Made by a program: the position numbers and the translations under genes. The notes under the pieces are model-generated. The model saw only the letters and a program-made list of their open reading frames with translations, ran no database searches and was not told the origin of the DNA. Shown one piece after another: positions 1 to 45,906 of a stretch of DNA of 45,906 nucleotides (positions are counted from its first letter, which is position 1; each line of letters begins with the position of its first letter). Origin of the DNA: a virus. Location: IMG/VR virus record IMGVR_UViG_3300009059_000023, positions 1 to 45,906 of that record. One strand, 5' to 3'.

Positions 1-1435
1 CTGCAATACCTAAGAAAAACGCTTCTCCTGCCGCAGAAGTTAAGGCTAGTTCATTGCTGGCTCTGACATATAAATTACCTGTCCCTGTATCTGTTATATA
101 ACTATTAAACCCATCATGATAAAGCTGTAAATCATCACCAGCACCAAACGTAGCCTTGTCACCATCGCCCAATGCTATGCCGCCGTTGGCTGTGATTTCG
201 CCAGAGGCAGTTAAGCCTACAAAACTAGGGCTGTCAGTAGTAGCAACACCTTGGTTCAATGCTTTAACAGCAGTGATGTTAGTTAGCTCGCTGTCCATCA
301 AAGCACCAGCGGCTGTTACATTAGCTGTGTCTGTTACGTCTGCAAGGGCTTCAATGCCGTCTAGCTTAGTACCGTCAGTAGCAACATCACGGCCATCAAA
401 GGTGCTGTTGGTTGTGATAGCGCCAGTCATAGCACCACCAGCTTTAGGCAACGCAGCGTCTGCTGTAGCACCTTGTGCGGCTGTAGCGTAATCTGAAGAA
501 TCAAAAGCCTTAACCTGTGCAAGGTTAGTGACTTCAGAATCCATTAGAGCGCCTGCGGCTGTGACGTTTGTAGTGTCTGTTACGTCTGCAAGGGCTTCAA
601 TGCCATCTAGCTTTGCGCCATCTGTAGCAACATCACGACCATCGACTGTGCCGCCTACTATAATGTTTGTAAATGAACCTGCTGCGGCTGTTGTGCCACC
701 GATTACAGTGCCGTCTATAGTACCGCCATTTACGTCAGGAGAAGTTAAGGTCTTATTGGTTAGCGTCTGTGAGCCTGTAAGCGTTGCAACAGTGCTATCA
801 ATTGCAAGCGTTACGCCATTGCCGCTTGCAGTCGAAGTAATACCAGTCCCGCCAAGAACACTCAAAGCTTCAGAGTCTAAATCAATTGAGATACTTGTTG
901 TGCCGTCAGTCAGGTCTAGGTCTTGTGCAGTAACTTGTGCGTCTACGTAAGCTTTAATGCTCTGTTGAGTTGCAAGAGCTGTTGCGCTATTGCTAGACAT
1001 ATTGTCTTCGTCAAGGATTGCAGTAACAGTAATGCTATTGCCAAGTTTTAAAGACGTTGTAGCTGTGATGCTATCAATGTAGGCAGCTTTAAAACGTGCT
1101 GCATCTGTGCCAAGGTCTACGTCACTATCGGTCACAGGATACACTACACCGTCTTCAATGCGTACTTGTTCAACGGCTGTGCCGCCCACTTCAACGTAAA
1201 CGCTCCAGCGGTTGTTAGTGCTGTCAACAACTATCTTGTTTTTAAAATCTTGGTCGCCAATAATTTCAATGTTGCCGCCTTCACCGGGGCCGCCATCGTG
1301 TTGATGCCCAGTTAAGCCCGATGAAGAATATGCAAAAGCATTTTCCAGTTGTTTGTATTCTTCATTTATCAGTGATTCTGTAATATTGTCTCCGTCTGTT
1401 AGGCTACTTTGTCTTGTATATCTTTTTCCTGCCAT
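1..1435 (-). CDS. Tail fibre protein, C-terminus cut by left edge
   Basis: An open minus-strand frame starts at ATG 1435 (MAGKRYTRQSS...) and runs about 478 codons to the window edge without a stop. The first ~60 residues, with a GHQHDGG segment, look like a short virion-attachment part. The rest is Gly/Thr/Asp-rich with fibre-type phrases: LTGSQTLTNKTL, GAMTGAITTNSTFDG and two copies of a DGRDVATDG-KLDGIEAL block. It ends in a part containing LQLYHDGFNSYI. Such repeats are typical of receptor-binding fibres of marine phages. It lies 5 bases after the nozzle-like gene, consistent with one late operon. The true C-terminal receptor-binding tip is not in the window. Confidence 0.85.
   Translation of the reverse strand, partial: MAGKRYTRQSSLTDGDNITESLINEEYKQLENAFAYSSSGLTGHQHDGGPGEGGNIEIIGDQDFKNKIVVDSTNNRWSVYVEVGGTAVEQVRIEDGVVYPVTDSDVDLGTDAARFKAAYIDSITATTSLKLGNSITVTAILDEDNMSSNSATALATQQSIKAYVDAQVTAQDLDLTDGTTSISIDLDSEALSVLGGTGITSTASGNGVTLAIDSTVATLTGSQTLTNKTLTSPDVNGGTIDGTVIGGTTAAAGSFTNIIVGGTVDGRDVATDGAKLDGIEALADVTDTTNVTAAGALMDSEVTNLAQVKAFDSSDYATAAQGATADAALPKAGGAMTGAITTNSTFDGRDVATDGTKLDGIEALADVTDTANVTAAGALMDSELTNITAVKALNQGVATTDSPSFVGLTASGEITANGGIALGDGDKATFGAGDDLQLYHDGFNSYITDTGTGNLYVRASNELALTSAAGEAFFLGIA
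281..643 (-). repeat. Two copies of a ~117-bp coding repeat in the fibre
   Basis: Copies at about 281-397 and 524-643 both encode DGRDVATDG-KLDGIEALADV followed by TDT-NVTAAGALMDSE. The stretch TCTGTTACGTCTGCAAGGGC is identical in both on the plus strand. They are separated by a spacer encoding a GAMTGAI segment. Repeat units like these can change number by recombination, altering shaft length. Confidence 0.85.
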
Positions 1436-1440
1436 CTGGT

Positions 1441-3054
1441 TTATCTCTTGCCTGCTGGTACGTAATTTATGTATATGCCGTTAATTGCGTATGGTGCTTT
1501 TGAGTCTGAGCTACTAATTCTAAAGTTGCACGAATGTCCACTACCTTGTATAGCCTGTCGAATCATTGGGTCGTTGCTTGCGCCAAATACTGCTGTTCCA
1601 AATATTGCGGTTCCAAACAATGCAGGAAGCGGTATAGAATCTAAAACATAATCGGCTGGCTGCGGTATGTCTGTGTCTTCGTAATCATAACGCACTCTAA
1701 GTGTCGGTTGCGCTTCGCCTTCAGGCGTAATAGAAATCTTTGCGTAATGTAAAGTCTTTCTAGTTCCAATGTCACCAAAGTCATAGTTAGGCGTTGTGTA
1801 CTGAGCTGAAATATTAAAAGGAACGCCGCCTGAATAAAAGCTATTGCCTGTATCGTGATTATAGACGTAGCCAAAATAATCTCCGTGATATTCTTGTTCT
1901 ATGCCGTCAGAATCAAATTCCGAAGTAAAAGCAGTGGCTTGAATGCCTTGTGTTTGTGACCACTCAAAACCGTTAGGCGTTAAAGTCCCAATAATACCTT
2001 TAGTTAAAGATGGGGCTTCTCCAGCTACAGTATAAAATAATCTGTACTGAGATTTACTTCTTAAAACTTCGCTTGAAATTGTATAAGTATTTATAGCAAA
2101 AGCTAAGTCTGAAATTACTGATTGTATCTGCCGGCTTACTGAGCCTAACTCAACATCGCCAATACGGGCAGTGCCGGCAACAGAACGAATACCGTCAGGA
2201 GCCAAAAACACCAAGTCGCCTCCAATTTCTTGAATGCTTTTGCCGTCTAAACAACCTATGTTTTTTGCTATAGGTACAACTTGAATATTGCTGGAGTCGT
2301 TAATGTTTATTAATTTGTGTAAACTATTCTGACAAAATATAATTAAATCGCTTCTAAAGCTTTTAATGCCTACAATAACATCAGAAATTGTAACTGCCCC
2401 AGCTCCAGCACCAGTAAAGTTATCAGGGTCTAAATTAACACTATAATATATTGTAGACTCGTGGTCTGTAACTCCAGCAGCTACTAAGTGATGGTCGTGT
2501 ACTGTTATTTCTCTGACTGCATGTGTGCCAGAAATAATAGAAATTTCTTGTGTGTGAAATGTCCTAGTATTTAATGCGCCAAAACCTTCCATTCTAAAAC
2601 TAAAAAGTTGATTAGCGCCGTCAGCAATAATAAGCTCGCCATAATCATAGCTATTAGAAAACAAAGAAAAACTACATTGCTTTTGATTAGTTCTTGCTAA
2701 AAGACTTTTTCCTGTAAAAGTAGTATAGTCATCTCCGCCACCGCTAGAAATTCTATTTACTTGAAGCCAGCTAGTTCCATCTTGGCTAAAATAAATGCCA
2801 GTTCCTGCACATACAATAAGACCATCTGCATACGTATGGAGACCTAAAATAGGGTCATTACCGCCAGTAGGTCTAATAGCATCATCTCCACCAAAGGGAG
2901 TATAGCCGTTTATGCGGCGATAGCCTCCGTCTGGGTCTACTTCAAAGTTTAAAAGCTTTGTAGCTACTCCGGGCTGGGCAAGCATCTCAAGCTGATTGAG
3001 GTTAGTATTTAAACCTCCTTTGCATGAGATACCAAAAGGTTGGGAAGCTGCCAT
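1441..3054 (-). CDS. Tail nozzle/stabilisation protein (T7 gp12- or P22 gp10-like)
   Basis: The 537-residue protein begins GISCKGGLNTN followed by GGYRRINGYTPFGG, then a series of beta-rich blocks (for example IVCAGTGIYFSQDGTSW and DHHLVAAGVTD) that read like a beta-propeller. This pattern, and the position between a tail-tube-like gene and the fibre, fit the distal tail nozzle or packaged-DNA stabilisation proteins of podoviruses. ATG 3054 follows the stop of the upstream gene by one base. It is expected to close the tail tube and hold the fibres. The assignment rests on pattern and context; no single diagnostic motif was seen. Confidence 0.65.
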   Translation of the reverse strand: MAASQPFGISCKGGLNTNLNQLEMLAQPGVATKLLNFEVDPDGGYRRINGYTPFGGDDAIRPTGGNDPILGLHTYADGLIVCAGTGIYFSQDGTSWLQVNRISSGGGDDYTTFTGKSLLARTNQKQCSFSLFSNSYDYGELIIADGANQLFSFRMEGFGALNTRTFHTQEISIISGTHAVREITVHDHHLVAAGVTDHESTIYYSVNLDPDNFTGAGAGAVTISDVIVGIKSFRSDLIIFCQNSLHKLININDSSNIQVVPIAKNIGCLDGKSIQEIGGDLVFLAPDGIRSVAGTARIGDVELGSVSRQIQSVISDLAFAINTYTISSEVLRSKSQYRLFYTVAGEAPSLTKGIIGTLTPNGFEWSQTQGIQATAFTSEFDSDGIEQEYHGDYFGYVYNHDTGNSFYSGGVPFNISAQYTTPNYDFGDIGTRKTLHYAKISITPEGEAQPTLRVRYDYEDTDIPQPADYVLDSIPLPALFGTAIFGTAVFGASNDPMIRQAIQGSGHSCNFRISSSDSKAPYAINGIYINYVPAGKR

Positions 3055-3055
3055 A

Positions 3056-3826
3056 TTATACGAATCTCACTCGGTCATCTTTAATAAAAGTAGGTACTGG
3101 TTCAATAAGGTTAGAACGCATACTGCGTAATCCTTTTTTATAGTCTTCCATTGCAAATGATGCTGCTTGTGGATTGTCTTTAAACTGCCAAATATAATAA
3201 CGTGCTCTAGCTAAAAGAACTGAGCTGTACATCTCAGGAAACACAAGGGTGTCTGAGTATGCGGTTAGTTTTGTAGGCAAACTCCATGCATAAAACCAAA
3301 CACGATATACTTTATCGGGAATTGGGCTAAGTCCAAACTTGCGGCTGTCAGGACTTCTAATAACGCTATTAGGTACTCCAAATGCTTGGGCATCTGCGTC
3401 ATCTAAATTTTCTGAAACTCGTCTAAATGTTTTCCAAGCTTCGGTAGTCATAAAGGAAAGGTTCTTTCCAGTATAGGGGGATGTTTCCCCAGTAACTCCT
3501 ACGGTCGTAATATAAAAATTATCCCAATCAACAGAGCCATAGTCGGTTGTTATACTATCACTTGCAGGTTTTAGCTCATAAAAGCGTGTACCAGCTACCG
3601 TTTCAATATAAGTGTTTCCGTACATTGGGTCTACGTCACCGCTTTCGGCAACGGATAAAAAAGGCCACTGAGGTTCTTCGTTTATGATGTCAAAGTATGC
3701 GCGATTTAAAGAATCCTTAACGTGCTGCTGAACCCCGATAGCTGTATTAAAGTTGCCCGAAGTGAGCGTAACTTCATTCAGTTCTCGCAAAAGCTCGTTA
3801 GTTAAATCTAAGTACGATGTGGACAT
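3056..3826 (-). CDS. Tail tubular / head-tail adaptor protein (T7 gp11-like)
   Basis: The 256-residue protein opens with a helical part (YLDLTNELLRELNEVTL) and contains NEEPQWPFL. This organisation is common in the short-tail adaptor proteins that form a ring beneath the portal. It lies between the capsid gene and the nozzle-like gene, the order seen in T7-like phages. Translation probably starts at ATG 3826, inside the MCP-downstream leader. No enzymatic motif was seen. A plain neck protein is the main alternative. Confidence 0.65.
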   Translation of the reverse strand: MSTSYLDLTNELLRELNEVTLTSGNFNTAIGVQQHVKDSLNRAYFDIINEEPQWPFLSVAESGDVDPMYGNTYIETVAGTRFYELKPASDSITTDYGSVDWDNFYITTVGVTGETSPYTGKNLSFMTTEAWKTFRRVSENLDDADAQAFGVPNSVIRSPDSRKFGLSPIPDKVYRVWFYAWSLPTKLTAYSDTLVFPEMYSSVLLARARYYIWQFKDNPQAASFAMEDYKKGLRSMRSNLIEPVPTFIKDDRVRFV

Positions 3827-3857
3827 GTTTATTTAGCCTTTAAATTTGTTAAAGATT

Positions 3858-3877
3858 GGGGGCCTTTTACAGCCCCC
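3858..3877 (-). terminator. Hairpin downstream of the major capsid gene
   Basis: On the minus strand GGGGGC and GCCCCC form a 6-bp GC stem with an 8-nt loop, 19 bases after the capsid stop codon. It is followed by AATCTTT rather than a clean U-run. It probably works as a leaky terminator or an mRNA 3' stabiliser, allowing more capsid than tail protein to be made. Confidence 0.6.
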
Positions 3878-3896
3878 GCACTTAATTGGTTACAGC

Positions 3897-4859
3897 TTAT
3901 GCAATGTTGAAGTAGCATCCAACAAGGGCTTCAGGTCGGAGAACCTTAACGCCGTATACGTGTAGACCACGGCAGATGTCACCAAAGCTAGACGGGTCAC
4001 GGATGACCTCAGTGCTGGTGATAGTCTGTGCAGTACATACCGCAGATATGTGGCCGCCCAAGATGAGGCCGTCAGCGTTAGCGACAAGACCACCCATGTT
4101 GTTAGACTTATACATGCTGAATCCACGCAGCTTGCCAGAGCTTACTAGACCATTGCGGATAGAGCCTTGGCCGCCGTTGTAATCTACTGATAAGAGCTTA
4201 GAGTCAGACTGTGACAGCTCTTCGTAGAATACAGGAGGAGCAACTACCCAACGACCTTCTTCTGGTACGTTTTGGTCGTCAAGCAGACGAGCCAAGCGAG
4301 CCAGTACATCCAGAGGGTCAGTGTTAGCATTTTGCAAACCGATTGCGTCAGTTCCTGACAGAACGCCGTCACCCGCTGAAGCAGTAGTATCACCGCCAAG
4401 GATGTGGTCAGGAGCAGAAGCACTCAAGCCTGCTTCCATAGCAGCAAGTACGCCAGCATCGAATGCATCACGCAGAGCGTAAGCGGCAGACGAAGCAGCT
4501 ACTTCTTTAAAGTTTACGTGAGACATAGAAGTTTCGATGTCGTCTACGATGAACTTAAATGCGTTAGCTGTGTCAACGACCAGAGTAATTTCAGAATCGG
4601 TCAATGCAGTTGCAGTAGTATCAGCACCACGTTGATACTGCTCAACGGTGATTACAGGTTCTTTGATAATTTTTACAGAATCGCCGAACGCTGAAATCTC
4701 ACCAGCGTAATCAGTGTTGGTGATTGCTTCAGCAACAGAAGCTTTACGGAAGAAGTTAAGAACCTTCTTCGAGTAAATGGCAGGCATAAAGTTAGTGCTT
4801 GTGCCGAAATTGCTGTTAGAACCTTCTGCGAAATATCGGTCTGATTGGTTAAAAGCCAT
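3897..4859 (-). CDS. Major capsid protein
   Basis: The 320-residue protein has the outline of an HK97-fold podovirus coat. Early YSKKVLNFFRKASV precedes a beta-rich stretch (SVKIIKEPVITVEQY). The mid region is RWVVAPPVFYEEL with a following SDSKLLSVDY, and the C-terminus contains GLHVYGVKVLRPEALV. It sits directly downstream of the scaffold gene, as expected, and starts at ATG 4859 after AAGGAAAATAATC. A GC-rich hairpin follows the stop. Identification as coat protein is firm from length, segment pattern and context, although no catalytic motif can confirm it. Confidence 0.88.
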   Translation of the reverse strand: MAFNQSDRYFAEGSNSNFGTSTNFMPAIYSKKVLNFFRKASVAEAITNTDYAGEISAFGDSVKIIKEPVITVEQYQRGADTTATALTDSEITLVVDTANAFKFIVDDIETSMSHVNFKEVAASSAAYALRDAFDAGVLAAMEAGLSASAPDHILGGDTTASAGDGVLSGTDAIGLQNANTDPLDVLARLARLLDDQNVPEEGRWVVAPPVFYEELSQSDSKLLSVDYNGGQGSIRNGLVSSGKLRGFSMYKSNNMGGLVANADGLILGGHISAVCTAQTITSTEVIRDPSSFGDICRGLHVYGVKVLRPEALVGCYFNIA

Positions 4860-4893
4860 GATTATTTTCCTTTTTATTTAAGACAATAGTTAT

Positions 4894-5697
4894 TTAAGCT
4901 ACTACTCTGCCTTCAATTATGGCTGCATCGATTTCTTTTTCATATTTATCGTATTCAACCATAGACAGTGCAGTAATTTCCCGTTGTGTCCACACCTTTG
5001 GCTCATTTGCATTTACGGTTTTTGTTTTAGTTGAAACCATATCTGCTGCCGAGGGGGACATAGATTGCGACTGTACTTTCTTACCTGAAGAAGGTTGAGA
5101 GCTTAAACCCGACTCTAGTTTATAGAGGTCGATAGCTTTGACTGCTAAGCTTACGTTATTAGGATTATTATACACCCAGTCTTGAATAGCCTCTGGCTGT
5201 GCTTTGGCCCATGAATGAAACTCATCGCTTTGCCGTATATCTGCAAAATCAGGATGTGCTGAGCTAAGAGTTAATTCAGCTTCTTTGCGAGCAATCCTAG
5301 CTTCACGTTCATCAAGTGCTGAGAGTCGTGTATCGTTCTCTACAGCAGGGGCTGTTTGTTCTGCATACTCTTGAGCTTGAACTTCTTCAGAGTTATCCTC
5401 GTGACGAACGGCCTGTTCAACATGCTGTGTCATTCGAGCTTCTGCTTGTAGTTCTTGCTCTTTTTGCTTGAACTCACTAATCTTTGTATCGTAATGCTTT
5501 TTTAAGTCATCGTATCGCTTCTTGTAATCTGTAGCGGACTCTTCTTCAGAAGGGGCCTTTCGGGTGGCCTTCTTTGCTTTCTTTTCGTAATAAACGCCAT
5601 CAGCACTTTCAAAAGGTTTGTCATCTTCATCATGCCAATCTTTTCTCATGTTGTATGGGTTTGCTGCTTCTTCTTCTATTTCTTGTAAGTCAGTCAT
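4894..5697 (-). CDS. Capsid scaffolding protein
   Basis: The 267-residue protein is very acidic at the start (TDLQEIEEEAANPY). It has a central charged coiled-coil (YKKRYDDLKKHYDTKISEF... then ERAIARKEAEL-like helices), and a disordered Ser-rich linker before the C-terminal helix that normally binds coat protein. Position immediately upstream of the capsid gene in transcription order, length and composition match podovirus scaffolds. The start at 5697 is preceded by AAAGGAGTGCGAC, a strong ribosome binding site. It is expected to leave the procapsid during DNA packaging. Confidence 0.82.
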   Translation of the reverse strand: MTDLQEIEEEAANPYNMRKDWHDEDDKPFESADGVYYEKKAKKATRKAPSEEESATDYKKRYDDLKKHYDTKISEFKQKEQELQAEARMTQHVEQAVRHEDNSEEVQAQEYAEQTAPAVENDTRLSALDEREARIARKEAELTLSSAHPDFADIRQSDEFHSWAKAQPEAIQDWVYNNPNNVSLAVKAIDLYKLESGLSSQPSSGKKVQSQSMSPSAADMVSTKTKTVNANEPKVWTQREITALSMVEYDKYEKEIDAAIIEGRVVA

Positions 5698-5800
5698 GTC
5701 GCACTCCTTTTGGGGCTTGTCGTCTCTTCAAGGTAGCCGAAATGTTAGCTAGACATTCGGGGCTTGATACTACAAGGTGGCCTCTAGGTTAAGTTAAAGT

Positions 5801-5832
5801 AATAAGGGGCTGCGCTAACAGGTAGCCTTATT
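5801..5832 (-). terminator. Imperfect hairpin between gene 5834-7786 and scaffold
   Basis: AATAA and GGCT pair with AGCC and TTATT around a 12-nt loop, leaving a GG bulge on one side. It begins two bases after the upstream stop codon. There is no U-run, so it may be a processing or stabilising hairpin rather than a terminator. The whole 136-base gap (5698-5833) holds no gene. Confidence 0.35.
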
Positions 5833-5833
5833 G

Positions 5834-7786
5834 TTATCGTACACTAGGCATTGCATTTGACGCTAACATCTGGTTGTAAACCTTTTTATTAGGGTCTAAC
5901 TGCTCTTCAGAAGCATCAAGTATGCTGCCGCCCATGTACTTTTTCATTAAACCGCCATCATAAGCACGTTCAGCATCATCCATCATAGTTTGAAGCTTGT
6001 CGGTGCCAATTTGGTCAGTTGCTTTTTTAGTGAAAACAAATTCACCATCCGACAACCTTGCGGGTATCGAATCTGATGTGCCTGTGCCGGGGCCTTCAAC
6101 GGCTCCTTCACCTGCAAATTCTCCTGCAATATCCATTATTTTATCAAAGATTTCGCCTAAGCGCCCGTCACTTTCGAGAGCGCCTAATAAATATTCTTGG
6201 TCTTCTGTACTTAGAGCTTCGCCTAGAACGAATCCGGCGTACTCATCTTCCATCTCATCATCTGGAAGCTGTGTAGCTTTTACGGCTTCCATTTCCTCTG
6301 GTGGTATATTATCATAAGTATCTACGGGCATATCGGGAGCCATAAGTGAACCACCTTCCGCAAAGCCTGTATTAGAAATTGGAGCGTTATTAGCCGCAGA
6401 AATAGGGTCGGGGCCTTCAAGACTGCTTATGCTTGCTTCGGGTTCTTGGCCTACAGGCTCAGTAGTAGTTCCTTTAGAAGATGTTACTTTTTCTATAACA
6501 CTTCCAAGTATCCCACCTAAGAATTTTCCTTCTCGGCTTTCGTCCATCTTTTCCATAGCTTCAGCAATAATATTACCGTCAAATGATTCCTCAACTTGTG
6601 ACCAACGCTCATAAATTTTATCTTTGTCTTCTTGAGTTTTAGCTTTACTCATGGACTGTTCCATTTGACCAAATAAGTTAATATACTTATCTACGTCAGA
6701 TACTTCGCCGCCTTCTTTCTTTTCCAAGCGGTCTTGGGAACCTGCAAAGCTAGTAAGCTTTTTAAAATCTTTTGGCGACAAAAGCGGCTTGGCTTCTTCT
6801 TCAAGTTGTACACGGTGCAGGTCAGTAATAAACTCAGCAATAGACTGCTTGGACTCAACAATAGGAGAATCAGATATTTCGCTCAAAGATTCAATAATAA
6901 ACTGCTTGTCCATTTTTGCATTGCCGCCTTGAAACTCAAAAGAGTTTACAAGTTTTGTAGTGTCTTTTATGTTTTTCTGTACAATTTCTGAACTTCCTTT
7001 TTGCGTAGACGGCTCTACTTTAGCCACTGCTTCTGCCATCTCTTCTACTTCTTTGGGCATTGCAGGCTCAGGGCCTCTTTGGGCTACAACATCTTTACGA
7101 GCTTCGGACAACAATGAATCGGCACCCTCTGCTGCTGCTTGAGCTACTGAGCCTACTGCGTATTTTAGTTTAGGTACTTTCATTTCGCCGCCTCTATTTT
7201 TTTCAGTTCTTTCTAGAACTTTTTTGTTTTTAATTTTTATTACTTTAGGGTCGTAGACTGTGTATTCTATTTTACCGCCTACTTGTTTTAACTTAGAATC
7301 TTGTGCATCTTTTAGCGCAGCCTTAATTCCGTACTTAGTGAATAGTTTATCTGCATCTTTATTTGTTAAGTTTAGTATTTGTCTCCAAAACTTAGGCTTG
7401 TTTAAATCTAACTTTTCTAGATTTAATCCTTCTGCGTCTATTAGTTTTTTTAATTTTTTTTGAACTTCTTTATCTTGTTCATTAAAATTTTTGCGAGTAA
7501 CTAAAATTTCACTATCTTTTACATCTGCTTCAACTTCATATAAAATAGGAGTGCCGCCCTTTTTTCTTTCAATGGCTTCTTCTACATATTCTTTTCCGTA
7601 AAGCTTTCTAAGTTTTGCCGGAGTAATATTAGCGTATCCTTCTGCTATGTCTTGTTCGGGGGTAAATGAAAAACCTTTTCCAAAAGCTGTCTCGGTTGCA
7701 AACTCAGAATCGAAAGAATCAAAATTTTTCTTAGCTCCATGAAAAAGCTTCATTGCTCCTTTTGATAACAAACTTACTGCTGACAT
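5834..7786 (-). CDS. Virion-associated protein with N-terminal ADP-ribosyltransferase-like domain
   Basis: In this 650-residue protein, residues ~13-60 read KLFHGAKKNFDSFDSEF, then GKGFSFTPEQDIAEGYA. That matches the start of ART-type (ADP-ribosyltransferase) phage domains: an H/R-G at strand 1, then an FT-ped-A-Y segment. The block continues to ~195, ending EYTVYDPKVIKIK, as these domains often do. The rest is acidic and low-complexity, with coiled segments. The C-terminus has PARLSDGEFVFTKKATDQIG, a phrase seen in structural proteins of marine phages. The start codon is the last base group of the small upstream gene. It may be a minor head protein delivered with DNA. Enzymatic activity is inferred, not shown. 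Confidence 0.6.
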   Translation of the reverse strand: MSAVSLLSKGAMKLFHGAKKNFDSFDSEFATETAFGKGFSFTPEQDIAEGYANITPAKLRKLYGKEYVEEAIERKKGGTPILYEVEADVKDSEILVTRKNFNEQDKEVQKKLKKLIDAEGLNLEKLDLNKPKFWRQILNLTNKDADKLFTKYGIKAALKDAQDSKLKQVGGKIEYTVYDPKVIKIKNKKVLERTEKNRGGEMKVPKLKYAVGSVAQAAAEGADSLLSEARKDVVAQRGPEPAMPKEVEEMAEAVAKVEPSTQKGSSEIVQKNIKDTTKLVNSFEFQGGNAKMDKQFIIESLSEISDSPIVESKQSIAEFITDLHRVQLEEEAKPLLSPKDFKKLTSFAGSQDRLEKKEGGEVSDVDKYINLFGQMEQSMSKAKTQEDKDKIYERWSQVEESFDGNIIAEAMEKMDESREGKFLGGILGSVIEKVTSSKGTTTEPVGQEPEASISSLEGPDPISAANNAPISNTGFAEGGSLMAPDMPVDTYDNIPPEEMEAVKATQLPDDEMEDEYAGFVLGEALSTEDQEYLLGALESDGRLGEIFDKIMDIAGEFAGEGAVEGPGTGTSDSIPARLSDGEFVFTKKATDQIGTDKLQTMMDDAERAYDGGLMKKYMGGSILDASEEQLDPNKKVYNQMLASNAMPSVR

Positions 7787-8019
7787 TACTTTTCCTCTAC
7801 TCTTTGACGGGCTTCTATTGCTTGTTCTTTGAGATTCATTAAATTAGCCAGTGAACTCGCTTTCCCCTGCTTGCGGTACAATTCCAGTTCCGATGTTGCC
7901 ACCGCCAGTCCCTGTAGCTCCAAGTTCCGGAGGTTGTTGAGGTGCTCCTTCAGGGCCCCCCATAGCTCCGAGTTGTTGACCAGCGGCCCCAGCCGGTTCG
8001 CCATTTCCTTGTCTAACAT
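7786..8019 (-). CDS. Small helical protein overprinting the portal 3' end
   Basis: The 77-residue protein is predicted almost entirely helical (LWGALKEHLNNLRNLEL... LANLMNLKEQAIEARQRVEEK). It starts at ATG 8019 with a good ribosome binding site (AGGAGCACAAA-ATG) inside the portal gene. It runs 176 bases out of frame with the portal before passing the portal stop. Small coiled-coil proteins directly after portal genes are common in podoviruses; function unknown, perhaps a portal or scaffold partner. The strong start signal and sensible protein make it real. Confidence 0.75.
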   Translation of the reverse strand: MLDKEMANRLGPLVNNSELWGALKEHLNNLRNLELQGLAVATSELELYRKQGKASSLANLMNLKEQAIEARQRVEEK

Positions 8020-10009
8020 TTTGTGCTCCTATGATTTGTGCCATGATTGCTGCTTCTTCAGGGTCGTTAAGAATCTCATCAGGGTCAAGGTCAAGGCTGT
8101 AAGCCAACTCACTAACAATTTTAGAGATTTTAACAAACGGTGCAATAGCAGGATTTTGTGCTGTCTGCAAGAACATAGTGAGTCTTTGACTCCGTACTTC
8201 TTTTTGCATTAAGCTATTTGTGCCCATTGCATGAACTTCGAGGTCGCCCTGAATATCCAGCTCCCCTTCAAAGAACTGCATGTTCCACTGATAGTATGCT
8301 TCGCCTAAAGGCTTTAACAAGAAGTCATCAATGTTTTTAATAACTGTTTTAATGTTAAGTGACGCTGCACCCAACAACATAGACATACCTGAAGCTGTAC
8401 GGGTCATGCTTTGTACGCCTGTTTGTCCATGCGAGTAGCTGGGAATGCCTGTTTGCTCGTCAGCTAACTGTCTGAACTTATCAAACATCATCATATTTTC
8501 TTGAGCAGTGTTTGGAAATTTGACACCATGAATAGCTTGTCCGGGCATTCCGGCTTGACGGCGAAATACTTTGCCGGGATAAATATCCATGCTCTGTCCG
8601 CCTACTAGGGCTGATTCGTCAACGTCAAAAACTAATGAACCTGCAAGCGCAAGATTATCAATAGCCATACGTGCGTGACCATTCATAATTTGTTGAGAGT
8701 CGTCCATGTTCTCTGCAACGCCAATACCAAAGAAAGAATAAGGATTACGTTCGTAAGGAAAGGCGTTGTATGGAAGTCGGTATGGAGTAAAAGGATTAAC
8801 AACACCACGAAGAAGCTTTCCATTACTAACCCAAGCATTAACTTGTACTTCATCTAAATCATCTACCTCATCTGGAAGTTCCATGCCTACTTCTCGTGCA
8901 TACTCTGCATCCATAATACCCCAGTACTCTAGCACTTCAAACTGTGCTGCGCCAAATTCTTCGGTTCGTTGGTCGTCTTTTAATTCATGCTCATAGTCTT
9001 TTTCAGTATAGTTAGGCCCCATCTGAATGCACTCACGAATAGCGTCTTTGTTGAAGAAAGGCATTTTAGTCAAGGCTCTTAACTGAGACTTATTCATTTT
9101 GTGGCGGTGTACAATATACTCACAGTCTTCTATGGTAGTGGCACTAGGGTCTGGGAAGAAATCCCAAATACTTACAAACTCAATACGTGGAACACGAACG
9201 TCAAGTGGGTCATAACTACGCTCTCCCTCATCATCAACTGTCCAACGACTTAAAGTCTTGTTATAGTTGAAAGGGCCTTTAACAATACCAGTTCCAAATA
9301 AAGCTGCTTCAAGTAGAGCATTACGCAATTCACTGGAGCCGCCTGACTCTTCAATCTGGTCGTGTATAAGTGTCTGCATATTCCGTGCCGCTTCTTTAGC
9401 CGGAGAGCGTTCTAGTACTTGTGGGTCTGGGGAAGCGCCTTCTGTAAACTCTACATTAGCTTCTTCAATAGCTTTAGACAATACGCTTTTTGAAGCGGTA
9501 AGTGTAGCACCGGGGCCTAAAACTTGACCGTCACCCTCGTAGCCAACACCATAAATATTCTTAACTTCTTTTGGCTCAGCGTACTCAGGTGCGCTAGTTT
9601 CTATTCCAGTCTCGCTTGCTTCAAGGTGAGTATACTTAGCAATACCTTCGGGCAGTCTAGTTTCGCGTACACCTATTGGGAACTGGCCGGTACCAAAAAT
9701 AACATCGACCAACTGACCAAAAGCTGCTAATACTTTGGTCTTAGTAACTTTTACGAATACTTTAGATTTTTCGCTTTCACGGAAACGTACATTCTTGTTG
9801 TAAATTCCTCGAAAGTTGTGATAGGCTTTTAGCCATCTATGCTCGTCAAAGTCTCTTGCTTGTTCAGCATTAGCGTAACGGTCTTGAACTAAGCCTACGA
9901 AACGGTTGCGCACATCTTCTTCTAAGTCCATCTCAAGACCGCCTGCTGTTTCTTCAGGCTCGAAGTAGAGATAATCAGCGTTTTTGTATGATTCGTTTTC
10001 TTCGTTCAT
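7844..10009 (-). CDS. Portal protein
   Basis: The 721-residue protein has portal-type segments. An N-terminal helix reads VRNRFVGLVQDRYANAEQ, an early VTKTKVLAAFGQLVDVIFG precedes an insertion of ~150 residues, and a long middle contains EFVSIWDFFPDP and PYNAFPYERNPYSFFGIGVAENMDD. TASGMSMLLGAASLNIKTVIKNID matches the C-terminal wing of P22-like portals. The last ~55 residues are Gly/Gln/Pro-rich and probably disordered; they are encoded where the next gene overlaps. It forms the dodecameric ring for DNA entry. It lies between the terminase and the head genes, in the usual order. Confidence 0.88.
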   Translation of the reverse strand: MNEENESYKNADYLYFEPEETAGGLEMDLEEDVRNRFVGLVQDRYANAEQARDFDEHRWLKAYHNFRGIYNKNVRFRESEKSKVFVKVTKTKVLAAFGQLVDVIFGTGQFPIGVRETRLPEGIAKYTHLEASETGIETSAPEYAEPKEVKNIYGVGYEGDGQVLGPGATLTASKSVLSKAIEEANVEFTEGASPDPQVLERSPAKEAARNMQTLIHDQIEESGGSSELRNALLEAALFGTGIVKGPFNYNKTLSRWTVDDEGERSYDPLDVRVPRIEFVSIWDFFPDPSATTIEDCEYIVHRHKMNKSQLRALTKMPFFNKDAIRECIQMGPNYTEKDYEHELKDDQRTEEFGAAQFEVLEYWGIMDAEYAREVGMELPDEVDDLDEVQVNAWVSNGKLLRGVVNPFTPYRLPYNAFPYERNPYSFFGIGVAENMDDSQQIMNGHARMAIDNLALAGSLVFDVDESALVGGQSMDIYPGKVFRRQAGMPGQAIHGVKFPNTAQENMMMFDKFRQLADEQTGIPSYSHGQTGVQSMTRTASGMSMLLGAASLNIKTVIKNIDDFLLKPLGEAYYQWNMQFFEGELDIQGDLEVHAMGTNSLMQKEVRSQRLTMFLQTAQNPAIAPFVKISKIVSELAYSLDLDPDEILNDPEEAAIMAQIIGAQNVRQGNGEPAGAAGQQLGAMGGPEGAPQQPPELGATGTGGGNIGTGIVPQAGESEFTG

Positions 10010-10020
10010 GTACTGTTCCT

Positions 10021-10383
10021 TTAGAGGGGCTTAGAGATTGACATGCCATGATAGTTTTTACCTACCTGTGCTTTTAGTGTAAATCCCTTTCCTAAATCTT
10101 TAGAGTAAGTAGCGCTTGGGTTTTTACCTAGCTTTACACCAGCAGAAGACTTACCTTTCATTTGTTTTTCTAGACTGTAGTTTGTAGACGAGCTACCCAT
10201 TGAGTCTTTAAACTTGCTTGCCGTTACTCGTGTACCGCCTAAGTTAGTAGATGCCTTTACTTCTCCAGCCCGATAGCCTTGGTTTCCAGACAGGTTTCCT
10301 TCAATAGAACCAATACCTTTGAATTCTTTACGGGCAACTAAACCGCCATTATTATACTTTGTTTTTTTAGTACAGTGTGCCAT
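10021..10383 (-). CDS. Small basic, Gly/Ser-rich protein of unknown function
   Basis: The protein is about 120 residues from ATG 10383 (MAHCTKKTKYNNGG...). It is rich in Gly, Ser, Lys and Thr, with alternating patterns (GSIEGNLSGNQGY, VKASTNLGGTRVTASKF, GFTLKAQVGKNYHG) suggesting a beta-sheet or porin-like barrel strand pattern. The start four codons downstream of the longest open frame is preferred. It places the ATG just past the terminase stop (TAATATG). It could be a head decoration or minor virion protein. No family recognised. Confidence 0.6.
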   Translation of the reverse strand: MAHCTKKTKYNNGGLVARKEFKGIGSIEGNLSGNQGYRAGEVKASTNLGGTRVTASKFKDSMGSSSTNYSLEKQMKGKSSAGVKLGKNPSATYSKDLGKGFTLKAQVGKNYHGMSISKPL

Positions 10384-10384
10384 A

Positions 10385-12073
10385 TTAATATCCAAATGTC
10401 GAGTCAGACGGTGTAAAGTGTGATTCTTTTCTAAACTGTCTGAGTTGTTGTATCGTATCGTTGATACGGGGCCTAGCCATTATTAAGTAACGTAATGCAT
10501 CATATGCGTGGTCTGATGCATTTGTATCTACGTCTTCGGGCTTAGACTTATCTAGTGGAATACTTTGAAGCTCGCGTATCAGGTTAGGGCATGTGTTAAA
10601 TATTTGTATTCGTGGCCTACCGCTTTGCATGAGCTTCAAGTATTCGTGAATTTGTATCTTACCTTGTATTCTGTTCTTATCTGCTCTTCTGAGCTTGTGT
10701 CCGGCTCTCTGTAGCGTTTCGCCTACAGTGGGGCCGGTAGTGCCTGTTCGGCTCCAACAAGCTGTGTCGAGCACTCCAGAGACTGAGAAGGGGTCTTCGT
10801 ACTCCATCTCTGTAATCATTCTTGCAAGGTCAGTACCTAGTAAGCCTTTGCGGTATAGCTCACGATATATAATCAATGTACCATCGCTAGGGTCTACTGC
10901 GCCCCATACACAAGCGCTTTCAGATGCGTACCCGTAATCTATTCCTTTGCTGCGCTCCCAGTGTACTGGAATCTCAAAAGGCGTAATCACATGGTCAAAG
11001 GGGTTAAACTCTGTAAACGCTGCGCCTTCTGCAACATCCCAGTTTCCTTCTAACAACTGCTTGCGCTGTGTTGGCGGCAACGAGGCTAACATCTGTTCGT
11101 AGCGGCCATCTTTAGCTAGGTAAGGGTTATCTTGTAACCTAGCGGGTATAAACTTTCTTGTTAGGCCATCTGCGCCTCTAAAGCTTTCGTTGGGCGGTGC
11201 GGGGTCTATGTATCGTTTCTTTACCCAATGTGCTCCTGAACCGCCGGGGTTCGCTGTGCATCGCAGATAAACCTCAATTTCTGGGTCTGTGGTACGTAAC
11301 CGTGACCCCAAGTAGTTCCAAGCAAACTCTGTTGGAAGATGTGTAATCTCGTCAAAGCCTATGAAGCTGTATGCTTGACCTTGATAACGATATACATCTG
11401 CATCTCGCTCCAAGAACCCAAACTCCATTTTAGCTCCGCTTGGGAATATCCACATCTTTTCTACTTCTTTGTACTTAGCTCCGGGAAATGCTTTTGGATA
11501 CAACTCCCGACTCTTGTCTATTAGTTCTCGAAGTTCTGGCATAGAGCGTCTAATGATTAATGCTCTATGGGCTGGCCGGTGTGCAAAACGCAAGGGGTCA
11601 ATAAGCATAGCGTATGACTTACCGCCCCCTGCTGCACCACCGTACAACACATCTGTTTCGCCGGCTGCAAGAAAGTCTTCTTGAGGGCCTTCATTAGCCT
11701 TAAAGATAACATTCTCTCGTGCTTCAGCTTGCAATGCTGATGGAATGTTGTCCAGCTCATCGGCGCTTACGAGCTTTGTTTCGTTCTCGTTTTCGAGCTT
11801 GCTGAGAGTCTTTTTAGTTTTGCTTATAGACTTCTTGTAATTATCTATTTTGTTCTGTGCTGACTTTAGTTTTTTTTCTTTGTCTCTTACGCTGCGCTTT
11901 GCAGCTTGCTTGGCTTTTGTTTCTGAGTGGTAATTGTAGCCTCTGCCCTTAGAGCCTTTTGGTCTACCACCTTTCTTGCGTGGAGTTCCGTCAGCTCTAA
12001 GCTTAAAGTTACCTTCTTCGTCAGTTAGGTAATTTTCGGGATTAATATCCCAATCGTTTTCTTTGTTCTGCAA
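10385..12073 (-). CDS. terL: Terminase large subunit
   Basis: This 562-residue packaging motor has the Walker A GGAAGGGKS at 145-153 and the Walker B SFIGFDEI at 236-243, with D241 and E242. The coupling motif RCTANPGG is at 271-278. The C-terminal RNase H-like nuclease has candidate acidic residues D379 (GIDYGYA), D436 (VLDTACW) and D521/D525 (SDHAYDALRY). The first ~100 residues form an unusual Lys-rich extension (RKKGGRPKGSKGRGY, then a charged coiled coil) not needed for the core motor, perhaps for DNA or small-subunit binding. It overlaps the upstream gene by 32 bases. Confidence 0.95.
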   Translation of the reverse strand: MQNKENDWDINPENYLTDEEGNFKLRADGTPRKKGGRPKGSKGRGYNYHSETKAKQAAKRSVRDKEKKLKSAQNKIDNYKKSISKTKKTLSKLENENETKLVSADELDNIPSALQAEARENVIFKANEGPQEDFLAAGETDVLYGGAAGGGKSYAMLIDPLRFAHRPAHRALIIRRSMPELRELIDKSRELYPKAFPGAKYKEVEKMWIFPSGAKMEFGFLERDADVYRYQGQAYSFIGFDEITHLPTEFAWNYLGSRLRTTDPEIEVYLRCTANPGGSGAHWVKKRYIDPAPPNESFRGADGLTRKFIPARLQDNPYLAKDGRYEQMLASLPPTQRKQLLEGNWDVAEGAAFTEFNPFDHVITPFEIPVHWERSKGIDYGYASESACVWGAVDPSDGTLIIYRELYRKGLLGTDLARMITEMEYEDPFSVSGVLDTACWSRTGTTGPTVGETLQRAGHKLRRADKNRIQGKIQIHEYLKLMQSGRPRIQIFNTCPNLIRELQSIPLDKSKPEDVDTNASDHAYDALRYLIMARPRINDTIQQLRQFRKESHFTPSDSTFGY

Positions 12074-12287
12074 TTTTCTTTAATCCCATGTGTGATATTG
12101 AGCGTCCTGTCTCGTGGGTCAACCACATACTGCCTTCTCTGAGGCTTAGTGTCTTTTCCCTTATAAGCGGTAGCACTTTTTCTAGAATTTCCAGCTCTTC
12201 TTGTACTGGCTCTAGCATTTCGTTATTAGACTCACTTAGCTTATAACCAAACGGTATAGTGCTACTCGACCTCCGTATATTCTCCAT
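12042..12287 (-). CDS. Stand-alone recombinase-domain-like helical protein
   Basis: The 81-residue protein lies between the two terminase genes, overlapping both. The segment IPFGYKLSESNNEMLEPVQE, followed by helices ending LSLREGSMWLTHETGRSISHMGL, resembles the middle DNA-binding 'recombinase' region of large serine recombinases (PyGY... then a helix-turn-helix of 'S-R-IA-WLN--G' type). There is no catalytic Ser domain. It may be a DNA-recognition partner of the terminase or a small regulator. Resemblance is by eye only. Confidence 0.6.
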   Translation of the reverse strand: MENIRRSSSTIPFGYKLSESNNEMLEPVQEELEILEKVLPLIREKTLSLREGSMWLTHETGRSISHMGLKKIAEQRKRLGY

Positions 12288-12660
12288 CTATCACTACCTC
12301 CTTCTTGGCGGGTATAACAAACAAGCCTCCACCAGAACTTACATTTACATCTAGGCGTTCTGTTTTGCCTAGTCCTACACGGTCTAGAATTTGCTGTGCA
12401 GCTTGTATACGCATGTTAGCTTGCGGTATAGGCTCTGGGCTGTCCATAATCTGGATTAGCTTAGAAGCTGCTTTAGGTGCATTGAGCGCCAGTATGTTTG
12501 TAGCTATGTCTAGTATTTCAGACTTCAATGCTTTAACTACTGTGTAGTGTGTGCCCTCTGCGTAGCCTGCTAGTTCTGCTGCATGCTTGACATCTCCGCC
12601 ACAAACTGTAAGATTGTCAAGAAATGCTTGTTGCTTTGTTGTTAGTTGTTTGTCAGGCAT
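12262..12660 (-). CDS. terS: Terminase small subunit
   Basis: In this 132-residue protein the N-terminal ~50 residues read LTTKQQAFLDNLTVCGGDVKHAAELAGYAEGTHYTVVKAL, the HTH pattern of phage small terminases. A helical oligomerisation region and a short beta C-terminus (GGLFVIPAKKEVVID) follow. It is the first gene of the leftward operon, with start ATG 12660 behind AGGAAGTCTAA. The consensus promoter at 12696-12724 places its mRNA start about 30 bases upstream. It recognises the packaging site and guides the large subunit. Confidence 0.85.
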   Translation of the reverse strand: MPDKQLTTKQQAFLDNLTVCGGDVKHAAELAGYAEGTHYTVVKALKSEILDIATNILALNAPKAASKLIQIMDSPEPIPQANMRIQAAQQILDRVGLGKTERLDVNVSSGGGLFVIPAKKEVVIDGEYTEVE

Positions 12661-12695
12661 TTAGACTTCCTAGTCATTTAAACTGTATATACTCT

Positions 12696-12724
12696 AGTAT
12701 ACCCGTAATATGGAGGTTTGTCAA
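12696..12724 (-). promoter_or_regulatory. Sigma70-type promoter of the leftward (late) operon
   Basis: On the minus strand TTGACA (12724-12719), a 17-base spacer and TATACT (12701-12696). A dyad TATACT-AG-AGTATA overlaps the -10 and start region (12688-12701) and could be an operator. The sequence TACGGGTATACTAGA is shared, but for one base, with the divergent rightward promoter. The transcript leader to the small terminase is ~30 bases. Confidence 0.8.
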
Positions 12725-12813
12725 GTTTTTTTATAACTTTTTTTCATAATATACTTATATTGTTCCTATATATAGTATATAGAAGGAAGGCCTGCAAATA
12801 AATGAAATAAAAC

Positions 12814-12842
12814 TTGACAGATGCTTATTCTACGGGTATAAT
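12814..12842 (+). promoter_or_regulatory. Consensus sigma70 promoter of the rightward (early) operon
   Basis: TTGACA (12814-12819), a 17-base spacer and TATAAT (12837-12842) is a full consensus match. It is preceded by an A-rich upstream stretch (TGAAATAAAACTT) that recurs upstream of the promoter at 19149. A dyad TAATA-GA-TATTA covers 12839-12850. It faces away from the leftward promoter, with ~90 AT-rich bases between them. A match this strong suggests immediate early transcription by host polymerase. Confidence 0.85.
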
Positions 12843-13110
12843 AGATATTAAGCCCACCGGGGTTATAGCATATGTAATACAGGTTTAGGTTAATGCTTAT
12901 ATGGGTACTTATACACCCTATATCCCGCAGTTTATAAACCCCCACTCCCCCTTTAAAGCCTTTGGTAGTCGCCCGACTTCCCAAGCCTTGCCCCTCCCTT
13001 TAAAGCCTTTAAAGCTGCGGCACTATCTGGTTTACATGGCATATCTCCATAAAATGTATATGATTGTATATATATCCTAGTACCCCCCCTTGGCAGCTTG
13101 CCCACCCCCT

Positions 13111-13502
13111 GAAGTCTCTAAAGACTTCAAAAATTCTAAGTCTTTAGAGACTTAGAAAATCTTCCTAGTCTTTTAAAAGCTCCATAGAGCTTCTTAAAAG
13201 ACTAGGAGTTCTGTGAAGCCACTCCAAAGACTTTCAAAGTCTTCAATGCCCACCCCCTCTGAAGACTTTGAAAGTCTTAGAAGAGCTAACAAGTTTTCTA
13301 GTTTACAAAACTAGGGAGGCTTTGAAGCTTTTTTAAACCTTTAGGTTTACTCCAGAGACTTCCAATCTTTTCAACGACTTACAAGCTTTTTAGTCTACGA
13401 CTAATCAACCCCTCCTGAGACTTTTAAAGTCTCCTAAGTCTTTCGAGCTGCAAGGAAAATCCCGACAGGGATTCGCGCTGCTTTGAAGACTTTAAAAGTC
13501 TT
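13111..13502. repeat. Array of nested inverted repeats sharing AGACTT/AAGTCT
   Basis: Consecutive hairpins lie at 13111-13128, 13136-13155, 13164-13206 (19 bp with one bulge), 13227-13243, 13261-13278, 13298-13314, 13335-13348, 13390-13404, 13417-13433, 13458-13473 and 13486-13502. Two neighbouring pairs are also reverse complements of each other: 13112-13127 with 13138-13153, and 13227-13244 with 13261-13278. Their loops are complementary too (CTAA with TTAG). The dyad AAGACTTT-n-AAAGTCTT appears three times exactly and once as GAGACTTT-T-AAAGTCTC. No start codons or U-runs associate with them. Confidence 0.85.
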
Positions 13503-13512
13503 AGAGCCGAAC

Positions 13513-13553
13513 TTAGTATCTCCATAACCTATAAAAGGTTATGGAGATACTAA
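13513..13553 (+). repeat. Perfect 18-bp hairpin in the leader
   Basis: TTAGTATCTCCATAACCT (13513-13530) and its exact reverse complement (13536-13553) are separated by ATAAA. There is no U-run after it, so it is not a standard terminator. It lies three bases before the next, even longer hairpin. Confidence 0.9.
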
Positions 13554-13555
13554 AA

Positions 13556-13624
13556 AGTATTCCTTATTTATTAATTTAAAAAGAAGTCACTTGTGACTTT
13601 TTAAATTAATAAATAAGGAATACT
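13556..13624 (+). promoter_or_regulatory. 27-bp hairpin that sequesters a ribosome binding site
   Basis: The left arm 13556-13582 pairs perfectly with 13598-13624. Inside are a GAA bulge and GTCAC-TT-GTGAC. The right arm contains AAGGA (13615-13619), the ribosome binding site for the ATG at 13628. While folded, the RNA would hide that site, so translation probably depends on unfolding, processing or a trans factor. The arms are almost pure A/T. Confidence 0.8.
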
Positions 13625-13627
13625 ATA

Positions 13628-14062
13628 ATGGCCAAATCAAACTTCAACTCAATCGACTCAAACAAAATTGCTACGGCTCGACAAGTTTTTGCAGTGGCTA
13701 GCCACTTTGCTTCAATCAAAGCTTCCTCTCCATCGGAGAGATATGGATTGACCAAAGTCTTTAATGCGGTGCTTAATAAGCACTATAGAGACTCTGATAG
13801 CTTTATGACCCATTCTGATGTTTCAGAATGGTTTGAATGGGATTGTGTTCCAGAGCAGTTCCTTCATATGATTTCTACCAAGAAATCAAAAGCGAAAGCC
13901 AAGCCAAAGGCTTCCAAGGCTCCAAAGAAAGAAGCTAAAGCTTCAGCGAAGCCAACGGCTTCCAAGGCTCCAAAGAAAGAATCAACTTTGACTCAACGAG
14001 TTGAGGCAATGGAAGCTACTCAAGCTAAAATCTTAGAGCTTCTAGAAGCTATCGCTAAATAA
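13628..14062 (+). CDS. Histone H1-like Lys/Ala/Pro protein with C-terminal coiled coil
   Basis: The 144-residue protein is the first gene of the rightward block. Residues ~1-85 look folded (KIATARQVFAVASHFASIKA... SEWFEWDCVPEQFLHMI). Residues ~86-120 are Lys/Ala/Pro/Ser-rich with a duplicated SKAPKKE motif, like histone H1 tails or bacterial nucleoid proteins. The last ~25 form a helix (TQRVEAMEATQAKILELLEAI) fit for oligomerisation. It is framed by the hairpin leader and a strong terminator, so it is its own transcript. Its role is unknown; DNA compaction or takeover of host transcription is plausible. No family recognised. Confidence 0.8.
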   Translation: MAKSNFNSIDSNKIATARQVFAVASHFASIKASSPSERYGLTKVFNAVLNKHYRDSDSFMTHSDVSEWFEWDCVPEQFLHMISTKKSKAKAKPKASKAPKKEAKASAKPTASKAPKKESTLTQRVEAMEATQAKILELLEAIAK

Positions 14063-14070
14063 AATCTATC

Positions 14071-14098
14071 GGGAGGGCTTCGGCTCTCCCTTTTTTTT
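14071..14098 (+). terminator. Strong intrinsic terminator with UUCG loop
   Basis: GGGAGGGC-TTCG-GCTCTCCC followed by eight T. One G-U pair is in the 8-bp stem. It lies 8 bases after the stop of the histone-like gene and would end the first early transcript. Confidence 0.93.
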
Positions 14099-14144
14099 GT
14101 CTTTAATTTCTAATGGGAAAATGTTGTAGATTGCTACGAAGTTT

Positions 14145-14194
14145 AGTTAATTTATATAGCCTATTACGAAGTAGTAGGCTCTATTAAATTAACT
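14145..14194 (+). repeat. Two-part hairpin upstream of the small-gene cluster
   Basis: Outer arms AGTTAATTTA (14145-14154) and TAAATTAACT (14185-14194) enclose an inner stem, AGCCTATTAC with GTAGTAGGCT, around GAA. One G-T pair lies in the inner stem. It ends ~19 bases before the first small gene. The gap 14099-14212 has no other feature and no obvious promoter. Confidence 0.75.
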
Positions 14195-14212
14195 TCAAAA
14201 CAAAAAGGCTCA

Positions 14213-14392
14213 ATGCTTATGTATAAAGTTATATTCGATGGTAATGTAATGGTCTGTCAAGACTTAGAAGATGCTACTGAAACTGCTATGCATTTAATAA
14301 ATGCAGAATATAGTTTAGTAGAAGTTGTTCCGGCAGAGCCGACTGACTTAGATTCTTTCATTGAAGTGGAGGTACAAGATGATTATAATTAA
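14213..14392 (+). CDS. Small acidic protein, unknown function
   Basis: A 59-residue frame starting MLMYKVIFDGNVMVCQDLEDA. ATG 14213 sits 5 bases after AAGG; ATG 14219 is an alternative start. Its predicted beta-alpha pattern resembles many short phage accessory proteins. The next gene starts inside its last codons, behind GGAGGT, indicating translational coupling. Confidence 0.65.
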   Translation: MLMYKVIFDGNVMVCQDLEDATETAMHLINAEYSLVEVVPAEPTDLDSFIEVEVQDDYN

Positions 14393-14459
14393 CGTAGCGT
14401 TTATAATAGTGTTATTATTGTCTGGCTTTATAATCTATATAGTTGGAAAGGAGTTATAG
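14379..14459 (+). CDS. 26-residue single-span membrane peptide
   Basis: MIIINVAFIIVLLLSGFIIY followed by a short basic tail (IVGKEL). It starts at ATG 14379, 5 bases after a strong GGAGGT site, and overlaps the previous gene by 14 bases. The entire product is one hydrophobic helix. It could act at the host membrane, for example in exclusion or inhibition. It is too short for homology, so the call rests on start signal and hydrophobicity. Confidence 0.6.
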   Translation: MIIINVAFIIVLLLSGFIIYIVGKEL

Positions 14460-14461
14460 TT

Positions 14462-14593
14462 ATGAATAAATATACAGTTTGGGTTGGTGGTGTTGAGGCA
14501 AATAAATACTATCTCACCAAAGGTGAAGCAGAAAAGTTAGCAGCTATTTACAAAGCTGAAGGCTATCAAGATGTCTACATTGAAAAGGTATAG
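14462..14593 (+). CDS. 43-residue protein, unknown function
   Basis: MNKYTVWVGGVEANKYYLTK begins a compact protein with beta strands followed by a helix (GEAEKLAAIYKAEGYQDVYIEKV). The start is preceded by GGAAAGGAG. The fold outline (strand-strand-helix-strand) is typical of small phage proteins carried between early genes. It lies in the same direction and with tight spacing. Confidence 0.65.
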   Translation: MNKYTVWVGGVEANKYYLTKGEAEKLAAIYKAEGYQDVYIEKV

Positions 14594-14597
14594 AACT

Positions 14598-14759
14598 ATG
14601 AATAAAGTTGATTTGTTTTACACTCCGACTAGCATGAAAGACTTAGAAGATAGACTAGAAAGCTTCTCAGGCAGTGAAAAACCTATAGCTTGGCTGGCTG
14701 CAATGATGGCTTGGAACTTAGCTTGTGATATATCTAACAACGAACAAGAGGATAAGTAA
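14598..14759 (+). CDS. 53-residue protein, unknown function
   Basis: It starts MNKVDLFYTPTSMKDLEDRL, with a second helix AWLAAMMAWNLACDI and an acidic tail. ATG 14598 is preferred over a longer frame because it follows the previous stop by 4 bases, as expected in a tightly packed operon. No family recognised. Confidence 0.6.
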   Translation: MNKVDLFYTPTSMKDLEDRLESFSGSEKPIAWLAAMMAWNLACDISNNEQEDK

Positions 14760-14760
14760 T

Positions 14761-15018
14761 ATGTTAGAACTACAAAAGACTTTAAAGTCACGTTTAGATG
14801 CTAATCTTATAAGTTCTTGTGGTATACTAAGAATCTGTATAAGTCATCGTCCTAAAAAACCTGAAGCTTTTAAACCTGAAGCTGAGTATATGTTCCATAG
14901 TTGGGGTGATGAAGCAGGACAGATGGATATATTTTGGGGTCATTATGACCTGACAGTTAAAGAAGCGTTAGATTTATGGAATGATAAGTTAAATCAGCAG
15001 ATAAAATGGTTTAAATAA
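14761..15018 (+). CDS. 85-residue protein, unknown function
   Basis: It starts MLELQKTLKSRLDANLIS, then beta-type segments (GILRICISHRPK, YMFHSWGDEAGQMDIFWGHYDL) and a C-terminal helix EALDLWNDKLNQQI. ATG 14761 follows AGAGGATAAG and abuts the previous stop; the upstream in-frame start lacks a site. No family recognised. Confidence 0.65.
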   Translation: MLELQKTLKSRLDANLISSCGILRICISHRPKKPEAFKPEAEYMFHSWGDEAGQMDIFWGHYDLTVKEALDLWNDKLNQQIKWFK

Positions 15019-15039
15019 TCAATAGACTTTATATTTAAA

Positions 15040-15085
15040 TGTACTTATTAGTTAGTAAGTTCTTACGAACTAACTAATAAGTACA
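15040..15085 (+). repeat. Perfect 15-bp hairpin with core GTAAGTTCTTACGAAC (copy 1)
   Basis: TGTACTTATTAGTTA (15040-15054) and its exact reverse complement (15071-15085) flank the 16-base core 15055-15070. In the core GTAA, GTTC, TTAC and GAAC are ordered so that either GTAA pairs with TTAC or GTTC with GAAC, two exclusive or knotted folds. The arm ends 6 bases before the GGAG of the next gene. A second copy is at 16781. Confidence 0.9.
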
Positions 15086-15100
15086 CAATTGGAGATGCCG

Positions 15101-15715
15101 ATGTTCAATACTCACTGCAAAGCGGTTCAGGAATACTCACAGCGTAGTGCTACTAATATGTCAGATACAGTTCTAATGGTAGTGCTAAGTATCCAACAAA
15201 ACTGGCTCGGTGTTGGCGACCAGCTAACTGATGTAAGGCTAAATAAATCTGAGTCCCGATTCTTGTGGGGCAACAAAAGAAAAACATATAGCTATCTTAA
15301 ATCTAATCAGCACAAAGTATATGCTCAAGTGATGGCTGTTATCAACAGCAAACAGACAGACTTTATGAAGTCTATATCGCTAATGAATATATTCTTGAGG
15401 GTTGATGGCTTGGGTTTAGCTAAAGCTGGCTTCTGCTGCCAGTTGATTGCTGGATTGGTTGGCTGTATGGATACTCATAATATTAGAATGTATGGGCTGG
15501 ACACTAAAGACTTAGCACTAGCTAAGAATCCAAAGACCCAGAAAGGCATTGATGCTAACAATGCTAAGATAGATAAGTACATAGAGTTATGTGCTGACTA
15601 TGGCTGTGAGAATCTTTGGAACTCTTGGTGCGACTTTGTAGCTACTAAGTCTAAGCGGTGGCAAGATGGTAATCATGTATCTGAAGTACACTATACTTAC
15701 TTGACTGGAGAATAA
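15101..15715 (+). CDS. HhH-GPD-like protein, possible DNA glycosylase relative
   Basis: In this 204-residue protein, residues ~101-113 are VDGLGLAKAGFCC, a helix-hairpin-helix. It is followed by GCMDTHN with D124 in the place of the catalytic Asp of EndoIII/MutY-type glycosylases (VDTH). K108 lies in the hairpin region but not clearly at the usual catalytic Lys. The N-terminal ~100 residues are helical. The [4Fe-4S] cysteine cluster of EndoIII is not evident. ATG 15101 is chosen, 6 bases after GGAG. It could be a base-excision enzyme for modified or damaged DNA or a DNA-binding derivative. Similarity is by motif only. Confidence 0.55.
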   Translation: MFNTHCKAVQEYSQRSATNMSDTVLMVVLSIQQNWLGVGDQLTDVRLNKSESRFLWGNKRKTYSYLKSNQHKVYAQVMAVINSKQTDFMKSISLMNIFLRVDGLGLAKAGFCCQLIAGLVGCMDTHNIRMYGLDTKDLALAKNPKTQKGIDANNAKIDKYIELCADYGCENLWNSWCDFVATKSKRWQDGNHVSEVHYTYLTGE

Positions 15716-15717
15716 CT

Positions 15718-15924
15718 ATGAGTGATGATAAAAAATATACAGTATCTGTATGGGATATACAGTTCTACAAAGTTGATGAAGATGGCAACGAATTACTAAA
15801 CGATGATGGAAGCATTAAGCTGTTTACTCAAACACGCGACATAGATTTGTCTTGGATAGCTGATTCTGTTTCTGAAAATGACATCGAAGAAGTATCGCAG
15901 AGAGGGGAGAATAACTATGTTTAA
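15718..15924 (+). CDS. 68-residue acidic protein, unknown function
   Basis: It starts MSDDKKYTVSVWDIQFYKVD and stays acidic throughout (NDIEEVSQRGE near the end). It begins two bases after the preceding stop and overlaps the next gene by 8 bases. No recognisable family. Net negative charge suggests a DNA mimic or inhibitor as one possibility, without further evidence. Confidence 0.65.
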   Translation: MSDDKKYTVSVWDIQFYKVDEDGNELLNDDGSIKLFTQTRDIDLSWIADSVSENDIEEVSQRGENNYV

Positions 15925-16054
15925 AACATTTGAAGTCGAAGAGTTCTACGACATGATAGCTTATGCTATTCGAAAAGGTTTAATATTTGAAGCTAATGTT
16001 TGTGGCGACAAAGCCCGTAGACTATATATAGTTGAATTTGCCGGAGGTCACTGA
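15917..16054 (+). CDS. 45-residue protein, unknown function
   Basis: MFKTFEVEEFYDMIAYAIRK then GLIFEANVCGDKARRLYIVEFAGGH. It starts behind GGGGAGAATAACT inside the previous gene and its stop overlaps the next start (TGATG). The tight overlaps on both sides support it as a translated gene. Confidence 0.6.
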   Translation: MFKTFEVEEFYDMIAYAIRKGLIFEANVCGDKARRLYIVEFAGGH

Positions 16055-16272
16055 TGAATTTACCCACAGAAGAAGAATTTAAAAAGACTTGTGCCGAACA
16101 TATCTGGTGCTTCACTATGGAGCCTGACTTAAACAAGGCTATGGAGGGTTTAAAGACTTATCACTATATACAGAAAGTTATTAAGCTGGGCGGCGGTAAG
16201 TATAAGCAGATACATCGTAGAAGCTTTGAGGCTTGGATGGATAAAACTAAAGCGAGGTTAAGAAATGAATAG
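16054..16272 (+). CDS. 72-residue basic protein, unknown function
   Basis: MNLPTEEEFKKTCAEHIWCF at the start, then a central loop YIQKVIKLGGGKYKQIH and a basic C-terminal helix FEAWMDKTKARLRNE. It is translationally coupled (TGATG) and preceded by GGAGG. No family recognised. Confidence 0.65.
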   Translation: MNLPTEEEFKKTCAEHIWCFTMEPDLNKAMEGLKTYHYIQKVIKLGGGKYKQIHRRSFEAWMDKTKARLRNE

Positions 16273-16429
16273 AGAAGATGCTTTAATAGCCTGTATGGAA
16301 CAGATATACCAAGATGTAAAGGACGGTGAGTACCGTCCGCTGTATGATTTGATAGATTATATACCTACTGACGTTCTTATAGGCTACTTAGAAGAGGCAG
16401 AACACTATGAAAAGCTCCGATATAATTAA
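16265..16429 (+). CDS. 54-residue helical protein, small phage family
   Basis: MNREDALIACMEQIYQDVKD-GEYRPLYDLIDYIPTDVLIGYL. The layout (N-terminal helix, short linker, then L-x-x-IP-x-x-L-x-x-Y-L) is a recurring small protein in podovirus early regions, function unknown. It overlaps genes on both sides by 8 and 23 bases. Confidence 0.6.
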   Translation: MNREDALIACMEQIYQDVKDGEYRPLYDLIDYIPTDVLIGYLEEAEHYEKLRYN

Positions 16430-16601
16430 AGAAGGCAATGTTCTATGGCGTATAGATTTTACAGATGAGTTTGATTCGCCTATGTATTGTTTTAGTTTAG
16501 AAGATGCACATAAAATAGCTAGAACGAGAGGCAATAAACCATACATAATTACCATGTTAAATAGTGATAGACTTCAAAGCGAACTTACAGGTACAAGATA
16601 A
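16407..16601 (+). CDS. 64-residue protein, unknown function
   Basis: MKSSDIIKEGNVLWRIDFTD, then EFDSPMYCFSLEDAHKIARTRG and YIITMLNSDRLQ. Beta strands surround one helix. The start lies 23 bases inside the preceding gene, behind GAAGAGG. The stop overlaps the next start as TAATG. Confidence 0.62.
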   Translation: MKSSDIIKEGNVLWRIDFTDEFDSPMYCFSLEDAHKIARTRGNKPYIITMLNSDRLQSELTGTR

Positions 16602-16774
16602 TGGCTTACAAACTAACACAAAACAAACTAGATTTTTTTAACATTCTAAAAGACTTAACAATAACTACGGAGCAATTGAAATATGACACAGATTTTGAGC
16701 CGACAGAAGAAGAGCTTGAGATGTTGGATGACTTAGCTACTAGAGTATTTAATATCTGCATCAATGATAATTAA
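16601..16774 (+). CDS. 57-residue acidic helical protein
   Basis: MAYKLTQNKLDFFNILKDLT, followed by an acidic helix (EPTEEELEMLDDLATRVFN). It is the last of the small-gene run that started at 14213. It is coupled to the preceding gene by TAATG and followed 6 bases later by the second long hairpin. No family recognised. Confidence 0.62.
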   Translation: MAYKLTQNKLDFFNILKDLTITTEQLKYDTDFEPTEEELEMLDDLATRVFNICINDN

Positions 16775-16780
16775 TATACT

Positions 16781-16846
16781 CAATTACTTAATGACTTATA
16801 AGTTAGTAAGTTCTTACGAACTAACTTATAAGACATTAAGTTATTG
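16781..16846 (+). repeat. 25-bp hairpin with core GTAAGTTCTTACGAAC (copy 2)
   Basis: Arms 16781-16805 and 16822-16846 pair with two mismatches around the same 16-base core (16806-16821) as at 15055. In the 12 arm bases next to the core the two copies differ at one position only (ACTTATTAGTTA versus ACTTATAAGTTA), and the opposite arm carries the compensating change. There is no U-run. It separates the small-gene run from the next promoter. Confidence 0.9.
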
Positions 16847-16885
16847 TACCACACTTCGGTGGCGGTGTCAAGTAAAAAAAACCGC

Positions 16886-16915
16886 TTTACTTTTTAAATA
16901 AATATATGTTATAAT
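16886..16915 (+). promoter_or_regulatory. Sigma70-like promoter upstream of the DUF932 operon
   Basis: TTTACT (16886-16891), an 18-base very AT-rich spacer, and TATAAT (16910-16915). Transcription would start ~16922, ~30 bases before the next gene. It lies in a gap without genes (16775-16952) together with the preceding hairpin. Confidence 0.7.
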
Positions 16916-16952
16916 ATACACTCAAATATACATTCAAATAGGCATTAAAATT

Positions 16953-17210
16953 ATGGAAACTTTATTCAATTTAATCGCAAAATCTACACACTCTTTGGCG
17001 TTTAGCGGCAAGAAAAACGGTACAGTCTTCGGTAAGTCTTTTATTGTACGACAGCGAAGAACCAAGAATCGTTTCGAGGTTAGCAAAGGAGAGTGTTTTC
17101 ATATCTTTCACTGCTACAAGTGGGCTTTCTATGTACAGCACAAACAGTCTCGAAGCATTAGCTTCAAGAACATTAAAGATATTAAAGGCATCGAAGGAGT
17201 ACAAGCATAA
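16953..17210 (+). CDS. 85-residue basic protein, unknown function
   Basis: METLFNLIAKSTHSLAFSGK, then KSFIVRQRRTKNRFEVSKG and SISFKNIKDIKGIEGVQA. A compact beta-rich, Lys/Arg-rich protein, perhaps nucleic-acid binding. Its stop is joined to the next start (TAATG), which selects it over two competing frames here. Confidence 0.65.
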   Translation: METLFNLIAKSTHSLAFSGKKNGTVFGKSFIVRQRRTKNRFEVSKGECFHIFHCYKWAFYVQHKQSRSISFKNIKDIKGIEGVQA

Positions 17211-18142
17211 TGACTATCATGCAAATGTTTCCGAACAACTCAGCACTTCAAGCCATCCGAGAGGGTGGCTATGGCTCAGCAGATTTTGATATAGCAACAC
17301 AACCTTTAAATTATTTTACCCCAGAGCATGGCCATATCAAAAGCTCTAAGTCTGTAATCTACCGCACTGATTCCGGTGCAGAGCTAGGGGTTCATGGTCA
17401 TAGCTATAAGCCAGTGGCTCCCAAGAAGATGATAGATGTTACCCGTAATATTATTGAGCGTTCAGGTCTTAATGTTGACCGCATTCAAGAGACTATCAAG
17501 ACTTCTCACGATGGCTCCAGAACCTTTGTACAATATAAGCTACCGGCTCATACTTATAATACTCCAGATGGTGACACTGCATCCCTTGGACTGCTTGCAG
17601 TGTCAAGCTTTGACGGGACTTGGCCATTCATGATAAGTGCGGCAGCTATACAACAAGCTTGTACAAATCTACAAGTCTTTGTTGGCGGTGAGGTTGCAGT
17701 GTTCAGAGCTAAGCATACCCGAAACCTAGACATTGAAGTAGGCTCAAGAGTTATCACTAAGGCTCTAGATGTTTTCGAGAATCAACGTGAACTCTGGTCA
17801 GAATGGAGTGCTCAGCCCATGTCAGACAGAATGGCATTCCATGAGATTGTACAAGCTTTTAAGATTGATTCAGCCCAAAAGATTATTAAATCTAGACCAC
17901 TGTCTTCCGCTGAATCTATCATGAGTGAGATGCCTAGAACTAACCCGTCACTTGAATACATCTATGCTGCTTGGCATAAATACAAGAGACGTTTAGGTGC
18001 TAATCGCTGGGCATTTTATAATGCTATGACCGACTGGTCTACTCATGCAACAGCACAACGCCGAGATGCTATAGTTAATATGGCTGCAACACAGAACACT
18101 CGACAGGCTTTTGTCCAACATCACTTCTCAAAGGTGGCGTAA
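17210..18142 (+). CDS. DUF932 family protein
   Basis: The 310-residue protein matches the phage/plasmid DUF932 (TIGR03299-like) pattern. An N-terminal VIYRTDSGAELGVHGHSYKP segment precedes DVTRNIIERSG. A central SFDGTWPFMISAAAIQQACTN is followed by AVFRAKHTRNLD. These proteins occur in phage early regions and plasmids, often near replication or recombination genes. Their activity is not established. It is coupled by TAATG to the previous gene and overlaps the next by one base (TAATG), giving a tight operon. An alternative start at 17219 is possible. Confidence 0.85.
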   Translation: MTIMQMFPNNSALQAIREGGYGSADFDIATQPLNYFTPEHGHIKSSKSVIYRTDSGAELGVHGHSYKPVAPKKMIDVTRNIIERSGLNVDRIQETIKTSHDGSRTFVQYKLPAHTYNTPDGDTASLGLLAVSSFDGTWPFMISAAAIQQACTNLQVFVGGEVAVFRAKHTRNLDIEVGSRVITKALDVFENQRELWSEWSAQPMSDRMAFHEIVQAFKIDSAQKIIKSRPLSSAESIMSEMPRTNPSLEYIYAAWHKYKRRLGANRWAFYNAMTDWSTHATAQRRDAIVNMAATQNTRQAFVQHHFSKVA

Positions 18143-18405
18143 TGTTAAACAATGAACTAACCCCTCAAGAACAAGAGCTTCTTGTTATAACTATGGAAGA
18201 GTGCTGCGAACTAGCAATGGTTTGCAGCAAACTTCTAAGGTTTGGCAAAGAACAAAAGAATTTAGACAACTTAGTACAGGAGTCAGCCGATGTTACTGTG
18301 ATGATTAACATGCTCTCAGCTTATAAACTGGTTAGCCCAGTAGAAAAGCTTGAGCAGATGTTTAAGAAACAAGATAAACTTAAAGAGTGGAGTAGTCTGT
18401 ATTGA
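18142..18405 (+). CDS. MazG-like nucleotide pyrophosphohydrolase (first of two)
   Basis: The 87-residue protein carries EECCELAMVCSKLLRFG in the first helix and QESADVTVMINMLSAY in the third. This is the ExxE...ExxD arrangement for Mg2+ and (d)NTP binding in all-alpha pyrophosphohydrolases. Such phage enzymes clear unwanted dNTPs or lower alarmone signals in the host. It sits between DUF932 and small genes of the same operon, a short distance from a second MazG-like gene. Confidence 0.72.
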   Translation: MLNNELTPQEQELLVITMEECCELAMVCSKLLRFGKEQKNLDNLVQESADVTVMINMLSAYKLVSPVEKLEQMFKKQDKLKEWSSLY

Positions 18406-18569
18406 ATCAGAACTTAAAGAATGCTAAAGAAGACTTAATACAAGGACGCTTAACCTTGCAGCAAGCCACAAGCAACTGGGACGTTACAATAGATGAACTG
18501 CTCAGCTATATCATAAAGGAACAAGGCAATGAAGATAAGAATGTATGTAATACTCAAGGCAGCAATTGA
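18402..18569 (+). CDS. 55-residue protein with HTH-like segment
   Basis: TTG start at 18402 overlapping the previous stop (TTGA), with GGAG ~9 bases upstream. The product, MNQNLKNAKEDLIQGRLTLQ then QATSNWDVTIDELLSYII, looks like a small helix-turn-helix, possibly a regulator. The non-ATG start lowers confidence. It overlaps the next gene by 41 bases. Confidence 0.45.
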   Translation: MNQNLKNAKEDLIQGRLTLQQATSNWDVTIDELLSYIIKEQGNEDKNVCNTQGSN

Positions 18570-18705
18570 GGCTGGCATTGATTCAGGATATCTCAAAGCT
18601 TATAAATATGAGGATGACCCATCAGTATATAAAATTAAAGAAAGTATAAACAATGAAATCTGGGAAGCACTTAACGAAATCATAGACTTTAATGGAGATA
18701 ATTAA
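18529..18705 (+). CDS. 58-residue protein, unknown function
   Basis: MKIRMYVILKAAIEAGIDSG followed by YLKAYKYEDDPSVYKIKESI and a C-terminal amphipathic helix. It is preceded by AAGGAACAAGGCA and its stop overlaps the next start (TAATG). No family recognised. Confidence 0.62.
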   Translation: MKIRMYVILKAAIEAGIDSGYLKAYKYEDDPSVYKIKESINNEIWEALNEIIDFNGDN

Positions 18706-19025
18706 TGACCATTGCATATACATTAGAAAGTAGAATTGTACATTGGCACCATGACCGTAATCTTATTCACGGCTCAACCGACCATCAACAATTTGAAAAG
18801 CTTCTTGAGGAAGTAGAAGAGCTAAGACTTAACATTATGAACAGTCAGCCAATAGTTGACGACATCGGCGACATCATTGTAGTTCTGATTAACTTAGCAC
18901 ATAGAAACAACTTAACGCTTCATGACTGTATGTCTCATGCTTATGAAGATATACGACACCGCAAAGGTAAGATGGTTGACGGCCTGTTTGTTAAAGAGCT
19001 TGTTGATGAGACAGTAAAATCATGA
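18705..19025 (+). CDS. MazG-like nucleotide pyrophosphohydrolase (second)
   Basis: The 106-residue protein has QFEKLLEEVEELRLNI (EExxE metal motif) and VDDIGDIIVVLINLAHRNN (the matching ExxD-type helix, here D-D-I-G-D). The tail NLTLHDCMSHAYEDIRHRKG is a conserved MazG C-terminal phrase. It is distinct from the gene at 18142 rather than a recent duplicate. The likely role is dNTP or (p)ppGpp-related housekeeping during infection. It overlaps the next gene by ATGA. Confidence 0.8.
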   Translation: MTIAYTLESRIVHWHHDRNLIHGSTDHQQFEKLLEEVEELRLNIMNSQPIVDDIGDIIVVLINLAHRNNLTLHDCMSHAYEDIRHRKGKMVDGLFVKELVDETVKS

Positions 19026-19135
19026 CCACGGCAGCAGTCATACTAGGACTTGCGCTAGTCGGCGCTCCGATATGGTTGATTGGCGCTGCATCTGTTGTGT
19101 GCTTATTTGCGGAAATGTTTCATCCATATAAATAA
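19022..19135 (+). CDS. 37-residue membrane peptide
   Basis: MTTAAVILGLALVGAPIWLI then GAASVVCLFAEMFHPYK. Almost all residues are hydrophobic, forming one long or two short membrane helices. It is joined to the preceding gene by ATGA. It is the last gene before the promoter at 19149. Function unknown. Confidence 0.55.
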   Translation: MTTAAVILGLALVGAPIWLIGAASVVCLFAEMFHPYK

Positions 19136-19148
19136 ATTGAAATAAAAC

Positions 19149-19177
19149 TTTACAAACGTAGTAACTTGTGGTACAAT
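19149..19177 (+). promoter_or_regulatory. Sigma70-like promoter for the replication genes
   Basis: TTTACA (19149-19154), a 17-base spacer and TACAAT (19172-19177). The stretch before it, TGAAATAAAACTT, is identical to that upstream of the early promoter at 12814. A short dyad GTGG...CCAC straddles the -10. It gives a ~30-base leader to the single-strand binding protein gene. Confidence 0.72.
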
Positions 19178-19216
19178 GCCACTTCAATTTTAACACCAAC
19201 GATAGGAAATATAAAC

Positions 19217-19642
19217 ATGGCTATATTATCAGGAACAGCATATTGGGCAAGCGTAACTACCCCTAACACTACTTACGAACCAGTATATACAGTAAACTTA
19301 GTAGTAGATGAAGACACTGCACAAGGCTTTCGGTCTAGAGGCTTTGCAGTTAAAGACATGGACGAAGGCCCAGCACTAATCATCAAGCGCAAAGTTAATG
19401 GCCCCAACGGAATGGTTCGCCAAGCACCTAAGCTTGTTGACGCTAGTAAGAATCCAATTGATGAGCGTGTAGGTAATGGCTCTACAGTTAAGGTTCAGTA
19501 CAAAGAGTGGGAATCTGTTTGGAAAGGTAAGACCTTCAAGGGCTTAGACTTCCAAGCTATGCAGGTTCTTGATTTAGTATCTGTCGGTACAGTAGACGGC
19601 GGAGAGTTTGATGTAGAAGATGAAATGGAGGGAGTGATTTAA
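19217..19642 (+). CDS. Single-stranded DNA binding protein (T7 gp2.5-like role)
   Basis: The 141-residue protein reads MAILSGTAYWASVTTPNT with a beta-rich OB-fold-like body (YTVNLVVDEDTAQGF... KVQYKEWESVWKGKTFKGLDF). It ends in an acidic tail DVEDEMEGVI, the hallmark of phage SSBs that bind partner replication proteins. ATG 19217 is preferred because the new promoter starts transcription downstream of the longer frame's start. It sits directly before the primase-helicase in the operon. Confidence 0.78.
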   Translation: MAILSGTAYWASVTTPNTTYEPVYTVNLVVDEDTAQGFRSRGFAVKDMDEGPALIIKRKVNGPNGMVRQAPKLVDASKNPIDERVGNGSTVKVQYKEWESVWKGKTFKGLDFQAMQVLDLVSVGTVDGGEFDVEDEMEGVI

Positions 19643-19875
19643 TGAATACTTATACAAAAGAGGGAACGGCATATGACATTAGCCTTCTTGACGAAGAAGC
19701 CCAAGGATTATTCGGGCTTTTGAAAGATGCAATGGTTAAAGCTCAAGTGTCTAATAATGATGTGCAGTTGTACCAAGCAGCAGCTCAGCATATTAAAATG
19801 TTATTTGAAGATAAGCTTACGGATGAAGCTATCACTGAAAACACAGAAGACACGGAAGTTGCAATCGAAGGCTAA
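19642..19875 (+). CDS. 77-residue acidic protein, unknown function
   Basis: MNTYTKEGTAYDISLLDEEA, then helices AQGLFGLLKDAMVKAQV and a very acidic tail (TENTEDTEVAIEG). It is coupled to the SSB by TAATG and sits before the primase-helicase. It may be a replication accessory or helicase loader-like protein by position only. Confidence 0.65.
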   Translation: MNTYTKEGTAYDISLLDEEAQGLFGLLKDAMVKAQVSNNDVQLYQAAAQHIKMLFEDKLTDEAITENTEDTEVAIEG

Positions 19876-19890
19876 CTTAGAGGTAACACC

Positions 19891-21552
19891 ATGCCGTTTG
19901 TTAAATTCCACCTCCCATGTAATGACTGTGGGGGGAGTGACCCAGTATCACAGAATGATGATGGGTCTGCATATTGCTTTAGCTGCAATACTTATTTTAA
20001 AAACTACGGCACATCGGAAGTGCAACAACCAGATACTGTAACGGACTTTACAAAGTATCAGCCCAACGGAACCGGTAGCGGTTCTAGCTACAACGCCTTG
20101 ACCGACAGAGATATTAGTATTGATACAGCCAAAAAGTATGGCGTTAAGTCTACTACTCTCAACGGTAAAGTTACTAGCCACCACTATCCTTACTTCCATA
20201 AAGGCGAAGAGGTAGCAACAAAAGTTAGAAAGCTTAACAAGCAGTTCGCTTGGAAGGGTGACTCTAAAGAAACAGGGCTGTTCGGAGAGCAGTTGTTTAA
20301 AGCAGGTGGTAAGTTTATTACAGTGGTAGAAGGAGAGTGTGATGCGATGGCAGCATACGAACTACTTGGAAGTAAGTGGCCTGTAGTATCTGTAAAATCA
20401 GGAGCACAAGGAGGTGCTCGTGACGTTAAGAATAGCCTAGAGTTTCTTGAATCCTTCGAGGCTGTTGTCATCTGTTTTGATAGCGATACAGTGGGCAGGG
20501 ACGGAGCGAAAGCAATTGCAAAGCTTCTTACTCCCAATAAAGCTAAGCTGATGACACTGCCCGAAGGTTTCAAAGACCCTAACGATATGCTCAGGGCACG
20601 TAAGCATTCCACATTCGTCAACTGTTTCTGGGATGCAAAAGTCTACACCCCTTCAGGGATTATGAACCTGTCTAATCAGCTAGACGAATACAAGCGGCTC
20701 CGAACAGAGAAGCTTCCGTCAATCCCATATCCGTGGGGCGGCTTAAACAAGAAGCTAGAAGGCATGAGAGCAGGTGAGCTAGTAACTCTTACTGGCGGCA
20801 CTGGTCTTGGTAAGTCTTCTGTTACCAGAGAGCTAGAGCACTGGCTTATCAACCACACCAAAGATAACGTAGGCATTGTAGCTCTTGAAGAGAACTGGAG
20901 CCGCACCGCTGAAGGTATCATGGCTGTTGAAGCTAACGCCAAGCTACACCTAGACAGCGTTAAGAATAAGATGGGTGATGACAAGCTTGAACAATACTAT
21001 CGCAAAGTATTTATGGGAGAGAACGAGGGGCGTGTTTGGATTCATGCCCACCTCGGTGTAAACAATCTAGAAGATATATTTAGTAAGCTACGCTACTTGA
21101 TTATTGGATTAGATTGTAAGTGGGTTGTAGTTGACCACCTTCATATGCTAGTGCTTCAAGCCTTAGAAGGCGATGAGCGCAAAGCTATTGATGGTATCAT
21201 GCACCGACTACGCTCCCTTGTAGAAGAGACAGGTGCCGGTATGATACTGGTGTCCCATCTTCGTAGAGTTGAGGGCAACCGTGGACATGAGAACGGTATC
21301 GAGACAGGGCTATCACACCTTCGAGGCTCTCAGAGTATCGCTCAGTTATCAGACTGTGTCATATCTCTAGAGCGCAACCAGCAATCAGAGGATGAGATTG
21401 AGGCATCAACCACCAAGGTGCGAGTGCTTAAATCTAGATACACTGGAGATGTTGGTGTGGCTTGTAGTCTTCTATACGATGCCGACACCGGCAGGCTACG
21501 AGAGATTGATGACGGTAATAACTATGATGCCTTTGACGGAGATGAGCTATGA
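19891..21552 (+). CDS. DNA primase-helicase (T7 gp4-like)
   Basis: The 553-residue bifunctional replication protein has an N-terminal zinc ribbon with Cys 10, 13, 29 and 32. A TOPRIM primase domain follows, with E148 (VVEGECDA) and the DSD at 197-199 (CFDSDTVGRDG). A DnaB-type SF4 helicase has Walker A GGTGLGKS at 302-309 and a Walker B ending VVVDHLHML. A later ILVSHLRR segment matches helicase motif H4-like regions. It synthesises primers and unwinds DNA for the lagging strand. The stop overlaps the polymerase start (ATGA). Confidence 0.95.
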   Translation: MPFVKFHLPCNDCGGSDPVSQNDDGSAYCFSCNTYFKNYGTSEVQQPDTVTDFTKYQPNGTGSGSSYNALTDRDISIDTAKKYGVKSTTLNGKVTSHHYPYFHKGEEVATKVRKLNKQFAWKGDSKETGLFGEQLFKAGGKFITVVEGECDAMAAYELLGSKWPVVSVKSGAQGGARDVKNSLEFLESFEAVVICFDSDTVGRDGAKAIAKLLTPNKAKLMTLPEGFKDPNDMLRARKHSTFVNCFWDAKVYTPSGIMNLSNQLDEYKRLRTEKLPSIPYPWGGLNKKLEGMRAGELVTLTGGTGLGKSSVTRELEHWLINHTKDNVGIVALEENWSRTAEGIMAVEANAKLHLDSVKNKMGDDKLEQYYRKVFMGENEGRVWIHAHLGVNNLEDIFSKLRYLIIGLDCKWVVVDHLHMLVLQALEGDERKAIDGIMHRLRSLVEETGAGMILVSHLRRVEGNRGHENGIETGLSHLRGSQSIAQLSDCVISLERNQQSEDEIEASTTKVRVLKSRYTGDVGVACSLLYDADTGRLREIDDGNNYDAFDGDEL

Positions 21553-23318
21553 GTAACTTTAACTTAGTGTTTGACATTGAGGCAGACGGACTTGACCCTA
21601 CTAAAATCTTTTGTATTGTTGCTCAAGACGTAGACACAATGGATGTGTTTACTTTTGACAACACCCAGCTAGAAGAAGGATATGGTTTACTACGAACCGC
21701 AGACAAACTAATCGGCCACAACATTATTGGCTACGACCTACCGGCTATCAAGAAAATTACAGGACTTGACCTAAGCAACAAGAACATTGTAGACACATTG
21801 GTATTGTCTAGACTGTTTAAGCCAACTCGTGAGGGTGGTCACGGCCTAGAGTCTTGGGGTTACCGCCTTAAATTTAACAAGGGTGACTACGGTGACAACC
21901 AAGATGCTTGGGATGCTTACTGCCCTGAGATGCTAGAGTATTGTAAGCGTGATGTACAACTGAACACTAAGGTATATCAGCAGTTGCGTGTCGAGAGCCG
22001 AGGCTTCACACCTACCGCAGTAAACCTTGAGCATTCAGTTGCTAAGATTATAGACCAGCAACGCCGCAATGGTTTCGAGTTAGACATGCGTAAGGCTATG
22101 CTGCTTGTTGCAATGTTCCAAGAGAAGCTTGATGCTACAGAATCTGAAGTGCATGAGACATTCAGGCCCAAGATTATCGTAGATATTCTCAAGCCTAAGT
22201 ATACTAAAAGCGGTAAGCTTGCTAAGGTTTCTGAAGGCCCAGATGGTAAGGGTGTTAGACTTACTGATGACGAGTATAATATCATGCTTCAAACCAACAA
22301 GCCTCTCAAGCGTGAGACACATATAGACTTTAATCTAGGTTCTCGTAAGCAGATAGGTGAGTATCTTATTGATGCTGGCTGGACACCTAAAAACTTTACA
22401 CCTACCGGACAGCCTATCGTTGACGAAGGTACACTGTCCAAGGTTAATGGTATACCTGAAGCTGCTTTGATTGCTAGATACTTAATGCTTCAGAAGCGCT
22501 TGGCTCAGGTAAACAGTTGGATAAAAGCAGTTGACCCTGACAACAGGGTGCGTGGTTATGTTAATCCTAACGGTGCAGTGACTGGCCGCATGACCCACAG
22601 CCATCCTAACATGGCTCAGATACCTAGCAGCAACTCACCCTACGGTAAAGAGTGTAGGTCTTGTTGGACTGTTAAAGATGGTAATAAACTTGTAGGTATT
22701 GATGCGTCTGGGTTAGAACTTAGAATGCTTGCACACTACATGAACGATACGGAGTACACTAATGAAATTCTCAACGGAGACATTCACTCGGCTAACCAAA
22801 GACTTGCAGGACTTGAATCAAGAAATCAGGCGAAGACTTTCATCTATGCCTTTTTATACGGAGCAGGAGATGCAAAGCTTGGGGCAGTGGCTAAAGCAGG
22901 TAAGGCAAGAGGGCGAGAGCTGCGAAAACAGTTTCTTAATAGTGTCCCATCACTTAAAGCTCTTGTCGGAAGAGTACAACGAGAAAGTAAAAAGGGATTC
23001 TTAAAAGGTCTGGATGGCCGCAAGCTTTCTATACGCTCTGAACACGCCGCACTTAACACACTGTTACAGTCAGCCGGTGCAATTGTTATGAAAGAAGCTC
23101 TGGTTGTGCTTGATGGTTACTTCAAAAAGTTTAAGGTTGACGCTAAATTTGTAGCCAATGTTCACGATGAGTGGCAGATTGAGTGTAAAGAAAAAGACGC
23201 AGAGGATGTTGGAAGACTTGGCGTTGCAGCAATTGCACAAGCCGGTATAAACTTAAACTTAAACTGTCCCTTAGATGGGGACTTCAACATCGGAGATGGA
23301 TGGCATGAAACCCACTAA
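21549..23318 (+). CDS. Family A DNA polymerase with 3'-5' exonuclease
   Basis: The 589-residue protein is shorter than T7 polymerase (704). Proofreading exonuclease motifs: I with D9 and E11 (VFDIEADGL), II HNIIGYD, and III YCKRDVQLN. Polymerase motifs: A with D385 (GIDASGLELRMLAHYM), B RNQAKTFIYAFLYGAG with K429 and Y433, and C VHDEW with D540. Y433 occupies the E. coli F762 position, the tyrosine type also seen in T7, linked to fast, low-discrimination polymerases of lytic phages. It replicates the genome with the primase-helicase. It overlaps both neighbours. Confidence 0.95.
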   Translation: MSNFNLVFDIEADGLDPTKIFCIVAQDVDTMDVFTFDNTQLEEGYGLLRTADKLIGHNIIGYDLPAIKKITGLDLSNKNIVDTLVLSRLFKPTREGGHGLESWGYRLKFNKGDYGDNQDAWDAYCPEMLEYCKRDVQLNTKVYQQLRVESRGFTPTAVNLEHSVAKIIDQQRRNGFELDMRKAMLLVAMFQEKLDATESEVHETFRPKIIVDILKPKYTKSGKLAKVSEGPDGKGVRLTDDEYNIMLQTNKPLKRETHIDFNLGSRKQIGEYLIDAGWTPKNFTPTGQPIVDEGTLSKVNGIPEAALIARYLMLQKRLAQVNSWIKAVDPDNRVRGYVNPNGAVTGRMTHSHPNMAQIPSSNSPYGKECRSCWTVKDGNKLVGIDASGLELRMLAHYMNDTEYTNEILNGDIHSANQRLAGLESRNQAKTFIYAFLYGAGDAKLGAVAKAGKARGRELRKQFLNSVPSLKALVGRVQRESKKGFLKGLDGRKLSIRSEHAALNTLLQSAGAIVMKEALVVLDGYFKKFKVDAKFVANVHDEWQIECKEKDAEDVGRLGVAAIAQAGINLNLNCPLDGDFNIGDGWHETH

Positions 23319-23730
23319 AGAAAACAGAAAGAAGTTTGACCTTGACCTAGCTTACGGCGAAGTTCGGGAAGATAAAATTGCAGCAATGCTTACAGGTAAA
23401 AAGATAGAAGTTAAATCAGAGCGCGACTTGTGGCAGAAGACAGGTAACATATGTATTGAGTATAAGTCATACGGTAAGCCGTCAGGTATTGACGCAACTG
23501 AATCCGACTACTGGTTCCATAACTTATGTATCGGCGATAATGAATACTGTACATTGGTTTTTAATACTGCTACACTCAAGAAGATTGTCAAGCGCCTAGA
23601 CAGTTTTAAAACTGTGTCGGGTGGTGACCACAGAGCAAGTCAGATGTATTTGTTAAACCTTCAGAAGCTCTTTTCTTCTGATGTAATCAAAGCTTTTAAG
23701 GAGTTAGAAGATGAACCAGAAGCCGCTTAA
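23305..23730 (+). CDS. PD-(D/E)XK nuclease-like protein
   Basis: About 141 residues from ATG 23305 (MKPTKENRKKFDLDLAYG). The stretch KKIEVKSERDLWQKTGNICI followed by EYKSYGKPSGID has the E-V-K and E-Y-K pattern of metal-dependent PD-(D/E)XK nucleases. The paired spacing is seen in small phage nucleases or resolvase relatives. Upstream in-frame ATGs at 23275 and 23296 are possible starts. The chosen start overlaps the polymerase gene by 14 bases. It is likely a recombination or repair nuclease, with exact substrate unknown. Confidence 0.65.
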   Translation: MKPTKENRKKFDLDLAYGEVREDKIAAMLTGKKIEVKSERDLWQKTGNICIEYKSYGKPSGIDATESDYWFHNLCIGDNEYCTLVFNTATLKKIVKRLDSFKTVSGGDHRASQMYLLNLQKLFSSDVIKAFKELEDEPEAA

Positions 23731-24574
23731 TACTATAGTCCCTGACATCTATGGGATGCTTGAAAACCTTTCAGGTGGTTCGCCTCTTCCATTAACGGAG
23801 GAGGCGCTTGATGAGACAATGGCTTCAATAAAAGAAGCTATCCTTCACTGGGCAACACCAAGACCAAGAGACACCGACTTCAGTGTCCGAATGTCTAACG
23901 TAGGTAAGCCTTCACGACAGTTGTGGTTTGAGAAGCGTGACCCCAATGGCCGTGGCGGTGTTGATGGCGCAACGCAGATTAAGTTTCTGTATGGTCACAT
24001 TCTTGAAGAAATTGTATTAATGCTTGTACGTATGTCAGGACACAAGGTCACAGATGAGCAGAAAGAAGTTACAGTCAACGGTATCGTGGGACACATGGAC
24101 TGCAAGATTAACGGTCAGGTAGTAGACGTTAAGTCGGCATCTAAGTTTGCTTTCAATAAGTTTTCTAAAGGAACACTGGCTGACGATGACCCCTTTGGTT
24201 ACTTAGGACAGCTTGCAGGTTACGAAAAAGCAGAAGGCACAGACAAGGGTGGTTTCCTTGTTATCAACAAAGAAAGTGGTGAGCTTTGCATGTATGTGCC
24301 GGATGATTTAGATAAACCTAACATCGACACAAAAATAAATACTCTATTAGACGAATTAAAACTTGACACGCCACCAGAACTATGCTATACTCCCATACTT
24401 GATGGCAAGAAAGGAAACATGCAACTGCCTAAAGGATGTGCGTGGTGTAAGTACAAGCATGAATGCCACAAGGATGCCAATGATGGCGCAGGTCTTAGAA
24501 CTTTCAAATACTCTACCGGCTACAAATATTTAACACATGTAGAGGCAGAACCAAAGGTGGATGAGATACTATGA
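23711..24574 (+). CDS. RecB/Cas4-like PD-(D/E)XK exonuclease
   Basis: The 287-residue protein has active-site-like residues D130 (GHMD), D139 and K141 (DVKSAS). A C-terminal cysteine cluster C225, C243, C246 and C252 (KGCAWCKYKHEC) may bind an Fe-S cluster, as in Cas4/AddB-type nucleases. In those the fourth cysteine normally lies N-terminal, so the arrangement here is slightly different. The likely role is host DNA breakdown or end-processing in recombination, as T7 gp6 does. A consensus-like promoter lies inside its 3' half. Confidence 0.8.
   Translation: MNQKPLNTIVPDIYGMLENLSGGSPLPLTEEALDETMASIKEAILHWATPRPRDTDFSVRMSNVGKPSRQLWFEKRDPNGRGGVDGATQIKFLYGHILEEIVLMLVRMSGHKVTDEQKEVTVNGIVGHMDCKINGQVVDVKSASKFAFNKFSKGTLADDDPFGYLGQLAGYEKAEGTDKGGFLVINKESGELCMYVPDDLDKPNIDTKINTLLDELKLDTPPELCYTPILDGKKGNMQLPKGCAWCKYKHECHKDANDGAGLRTFKYSTGYKYLTHVEAEPKVDEIL
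24363..24391 (+). promoter_or_regulatory. Promoter-like site inside the exonuclease gene
   Basis: TTGACA (24363-24368), a 17-base spacer and TATACT (24386-24391), preceded by TTAAAAC like the other phage promoters. It lies within codons ~217-227 of the exonuclease and would start a transcript for the resolvase, DUF3310 and reductase genes. Coding constraint makes chance a possibility, but all three elements match. Confidence 0.6.
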
Positions 24575-24858
24575 ATCGTAAAAAGTCTAAGCGAATAAAA
24601 AAACATTCAGAAAATTTACAAGTTGAATGGCTTAAAGGTCTCCTCAATGAGGAGGAGGCTGATAAGATTACTAAAGATAACTTTAAAGATATGCTGCCTC
24701 AACAGACACACATCTGGGCAAGGGGCAAAATCCACAATAGTTTTTACACACTGAAGTGGCTGACTATTAAAATAAAACAGTTGTTAAAAATCTTTCCAGA
24801 CAAACAGGTCGAAGACATTACATCTTCAGATATTACTTGGAAGATGGGGCAGCGGTAG
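24571..24858 (+). CDS. 95-residue basic protein, unknown function
   Basis: MNRKKSKRIKKHSENLQVEW, a helix with LLNEEEADKITKDN, then MLPQQTHIWARGKIHNSFY and a C-terminal helical part. It is linked to the exonuclease by ATGA and followed 13 bases later by the endonuclease. The LPxQTHIWARGK phrase recurs near phage recombination genes in my memory, but I cannot assign a function. Confidence 0.65.
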   Translation: MNRKKSKRIKKHSENLQVEWLKGLLNEEEADKITKDNFKDMLPQQTHIWARGKIHNSFYTLKWLTIKIKQLLKIFPDKQVEDITSSDITWKMGQR

Positions 24859-24871
24859 AGAAAGGAGTCAC

Positions 24872-25348
24872 ATGAAGAAAGTACGCAAGGGGTATAGGAA
24901 GCCACGAGTAAAGCGCCCAGTCGAAAAAGACTTGGTAAAAGGTTATGACTCCAACTGGGAATATGAACTTCACTCTGGCATCCTAGATGCATGGGAGTTT
25001 CACGTTGACAAGGTTGAGTATACTGTTACACACAAGTATGAGCCAGACTTTGTTAGAGAAATAGACGGTAAGAAAATACTGCTTGAAGCTAAGGGTCGTT
25101 TCTGGGACAGCGCAGAATACTCTAAGTATATCTGGATAGCGAAAGTTCTTCCGGATGACGTTGAGCTTGTGTTTTTGTTTGCCAACCCCAGCGCTCCGAT
25201 GCCTGCTGCCAAGGTACGTAAAGATGGAACAAGGCGGTCACACGGCGAGTGGGCTTCTGCAAATGACTTCAGGTGGTTCAGCGAAGATAGCATACCTGAT
25301 AACTGGATTAATAGAAAAAAGAGAGAGGATTTTAAAGATGAGCATTAA
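24872..25348 (+). CDS. Endonuclease I-like Holliday junction resolvase
   Basis: The 158-residue protein resembles T7 endonuclease I. An N-terminal basic stretch precedes DSNWEYELHSG (E32). The active-site set continues with D59 (KYEPDF) and E72, K74 (LLEAKGRF). ATG 24872 is behind AAAGGAGTCAC. It cuts branched DNA before packaging and can help degrade host DNA. The start of the next gene lies inside its last codons. Confidence 0.88.
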   Translation: MKKVRKGYRKPRVKRPVEKDLVKGYDSNWEYELHSGILDAWEFHVDKVEYTVTHKYEPDFVREIDGKKILLEAKGRFWDSAEYSKYIWIAKVLPDDVELVFLFANPSAPMPAAKVRKDGTRRSHGEWASANDFRWFSEDSIPDNWINRKKREDFKDEH

Positions 25349-25850
25349 TGACGCAACGCCACAAGACTGGGATAGAGTTAGAGATACAGGCCACCCTACG
25401 TTTGAGGAGTACATGAAGCGTTTAAATTCTAACTGGGTTTATGACAGCACCAGAGGAACTGACCCGATTGTCACTGCCGATGCCGTTGACTTTGGAAGCT
25501 GCTGGTCTGAGCCTAAAAAAGGAAGAGGCATAGATGCGTGGATGAAGGCAGCTCACGATGAAGATGTAGACCTCTGGGAAGATGAGTCTTTGGAGGACAT
25601 AATTGCTAGGGAAGATGAAGAAGAGGAAGACATGGTAGGCTCTCCTAGGCACTACAACACAGGCAACATTGAGTGCATTGAAGCCATTGAAGAGTCTATG
25701 TCCAGTCACGCATTCAAAGGCTACCTCAAGGGCAACTGCATGAAGTACCTGTGGCGTTACGACTACAAGGGCAAGCAGGTAGAGGACTTACAGAAAGCTC
25801 AGTGGTATTTAGCCCGACTGTTAAATCAAGTAGTGTTTGAAAATGAGTAG
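25338..25850 (+). CDS. DUF3310 protein (related to T7 gp1.7 nucleotide kinase)
   Basis: 170 residues from ATG 25338 (MSINDATPQDWDRV). The C-terminal ~60 residues, HYNTGNIECIEAIEESM then FKGYLKGNCMKYLWRYDYKG, are the DUF3310 signature. The middle is acidic (IIAREDEEEEDMV). T7 gp1.7, which carries this domain, phosphorylates dGMP and dTMP, so a nucleotide-pool role is plausible here. It overlaps the resolvase by 11 bases with GAGGAT upstream. Confidence 0.8.
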   Translation: MSINDATPQDWDRVRDTGHPTFEEYMKRLNSNWVYDSTRGTDPIVTADAVDFGSCWSEPKKGRGIDAWMKAAHDEDVDLWEDESLEDIIAREDEEEEDMVGSPRHYNTGNIECIEAIEESMSSHAFKGYLKGNCMKYLWRYDYKGKQVEDLQKAQWYLARLLNQVVFENE

Positions 25851-26055
25851 AAGAGTGATGGATAAGATACTAAGGAACCGTATGCGTACCCCTGATGGGA
25901 CAATACTTGAGTCAAAGCATAGGCACGATTATGTAACCCACTTAGACGCTAATGGCAACGAGTATATGCTAGATGGGGGTTTGGATTATGTGCGCTGTTC
26001 TGCTTATGGGGATGAAGAGATGCTTACTGTATACGATGATGATTCTGTATCGTGA
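25843..26055 (+). CDS. Small conserved phage protein (HRHDYVTH family)
   Basis: 70 residues from ATG 25843. MRTPDGTILESKHRHDYVTH and the following GNEYMLDGGLDYVRCS form a pattern that recurs in many tailed phages; function unknown. It overlaps the DUF3310 stop by 8 bases. Another in-frame ATG at 25858 is possible. Confidence 0.68.
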   Translation: MSRRVMDKILRNRMRTPDGTILESKHRHDYVTHLDANGNEYMLDGGLDYVRCSAYGDEEMLTVYDDDSVS

Positions 26056-26243
26056 TGCGCTTAAAAACTTACCAACTGATTGAACGAATAGTTGAAGAAG
26101 GCACAGAGTCAGGATATAATAGGGCACACAAACACACTGACACACCCAATGAAGCAACAATCAAGCAGTGCATCGAGCAATACATAATGAAAGGCTTTGA
26201 TGAATACTTTGAATTTGAAAACGAGAACTTGAGTGAGCACTGA
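26055..26243 (+). CDS. 62-residue helical protein, unknown function
   Basis: MRLKTYQLIERIVEEGTESG, then NRAHKHTDTPNEATIKQCIE and an acidic C-terminal helix. It starts just after the preceding stop (TGATG-type) and ends at the start of the next gene. A charged helix pair without an enzyme motif. Confidence 0.65.
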   Translation: MRLKTYQLIERIVEEGTESGYNRAHKHTDTPNEATIKQCIEQYIMKGFDEYFEFENENLSEH

Positions 26244-26392
26244 TGGATAGGAAAGAAGAAAGGCGAAACAGGTTTGACCGCAAAAAGAAATTTAAAAAAG
26301 TAACGAGGGCTTCTAAAACAAAAGCCCAAAAAAAAACTATTAAGGTAAAAAACAATGACAGTATCGTTTATGGATATGGCGTGGACTATTAA
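26243..26392 (+). CDS. 49-residue highly basic protein
   Basis: MDRKEERRNRFDRKKKFKKV and a second basic part TRASKTKAQKKTIKVK. Its coupling to the previous gene (TGATG) supports translation. The composition suggests nucleic-acid binding. It overlaps the next frame by 38 bases. Confidence 0.5.
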   Translation: MDRKEERRNRFDRKKKFKKVTRASKTKAQKKTIKVKNNDSIVYGYGVDY

Positions 26393-26552
26393 TTTTCGCA
26401 ACGGTTTTGGATTAGATATCGAGATATGTGATAGCCGGCCTGTGTGGATTTTAGATGCTGAAGGTAATCTAGAGTTTGCATCGTTTGAAGGTCTGTCAAT
26501 TTCTATACCATTATTTATTATTACTATAGGGAATATTTGGAGGGAAGTCTAG
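26355..26552 (+). CDS. 65-residue protein with hydrophobic C-terminus
   Basis: MTVSFMDMAWTINFRNGFGL, then IEICDSRPVWILDAEGNLEF and a hydrophobic end (ISIPLFIITIGNIW). AAGGTAAAAAAC before ATG 26355 and the stop-start overlap with the next gene (TAGTG) support it. No family recognised. Confidence 0.52.
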   Translation: MTVSFMDMAWTINFRNGFGLDIEICDSRPVWILDAEGNLEFASFEGLSISIPLFIITIGNIWREV

Positions 26553-26668
26553 TGTTTAGTTTGGAAGGTTTGATTATATCTATTTTTTGTGTTTCGCTTG
26601 TAGCAGTTTCTATTGTTACTATTTTTAATCTTTACATGGAAGGGATAGATAATGACGATTACTTATAA
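26552..26668 (+). CDS. 38-residue membrane peptide
   Basis: GTG start at 26552, overlapping the previous stop, with GGAGGGAAG 6 bases upstream. MFSLEGLIISIFCVSLVAVS plus IVTIFNLYME forms one membrane helix, with an acidic end (GIDNDDYL). One of three tiny membrane peptides in the rightward operon. Confidence 0.52.
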   Translation: MFSLEGLIISIFCVSLVAVSIVTIFNLYMEGIDNDDYL

Positions 26669-26834
26669 ACAAAAGATTCTTGCAAAAACATTTGGCCTCT
26701 TAATAATTTCTCCACTATATGTTCCGGCAATTATTATATATGAAAACAGAAAAGAAGTATACAGTTTTTACAAAGAAGTTTGGCAAATACTCACAGACAC
26801 TCACCCAGAATTAAAGGAAGAAGAACATGGATAA
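26652..26834 (+). CDS. 60-residue membrane-associated protein
   Basis: MTITYKQKILAKTFGLLIIS continuing PLYVPAIIIYENRKEVYS. One membrane helix near the N-terminus, then a charged helix ending LKEEEHG. It overlaps the previous and next genes. It lies directly before the reductase. Function unknown. Confidence 0.6.
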   Translation: MTITYKQKILAKTFGLLIISPLYVPAIIIYENRKEVYSFYKEVWQILTDTHPELKEEEHG

Positions 26835-28710
26835 GTACCAACAATTTATACACAAAAGCAGGTACGCACGTTGGCTATCAGTAGAAGGCCGAAGAGAAAC
26901 TTGGGAAGAAACAGTACAGCGTTACGTAAACTTCTGGGTTAATCGCAAACAAGTTGACAAGAAAACAGCCGAGCGTTTATACGAAGGCATTCACAGTCAA
27001 AAGGTTATGCCATCTATGCGCTGTATGATGACAGCAGGCGAAGCTTTAGATAAAGATAATGTGGCTGGATTTAATTGTAGTTACTTAGCTATTGATTCAC
27101 CACGAAGCTTTGATGAATTGATGTATGTTTTGATGTGTGGTACTGGCGTAGGCTTTAGTGTTGAACGAGCATTCATCAATAAGCTACCAGTTATTGCTGA
27201 AACATTCCACCCAACTGACACAACGATTGTCGTTGCCGACAGTAAGATTGGATGGGCTTCTGCGTTTCGTGAGTTAATTGCAATGCTATATGCCGGCAAG
27301 ATTCCTAAGTGGGACATGAGCAAAGTACGCCCTGCTGGTGCTAGGCTCAAGACCTTTGGTGGTCGTGCTTCAGGCTCAGCTCCCCTTGAAGACCTCTTTC
27401 GTTTCTGCGTAGAAGTTTTTCAGAAAGCACGGGGACGCAAATTAACTTCTATCGAGTGCCACGATGTTGTGTGTAAGGTTGCAGACATTGTAGTAGTAGG
27501 TGGCGTAAGACGTTCAGCACTTATTAGTTTATCAAATCTTTCTGATAATCGTATGGCTAAAGCTAAGACTGGTGCATGGTGGGAAGCAGACGGGCATAGA
27601 CGCTTGGCTAATAACTCTGTAGCTTATACAGAGAAGCCAGACTTTGAAGCCTTCCTTAACGAAATGAAAACCATGTATGAAAGCAGAGCAGGAGAGCGAG
27701 GATTGTTTAGCCGTGTTGCCGCGCAGAAGATTGCAGCCCGTAATGGCCGTAGAGACTCTGAGCAGGACTTTGGCACTAACCCATGCTCTGAGATTATCCT
27801 ACGCAGTAATCAGTTCTGCAACCTTTCTGAAGTTGTTGTGCGTGAAGATGATACACCAGAAACACTAAAAGAAAAAGTAGAGCTTGCTGCTATCATTGGT
27901 ACCCTACAAGCTACACTTACAGATTTTAGATACTTGCGTAATATTTGGCAGAAGAATACTGCTGAAGAAGCATTGCTCGGTTTAAGCATGACAGGAATCA
28001 TGGATAATAAACTGTTGTCTGGACAGATGGGCCAAGAAGAACTTGAAAAGACTTTGGAGAATTTGCGTGACCACGCTATTAAAACTAATGAGAAGTGGGC
28101 TAATAAGCTTGGCATTGAACAGTCTTCTGCTATTACATGCGTTAAGCCGAGTGGTACTGTTTCTCAGCTTGTCGACTCTGCTTCCGGTATACATCCTCGC
28201 TTTTCTAAGCATTACATTCGGAGAGTTCGTAGCGACAAAAAAGACCCGCTTGCAATCTTTATGGAGTTCACCGGATTCCCAGTAGAACAAGATGTAATGT
28301 CAGAGTCTTCAGTAGTTTATAGCTTTCCGATAAAGGCTCCCGCAGCTAGTGTAGTGGTTAAAGAAGTAGGTGCAATGCAACAGCTTCAGTTGTGGAAGAC
28401 TTATCAGAACTCTTGGTGTGAACACAAACCAAGCATTACAGTATACTATACAGATGATGAGTTTCTTCAAGTAGCTCAATGGATATGGGAAAACTTTGAT
28501 ATTTGTAGTGGTATTAGTTTGCTTCCAGTGAGTGACCACGTATATCAACAAGCGCCCTACGAAGAAGTAAGTGTTGAAAAATATGAAGAACTGTTAGCTT
28601 CTATGCCCCAGAGTGTCAACTGGAATGACTTAGTTTATTTTGAACAAGAAGATAATACAACAGGCTCACAAGAGTTGGCCTGTGTTGGTGGAGCTTGTGA
28701 AATCGTTTAA
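26827..28710 (+). CDS. nrdJ: B12-dependent class II ribonucleotide reductase (monomeric RTPR type)
   Basis: The 627-residue enzyme reduces ribonucleotides for phage DNA synthesis. Key residues: C84 (GFNCSYLAID), C320 and E322 (GTNPCSEIILRSNQFCNLSE), C331, and a C-terminal redox pair C619/C624 (ACVGGACEIV). VKPSGTVSQLVDSASGIHPR is the substrate-binding region. The overall order and single-subunit nature match the adenosylcobalamin-dependent RTPR of Lactobacillus and many marine phages. It is shorter than the ~739-aa prototype. It implies that the host has cobalamin. It is near the end of the rightward operon, consistent with middle or late early expression. Confidence 0.9.
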   Translation: MDKYQQFIHKSRYARWLSVEGRRETWEETVQRYVNFWVNRKQVDKKTAERLYEGIHSQKVMPSMRCMMTAGEALDKDNVAGFNCSYLAIDSPRSFDELMYVLMCGTGVGFSVERAFINKLPVIAETFHPTDTTIVVADSKIGWASAFRELIAMLYAGKIPKWDMSKVRPAGARLKTFGGRASGSAPLEDLFRFCVEVFQKARGRKLTSIECHDVVCKVADIVVVGGVRRSALISLSNLSDNRMAKAKTGAWWEADGHRRLANNSVAYTEKPDFEAFLNEMKTMYESRAGERGLFSRVAAQKIAARNGRRDSEQDFGTNPCSEIILRSNQFCNLSEVVVREDDTPETLKEKVELAAIIGTLQATLTDFRYLRNIWQKNTAEEALLGLSMTGIMDNKLLSGQMGQEELEKTLENLRDHAIKTNEKWANKLGIEQSSAITCVKPSGTVSQLVDSASGIHPRFSKHYIRRVRSDKKDPLAIFMEFTGFPVEQDVMSESSVVYSFPIKAPAASVVVKEVGAMQQLQLWKTYQNSWCEHKPSITVYYTDDEFLQVAQWIWENFDICSGISLLPVSDHVYQQAPYEEVSVEKYEELLASMPQSVNWNDLVYFEQEDNTTGSQELACVGGACEIV

Positions 28711-28720
28711 GGAAATATTT

Positions 28721-28942
28721 ATGAAAGCAAAAGAAGCCAACATACTATCGTTTAAAATAATCGTCAATCATTCGGGGGCCATCCTAACTGAAATGGGTGG
28801 CATTCCTGAAGACCGGCTGCATGAAGTGTTTAAAGGAGATGAGTTAATTCTAGTACGTAAGATTGTTCGTGAAGCCAAGCCTAAGCTAGAAAAAATGCAT
28901 GACTTCTTGGAGAAAGAACTAACAGCCTTTTCAACCATTTAA
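28721..28942 (+). CDS. 73-residue basic helical protein, last gene of rightward operon
   Basis: It starts MKAKEANILSFKIIVNHSGA, preceded by AAGGAAATATTT, which selects ATG 28721 over a longer frame overlapping the reductase. Contains RLHEVFKGDELILVRKIVRE then a helix to the end. No family recognised. It is the last gene before the convergent palindrome array. Confidence 0.68.
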   Translation: MKAKEANILSFKIIVNHSGAILTEMGGIPEDRLHEVFKGDELILVRKIVREAKPKLEKMHDFLEKELTAFSTI

Positions 28943-28950
28943 AATCTTTT

Positions 28951-29045
28951 ATATACTACAGTGTACATTATGTGCATATAAGTGTACATTATAGTCTATA
29001 ATGTACATTATGTGCATATAAGTGTACATTATATACTACAGTGTA
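28951..29045. repeat. 20/40-bp tandem palindrome array at the convergent junction
   Basis: Four 20-bp units with consensus RTGTACATTATRTRCWTAYA follow one another from 28961. The two 40-bp halves are nearly identical (a 32-bp exact repeat at 28962-28993 and 29002-29033). The outer sequence ATATACTACAGTGTA occurs at both ends (28951-28965 and 29031-29045). The centre holds a perfect palindrome, TGTACATTATAG-T-CTATAATGTACA (28983-29007). It lies where plus- and minus-strand operons meet. It has no GC stem or U-run, so it is not a normal terminator. It could be an operator, a replication-related site or a packaging-related mark. Confidence 0.88.
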
Positions 29046-29255
29046 TTAAGTATGTATGAGCGCTGTCTCTGGGTTAACATACTCAGGAACACAATAGGCA
29101 AGGACAGGTGTGTGGTACTTTCTACGAGTACCTTGGATGGTAAGTTCTTCTGCAAACCATCTACACCTCTCCAAGTCTTCCCAGTAACTTTTAGCTTTCG
29201 CGTCAACCTCTCCGTTAACAGAAACAATCAACGCGAATACAAGTTGCTTTACCAC
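29046..29255 (-). CDS. 69-residue protein with hydrophobic N-terminus and two Cys
   Basis: GTG start at 29255 (MVKQLVFALIVSVNGEVD). The N-terminus looks like an uncleaved signal or anchor, followed by ERCRWFAEEL and YHTPVLAYCVPEYVNP, giving a Cys pair (CRWFA ... YCVP). Small proteins of this type recur in marine phages, function unknown. It overlaps the preceding gene stop by 7 bases. The last gene of the minus-strand block before the array. Confidence 0.6.
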   Translation of the reverse strand: MVKQLVFALIVSVNGEVDAKAKSYWEDLERCRWFAEELTIQGTRRKYHTPVLAYCVPEYVNPETALIHT

Positions 29256-29533
29256 TTAGCCTTGTCTGCCCAGTAAGCCGCAGACATTTTACCTTTAGCT
29301 ATGTTCTTAGCGTGTCGGGCTTTAAAGCTCGCACGTTTCTTCTTCATTGCTTCTGACTCACCGGCTTTGGGTTTGCCTGCGGTCTTAGCTCCTTGTTCTC
29401 CAAATCGGATTGTTTTAGTTTTGTCTCCGACTTTCGCCACAACCACATGGCTTTTCTTCGGGTGGCTTGGTGTGCGCTTCGGTTTGTTATAGCCGCTTAC
29501 TCCTGCGTTGGTTAGCTTGCTGTCCTTTTTCAT
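29249..29533 (-). CDS. Small very basic protein (1 of 3)
   Basis: The 94-residue protein begins MKKDSKLTNAGVSGYNKPKR. The middle, SHVVVAKVGDKTKTIRFGEQG, is a short beta element. The C-terminus, KRASFKARHAKNIAKGKMS, ends in AYWADKAKW. Such basic proteins are found near lysis and internal virion genes in marine phages. They may bind DNA or be packed in the virion; function not established. It is the third of three basic proteins in a row. Confidence 0.7.
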   Translation of the reverse strand: MKKDSKLTNAGVSGYNKPKRTPSHPKKSHVVVAKVGDKTKTIRFGEQGAKTAGKPKAGESEAMKKKRASFKARHAKNIAKGKMSAAYWADKAKW

Positions 29534-29784
29534 TTTCTATAGCTCCTCGTTTTCTTTGCAATTTTCTTGGGTTGTGCGCTGTGCTGTTTGCCTGCTTTTG
29601 TATCTTTCTTTTTCTTGGCAGTAGTTGCTGCATACTGTGCAGGTGTCAAAGCCTTGATAGCCTTCTTAGGCAAGTAACGCTCACCTGTTGCTTTCTTACC
29701 TTGAGTACTAGGCTTACCTGACTTAGTGCCCCATTCTTCTTTTGTCCATTTCTTTAAAGACTTCTGTGATTTTGCAAGTGGCAT
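29530..29784 (-). CDS. Small very basic protein (2 of 3)
   Basis: The 84-residue protein, MPLAKSQKSLKKWTKEEWGT, then KSGKPSTQGKKATGERYLPK, matches a small basic phage family I remember from marine phages, with unknown function. The C-terminal part is Lys-rich (AKKKKDTKAGKQHSAQPKK). It is coupled to the previous gene by TAATG and to the next by ATGA. Confidence 0.72.
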   Translation of the reverse strand: MPLAKSQKSLKKWTKEEWGTKSGKPSTQGKKATGERYLPKKAIKALTPAQYAATTAKKKKDTKAGKQHSAQPKKIAKKTRSYRK

Positions 29785-29969
29785 TACTTGTACCCTCCTC
29801 CTTTAGCTTTGTATTCTTTGGCTAACATCTGAGCTTTGCGCGCTGACCACTGTCCTGCTTTACCACCTTTCGTGCTGGCCTTAATCTTTTCAAATAGGTT
29901 CTTACGCATAGTAGGCTTTGTATAGTTTCCTGCTTTGTTTACTGTTGATTTTGTTTTAGCTGCTGGCAT
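29784..29969 (-). CDS. Small very basic protein (3 of 3)
   Basis: The 61-residue protein, MPAAKTKSTVNKAGNYTKPT, then GGKAGQWSARKAQMLAKEYKAKGGGYK. This C-terminal phrase is a common small phage family of unknown role. It is adjacent to the two other basic proteins and the membrane protein upstream, in the same transcript. Confidence 0.72.
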   Translation of the reverse strand: MPAAKTKSTVNKAGNYTKPTMRKNLFEKIKASTKGGKAGQWSARKAQMLAKEYKAKGGGYK

Positions 29970-30404
29970 TTATATAACTCCAAATAGTTTAAACGCTACG
30001 TAGAGTACAAGAGGAAGAACCACTAAACCGCCTGCCCCCCACAAAAATGCTGACCAAAGCAGTGCTAAGTTGGCTGCTCTTCTTTGGTTACGTAGTCGCT
30101 CTGCGCGTTCTCTTTTTTGCTTGCAATCAGATTGAAACTTTAACCAATCTCCGTACATATCTGCACGACCGGCATAAATCATATGCTCCTTTAACCACTC
30201 TTCTTGCTCTTTAATTTTTTCTAGCTGCATAAAACACTGGAGTTCAGTAGACCCTCCAGTGCGGTTAGCCTTTTTAGCTATTGCGGATTTGTTGTCAAAG
30301 TACTTTGTAGCTTGTTCTGCTACATCGTATAGCTCCTTGCCGTTTGTTAATGCTCCTTTTATGACTTGAAATGCCGCATTAGCTGCTGCAATTTCAGCTA
30401 TCAT
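29970..30404 (-). CDS. Membrane protein with C-terminal transmembrane segment, next to holin
   Basis: 144 residues from ATG 30404, which overlaps the holin stop (TAATG); a longer frame starting at 30521 would run inside the holin gene and is rejected. A helical N-terminal part (AEIAAANAAFQVIKGALTNG) leads to a charged coiled coil (LEKIKEQEEWLKEHM). The C-terminal hydrophobic segment reads LLWSAFLWGAGGLVVLPLVL. Its place among the lysis genes suggests a lysis accessory, for example a spanin-like or holin partner, but the orientation is not that of a standard i-spanin. Confidence 0.65.
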   Translation of the reverse strand: MIAEIAAANAAFQVIKGALTNGKELYDVAEQATKYFDNKSAIAKKANRTGGSTELQCFMQLEKIKEQEEWLKEHMIYAGRADMYGDWLKFQSDCKQKRERAERLRNQRRAANLALLWSAFLWGAGGLVVLPLVLYVAFKLFGVI

Positions 30405-30787
30405 TATTTTTCCCTTTGTACGCCTTTGAATTTTTCTGCGGTTCGCATAGCACCTAAACCTAGCATACCCATCAAAACGCTTGTAAGTAATGAGCCATCT
30501 ACCGGAGGAACCGTAAACCATATACCAAGAATAGGACTAATAATTGTAGAGTACAACAACGCAAAGCCACATATCCAGCCAATCGCAGGTCGCCATCCGG
30601 CCACAAACAAACTTTTGTGTGCCGCTTCAGTTTGATTGACTGCAAGCTGGCCTTTAGCCAACTCTTGTGCGTGTTTCTCTGCCATAGTACTTAGTTCAAA
30701 AGCTATAGCATTTTTCTTGTCTTTGTCTTCTATGAACTTATCAAGAAGTCCAGTAACCGGCCCAATTAACGAAGTTAGTATAGTCAT
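30404..30787 (-). CDS. Three-TM holin (GTA holin-like)
   Basis: The 127-residue protein reads MTILTSLIGPVTGLLDKFIED, a charged amphipathic region, then TEAAHKSLFVAGWRPAIGW and hydrophobic stretches (ICGFALLYSTIISPILGIWF, SLLTSVLMGMLGLGAM). The phrase AGWRPAIGW matches holins of the 3TM family found in gene transfer agents and marine phages. It lies between the endolysin and the membrane protein. It would open the inner membrane for the M15 endolysin. Confidence 0.82.
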   Translation of the reverse strand: MTILTSLIGPVTGLLDKFIEDKDKKNAIAFELSTMAEKHAQELAKGQLAVNQTEAAHKSLFVAGWRPAIGWICGFALLYSTIISPILGIWFTVPPVDGSLLTSVLMGMLGLGAMRTAEKFKGVQREK

Positions 30788-30796
30788 ATCAGTTCC

Positions 30797-31159
30797 TTAG
30801 TAGCACCACATTACAGGAGCTTTGTCAGCTCCGACAATCCTGCTATCCACATGGATGAAAGTACCAGCGATTCCAATACCATTAAATCCCAGTTTGATAG
30901 CTTCTTGTACAATTTTGTATCTTTCATTTCCGTTACGTGCTCTAATGTCTGCTGCAATACCTTGGGCATGAGTTCCTGCTTTCTCCTTACGTTTTTCGAT
31001 AGAGTGGTTTTTACTTCTATATCCACTCGTTATGATAAACGGGAAGCCACATGCCTCCCGCAGTTTATCGAGTTTATGAATAAAGTCAACTGACATTTCA
31101 TTCTCGTTCGTTTCTTGACAATTAAAGTCTTCTAGTTTAAAGTATTTAAATTCGTTCAT
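30797..31159 (-). CDS. M15 family peptidase, likely endolysin
   Basis: The 120-residue single-domain enzyme has the zinc-binding motif of M15-type D-Ala or L-Ala-D-Glu peptidases: H64 and D71 (THAQGIAAD), and H103 (FIHVDSR). YFKLEDFNC and ITSGYRSKNHS are further family features. No signal peptide, so it depends on the neighbouring holin. It cleaves peptide bonds in peptidoglycan at lysis. The start overlaps the end of the large virion protein gene (ATGA). Confidence 0.88.
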   Translation of the reverse strand: MNEFKYFKLEDFNCQETNENEMSVDFIHKLDKLREACGFPFIITSGYRSKNHSIEKRKEKAGTHAQGIAADIRARNGNERYKIVQEAIKLGFNGIGIAGTFIHVDSRIVGADKAPVMWCY

Positions 31160-34100
31160 AGTCCTAAGTCCTTTAATGTGCCAACAAATATTTTGCTCTT
31201 AAATTCATTACCCTTGTATTTGCTTATCCAGTCTCTAAGCTTTGCATACTCATCAGGAAGAACAGAGTTTATTTGTCTTTCTAGTTTGCTAAAGTCGTAT
31301 GTGTCTGTAACGTAAACTTTGTCGCCTTCTACAGTTACTCCTCCTCCACCTACAGAAAATGCTGCTTCTTCTGTGGGTGTAATGTCACCAGACTTCATAC
31401 GAGCTACTAAGTTGTCACGCTTTCTTTGCGCTGCGCTACCTACCTGCGCTCTAACATTAGATTCTTTTAAGTTGTAGTCGCCATAGTCAATAGTGCTTTT
31501 GTTTTTCTTTAAAGCATTAGCAGCAGCGAAGCCTAGCGCCTCAACAACTTGTGGGTTATAGTCTTCTTCTGTTTTATCTCCAGCAAGCGGGTTAAAGAAT
31601 GCAATAAGGTTTTTAGCTACTTGAGATTGTGAAGCATTATAAAAACCTTTTAGCGTATCTACAAGACTTTCTTGGTCTTCCATTTGCTTTTCAGATTCTA
31701 TCTCAATATCTCTAGGCTTAAACTCTATTGCTGGTAGTTTTATTTCTTTAGGTTCTTCTGTAGTTCCCGCAGTGTTTTCTGCTGTACGCCCTTCAGAACT
31801 AAAATCTACGTCTGGCATCTTAACATCTGACAGGTCAGGTGCATCAGGTGTGTTAGCTTCACGCACCTGCTCCATAGTCATGTCGCCCATAACGGATGTA
31901 GTCTTAGGCTCTGCCGTGGTTCCTGCTGTGTTCTCTGCTGTACGACCTCTAGAACTAAAGTCGGAACTTACTAGTTTTTTTAGCGCTGAAAGTGTACGGC
32001 CTGTAGCACTGCTAACAGTTTCTTTAACGTCATCAAATGTTTCTAATACTGTTCTTTGTACATCTTTAGAAACATCTGACAGTGTATCTAAAGTAGATTC
32101 TCCAGCTTCTGACATAGCACGAGCCTTTTCTACTACAACGTCTTTTATATTAGTAGCTTTTTCAGGCAACCCAATAAGAATACTTTCTTTAGCTTTTTCA
32201 ATTTCTTTAATTGGTTCTACCTTTTTAACTTCTTCTGCTTGAGCTGTAAACATATCAGGAGTTTTTTCGCTAAGCTTTAACTCTTGACCCTCAAAAATAA
32301 CATCAATATTTTCAATTTCATTTAATCTAGCTATTTCTTCTAGTGCAACTCCTTGGTCAAGAGCAATTTGGCTTAGTGTGTCTCCACCCTTAACAATGTA
32401 GCCACCCTTAGCAGCGCCGTGTCTTGAGTCTTTAGGGTCAAACGCCCGAGCAGTAACAGACTTAAACTGTTGTGGTTTAAAAAGAATATATGAATAAGGG
32501 GCTTCACCTACAAAACCTTGCTCAACTTCGTTGTTGTACTTAATAGAATCAAAACCTAAGCCTTCAAGAAGATTTCTAAACTCTGTATTTATTTGATTTC
32601 TTTTTAATTCCTGACGATAGAAACCAACAATATCTGTAGCTTCGCCTACTGGAGGGTCTAAAAATAAACCTTCAAATTCTTCAGAGCGCTTTGTCAATTC
32701 AGCAAGTTTAGACTGTTGTTTATTGGTTAGCTTTATACCCCTACGTGCAATCTCAGGCTCAAAGTATTCATCCCAGCCGCCACCGGGAGTAAGAATTCTT
32801 TCAGCCTCCCAGCCCGGAAGGTCTGTTTCAATAAGCAAAGGATTCCTAACATCTATGTAGCCAGCATTCATTGTAATAGGTTTAATTTTAAGAAGTTCTT
32901 CTCGCTCTACTGCTTCTCCACCAAAGTATCCATATTCATCAATAGGCATGTCATCTTCAATTCGAGTAGTGCTGCTTAATACTGCTTCTTCTTCTTTTAG
33001 TAAGTCTGGGTTACCAAACATTTCACCAGAGCGTTCACGAGTAAGAGACTTTGCATCTGCTGCTAACTTAAATTCTTGTTTAGCTTTAGTGTTAGGAAGT
33101 CCACGTATAGCAATAGTTGTTGCTGCGCCTTCAGTACCTACATGAACACCTATTTCTCTAGCAAAAGAAAAGGCAAGAAAAGACTGAGCTTCTTGAAAAC
33201 TTGTTTCTGTGCGAAAAACCATAGAAGGCTCTATAGATTTTTCACGATACTTTTTAATAGCTGCGAGCCTTTCATTAGCACTTAAAAGTTCGGGGTACTT
33301 GTCATCAACAGTATCTTTTATTTTAGGAGCTTTAAAAGTACTGAAATTAATATCGCCTTCTGCTGCTAATTTAATAAGTACATTTTCTGCAATTTTATCT
33401 CCGCCCATTTCTGACAAAGTATCCATTCTCATTCTAGCTGAACTTGAAATAAAATCGTGCAGGTTATTAAATGTAGGGTCATCAAACTTTTGTTTTTGTG
33501 CAGCAGCTACTTCTTCAGGGGTGACATTAATTTTAACTTTATTATAAGCCTGTTTTAAAGAACGAACCATGTCAGGAACCATATATTCGATAGTTCCTTC
33601 AGGGTCTACTTTATTTTTGTTTTGCTGAATAATTCTCAAAGCTTTACGATGTTCTTTGGTATATCCCATAGCTTTTTGAGCATTAGCCCAATTAGTAATT
33701 GCTTCCTTTTCGTTTGTACTTTCAATAGCTTTTTTCCATTCAGGAAGTTTTTCAAGCTCTTCAATACTTTTAATATCTTTTTTAATTTCACTATGAACCA
33801 TAGCGTCTACAAACTCAAGATGACTCAAGTTATAAAAATCTAAAACGCCTTCCATTTCTAATTCTTCTAAGCCTTCTGATATTCTTGCAGAAGTTAAATT
33901 TAAAGTGTCTTCATTAAAATAGTTATCTGTAGCTTTAGATAAATTTTCAGCCACTTCGTCATTAAACTCAACAGGTTTTTTAGAAGCTATCTTAGGGCCT
34001 AATGTTCCGAGTTTATTTCCCATAAGGTCAGAAGCTGTAGTTGTAATTGCTTTAGCTCCAATTTTAACAAGTCCACCCGCCACGAAACCAGCGGCAGGTA

Positions 34101-37100
34101 CCTCTTTATCAAACTCTGGGATTAAACCACCAAAAATATCTTCTTGTGCTTTACGTAAGCTTCTACGATAATGAATAACATCTTTTTCGCCGATTAGTGT
34201 TTTACCCATATAAGTTCCAGACAAAACAGGAACTTTACCGCCCAGCGTAGGAATAATTCCTTGCTGGATTAAGTTTAAAGCATCTGAACTTGCTGGGCCA
34301 AACGGCAAAGTAGCGTAGGACAGGGCGCTGCCAGAGTACTTTGCAGAAGTTTTAGCACGATTAAAGCTATCAAGCAGCAATCCATTGCCGCCCCAACGAG
34401 CTACAGAGTTATAAAGAACTTCATCTAAGTCTTTGCCTCTTTCGCTTTCTCCATTAGTTCGCAGGTAGTTAGTCCATCGAGACATGCCCGTCATAATTAA
34501 AGCAGCAGGTATAAGCTTAGCGCCGTTACGTACAGGAGCCTTAGTGAGAGACTTAGCAGCCCCTTTAAGCACAGTGTTTGTGAACGCTGCCGGATAGCTA
34601 AGCAATTGAAACAATATAGCAGTTTTAGGATTAGAGTAAAGCAACGGCTTTAGTCCTGACATTGCAGTAGGTTGCAAAACTATAGAGTTTGTATAACGTG
34701 CAACGCCCCCTAAGATGTTTGTTTTATAAAAATCACTATCAGTTTTAGCGCCTGCTTTATGCCAGTCAACTGCCTTTTTATAATCAATGCCTAGCTCAGC
34801 TAACTCACCAGCTCTGACTTGCATATTTTTATCTAGCTTGCGGTTTCCATGGCTTGCAAGTTTAGCAATGTTATCTGAAATCATATGCTTTCCGCTAGCA
34901 AAAGAAGTAGCCTGTACAAACTTAGTCCATTGGTCGAGCATGTTTAAGCGAAAGAATTTGTTACTAGCATTCTGCAATCGTTCATTTACTAAAGCATCTC
35001 CAGATAATCTATCGCCTACTTGAGCCATTGCTTGGTCTACGTGAATACTAAACTGTCGCATTTCAGACATAGCTTCTTTTACGGTTAAGCCATGATTAGT
35101 AACTAATTTAGTTTCTAAGTCTTTTGTAACTCCCTTAAACGAAAACTCAATAGCTTCGCCTAATCCTTTAACTGAGTTACGCACACCTGCCTTGCCTATG
35201 TTTAAGAATACTTCTGTTAAACTTGAAAGAGTTGCCAAGCCCAACATAGATACTCTGTTTACAAAACTATAAGTATCTACCACATCTTGAGCAGTCTTTC
35301 CATATCTGTCTAAGCCTTCGCCGGTAGCCGTGCGGTAAAGCATTTCAATTTGTTTTTCTTGCTTAGGTGAAAAAGTCTCGCCTTTTTCTTCAAGCTCTTT
35401 GCGGATGCGGTTTATGTAAAAACCTTTAAACTGGTCAAAGTTGTTTACGCCTAGTACACGGTGCTTAGCAATAGATTTACCAGCTTGAAAAGTATATGCG
35501 TGTAAGGAACCTAAAATGTCATCGTTTAAAAACTCTTGAAAATCTGCATCATCTCCAAGGTCGTTTAGCTTTCGTTTAGCTGAAAAAAAATAACCGCCGC
35601 TTCCACCAGTATCTACTTGATTCTGAACATCTAACATAGAATCAACAGTACGTCTTGCATCACCTTTAGTCATTTTTCCTTTAGACTGAAACAAGTCCAT
35701 TAAGCCTTTCTTGTTCTTTTCAATTGCAGAACGACTCCACATACGAGGAACGTAATTTTCAACCAACTCATCAATAACTCCAATCTCTTGCAGTTGTACA
35801 CCCATGTCAGCATACAAAGACTTAACGCCTGCGGCTGCTGAGTTAATAGCTTTGTTTGTAGCAGCGTCAAAGTTTTTATGCTTTAAAGGTTTAGAGCTAC
35901 GAACAGACAACATAAGGGCTGCGTTCATATCTTCAGCTAAAGTACCTTTTGCGGAGTGTAATGATATGTCTTCTACAATAGCTCGGAAGCGGTCATTAAA
36001 CTTACCCGTTACTTCGCGCTGTACTTCAGATAAATCTTTTTCTACAATTGTATCTTGTACTTTAAATTTAATTCCAAACTCATAACTTAGTTTCTTTTGA
36101 AGTTGTGCTGCTGTACCAGAAAGTTTAGCAATCGGCGATAACACTCCTGCTGCTTTTCCAAAAAAGTTCCCGCTTAAATTAGATGCAATAGTATGCAAAC
36201 CTTGTTTAACTCTACTAGTTACACCTTCTGCTGTTTCTTCAGCATCCGCAGCAGCACGAATAATCCGCAGTATTTCTTCTCGTGTTTTTTCACCGCCACC
36301 TAAATCATCTGCAAACTTTTTAGCTGCTGCGTTAAGCGAATCATTTCCGCTTACAACTTTGGCCGTTGCCCCTTCAGGGCCGCTTAGTCGTAAAGCCTCA
36401 GAAATAACAGCGTTGCCAGACGAGGGAATAAACTCTCCGTCTAAAGCTTCATCATACAGCGCAGCGCCTACTTCTTTAGAAGGTTCTTTGCGAGGCTCCG
36501 AAGCAGCTCTAAAATACTTGTTGCCAATTTTAGAACCTGCCGCATATAAACCCATGCCTGAAAGCGCACCTACACCTACGCCTAAGCCCGTTTCCGCTAG
36601 GCTATACTCATCTTTCTGACCAATGGCTAAGTCAAGCTCTTGAGCTACGTGTGCTCCTGCACCGCCATATATAGAACCCATGCCTGCGACAGCCTTATAA
36701 GGGTTAGAAGTATTAGCAGCTTTAGTAGCTTTGATAGCATTAGCTAAGACACTTCGTGCGCCCTGTTGCGCTACTTTACGTGCGCCTACACCTGCAACAG
36801 CAGAAGCTCCGCCGGTAGCAGGGGCAGTAAAAAGAGTTCCAAGAACTCCAATAGTTTCAGGATTAAAAAGTACATCAGCACCGTAGTCGCCTATAGCAGA
36901 AGCCCACTCACCTACACCTGAAAGCTCAGCAGCGTTAAACCTATCTTGCATTAAACGATAAGCTGCCTTAACATCTTCTGGAGCATCTTTGAGTATAGTA
37001 GCTTTGTTTATCGGAGAGCCAATGCGAGCTACGTCATCCCGCATAAACTCAGGAATGTCTGTTTGTTTTCCTATTGTTGCTTGGTCAATTAAAGCTGAAC

Positions 37101-37296
37101 CTAAGCCACGATGCTCTGACAAGTAGTCGGTTACTTTATCAAAGGCTACTTGGACTGAGGCATCCTGCTCAAAGTCAGTAACTGAATAATTTTTAGGTAC
37201 AAAAGATTTATCAGCATTTAATTTTTCAGCTTCTGTTAAATATGAAGATGGAGCATTGTCGCTTTCGTTAAGGTAATCACTAAAAAGTTTTGACAT
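31156..37296 (-). CDS. Giant internal virion protein with ART-like and LysM domains
   Basis: The 2046-residue ejection-type protein has hydrophobic glycine-rich segments at ~140-260 (GLGVGVGALSGMGLYAAG) that may insert in the membrane, followed by a long helical body. Residues ~1350-1620 look like an ADP-ribosyltransferase (polyvalent ART) domain. EIGVHVGTEGAAT starts it, GYIDVRNPLLIETDLPGWEA follows, and it ends LLEGLGFDSIKYNNEVE and SYILFKPQQFKSV. A LysM (GGDTLSQIALDQGV ... GQELKL) is at ~1630-1675. A repeat region with two RTAENTAGTT copies follows. Likely roles: DNA ejection channel, cell-wall contact and possibly host modification. The activity is inferred. Confidence 0.75.
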   Translation of the reverse strand: MSKLFSDYLNESDNAPSSYLTEAEKLNADKSFVPKNYSVTDFEQDASVQVAFDKVTDYLSEHRGLGSALIDQATIGKQTDIPEFMRDDVARIGSPINKATILKDAPEDVKAAYRLMQDRFNAAELSGVGEWASAIGDYGADVLFNPETIGVLGTLFTAPATGGASAVAGVGARKVAQQGARSVLANAIKATKAANTSNPYKAVAGMGSIYGGAGAHVAQELDLAIGQKDEYSLAETGLGVGVGALSGMGLYAAGSKIGNKYFRAASEPRKEPSKEVGAALYDEALDGEFIPSSGNAVISEALRLSGPEGATAKVVSGNDSLNAAAKKFADDLGGGEKTREEILRIIRAAADAEETAEGVTSRVKQGLHTIASNLSGNFFGKAAGVLSPIAKLSGTAAQLQKKLSYEFGIKFKVQDTIVEKDLSEVQREVTGKFNDRFRAIVEDISLHSAKGTLAEDMNAALMLSVRSSKPLKHKNFDAATNKAINSAAAGVKSLYADMGVQLQEIGVIDELVENYVPRMWSRSAIEKNKKGLMDLFQSKGKMTKGDARRTVDSMLDVQNQVDTGGSGGYFFSAKRKLNDLGDDADFQEFLNDDILGSLHAYTFQAGKSIAKHRVLGVNNFDQFKGFYINRIRKELEEKGETFSPKQEKQIEMLYRTATGEGLDRYGKTAQDVVDTYSFVNRVSMLGLATLSSLTEVFLNIGKAGVRNSVKGLGEAIEFSFKGVTKDLETKLVTNHGLTVKEAMSEMRQFSIHVDQAMAQVGDRLSGDALVNERLQNASNKFFRLNMLDQWTKFVQATSFASGKHMISDNIAKLASHGNRKLDKNMQVRAGELAELGIDYKKAVDWHKAGAKTDSDFYKTNILGGVARYTNSIVLQPTAMSGLKPLLYSNPKTAILFQLLSYPAAFTNTVLKGAAKSLTKAPVRNGAKLIPAALIMTGMSRWTNYLRTNGESERGKDLDEVLYNSVARWGGNGLLLDSFNRAKTSAKYSGSALSYATLPFGPASSDALNLIQQGIIPTLGGKVPVLSGTYMGKTLIGEKDVIHYRRSLRKAQEDIFGGLIPEFDKEVPAAGFVAGGLVKIGAKAITTTASDLMGNKLGTLGPKIASKKPVEFNDEVAENLSKATDNYFNEDTLNLTSARISEGLEELEMEGVLDFYNLSHLEFVDAMVHSEIKKDIKSIEELEKLPEWKKAIESTNEKEAITNWANAQKAMGYTKEHRKALRIIQQNKNKVDPEGTIEYMVPDMVRSLKQAYNKVKINVTPEEVAAAQKQKFDDPTFNNLHDFISSSARMRMDTLSEMGGDKIAENVLIKLAAEGDINFSTFKAPKIKDTVDDKYPELLSANERLAAIKKYREKSIEPSMVFRTETSFQEAQSFLAFSFAREIGVHVGTEGAATTIAIRGLPNTKAKQEFKLAADAKSLTRERSGEMFGNPDLLKEEEAVLSSTTRIEDDMPIDEYGYFGGEAVEREELLKIKPITMNAGYIDVRNPLLIETDLPGWEAERILTPGGGWDEYFEPEIARRGIKLTNKQQSKLAELTKRSEEFEGLFLDPPVGEATDIVGFYRQELKRNQINTEFRNLLEGLGFDSIKYNNEVEQGFVGEAPYSYILFKPQQFKSVTARAFDPKDSRHGAAKGGYIVKGGDTLSQIALDQGVALEEIARLNEIENIDVIFEGQELKLSEKTPDMFTAQAEEVKKVEPIKEIEKAKESILIGLPEKATNIKDVVVEKARAMSEAGESTLDTLSDVSKDVQRTVLETFDDVKETVSSATGRTLSALKKLVSSDFSSRGRTAENTAGTTAEPKTTSVMGDMTMEQVREANTPDAPDLSDVKMPDVDFSSEGRTAENTAGTTEEPKEIKLPAIEFKPRDIEIESEKQMEDQESLVDTLKGFYNASQSQVAKNLIAFFNPLAGDKTEEDYNPQVVEALGFAAANALKKNKSTIDYGDYNLKESNVRAQVGSAAQRKRDNLVARMKSGDITPTEEAAFSVGGGGVTVEGDKVYVTDTYDFSKLERQINSVLPDEYAKLRDWISKYKGNEFKSKIFVGTLKDLGL
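31756..31966 (-). repeat. Internal duplication in the giant virion protein gene
   Basis: Two copies, ~31756-31808 and ~31914-31966, both encode DFSS(R/E)GRTAENTAGTT followed by (A/E)EPK. Synonymous differences separate them. They mark a disordered linker after the LysM. Confidence 0.75.
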
Positions 37297-37309
37297 TAAA
37301 TTTTATCCT

Positions 37310-39181
37310 TTAACCATACATTTTTTTGTACACAGCAGCTTGTTTTTTAAAATCTTCTTGTGCTTTGTTTAATAGTTTTTCGTATGCTTTACCTGTAAGT
37401 ATTGATTTATCAAGATTTAAAACACGTTGAAGTTCTTTACTAGCTTTTAATAATCCCATATAATCTAGACGCTGTTTTCTTCCTAGATTATCTTTTCTTC
37501 GTTCTGCCCTATCCTTTGAAGCTGCTGGAGGAATAGGAAGATTAGACATAACCTCATCAACAGAAGAATTAAGAACTACTTCTTTTGTTTCAGTAGAAAC
37601 AGCACTATTAACAGGAGCCGGCTTTGAATTAAATAAATTATCGTATTCTCGAACTAAGTTTTCTTCAGTTCCCTCTACGCCTTTATCAACAACAGACTTA
37701 ATAGTTGTGTGTATATTTTTAAAAAGTGGGCCAACTTTCCCTTCAAAATAATTATTATCTTTAAGTTTATTGTCAATAGCTGCGCGGCCCGGAACTGTTT
37801 CAGTACGATAAGCTTGGTAAAGATTCATTAAATTTTCACTGCCGCCTAGCTGACCTATGCCGTCACTATTGTTTATTTTTTCACTGTTAATTGCACTTTC
37901 AATAGCAAACATAGTATGATAAGGATTTCCAAGTCCTGCATCAGCTAATACTCGATGCTGAGTTTTTCCAGTATACGCTTCAACTATCATCTCTCCAGCA
38001 ATCACAGAAGCCTCTGCGCTTGTTGCCCAGCCTTCCTTTTTTGCACGATAAATAACTGCACCGGCTTTTGAACTAGCTGTTTCATTTAGAGACAACATCA
38101 TTTCTTGGCCTGTTTTAGTTGTGCTACGATGTCCGGCAGCCGTAACAATCTCTTCAAAAGCTTCAGTAAGTTGTTCACTTCTGTCGCCTCCAATGCCCAT
38201 TAAAGCTTCTTTACCTGCATCTAAATATGTTTTATTTGTAGACGAAGCAATTTGAGAAGAAAGTAAATTAAACTGATTTCTTTTTGTTGACGCTTGTGAA
38301 GTATCAAAATTAAAGTTTCCATTTGCATCTGCTGAAACCATTGAAAGACTTTTAACTCTTCCCGACTCGTCATACGTAGTTATCGGTATAACAGGAACTT
38401 CCCCGCCAAAGTCATTTTTTTGCATTACTGGAGTTCCAAACGTAGGAGCTTTCGTCCCTAAATCTACGCCTTTCAATAAATCTTGCTCAGCAATAAATAC
38501 AGAAAGCGCTGAGTCCCCTGTTCCTTCATAAGCCGACTTGTATTGAGTCAGTTTATCTGAAGTTTCTAAAAGCCTTGAGGTAGAGTTGTGTACATCTGCG
38601 TTAAGAATTCCTGTACCTTTACCGACCCAATTAGCTATGCCGCCAATTATACCAGTGCCTTTAGCTCTTTTAATAGCATTAATATAAGCGTCTTTTTCAC
38701 CACCACCGGCAGATAAAAAGTCTTGAGTTAGCTTTAAACCTTCTTGATGCTCTTTATATAACTCCTGACCCCATTGCTTAGATAGTTGATTTTTAAATAA
38801 ATTATATTCATTTTGATTATACGTTCCGTCAGCATAAGTAGCTTTTAAATAACTTTCAACCTGTGGGACTGCTTGAGTTTCCCAATAAGCCGTTTCGCCA
38901 CCAGCAAAAGACTTAGCAGTTTTATCAGCAGTGGTATACCTAGTGCTTTCATTAAGAGCACTTGTAGTTCTTAATTTGTTAGCTAAATTTTCTTCGTTAT
39001 TTAAAAAATTGTTTTCACGCTGAGTAAAAATATTTTGGGCAACATCTAAACCAATACTTACTGCCGCACTTTTCCAAGCATCTTTTTTAGCTTGTTTACG
39101 CGCTTGTTTTGCTAGTTTATCGTTTCTATCACGAATATCTGCTAAAAGACTTTCACCGTATGCAATTGAATCTTGTGCCAT
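37310..39181 (-). CDS. Internal virion protein
   Basis: The 623-residue protein begins MAQDSIAYGESLLADIRDRN with a basic helix (LAKQARKQAKKDAWKSAA) and a short hydrophobic stretch. The rest is a mix of helices and loops with no cysteine-rich or catalytic motif. Its size and location, between the giant ejection protein and a small acidic protein, match the second or third internal (core) proteins of podoviruses. Function inferred from context only. Confidence 0.6.
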   Translation of the reverse strand: MAQDSIAYGESLLADIRDRNDKLAKQARKQAKKDAWKSAAVSIGLDVAQNIFTQRENNFLNNEENLANKLRTTSALNESTRYTTADKTAKSFAGGETAYWETQAVPQVESYLKATYADGTYNQNEYNLFKNQLSKQWGQELYKEHQEGLKLTQDFLSAGGGEKDAYINAIKRAKGTGIIGGIANWVGKGTGILNADVHNSTSRLLETSDKLTQYKSAYEGTGDSALSVFIAEQDLLKGVDLGTKAPTFGTPVMQKNDFGGEVPVIPITTYDESGRVKSLSMVSADANGNFNFDTSQASTKRNQFNLLSSQIASSTNKTYLDAGKEALMGIGGDRSEQLTEAFEEIVTAAGHRSTTKTGQEMMLSLNETASSKAGAVIYRAKKEGWATSAEASVIAGEMIVEAYTGKTQHRVLADAGLGNPYHTMFAIESAINSEKINNSDGIGQLGGSENLMNLYQAYRTETVPGRAAIDNKLKDNNYFEGKVGPLFKNIHTTIKSVVDKGVEGTEENLVREYDNLFNSKPAPVNSAVSTETKEVVLNSSVDEVMSNLPIPPAASKDRAERRKDNLGRKQRLDYMGLLKASKELQRVLNLDKSILTGKAYEKLLNKAQEDFKKQAAVYKKMYG

Positions 39182-39183
39182 GT

Positions 39184-39759
39184 CTACTGTCCTTCAGGTT
39201 GTGCCATAAGGCTAGGTTGTGCGGGTGCTTTTTCTTCTTCTGTTACTTCCTCTTCAACTGTAGGCTCAAGAAGACTAGGAAGGTTTTTCATTTCTGTAGC
39301 CATTTCCTTAGTAATAAATCCTTGAGGAATTTCTGAGTTTCTAAGCTGCTCTAGTTTCTTTTCTTCCATTTCAATGCCAAAGATATCGCCTTCTTCTTCG
39401 TCATTGTCAATCTTAATGTCTAAGTCTAAACGCTCAGCAAGTGCAATAAGCATATAAGCTAACGGTTCAGCAAGCATCAACATTAAATCAGGATTCCACT
39501 TGCCCTGCTGGAATTCATTAAAAAGAATTACTTGTGTAATGCTCATTACTGGAACGCCTTTAGAAATTCCAGTCATTAAAGCCACATACGTGCTATCTTC
39601 TGTTACAAAGTCCCACAGATACATGGTAGCTTCATGGACGTTTGTAAACTGAGGCGGCCTTTCATATGGCGCAGGGTTGTCTGGGTCGCTAGTTAAAGAC
39701 TGGCCCGGAATAGGTCTATTTACTTTTGCGACCTCTGACATATATACATTCTCATCCAT
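39184..39759 (-). CDS. Acidic structural-region protein, unknown function
   Basis: 191 residues. The N-terminus, VNRPIPGQSLTSDPDNPAPY, is Pro-rich. The middle is a hydrophobic helix (WNPDLMLMLAEPLAYMLIAL) and the C-terminus is acidic (DNDEEEGDIFGIEMEEKKLE). It overlaps its upstream neighbour by one base group. It could be a chaperone or minor virion part; no family recognised. Confidence 0.6.
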   Translation of the reverse strand: MDENVYMSEVAKVNRPIPGQSLTSDPDNPAPYERPPQFTNVHEATMYLWDFVTEDSTYVALMTGISKGVPVMSITQVILFNEFQQGKWNPDLMLMLAEPLAYMLIALAERLDLDIKIDNDEEEGDIFGIEMEEKKLEQLRNSEIPQGFITKEMATEMKNLPSLLEPTVEEEVTEEEKAPAQPSLMAQPEGQ

Positions 39760-40961
39760 TACGCTGTACCTCCAATGCTACGTGCCATTTGCTGTGTATA
39801 AAAGTAAGCGCCTGCGCCGAAAGGAGACTGTTGATAAAAATCAGTTCCGGCTAATTGCATTTGCATTGCTCGGTCATTAATCTCTGGAGAACCGTAAGTC
39901 CCCGCTGGAGCTGTAGAAAACTCAGGAACATAAGAGCCGTACTGATTTACTGTAGTTTCAGGCTTTGCTTCTAAACCTATGTTTTGATATAGTCGTTGTT
40001 TGGCTAGCTTTCCCATTTCATTTGGAATTAAATCTATCTGCCCTTTAGCCCAGTCAACAGTCTCTTCCATTGTAGCAGTTTTTAAATCCCTGCCATCAAG
40101 GAAGTCGGTATACTGTTCTTTTACATAGTCGCCAGCTTTAGCTAACAGGCTTTTCTGGGGCGCTGCTTTATCTAACCCGAAGCCTTTTATAGTGTTGCTC
40201 ATATCATAAGGCTTGTTTGTAATGGGGTTAATGGCTGAAGATGACTGAGAACCAAGTGAGCTTTGTTGCGGCATAGAACCAGATGCCGGTGAACTAAAGC
40301 TAGGGTTTTCTGCTAACGGCCCAAACTCTTGAGCAGCCGGAGCATCCGTAGGAAACTGATACCCTTCTCTCATAGGGCCTGTACCTGTCGTTGCTTTTGT
40401 AGAAACCGCAGCTTCCTGAGTGTTTAATGCAGTTTGTTGACTAGCGGTAGGCATTTTTCCTCCGATAGCATCTGAGAAATTAGACCTTACAAGTTCATAA
40501 TTATCTAATACAGCTTGTTCCGTAGCATTCCAAGCTGAGGTAAACGTCTTGTCCGTTATGCTAGGCATTAGTTTATTCATGCCGGGAATTTTATTTAACG
40601 CTGCGCCACCAAACTCTTTTACAAAAGTAGATACCCCTTCTGTAACAGTTCTAAACGCAGAGTGTCCCGCTTTTGCAAAGCTTGCACCGGCTTCAAGAAT
40701 CTTACCAGCGCCCTGTGCCAACTGTCCGCCTTTAGCTAAAGCACCTGTAACTTTAGTAAACATTTCTCCGGCGACTTGCCCTATCCCTGAAAACAAGTTA
40801 CCCATCATGGCCCCCACCGGCGTAAACATAAGAGCTAACTGGCCTACAATGCCAATTTTGCCCATAAATTTGCCAATCTTTTTAAAAACAGACTTAATGC
40901 CCTTGCCAATGCTTTTAAACCCTTTCTTAACGCCTTTAAATACTTTTTTAAAAAATCCCAT
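39759..40961 (-). CDS. Internal virion protein with cationic amphipathic N-terminus
   Basis: In this 400-residue protein the first ~37 residues, MGFFKKVFKGVKKGFKSIGK continuing GIKSVFKKIGKFMGKIG, repeat a K-K/G-F spacing every 3-4 residues, like a membrane-active antimicrobial helix. They are followed by a hydrophobic Gly-rich stretch (LALMFTPVGAMMGNLFSGIG). The C-terminal half is loop-rich. An ejection-pore or internal core protein is likely. Small proteins with this kind of start are known in podovirus core proteins. The start follows AGGAAAGAATA. Confidence 0.68.
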   Translation of the reverse strand: MGFFKKVFKGVKKGFKSIGKGIKSVFKKIGKFMGKIGIVGQLALMFTPVGAMMGNLFSGIGQVAGEMFTKVTGALAKGGQLAQGAGKILEAGASFAKAGHSAFRTVTEGVSTFVKEFGGAALNKIPGMNKLMPSITDKTFTSAWNATEQAVLDNYELVRSNFSDAIGGKMPTASQQTALNTQEAAVSTKATTGTGPMREGYQFPTDAPAAQEFGPLAENPSFSSPASGSMPQQSSLGSQSSSAINPITNKPYDMSNTIKGFGLDKAAPQKSLLAKAGDYVKEQYTDFLDGRDLKTATMEETVDWAKGQIDLIPNEMGKLAKQRLYQNIGLEAKPETTVNQYGSYVPEFSTAPAGTYGSPEINDRAMQMQLAGTDFYQQSPFGAGAYFYTQQMARSIGGTA

Positions 40962-40973
40962 TATTCTTTCCTC

Positions 40974-43900
40974 TTAGCCTACTGAACCTAGTGCTTGTTC
41001 CAGTGTGTCAATAAATGTTGTAGTATCTTTTGAATTTTTAAACACGGACTCATTACCAATTGCTGTTGCAATCATTTGAGCTTTACGCTGTTGTTCGTTT
41101 TCATAGTTTTGACGTATGTAAGCTGCTTCGTCACGTAACTGTTGCCATAGCTGAGTCTGCTCCTGAGATGTCAAGTTGTAAGCGATTTGTGCATTTTGTT
41201 GGTTTGCGGTATTTTCAGCCGCAGTATTAGCCAAGTTTGCTTGTCTACGCCATTGAACATTAGACTGCTCAACAGCCTGTGCGTTTGAGGCATTCCACTG
41301 GGCACGTTGAAAATCTGATTGTTCATTAAACTTTTGAATATCTGCGCTTAGCTGTTCGTTAAATTGAGCCACTTGCATTTCATTTCCTGCTTCAATAGCA
41401 GCCATCCTATTAGCCTCAGTTGCATTGAACTGTTCCCGCGCCGCCATCGCAGAGGCGTTATACTGTTCTATTTGTACGCCTATGCTTGCCATAAACTGGT
41501 CAGCTTGTTGCTGGTTAGCTGCTGAAAACTGTCTAGAAGCGTTTTTTGCCGCTTGGTCGCTCAATAAAACTTGCTGCTGGTTCTGAGCTGTCAACACGTT
41601 TGCTTGTTGTTCGTTGCTAAGATTTGCCATGTCCATAGACAAAAAGCTTTTAGCATTTTCTACTCTTACGCGAGTAGCCGCATCAGCATTAGCCATGTCT
41701 ACCTGAGTCAACATTGTAGCATTCTGAATAGCCGACTGCTGGTCTGCATTAAACTTAGTGACTGTCATAGTCTGCATGAACTTACTGTTAGCCACAGCCA
41801 TTTGTTGTTCGTTAGACATTTGACTCATGTCAAAGTTAGCGTTAATCTGAGCATTAAACATCGCTGCGCTTTGCTCGTTGCTAAGGTTTGCAAGGCCCAT
41901 TTGCTGTGCAAGCTGTGCGTTTATTTGACCGGCTGCCATTTTCTTTTCGTAGGCTTGAAGTTCTGCTACGTTTGCAGCACTCATGCTTTCTGAATCAGCT
42001 TGGTTTTTAAAAGTAAGATTAGCAAGCTGTACTTTTTCAGAGGCGCTTAACTGAGCCATCTCTGCACTTTTCCGCAGGTCTTCGTTCTTAGCCATCATGT
42101 TTGTATAGATAGTAAGCTCTTGAAGCTTCATCCGATTAGCTTCAGTAAAGTTTGCGCTGTCTGTTGCGGCTCTTTCAGACAAGTTAGCTAATTCCATTTG
42201 CTGTTCATTATTTAGATTAGCTAAATCCATCTGCTGTGCAAGAGAAGCATTAGTCTTTTTGAAATCTACAAGGACGTTAAGGTTTGTTAAACGCTCTTGA
42301 TTTTCAGCACTCATTGTTTCTCTGGACGCTGCGTTTTGTTCTGTAAGGTTAGAAAGCTCGACTTGTAGCTCTCCAGACAAATTTGCTTTTTCCATATCTT
42401 GCGATAGCTCAGCTTGACGCATAGTACGCGCAACCTTAGCATTATATTCAGCAAGCGTAGACTGTTGCTCAGCAGTTAAGTTTTGTGACGCAGCAGAATT
42501 AAGAGCTTGCAAGTTTGCCAAGTCCATCTGTGCGCCAGTATTTAAGTTAGCAATAGCTGTTTGTTGACGCTGTGAAGATTCTTGTTGTGCGCGTTGTTGA
42601 GCCATTTGAGCATTAGCAAGGCTGGTTTCTTGCTGCTGCTGAGCCGTAGTCATCACTGCTTGCTGGTCAAAAGTGCCCTGCTGTACTTTGATTTGCTGAG
42701 CCATGTCTGCTGTTTGAGATGCGGCAGTCTGCTCGTTAGCGAGATTCTGCATACGCACTTGCATAACATTCTGCGCAGTTGACATGTTAGCTTGTTGTTC
42801 GTTGCTAAGGTTCTGTTGCGCACGTGTCTGAAGGGCCTGTGCATTGCTCTGAGCAATTGGAAGCGCACTCTGTATGATAGCATTAAACAATGCATCACGG
42901 CCTACAGTGGACGCTGACAGTCCTCTACGAGCCATCTGAGATTCAATAGCTGCAACAGCCGGTCTAGCCCACGCTGGAGTTTCTCCGTCTTCCATTCCCG
43001 CTAACAGACTTTCTATCTGAGTAGAAACTAAAGCTTCAGTTGGCAGGGCCGCTACAGCCGCAACTGTTTTTGGGTCAGCACCCGAATCTATTTGAGCTTC
43101 TACGCTTGCAGGGTCTTGAGAAATAGCCGCTGTAATTTCTTTGGGCATATTAGCTACAACAGCCATCATATCCGCAGCCGCCGTAATTCTTTCTTTTCCT
43201 GTTACTGCTTGCATTGTTGCAGCAGCCGCAGTAGGAACACCGCCAATCTGTGCAGCATCTCCTTTAGGCGCTTCGCCCGTAATAGCTTGGCGACCTTGAA
43301 GGTCTACAGACGGAGTATCTTTAAGTTCATTAGCAATTCTAGTTTTAGCTTCGCCTACTTGTGCAACACGCTCTCTAGCCAATGCAAATTCTGGAATAGC
43401 TTCTAGGTCAACGCCTTCTGTAGATATAATGTCTAATAAGTCTTTTTGCTCTCTGCTTGACATTGTTTGAGCTATGCGTGTAGCAGCTTCAGGGTCTCTA
43501 GCTTCAATAATTTTAAAGCGCTCGTCAGTAGTTACGCCAGTAGCGTAGTCTTTTTCGTCTGGGCGCTCAGCGGCTGTACCTTTAGCTCGTTCTTCTTCGT
43601 AAAAGTCTCTTTCAGCCGTGTCTACTTTAGAAGCTTCACCTTCAACAGCTCCTTCAATAACAGCTCCGGGGCCTAGGCTTGCTTTAGCTGCCTTAGCTTT
43701 AGCGCCATAGCCTACTTGGTCTGCATCATATGTAGCGCCTAGTATAGGCTCTTGTGGGCCTTTAACCTCTGGAACAGTGCCTTGTGTAGCAGCTTCATCC
43801 ATAGTTGGCTTTGTAATATCATTAACAGTAACTGTTCCTGCATAGCCAACAGATTGAACTTCTCCCGGTGCTGTAGTTGCTCCATATCCAGAAACCTTTG

Positions 43901-44510
43901 CAGCTTTCATTTCGGGCACATCATACACAGGATTTGTCTGGTCAATTTTAACCGGAGCGCCCGTGCCTATTTGAGTAGCTCTGCCACCTCCAGCAGTACC
44001 TCCTGCACTTGAACTTCCGCCTGTGCCTCTTGCTCCACCGTAACCGCTAACTGATTGTTGGGCATTAGTCATAGCTACTTGCTGTGCTTTAGTTAACTCT
44101 GTAGTATCTGCTGGTGTTGCCATATTTGTTTCCTCTGCTGCTTTCTTTTTTTCAGCGTTTAATCTATCTATTTCGTCTTGCAAGGCTTTTTCTCTTGCTG
44201 CATCTTCTTGTATTTTTTTAAGTCTTAAAGCCTCTGCCTCTGCTTCAGCATCAGTTTGAAAGCTTATGTCTCTAATAGGAGCAGCGTATCCAGTACTGCC
44301 GCTACCCCCTGCTGTGCCTGTGCCAGCCCTATAGGATGGATTATAAGCTCCGCTTTGATTTTGATTAATATTAGAAACGGGACTTCCGCCACCGCCACCG
44401 CCACCGCCCCTTGACCCATAAGTAACAATTTCATTCATTAAGCCGCCGCCATAAGCCATAGCTCTAAGCTTATTAACTTTTATTTTTAAAGTTTTTGATG
44501 CCTTGCTCAT
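40974..44510 (-). CDS. 1178-residue virion protein with long hendecad repeat array
   Basis: A short Lys-rich start (MSKASKTLKIKVNKLRA) and a Gly run (GSRGGGGGGGGSP) lead into a Gly/Thr/Ala-rich ~500-residue part with many KVSGYGA-type phrases. Residues ~554-1114 are 51 consecutive 11-residue repeats with consensus L-A-N-L-S-N-E-Q-Q-x-x and conserved Asn at position 3. A 64-residue helical tail ends it. The array predicts a very long right-handed helical rod or sheet. Position among internal virion genes suggests an ejection protein. The reading frame is uninterrupted. Confidence 0.78.
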   Translation of the reverse strand: MSKASKTLKIKVNKLRAMAYGGGLMNEIVTYGSRGGGGGGGGSPVSNINQNQSGAYNPSYRAGTGTAGGSGSTGYAAPIRDISFQTDAEAEAEALRLKKIQEDAAREKALQDEIDRLNAEKKKAAEETNMATPADTTELTKAQQVAMTNAQQSVSGYGGARGTGGSSSAGGTAGGGRATQIGTGAPVKIDQTNPVYDVPEMKAAKVSGYGATTAPGEVQSVGYAGTVTVNDITKPTMDEAATQGTVPEVKGPQEPILGATYDADQVGYGAKAKAAKASLGPGAVIEGAVEGEASKVDTAERDFYEEERAKGTAAERPDEKDYATGVTTDERFKIIEARDPEAATRIAQTMSSREQKDLLDIISTEGVDLEAIPEFALARERVAQVGEAKTRIANELKDTPSVDLQGRQAITGEAPKGDAAQIGGVPTAAAATMQAVTGKERITAAADMMAVVANMPKEITAAISQDPASVEAQIDSGADPKTVAAVAALPTEALVSTQIESLLAGMEDGETPAWARPAVAAIESQMARRGLSASTVGRDALFNAIIQSALPIAQSNAQALQTRAQQNLSNEQQANMSTAQNVMQVRMQNLANEQTAASQTADMAQQIKVQQGTFDQQAVMTTAQQQQETSLANAQMAQQRAQQESSQRQQTAIANLNTGAQMDLANLQALNSAASQNLTAEQQSTLAEYNAKVARTMRQAELSQDMEKANLSGELQVELSNLTEQNAASRETMSAENQERLTNLNVLVDFKKTNASLAQQMDLANLNNEQQMELANLSERAATDSANFTEANRMKLQELTIYTNMMAKNEDLRKSAEMAQLSASEKVQLANLTFKNQADSESMSAANVAELQAYEKKMAAGQINAQLAQQMGLANLSNEQSAAMFNAQINANFDMSQMSNEQQMAVANSKFMQTMTVTKFNADQQSAIQNATMLTQVDMANADAATRVRVENAKSFLSMDMANLSNEQQANVLTAQNQQQVLLSDQAAKNASRQFSAANQQQADQFMASIGVQIEQYNASAMAAREQFNATEANRMAAIEAGNEMQVAQFNEQLSADIQKFNEQSDFQRAQWNASNAQAVEQSNVQWRRQANLANTAAENTANQQNAQIAYNLTSQEQTQLWQQLRDEAAYIRQNYENEQQRKAQMIATAIGNESVFKNSKDTTTFIDTLEQALGSVG
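41169..42851 (-). repeat. 51 x 33-bp coding repeats (11-residue period)
   Basis: The coding region for residues ~554-1114 of the 1178-aa protein can be cut into 51 blocks of 11 residues without a gap. Examples are LANLNNEQQME, LANLSERAATD, LANLSNEQSAA, MSQMSNEQQMA and MANLSNEQQAN. Nucleotide identity between blocks is low, so the repeat is old and kept at protein level. Confidence 0.85.
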
Positions 44511-44525
44511 TTACTTTCCTTTCTG

Positions 44526-45539
44526 CTAAGCAGCATATTTAGTTAAATAATAATAACTTTTTTTTATTGAAATATCTGAAGCATTTTTAGGAAGCTCAAT
44601 ATCTAAATTATTAAATTTATGAATATATTTATCTGTTAGTTTATAATCACCTTTGTTGTACACAACGGGATAATCTACTTTAAGTTCTGGAAGCTTTACA
44701 TTTTCATGTAGTTTATTTTCATCTTCCATATCTTGAAGCTTGTTTAAATACTCATCCATCCACTCATAATCAGAACCAAATTTAGATACACTCATTACAG
44801 TCCCAGCGGTTCTTTCGTCATACACATAAGTTGCTGGGGTTTCATCCGTAGTATAAAATTTTAAGTTGCCTAGTACTGCTTGGTTTTTTAATTCAAACAT
44901 ATGCAAAGTATCTTCACCTACAGCTATATCTTCGTCAAATTTAAACTGTGCTGCTTTCTTGCTTAACCACGTTACACGACAATGGACTTCATAGTCTTGT
45001 GAATACTTACGATGCTGAGCATAAAATTTATAGTGTAAGCTTTGAAAATACATAGCTTTTTCTGAGCTTAAACCATAATCTTCTTTGAACATTGTATAGT
45101 AATCAGAGTTTAACAACTCTCCGTAGTTTACTGTAAAAGGCTGTAAAGAATATAAAGTATTGTTTATATGCCTAAAAGATTTTTGATTTATTAGACATAC
45201 AGCATCAGGAGGACTATCTGATTTTTCTAAGTTCTTATACATCCAAACACCGTGAGGCGTTAAAAAATCATCTCCGTCTACCATGACACAGTAGTCGTTA
45301 TTAGATTCTAGGAAAATCTCCAACACAGAGTTTTTACCTTTTGCTGGAGTTCCGTTGCTTTCTGTAATGTAATATTCTATTTTTTGTTCTATGCAAAAAT
45401 TTTTAGCTTTTTCAATATACTCTTTATCTAAACTGTTTATAACTACAACTGCATCTTCTACTTGAATGTTACTATAAGCTACATTAAAATGTCTGACAAG
45501 TGCATTATAATCAGTAGATGTTAAAATATAAAACTGCAT
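44526..45539 (-). CDS. GT2-like glycosyltransferase
   Basis: The 337-residue protein has a GT-A Rossmann-type start (VEDAVVVINSLDKEYIEKA, then TESNGTPAKGKNSVLEIFL) and the metal-binding motif DGDD at 88-91 (CVMVDGDDFLTPHGV). The later VTWLSKKAAQFKFDEDIAVGED fits the acceptor-side motif (E-D near the catalytic base). The C-terminal third is unassigned. It sits between the repeat protein and a small membrane protein in a virion-structure operon. It could glycosylate a virion protein or modify host surface sugar. AAGGAAGATTAA precedes ATG 45539. Confidence 0.7.
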   Translation of the reverse strand: MQFYILTSTDYNALVRHFNVAYSNIQVEDAVVVINSLDKEYIEKAKNFCIEQKIEYYITESNGTPAKGKNSVLEIFLESNNDYCVMVDGDDFLTPHGVWMYKNLEKSDSPPDAVCLINQKSFRHINNTLYSLQPFTVNYGELLNSDYYTMFKEDYGLSSEKAMYFQSLHYKFYAQHRKYSQDYEVHCRVTWLSKKAAQFKFDEDIAVGEDTLHMFELKNQAVLGNLKFYTTDETPATYVYDERTAGTVMSVSKFGSDYEWMDEYLNKLQDMEDENKLHENVKLPELKVDYPVVYNKGDYKLTDKYIHKFNNLDIELPKNASDISIKKSYYYLTKYAA

Positions 45540-45713
45540 TTAATCTTCCTTGTTGACAAATCCTTGTATAGTATCTGATTCATATATCCTTATACCTAAC
45601 CATATAATAGTAAACAAAGAGGCCGTAGGAGGCAGCCAAGCTACTAAAGAAAGTATGCCAGTTGAGGCGGCCAACACATCTACTGTTTCTTTTACTGATT
45701 CTTCTACGGCCAT
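45540..45713 (-). CDS. 57-residue single-span membrane protein
   Basis: MAVEESVKETVDVLAASTGI then LSLVAWLPPTASLFTIIWLG, with RIYESDTIQGFVNKED at the end. Hydrophobic centre, acidic start, mixed tail. ATG 45713 follows AGGAGATAGTAAT. The stop is adjacent to the glycosyltransferase start. It resembles small holin-like or anchor proteins placed near tail genes. Role not assigned. Confidence 0.68.
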   Translation of the reverse strand: MAVEESVKETVDVLAASTGILSLVAWLPPTASLFTIIWLGIRIYESDTIQGFVNKED

Positions 45714-45728
45714 ATTACTATCTCCTAT

Positions 45729-45906
45729 TTACCAAGGTGTACCAGCTACTGAAGTAGGAGCAGCCATCTCAGCAAGCTGTGCATCAAGACCAGCTTCCAG
45801 AGCTTCTACGTCCATAGACTCTTGCACCCAGCCAATGACAGCTTCTTCAGTGAGAGCGTCAAAGGCTACAAAGCCTGCTTTCTCTACGTCAGGTGTAAAG
45901 CCACAA
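45729..45906 (-). CDS. C-terminal fragment of a small virion-region protein
   Basis: The open frame enters from the right edge and ends at 45729. Visible: FTPDVEKAGFVAFDALTEEA, IGWVQESMDVEALEAGL and the C-terminal AAPTSVAGTPW. The GW-V ... LDAQLAEMAAPT--GTPW ending is one I recall from ~100-residue proteins next to tail genes in marine phages. The start is outside. Joined to the left edge of the window it does not give a continuous gene, so the edges are probably not adjacent. Confidence 0.6.
   Translation of the reverse strand, partial: CGFTPDVEKAGFVAFDALTEEAVIGWVQESMDVEALEAGLDAQLAEMAAPTSVAGTPW

Follow-up and report, generated by a model that had tools for sequence, protein, structure and literature searches.

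How is the first early gene of this marine phage (gene 1) translated, when its ribosome binding site lies inside the longest inverted repeat found in the window, that is, the whole 45.9-kb stretch of viral DNA analysed here? Because the site is locked in a very long hairpin in the predicted fold, gene 1 probably cannot be translated until the RNA is cut or unfolded.

The terminal hairpin and the ribosome binding site

The terminal hairpin (13556–13624, + strand) is formed by a perfect 28-bp inverted repeat, 13556–13583 and 13597–13624, with a spacer of 13 nt. The original prediction had described a perfect stem of 27 bp at this place; the stem is present, and one pair longer. Its minimum-energy RNA fold contains 24 bp, a 3-nt 5′ bulge (AAG), 7 bp and a 4-nt loop, with an energy of −32.6 kcal/mol for the hairpin alone; this and all other folding figures given below are predictions. 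Just upstream, the adjacent perfect 18-bp stem of the original prediction was located at 13513–13553 (+), with the arms 13513–13530 and 13536–13553 and the loop ATAAA. For the 251-nt surroundings, the folding energy is −93 kcal/mol, compared with −42.5 ± 4.2 kcal/mol in dinucleotide shuffles (z = −12, 0/200). Reading the hairpins as intrinsic terminators was rejected, since no T tract directly follows the stem ends at 13624, 15085 or 16846.

The Shine-Dalgarno sequence AAGGA (13615–13619, +) is in the right arm, pairs with 13561–13565 and stands 8 nt before the ATG at 13628, at the same positions as had been predicted. Its unpaired probability was predicted to be about 0.001, and about 24 kcal/mol (24.4) would be needed to open it, so the predicted fold holds a ribosome site inside a stable RNA stem, as is looked for in RNase III-activated control. 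Of 23 distinct leaders, 22 gave a probability below 0.001, and only in L028 was the site less buried (0.36). For comparison, the median was 0.51 for the Shine-Dalgarno sites of 17 homologues without this leader and 0.48 for 18 other early genes of the window. With the RNA 5′ end placed at 13598–13614, the site was predicted to be 0.72–0.83 unpaired, and the remnant duplex of 11–15 bp had an energy of −12.5 to −16.7 kcal/mol.

An internal promoter that frees the site would have made the hairpin irrelevant, as the original prediction had pointed out; the promoter scan of the window found none that starts RNA inside the stem. The only candidate (TTTAAA-18-TATAAT) was rejected, since its −10 element sits on the ATG, the start would fall downstream, and TATAAT is not kept in relatives.

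Relatives and covariation

Through a search with gene 1, 71 viral contigs were gathered. In the closer group (L004–L042), all leaders of sufficient length retain both hairpins with differing stem sequences, and the distant homologues (L043–L074) keep the gene 1 protein behind leaders of other kinds. Paired changes of this type had been suggested as a check on the hairpin. Compensatory changes keep both stems in about 22 distinct relatives, and therefore the stems are not chance products.

Among 22 distinct sequences, 94.5% of cells were paired, compared with 77.1% in shuffled data, and both-side changes occurred in 23 of 29 pairs; 0 of 500 shuffles reached the observed values, in a test that ignores kinship among the sequences. 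Controls with slid pairing gave 38–56% of cells paired. On the pairs of the covariation test, both-side changes were counted in 101 cells versus 7 cells with one-side G-U changes, and the stems are nearly pure Watson-Crick, with about 2% G-U. This scarcity of G-U is unusual for RNA stems and fits template switching or a constraint at the DNA level. During DNA replication, template switching can both generate perfect arms and preserve them (PMC8794818), and for this reason the covariation may overstate selection on the RNA. Folding energy of the whole leader was also tried as a strand test and was uninformative, as the minus strand folds equally well or better.

A hairpin family in the early region

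The terminal hairpin shares its design with further hairpins: a long variable stem (15–34 bp), a 3–4-nt 5′ RAG bulge and a short apical stem-loop. In the window, a second copy is located at 15040–15085 (+), in the gap upstream of the gene at 15101 and with the next Shine-Dalgarno outside the stem, and a third at 16781–16846 (+), between early genes. A scan of six genomes of 45.9–49.7 kb detected two to three copies in each, 16 in total; all are oriented in the sense of the early genes, and no copy was detected outside the early region. In G001 (L008) the leader copy was missed by the scan owing to a bulge but appeared in the comparison of the hairpin family, which brings its total to four and the range to 2–4 per genome. 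The copies vary in the stem and keep the asymmetric top. About 12–15 pairs below the apical bulge, an A-A or G-A mismatch is present in several members and is possibly related to cleavage.

RNase III requires a stem of about two helical turns. The stem before the apical stem is mostly 27–34 bp in leader copies and mostly 17–24 bp in the others, long enough for the enzyme, and sense-strand hairpins recur between early genes as they do in T7. Most non-leader copies leave the next ribosome site free, and L059 and L060 carry a hairpin of this type upstream of gene 1 with the Shine-Dalgarno exposed. Processing is therefore probably the shared role of the family, with burial of the ribosome site added at the first gene; occlusion of the ribosome site as the sole role is unlikely.

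The palindromes might instead act in the DNA, as an origin, a cruciform or a protein-binding array, with template switching keeping the arms perfect. Such an element would account for the near absence of G-U pairs and for the density of inverted repeats in one non-coding gap after the divergent promoters described below. A cumulative GC skew minimum at about 13–14 kb would also agree with it, but this skew tracks the switch from one coding strand to the other. A DNA element would explain less well why the asymmetric top is only in the sense orientation in 16 of 16 copies, why extra copies stand between genes and why the Shine-Dalgarno is covered systematically. Modest strand evidence also comes from the mismatches, which on the + strand are G-U more often than A-C (19 versus 7 in one count, 6 versus 4 in the count of the hairpin family). 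We consider action in the DNA unlikely.

A larger structured leader and its promoters

The original prediction of a buried ribosome site holds in the predicted fold, and the burial is conserved in the clade, but the prediction was incomplete, because a larger leader ends in this hairpin. A sigma70-type promoter (TTGACA-17-TATAAT) was found at 12814–12842 (+), with its −35 and −10 elements present in 27 of 27 relatives examined and a distance to the ATG of 614–829 nt in relatives. A divergent sigma70-type promoter (TTGACA-17-TATACT, 12696–12724, −) faces the terminase and structural genes. From the position of the first promoter, the structured 5′ leader RNA would extend over 12848–13627 (+); in relatives it measures about 580–800 nt.

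The leader contains a conserved core (CTGGTTTACAT ... TGTATATATATCC ... CTTGCCCACCCC) at 12995–13107 (+). Behind it, all on the + strand, follow a hairpin with 16-bp arms (13112–13153), one with the loop GCTCCATAGAGCT (13163–13207), one with arms of about 21–24 bp (13222–13283), CTAGTTT-ACA-AAACTAG (13298–13314), whose seven pairs are invariant in 20 sequences, the covarying TTAGTC-TAC-GACTAA (13390–13404) and GAGACTTTTAAAGTCTC (13417–13433). Several of these hairpins have covarying stems. A few matches to the short CTAG pattern were unrelated sequences. A small ORF in the core was rejected, as relatives such as L022 lack its ATG. The motif TCTATC/TTCTATT, often with a small hairpin, recurs within the leader and after gene 1 (14062–14100 in the window, and the intergenic gaps of relatives). 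Five contigs (L086, L089, L090, L093 and L109) stop 113–264 nt past the CTAG hairpin, several of them in or near the terminal hairpin region; the assembly was probably interrupted there by long perfect inverted repeats.

No Rfam family, GOLLD and ROOL included, matched the leader at the gathering threshold, and a relaxed threshold gave only sub-threshold matches to generic hairpins. In cultured phages, nothing resembling the leader or the hairpin was found.

Such a leader could be a large structured non-coding RNA of the phage with its own function as a scaffold, a host-factor sponge or in packaging, released at the terminal hairpin. Its length (about 580–800 nt), its many conserved hairpins and the lack of an Rfam family would suit this, and so would the conservation of the core, whose identity to the window is higher than that of gene 1 in eight of the nine relatives tested (L040, for instance, with 0.96 versus 0.72; the exception is L008, 0.92 versus 0.94). 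However, gene 1 follows in every contig with the core pattern that continues far enough, so the RNA may not be independent of the gene, and the hairpins in the middle part of the leader vary in number and length among relatives. We consider this reading unlikely.

It is also rather doubtful that the leader works in the manner of HK022 put, as a cis-acting antitermination or anti-pausing RNA whose hairpins bind the host RNA polymerase, so that early transcription passes terminators and Rho and the burial of the Shine-Dalgarno is secondary. Among the predicted unpaired bases of 12848–13627, C is abundant and G scarce (91 C, 16 G), as in Rho-binding RNA, and a long untranslated leader of this kind would be Rho-prone. 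The hairpins recur along the early region, the two-hairpin layout recalls put, and a strong terminator-like site lies after gene 1 (14071–14098). This site is missing in some relatives, though, and we rejected it as a conserved part of the locus. The put RNA is about 70 nt long, has bulged stems and lies near early promoters (PMC9378689), whereas the present leader has long stems that vary and are nearly perfect, and about 670 nt separate its terminal hairpin pair from the promoter.

Gene 1 and the phage context

Gene 1 (13628–14062, +) encodes 144 aa, with a conserved N-terminal domain of about 80 aa, a Lys/Ala/Pro-rich linker and a predicted C-terminal helix. It had no Pfam match above the cut-off and no PHROG, and structure prediction gave a poor model, unfit for structure searching. 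The original prediction had called the protein histone-like; this name came from composition only, and with no histone-like or DNA-binding Pfam or PHROG family matched we do not retain it. No homologue was found in cultured phages, nor in bacterial genomes, which were searched for a clue to the host. Autoregulation, with the Lys-rich protein regulating its own translation by binding to the hairpin, would explain a basic protein beside a dedicated hairpin, but it is very unlikely, since the uncut hairpin should be silent even without a repressor, the homologues L043–L074 keep the protein under other leaders, and L059 and L060 have the hairpin type with an open ribosome site.

The terminase is 63–68% identical to those of the pelagiphages HTVC115P, HTVC103P and HTVC104P and about 46–50% to those of HMO-2011-type phages. 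In HTVC115P, the isolate with the closest terminase, the corresponding place is an A+T-rich non-coding gap, and the parts of the sequence compared contain no such hairpins. For N4-type hairpin promoters, the phage RNA polymerase family PF00940 gave no match, and its control also gave no match anywhere. A 2046-aa ORF (31156–37296, −) matches a PHROG endolysin family and has a LysM domain, and is apparently a large virion-associated lysis protein; two large late ORFs had no matches. A repeat-rich inverted repeat (TGTACATTAT units) is located at 28985–29045, near the convergence of the coding strands.

Proposed mechanism

Conserved pairing, conserved burial of the Shine-Dalgarno and sense-only recurrence in the early region are established by the comparison of sequences. 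We propose, with a probability of about 0.5, that the hairpins are RNase III-type processing signals in the early RNA and that cleavage of the first copy also frees the ribosome site of gene 1. Early RNA would be transcribed from the sigma70-type promoter near 12842 and open with a leader of about 780 nt. Uncut, it would be nearly untranslatable, as the last hairpin pairs with the gene 1 Shine-Dalgarno. The recurrent hairpins that punctuate the early region would serve as double-strand processing signals for RNase III; no gene for this enzyme was detected in the window (the controls worked), so the enzyme would be that of the host. A cut in the stem would place the 5′ end of the gene 1 mRNA in the right arm, leaving the short remnant duplex over the Shine-Dalgarno; its shedding or degradation could then open translation, with the leader separated from the mRNA. 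Cleavage by RNase III is consistent with the lengths of the stems, with the way the hairpins recur between genes and with the known precedents. Constitutive processing alone would not make a regulated switch.

More tentatively, we might speculate that uncultured marine phages possess a new class of large structured RNA, to which this leader belongs; it would be the first product of infection, be cut at the terminal hairpin, and combine an action of its own with the gating of the first early protein.

If the proposed processing is true, it is RNA cleavage and not promoter strength that gates the first early protein in these marine phages, and their long structured leader is one that the RNA library searched (Rfam) does not contain. 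The hairpin family predicts processing sites at named positions, which can be tested. The scarcity of G-U makes the locus well suited to the question of what preserves long perfect stems in RNA: selection, template switching, or both.

Comparison with known systems

The leader of phage lambda N has an RNase III processing hairpin just upstream of the ribosome site of an early gene. The putative processing hairpin described here has a similar position, but its leader is much longer and gene 1 matches no family. With the put RNA of HK022 (PMC9378689), the leader has in common that stem-loops lie in early phage leader RNA, while the terminal pair differs in its span of about 112 nt, its distance from the promoter and its near-perfect stems. 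GOLLD and ROOL, large ornate RNAs (PMC12286853), are likewise long structured RNAs outside protein-coding sequence; the leader matched neither at either threshold.

There is a functional likeness to E. coli adhE and phage lambda cIII, in which the ribosome binding site is reported to be occluded until RNase III cuts (PMC5371410). Here, too, the predicted RNA structure occludes the ribosome site and double-strand cleavage could open it, but the cleavage is itself a prediction, and a very long near-perfect stem ends a conserved leader of 600–800 nt. RNase III sites are present in lambda and T7 RNA (PMC5371410), and the T7 site R1.1, which lies between early genes, is a 60-nt hairpin whose internal loop is asymmetric (PMC6121014). 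As in T7, the hairpins recur between early genes and have an asymmetric unpaired element in the stem; this element is a 3–4-nt one-sided bulge instead of the 4/5 internal loop of R1.1, and the first copy here also covers a ribosome site.
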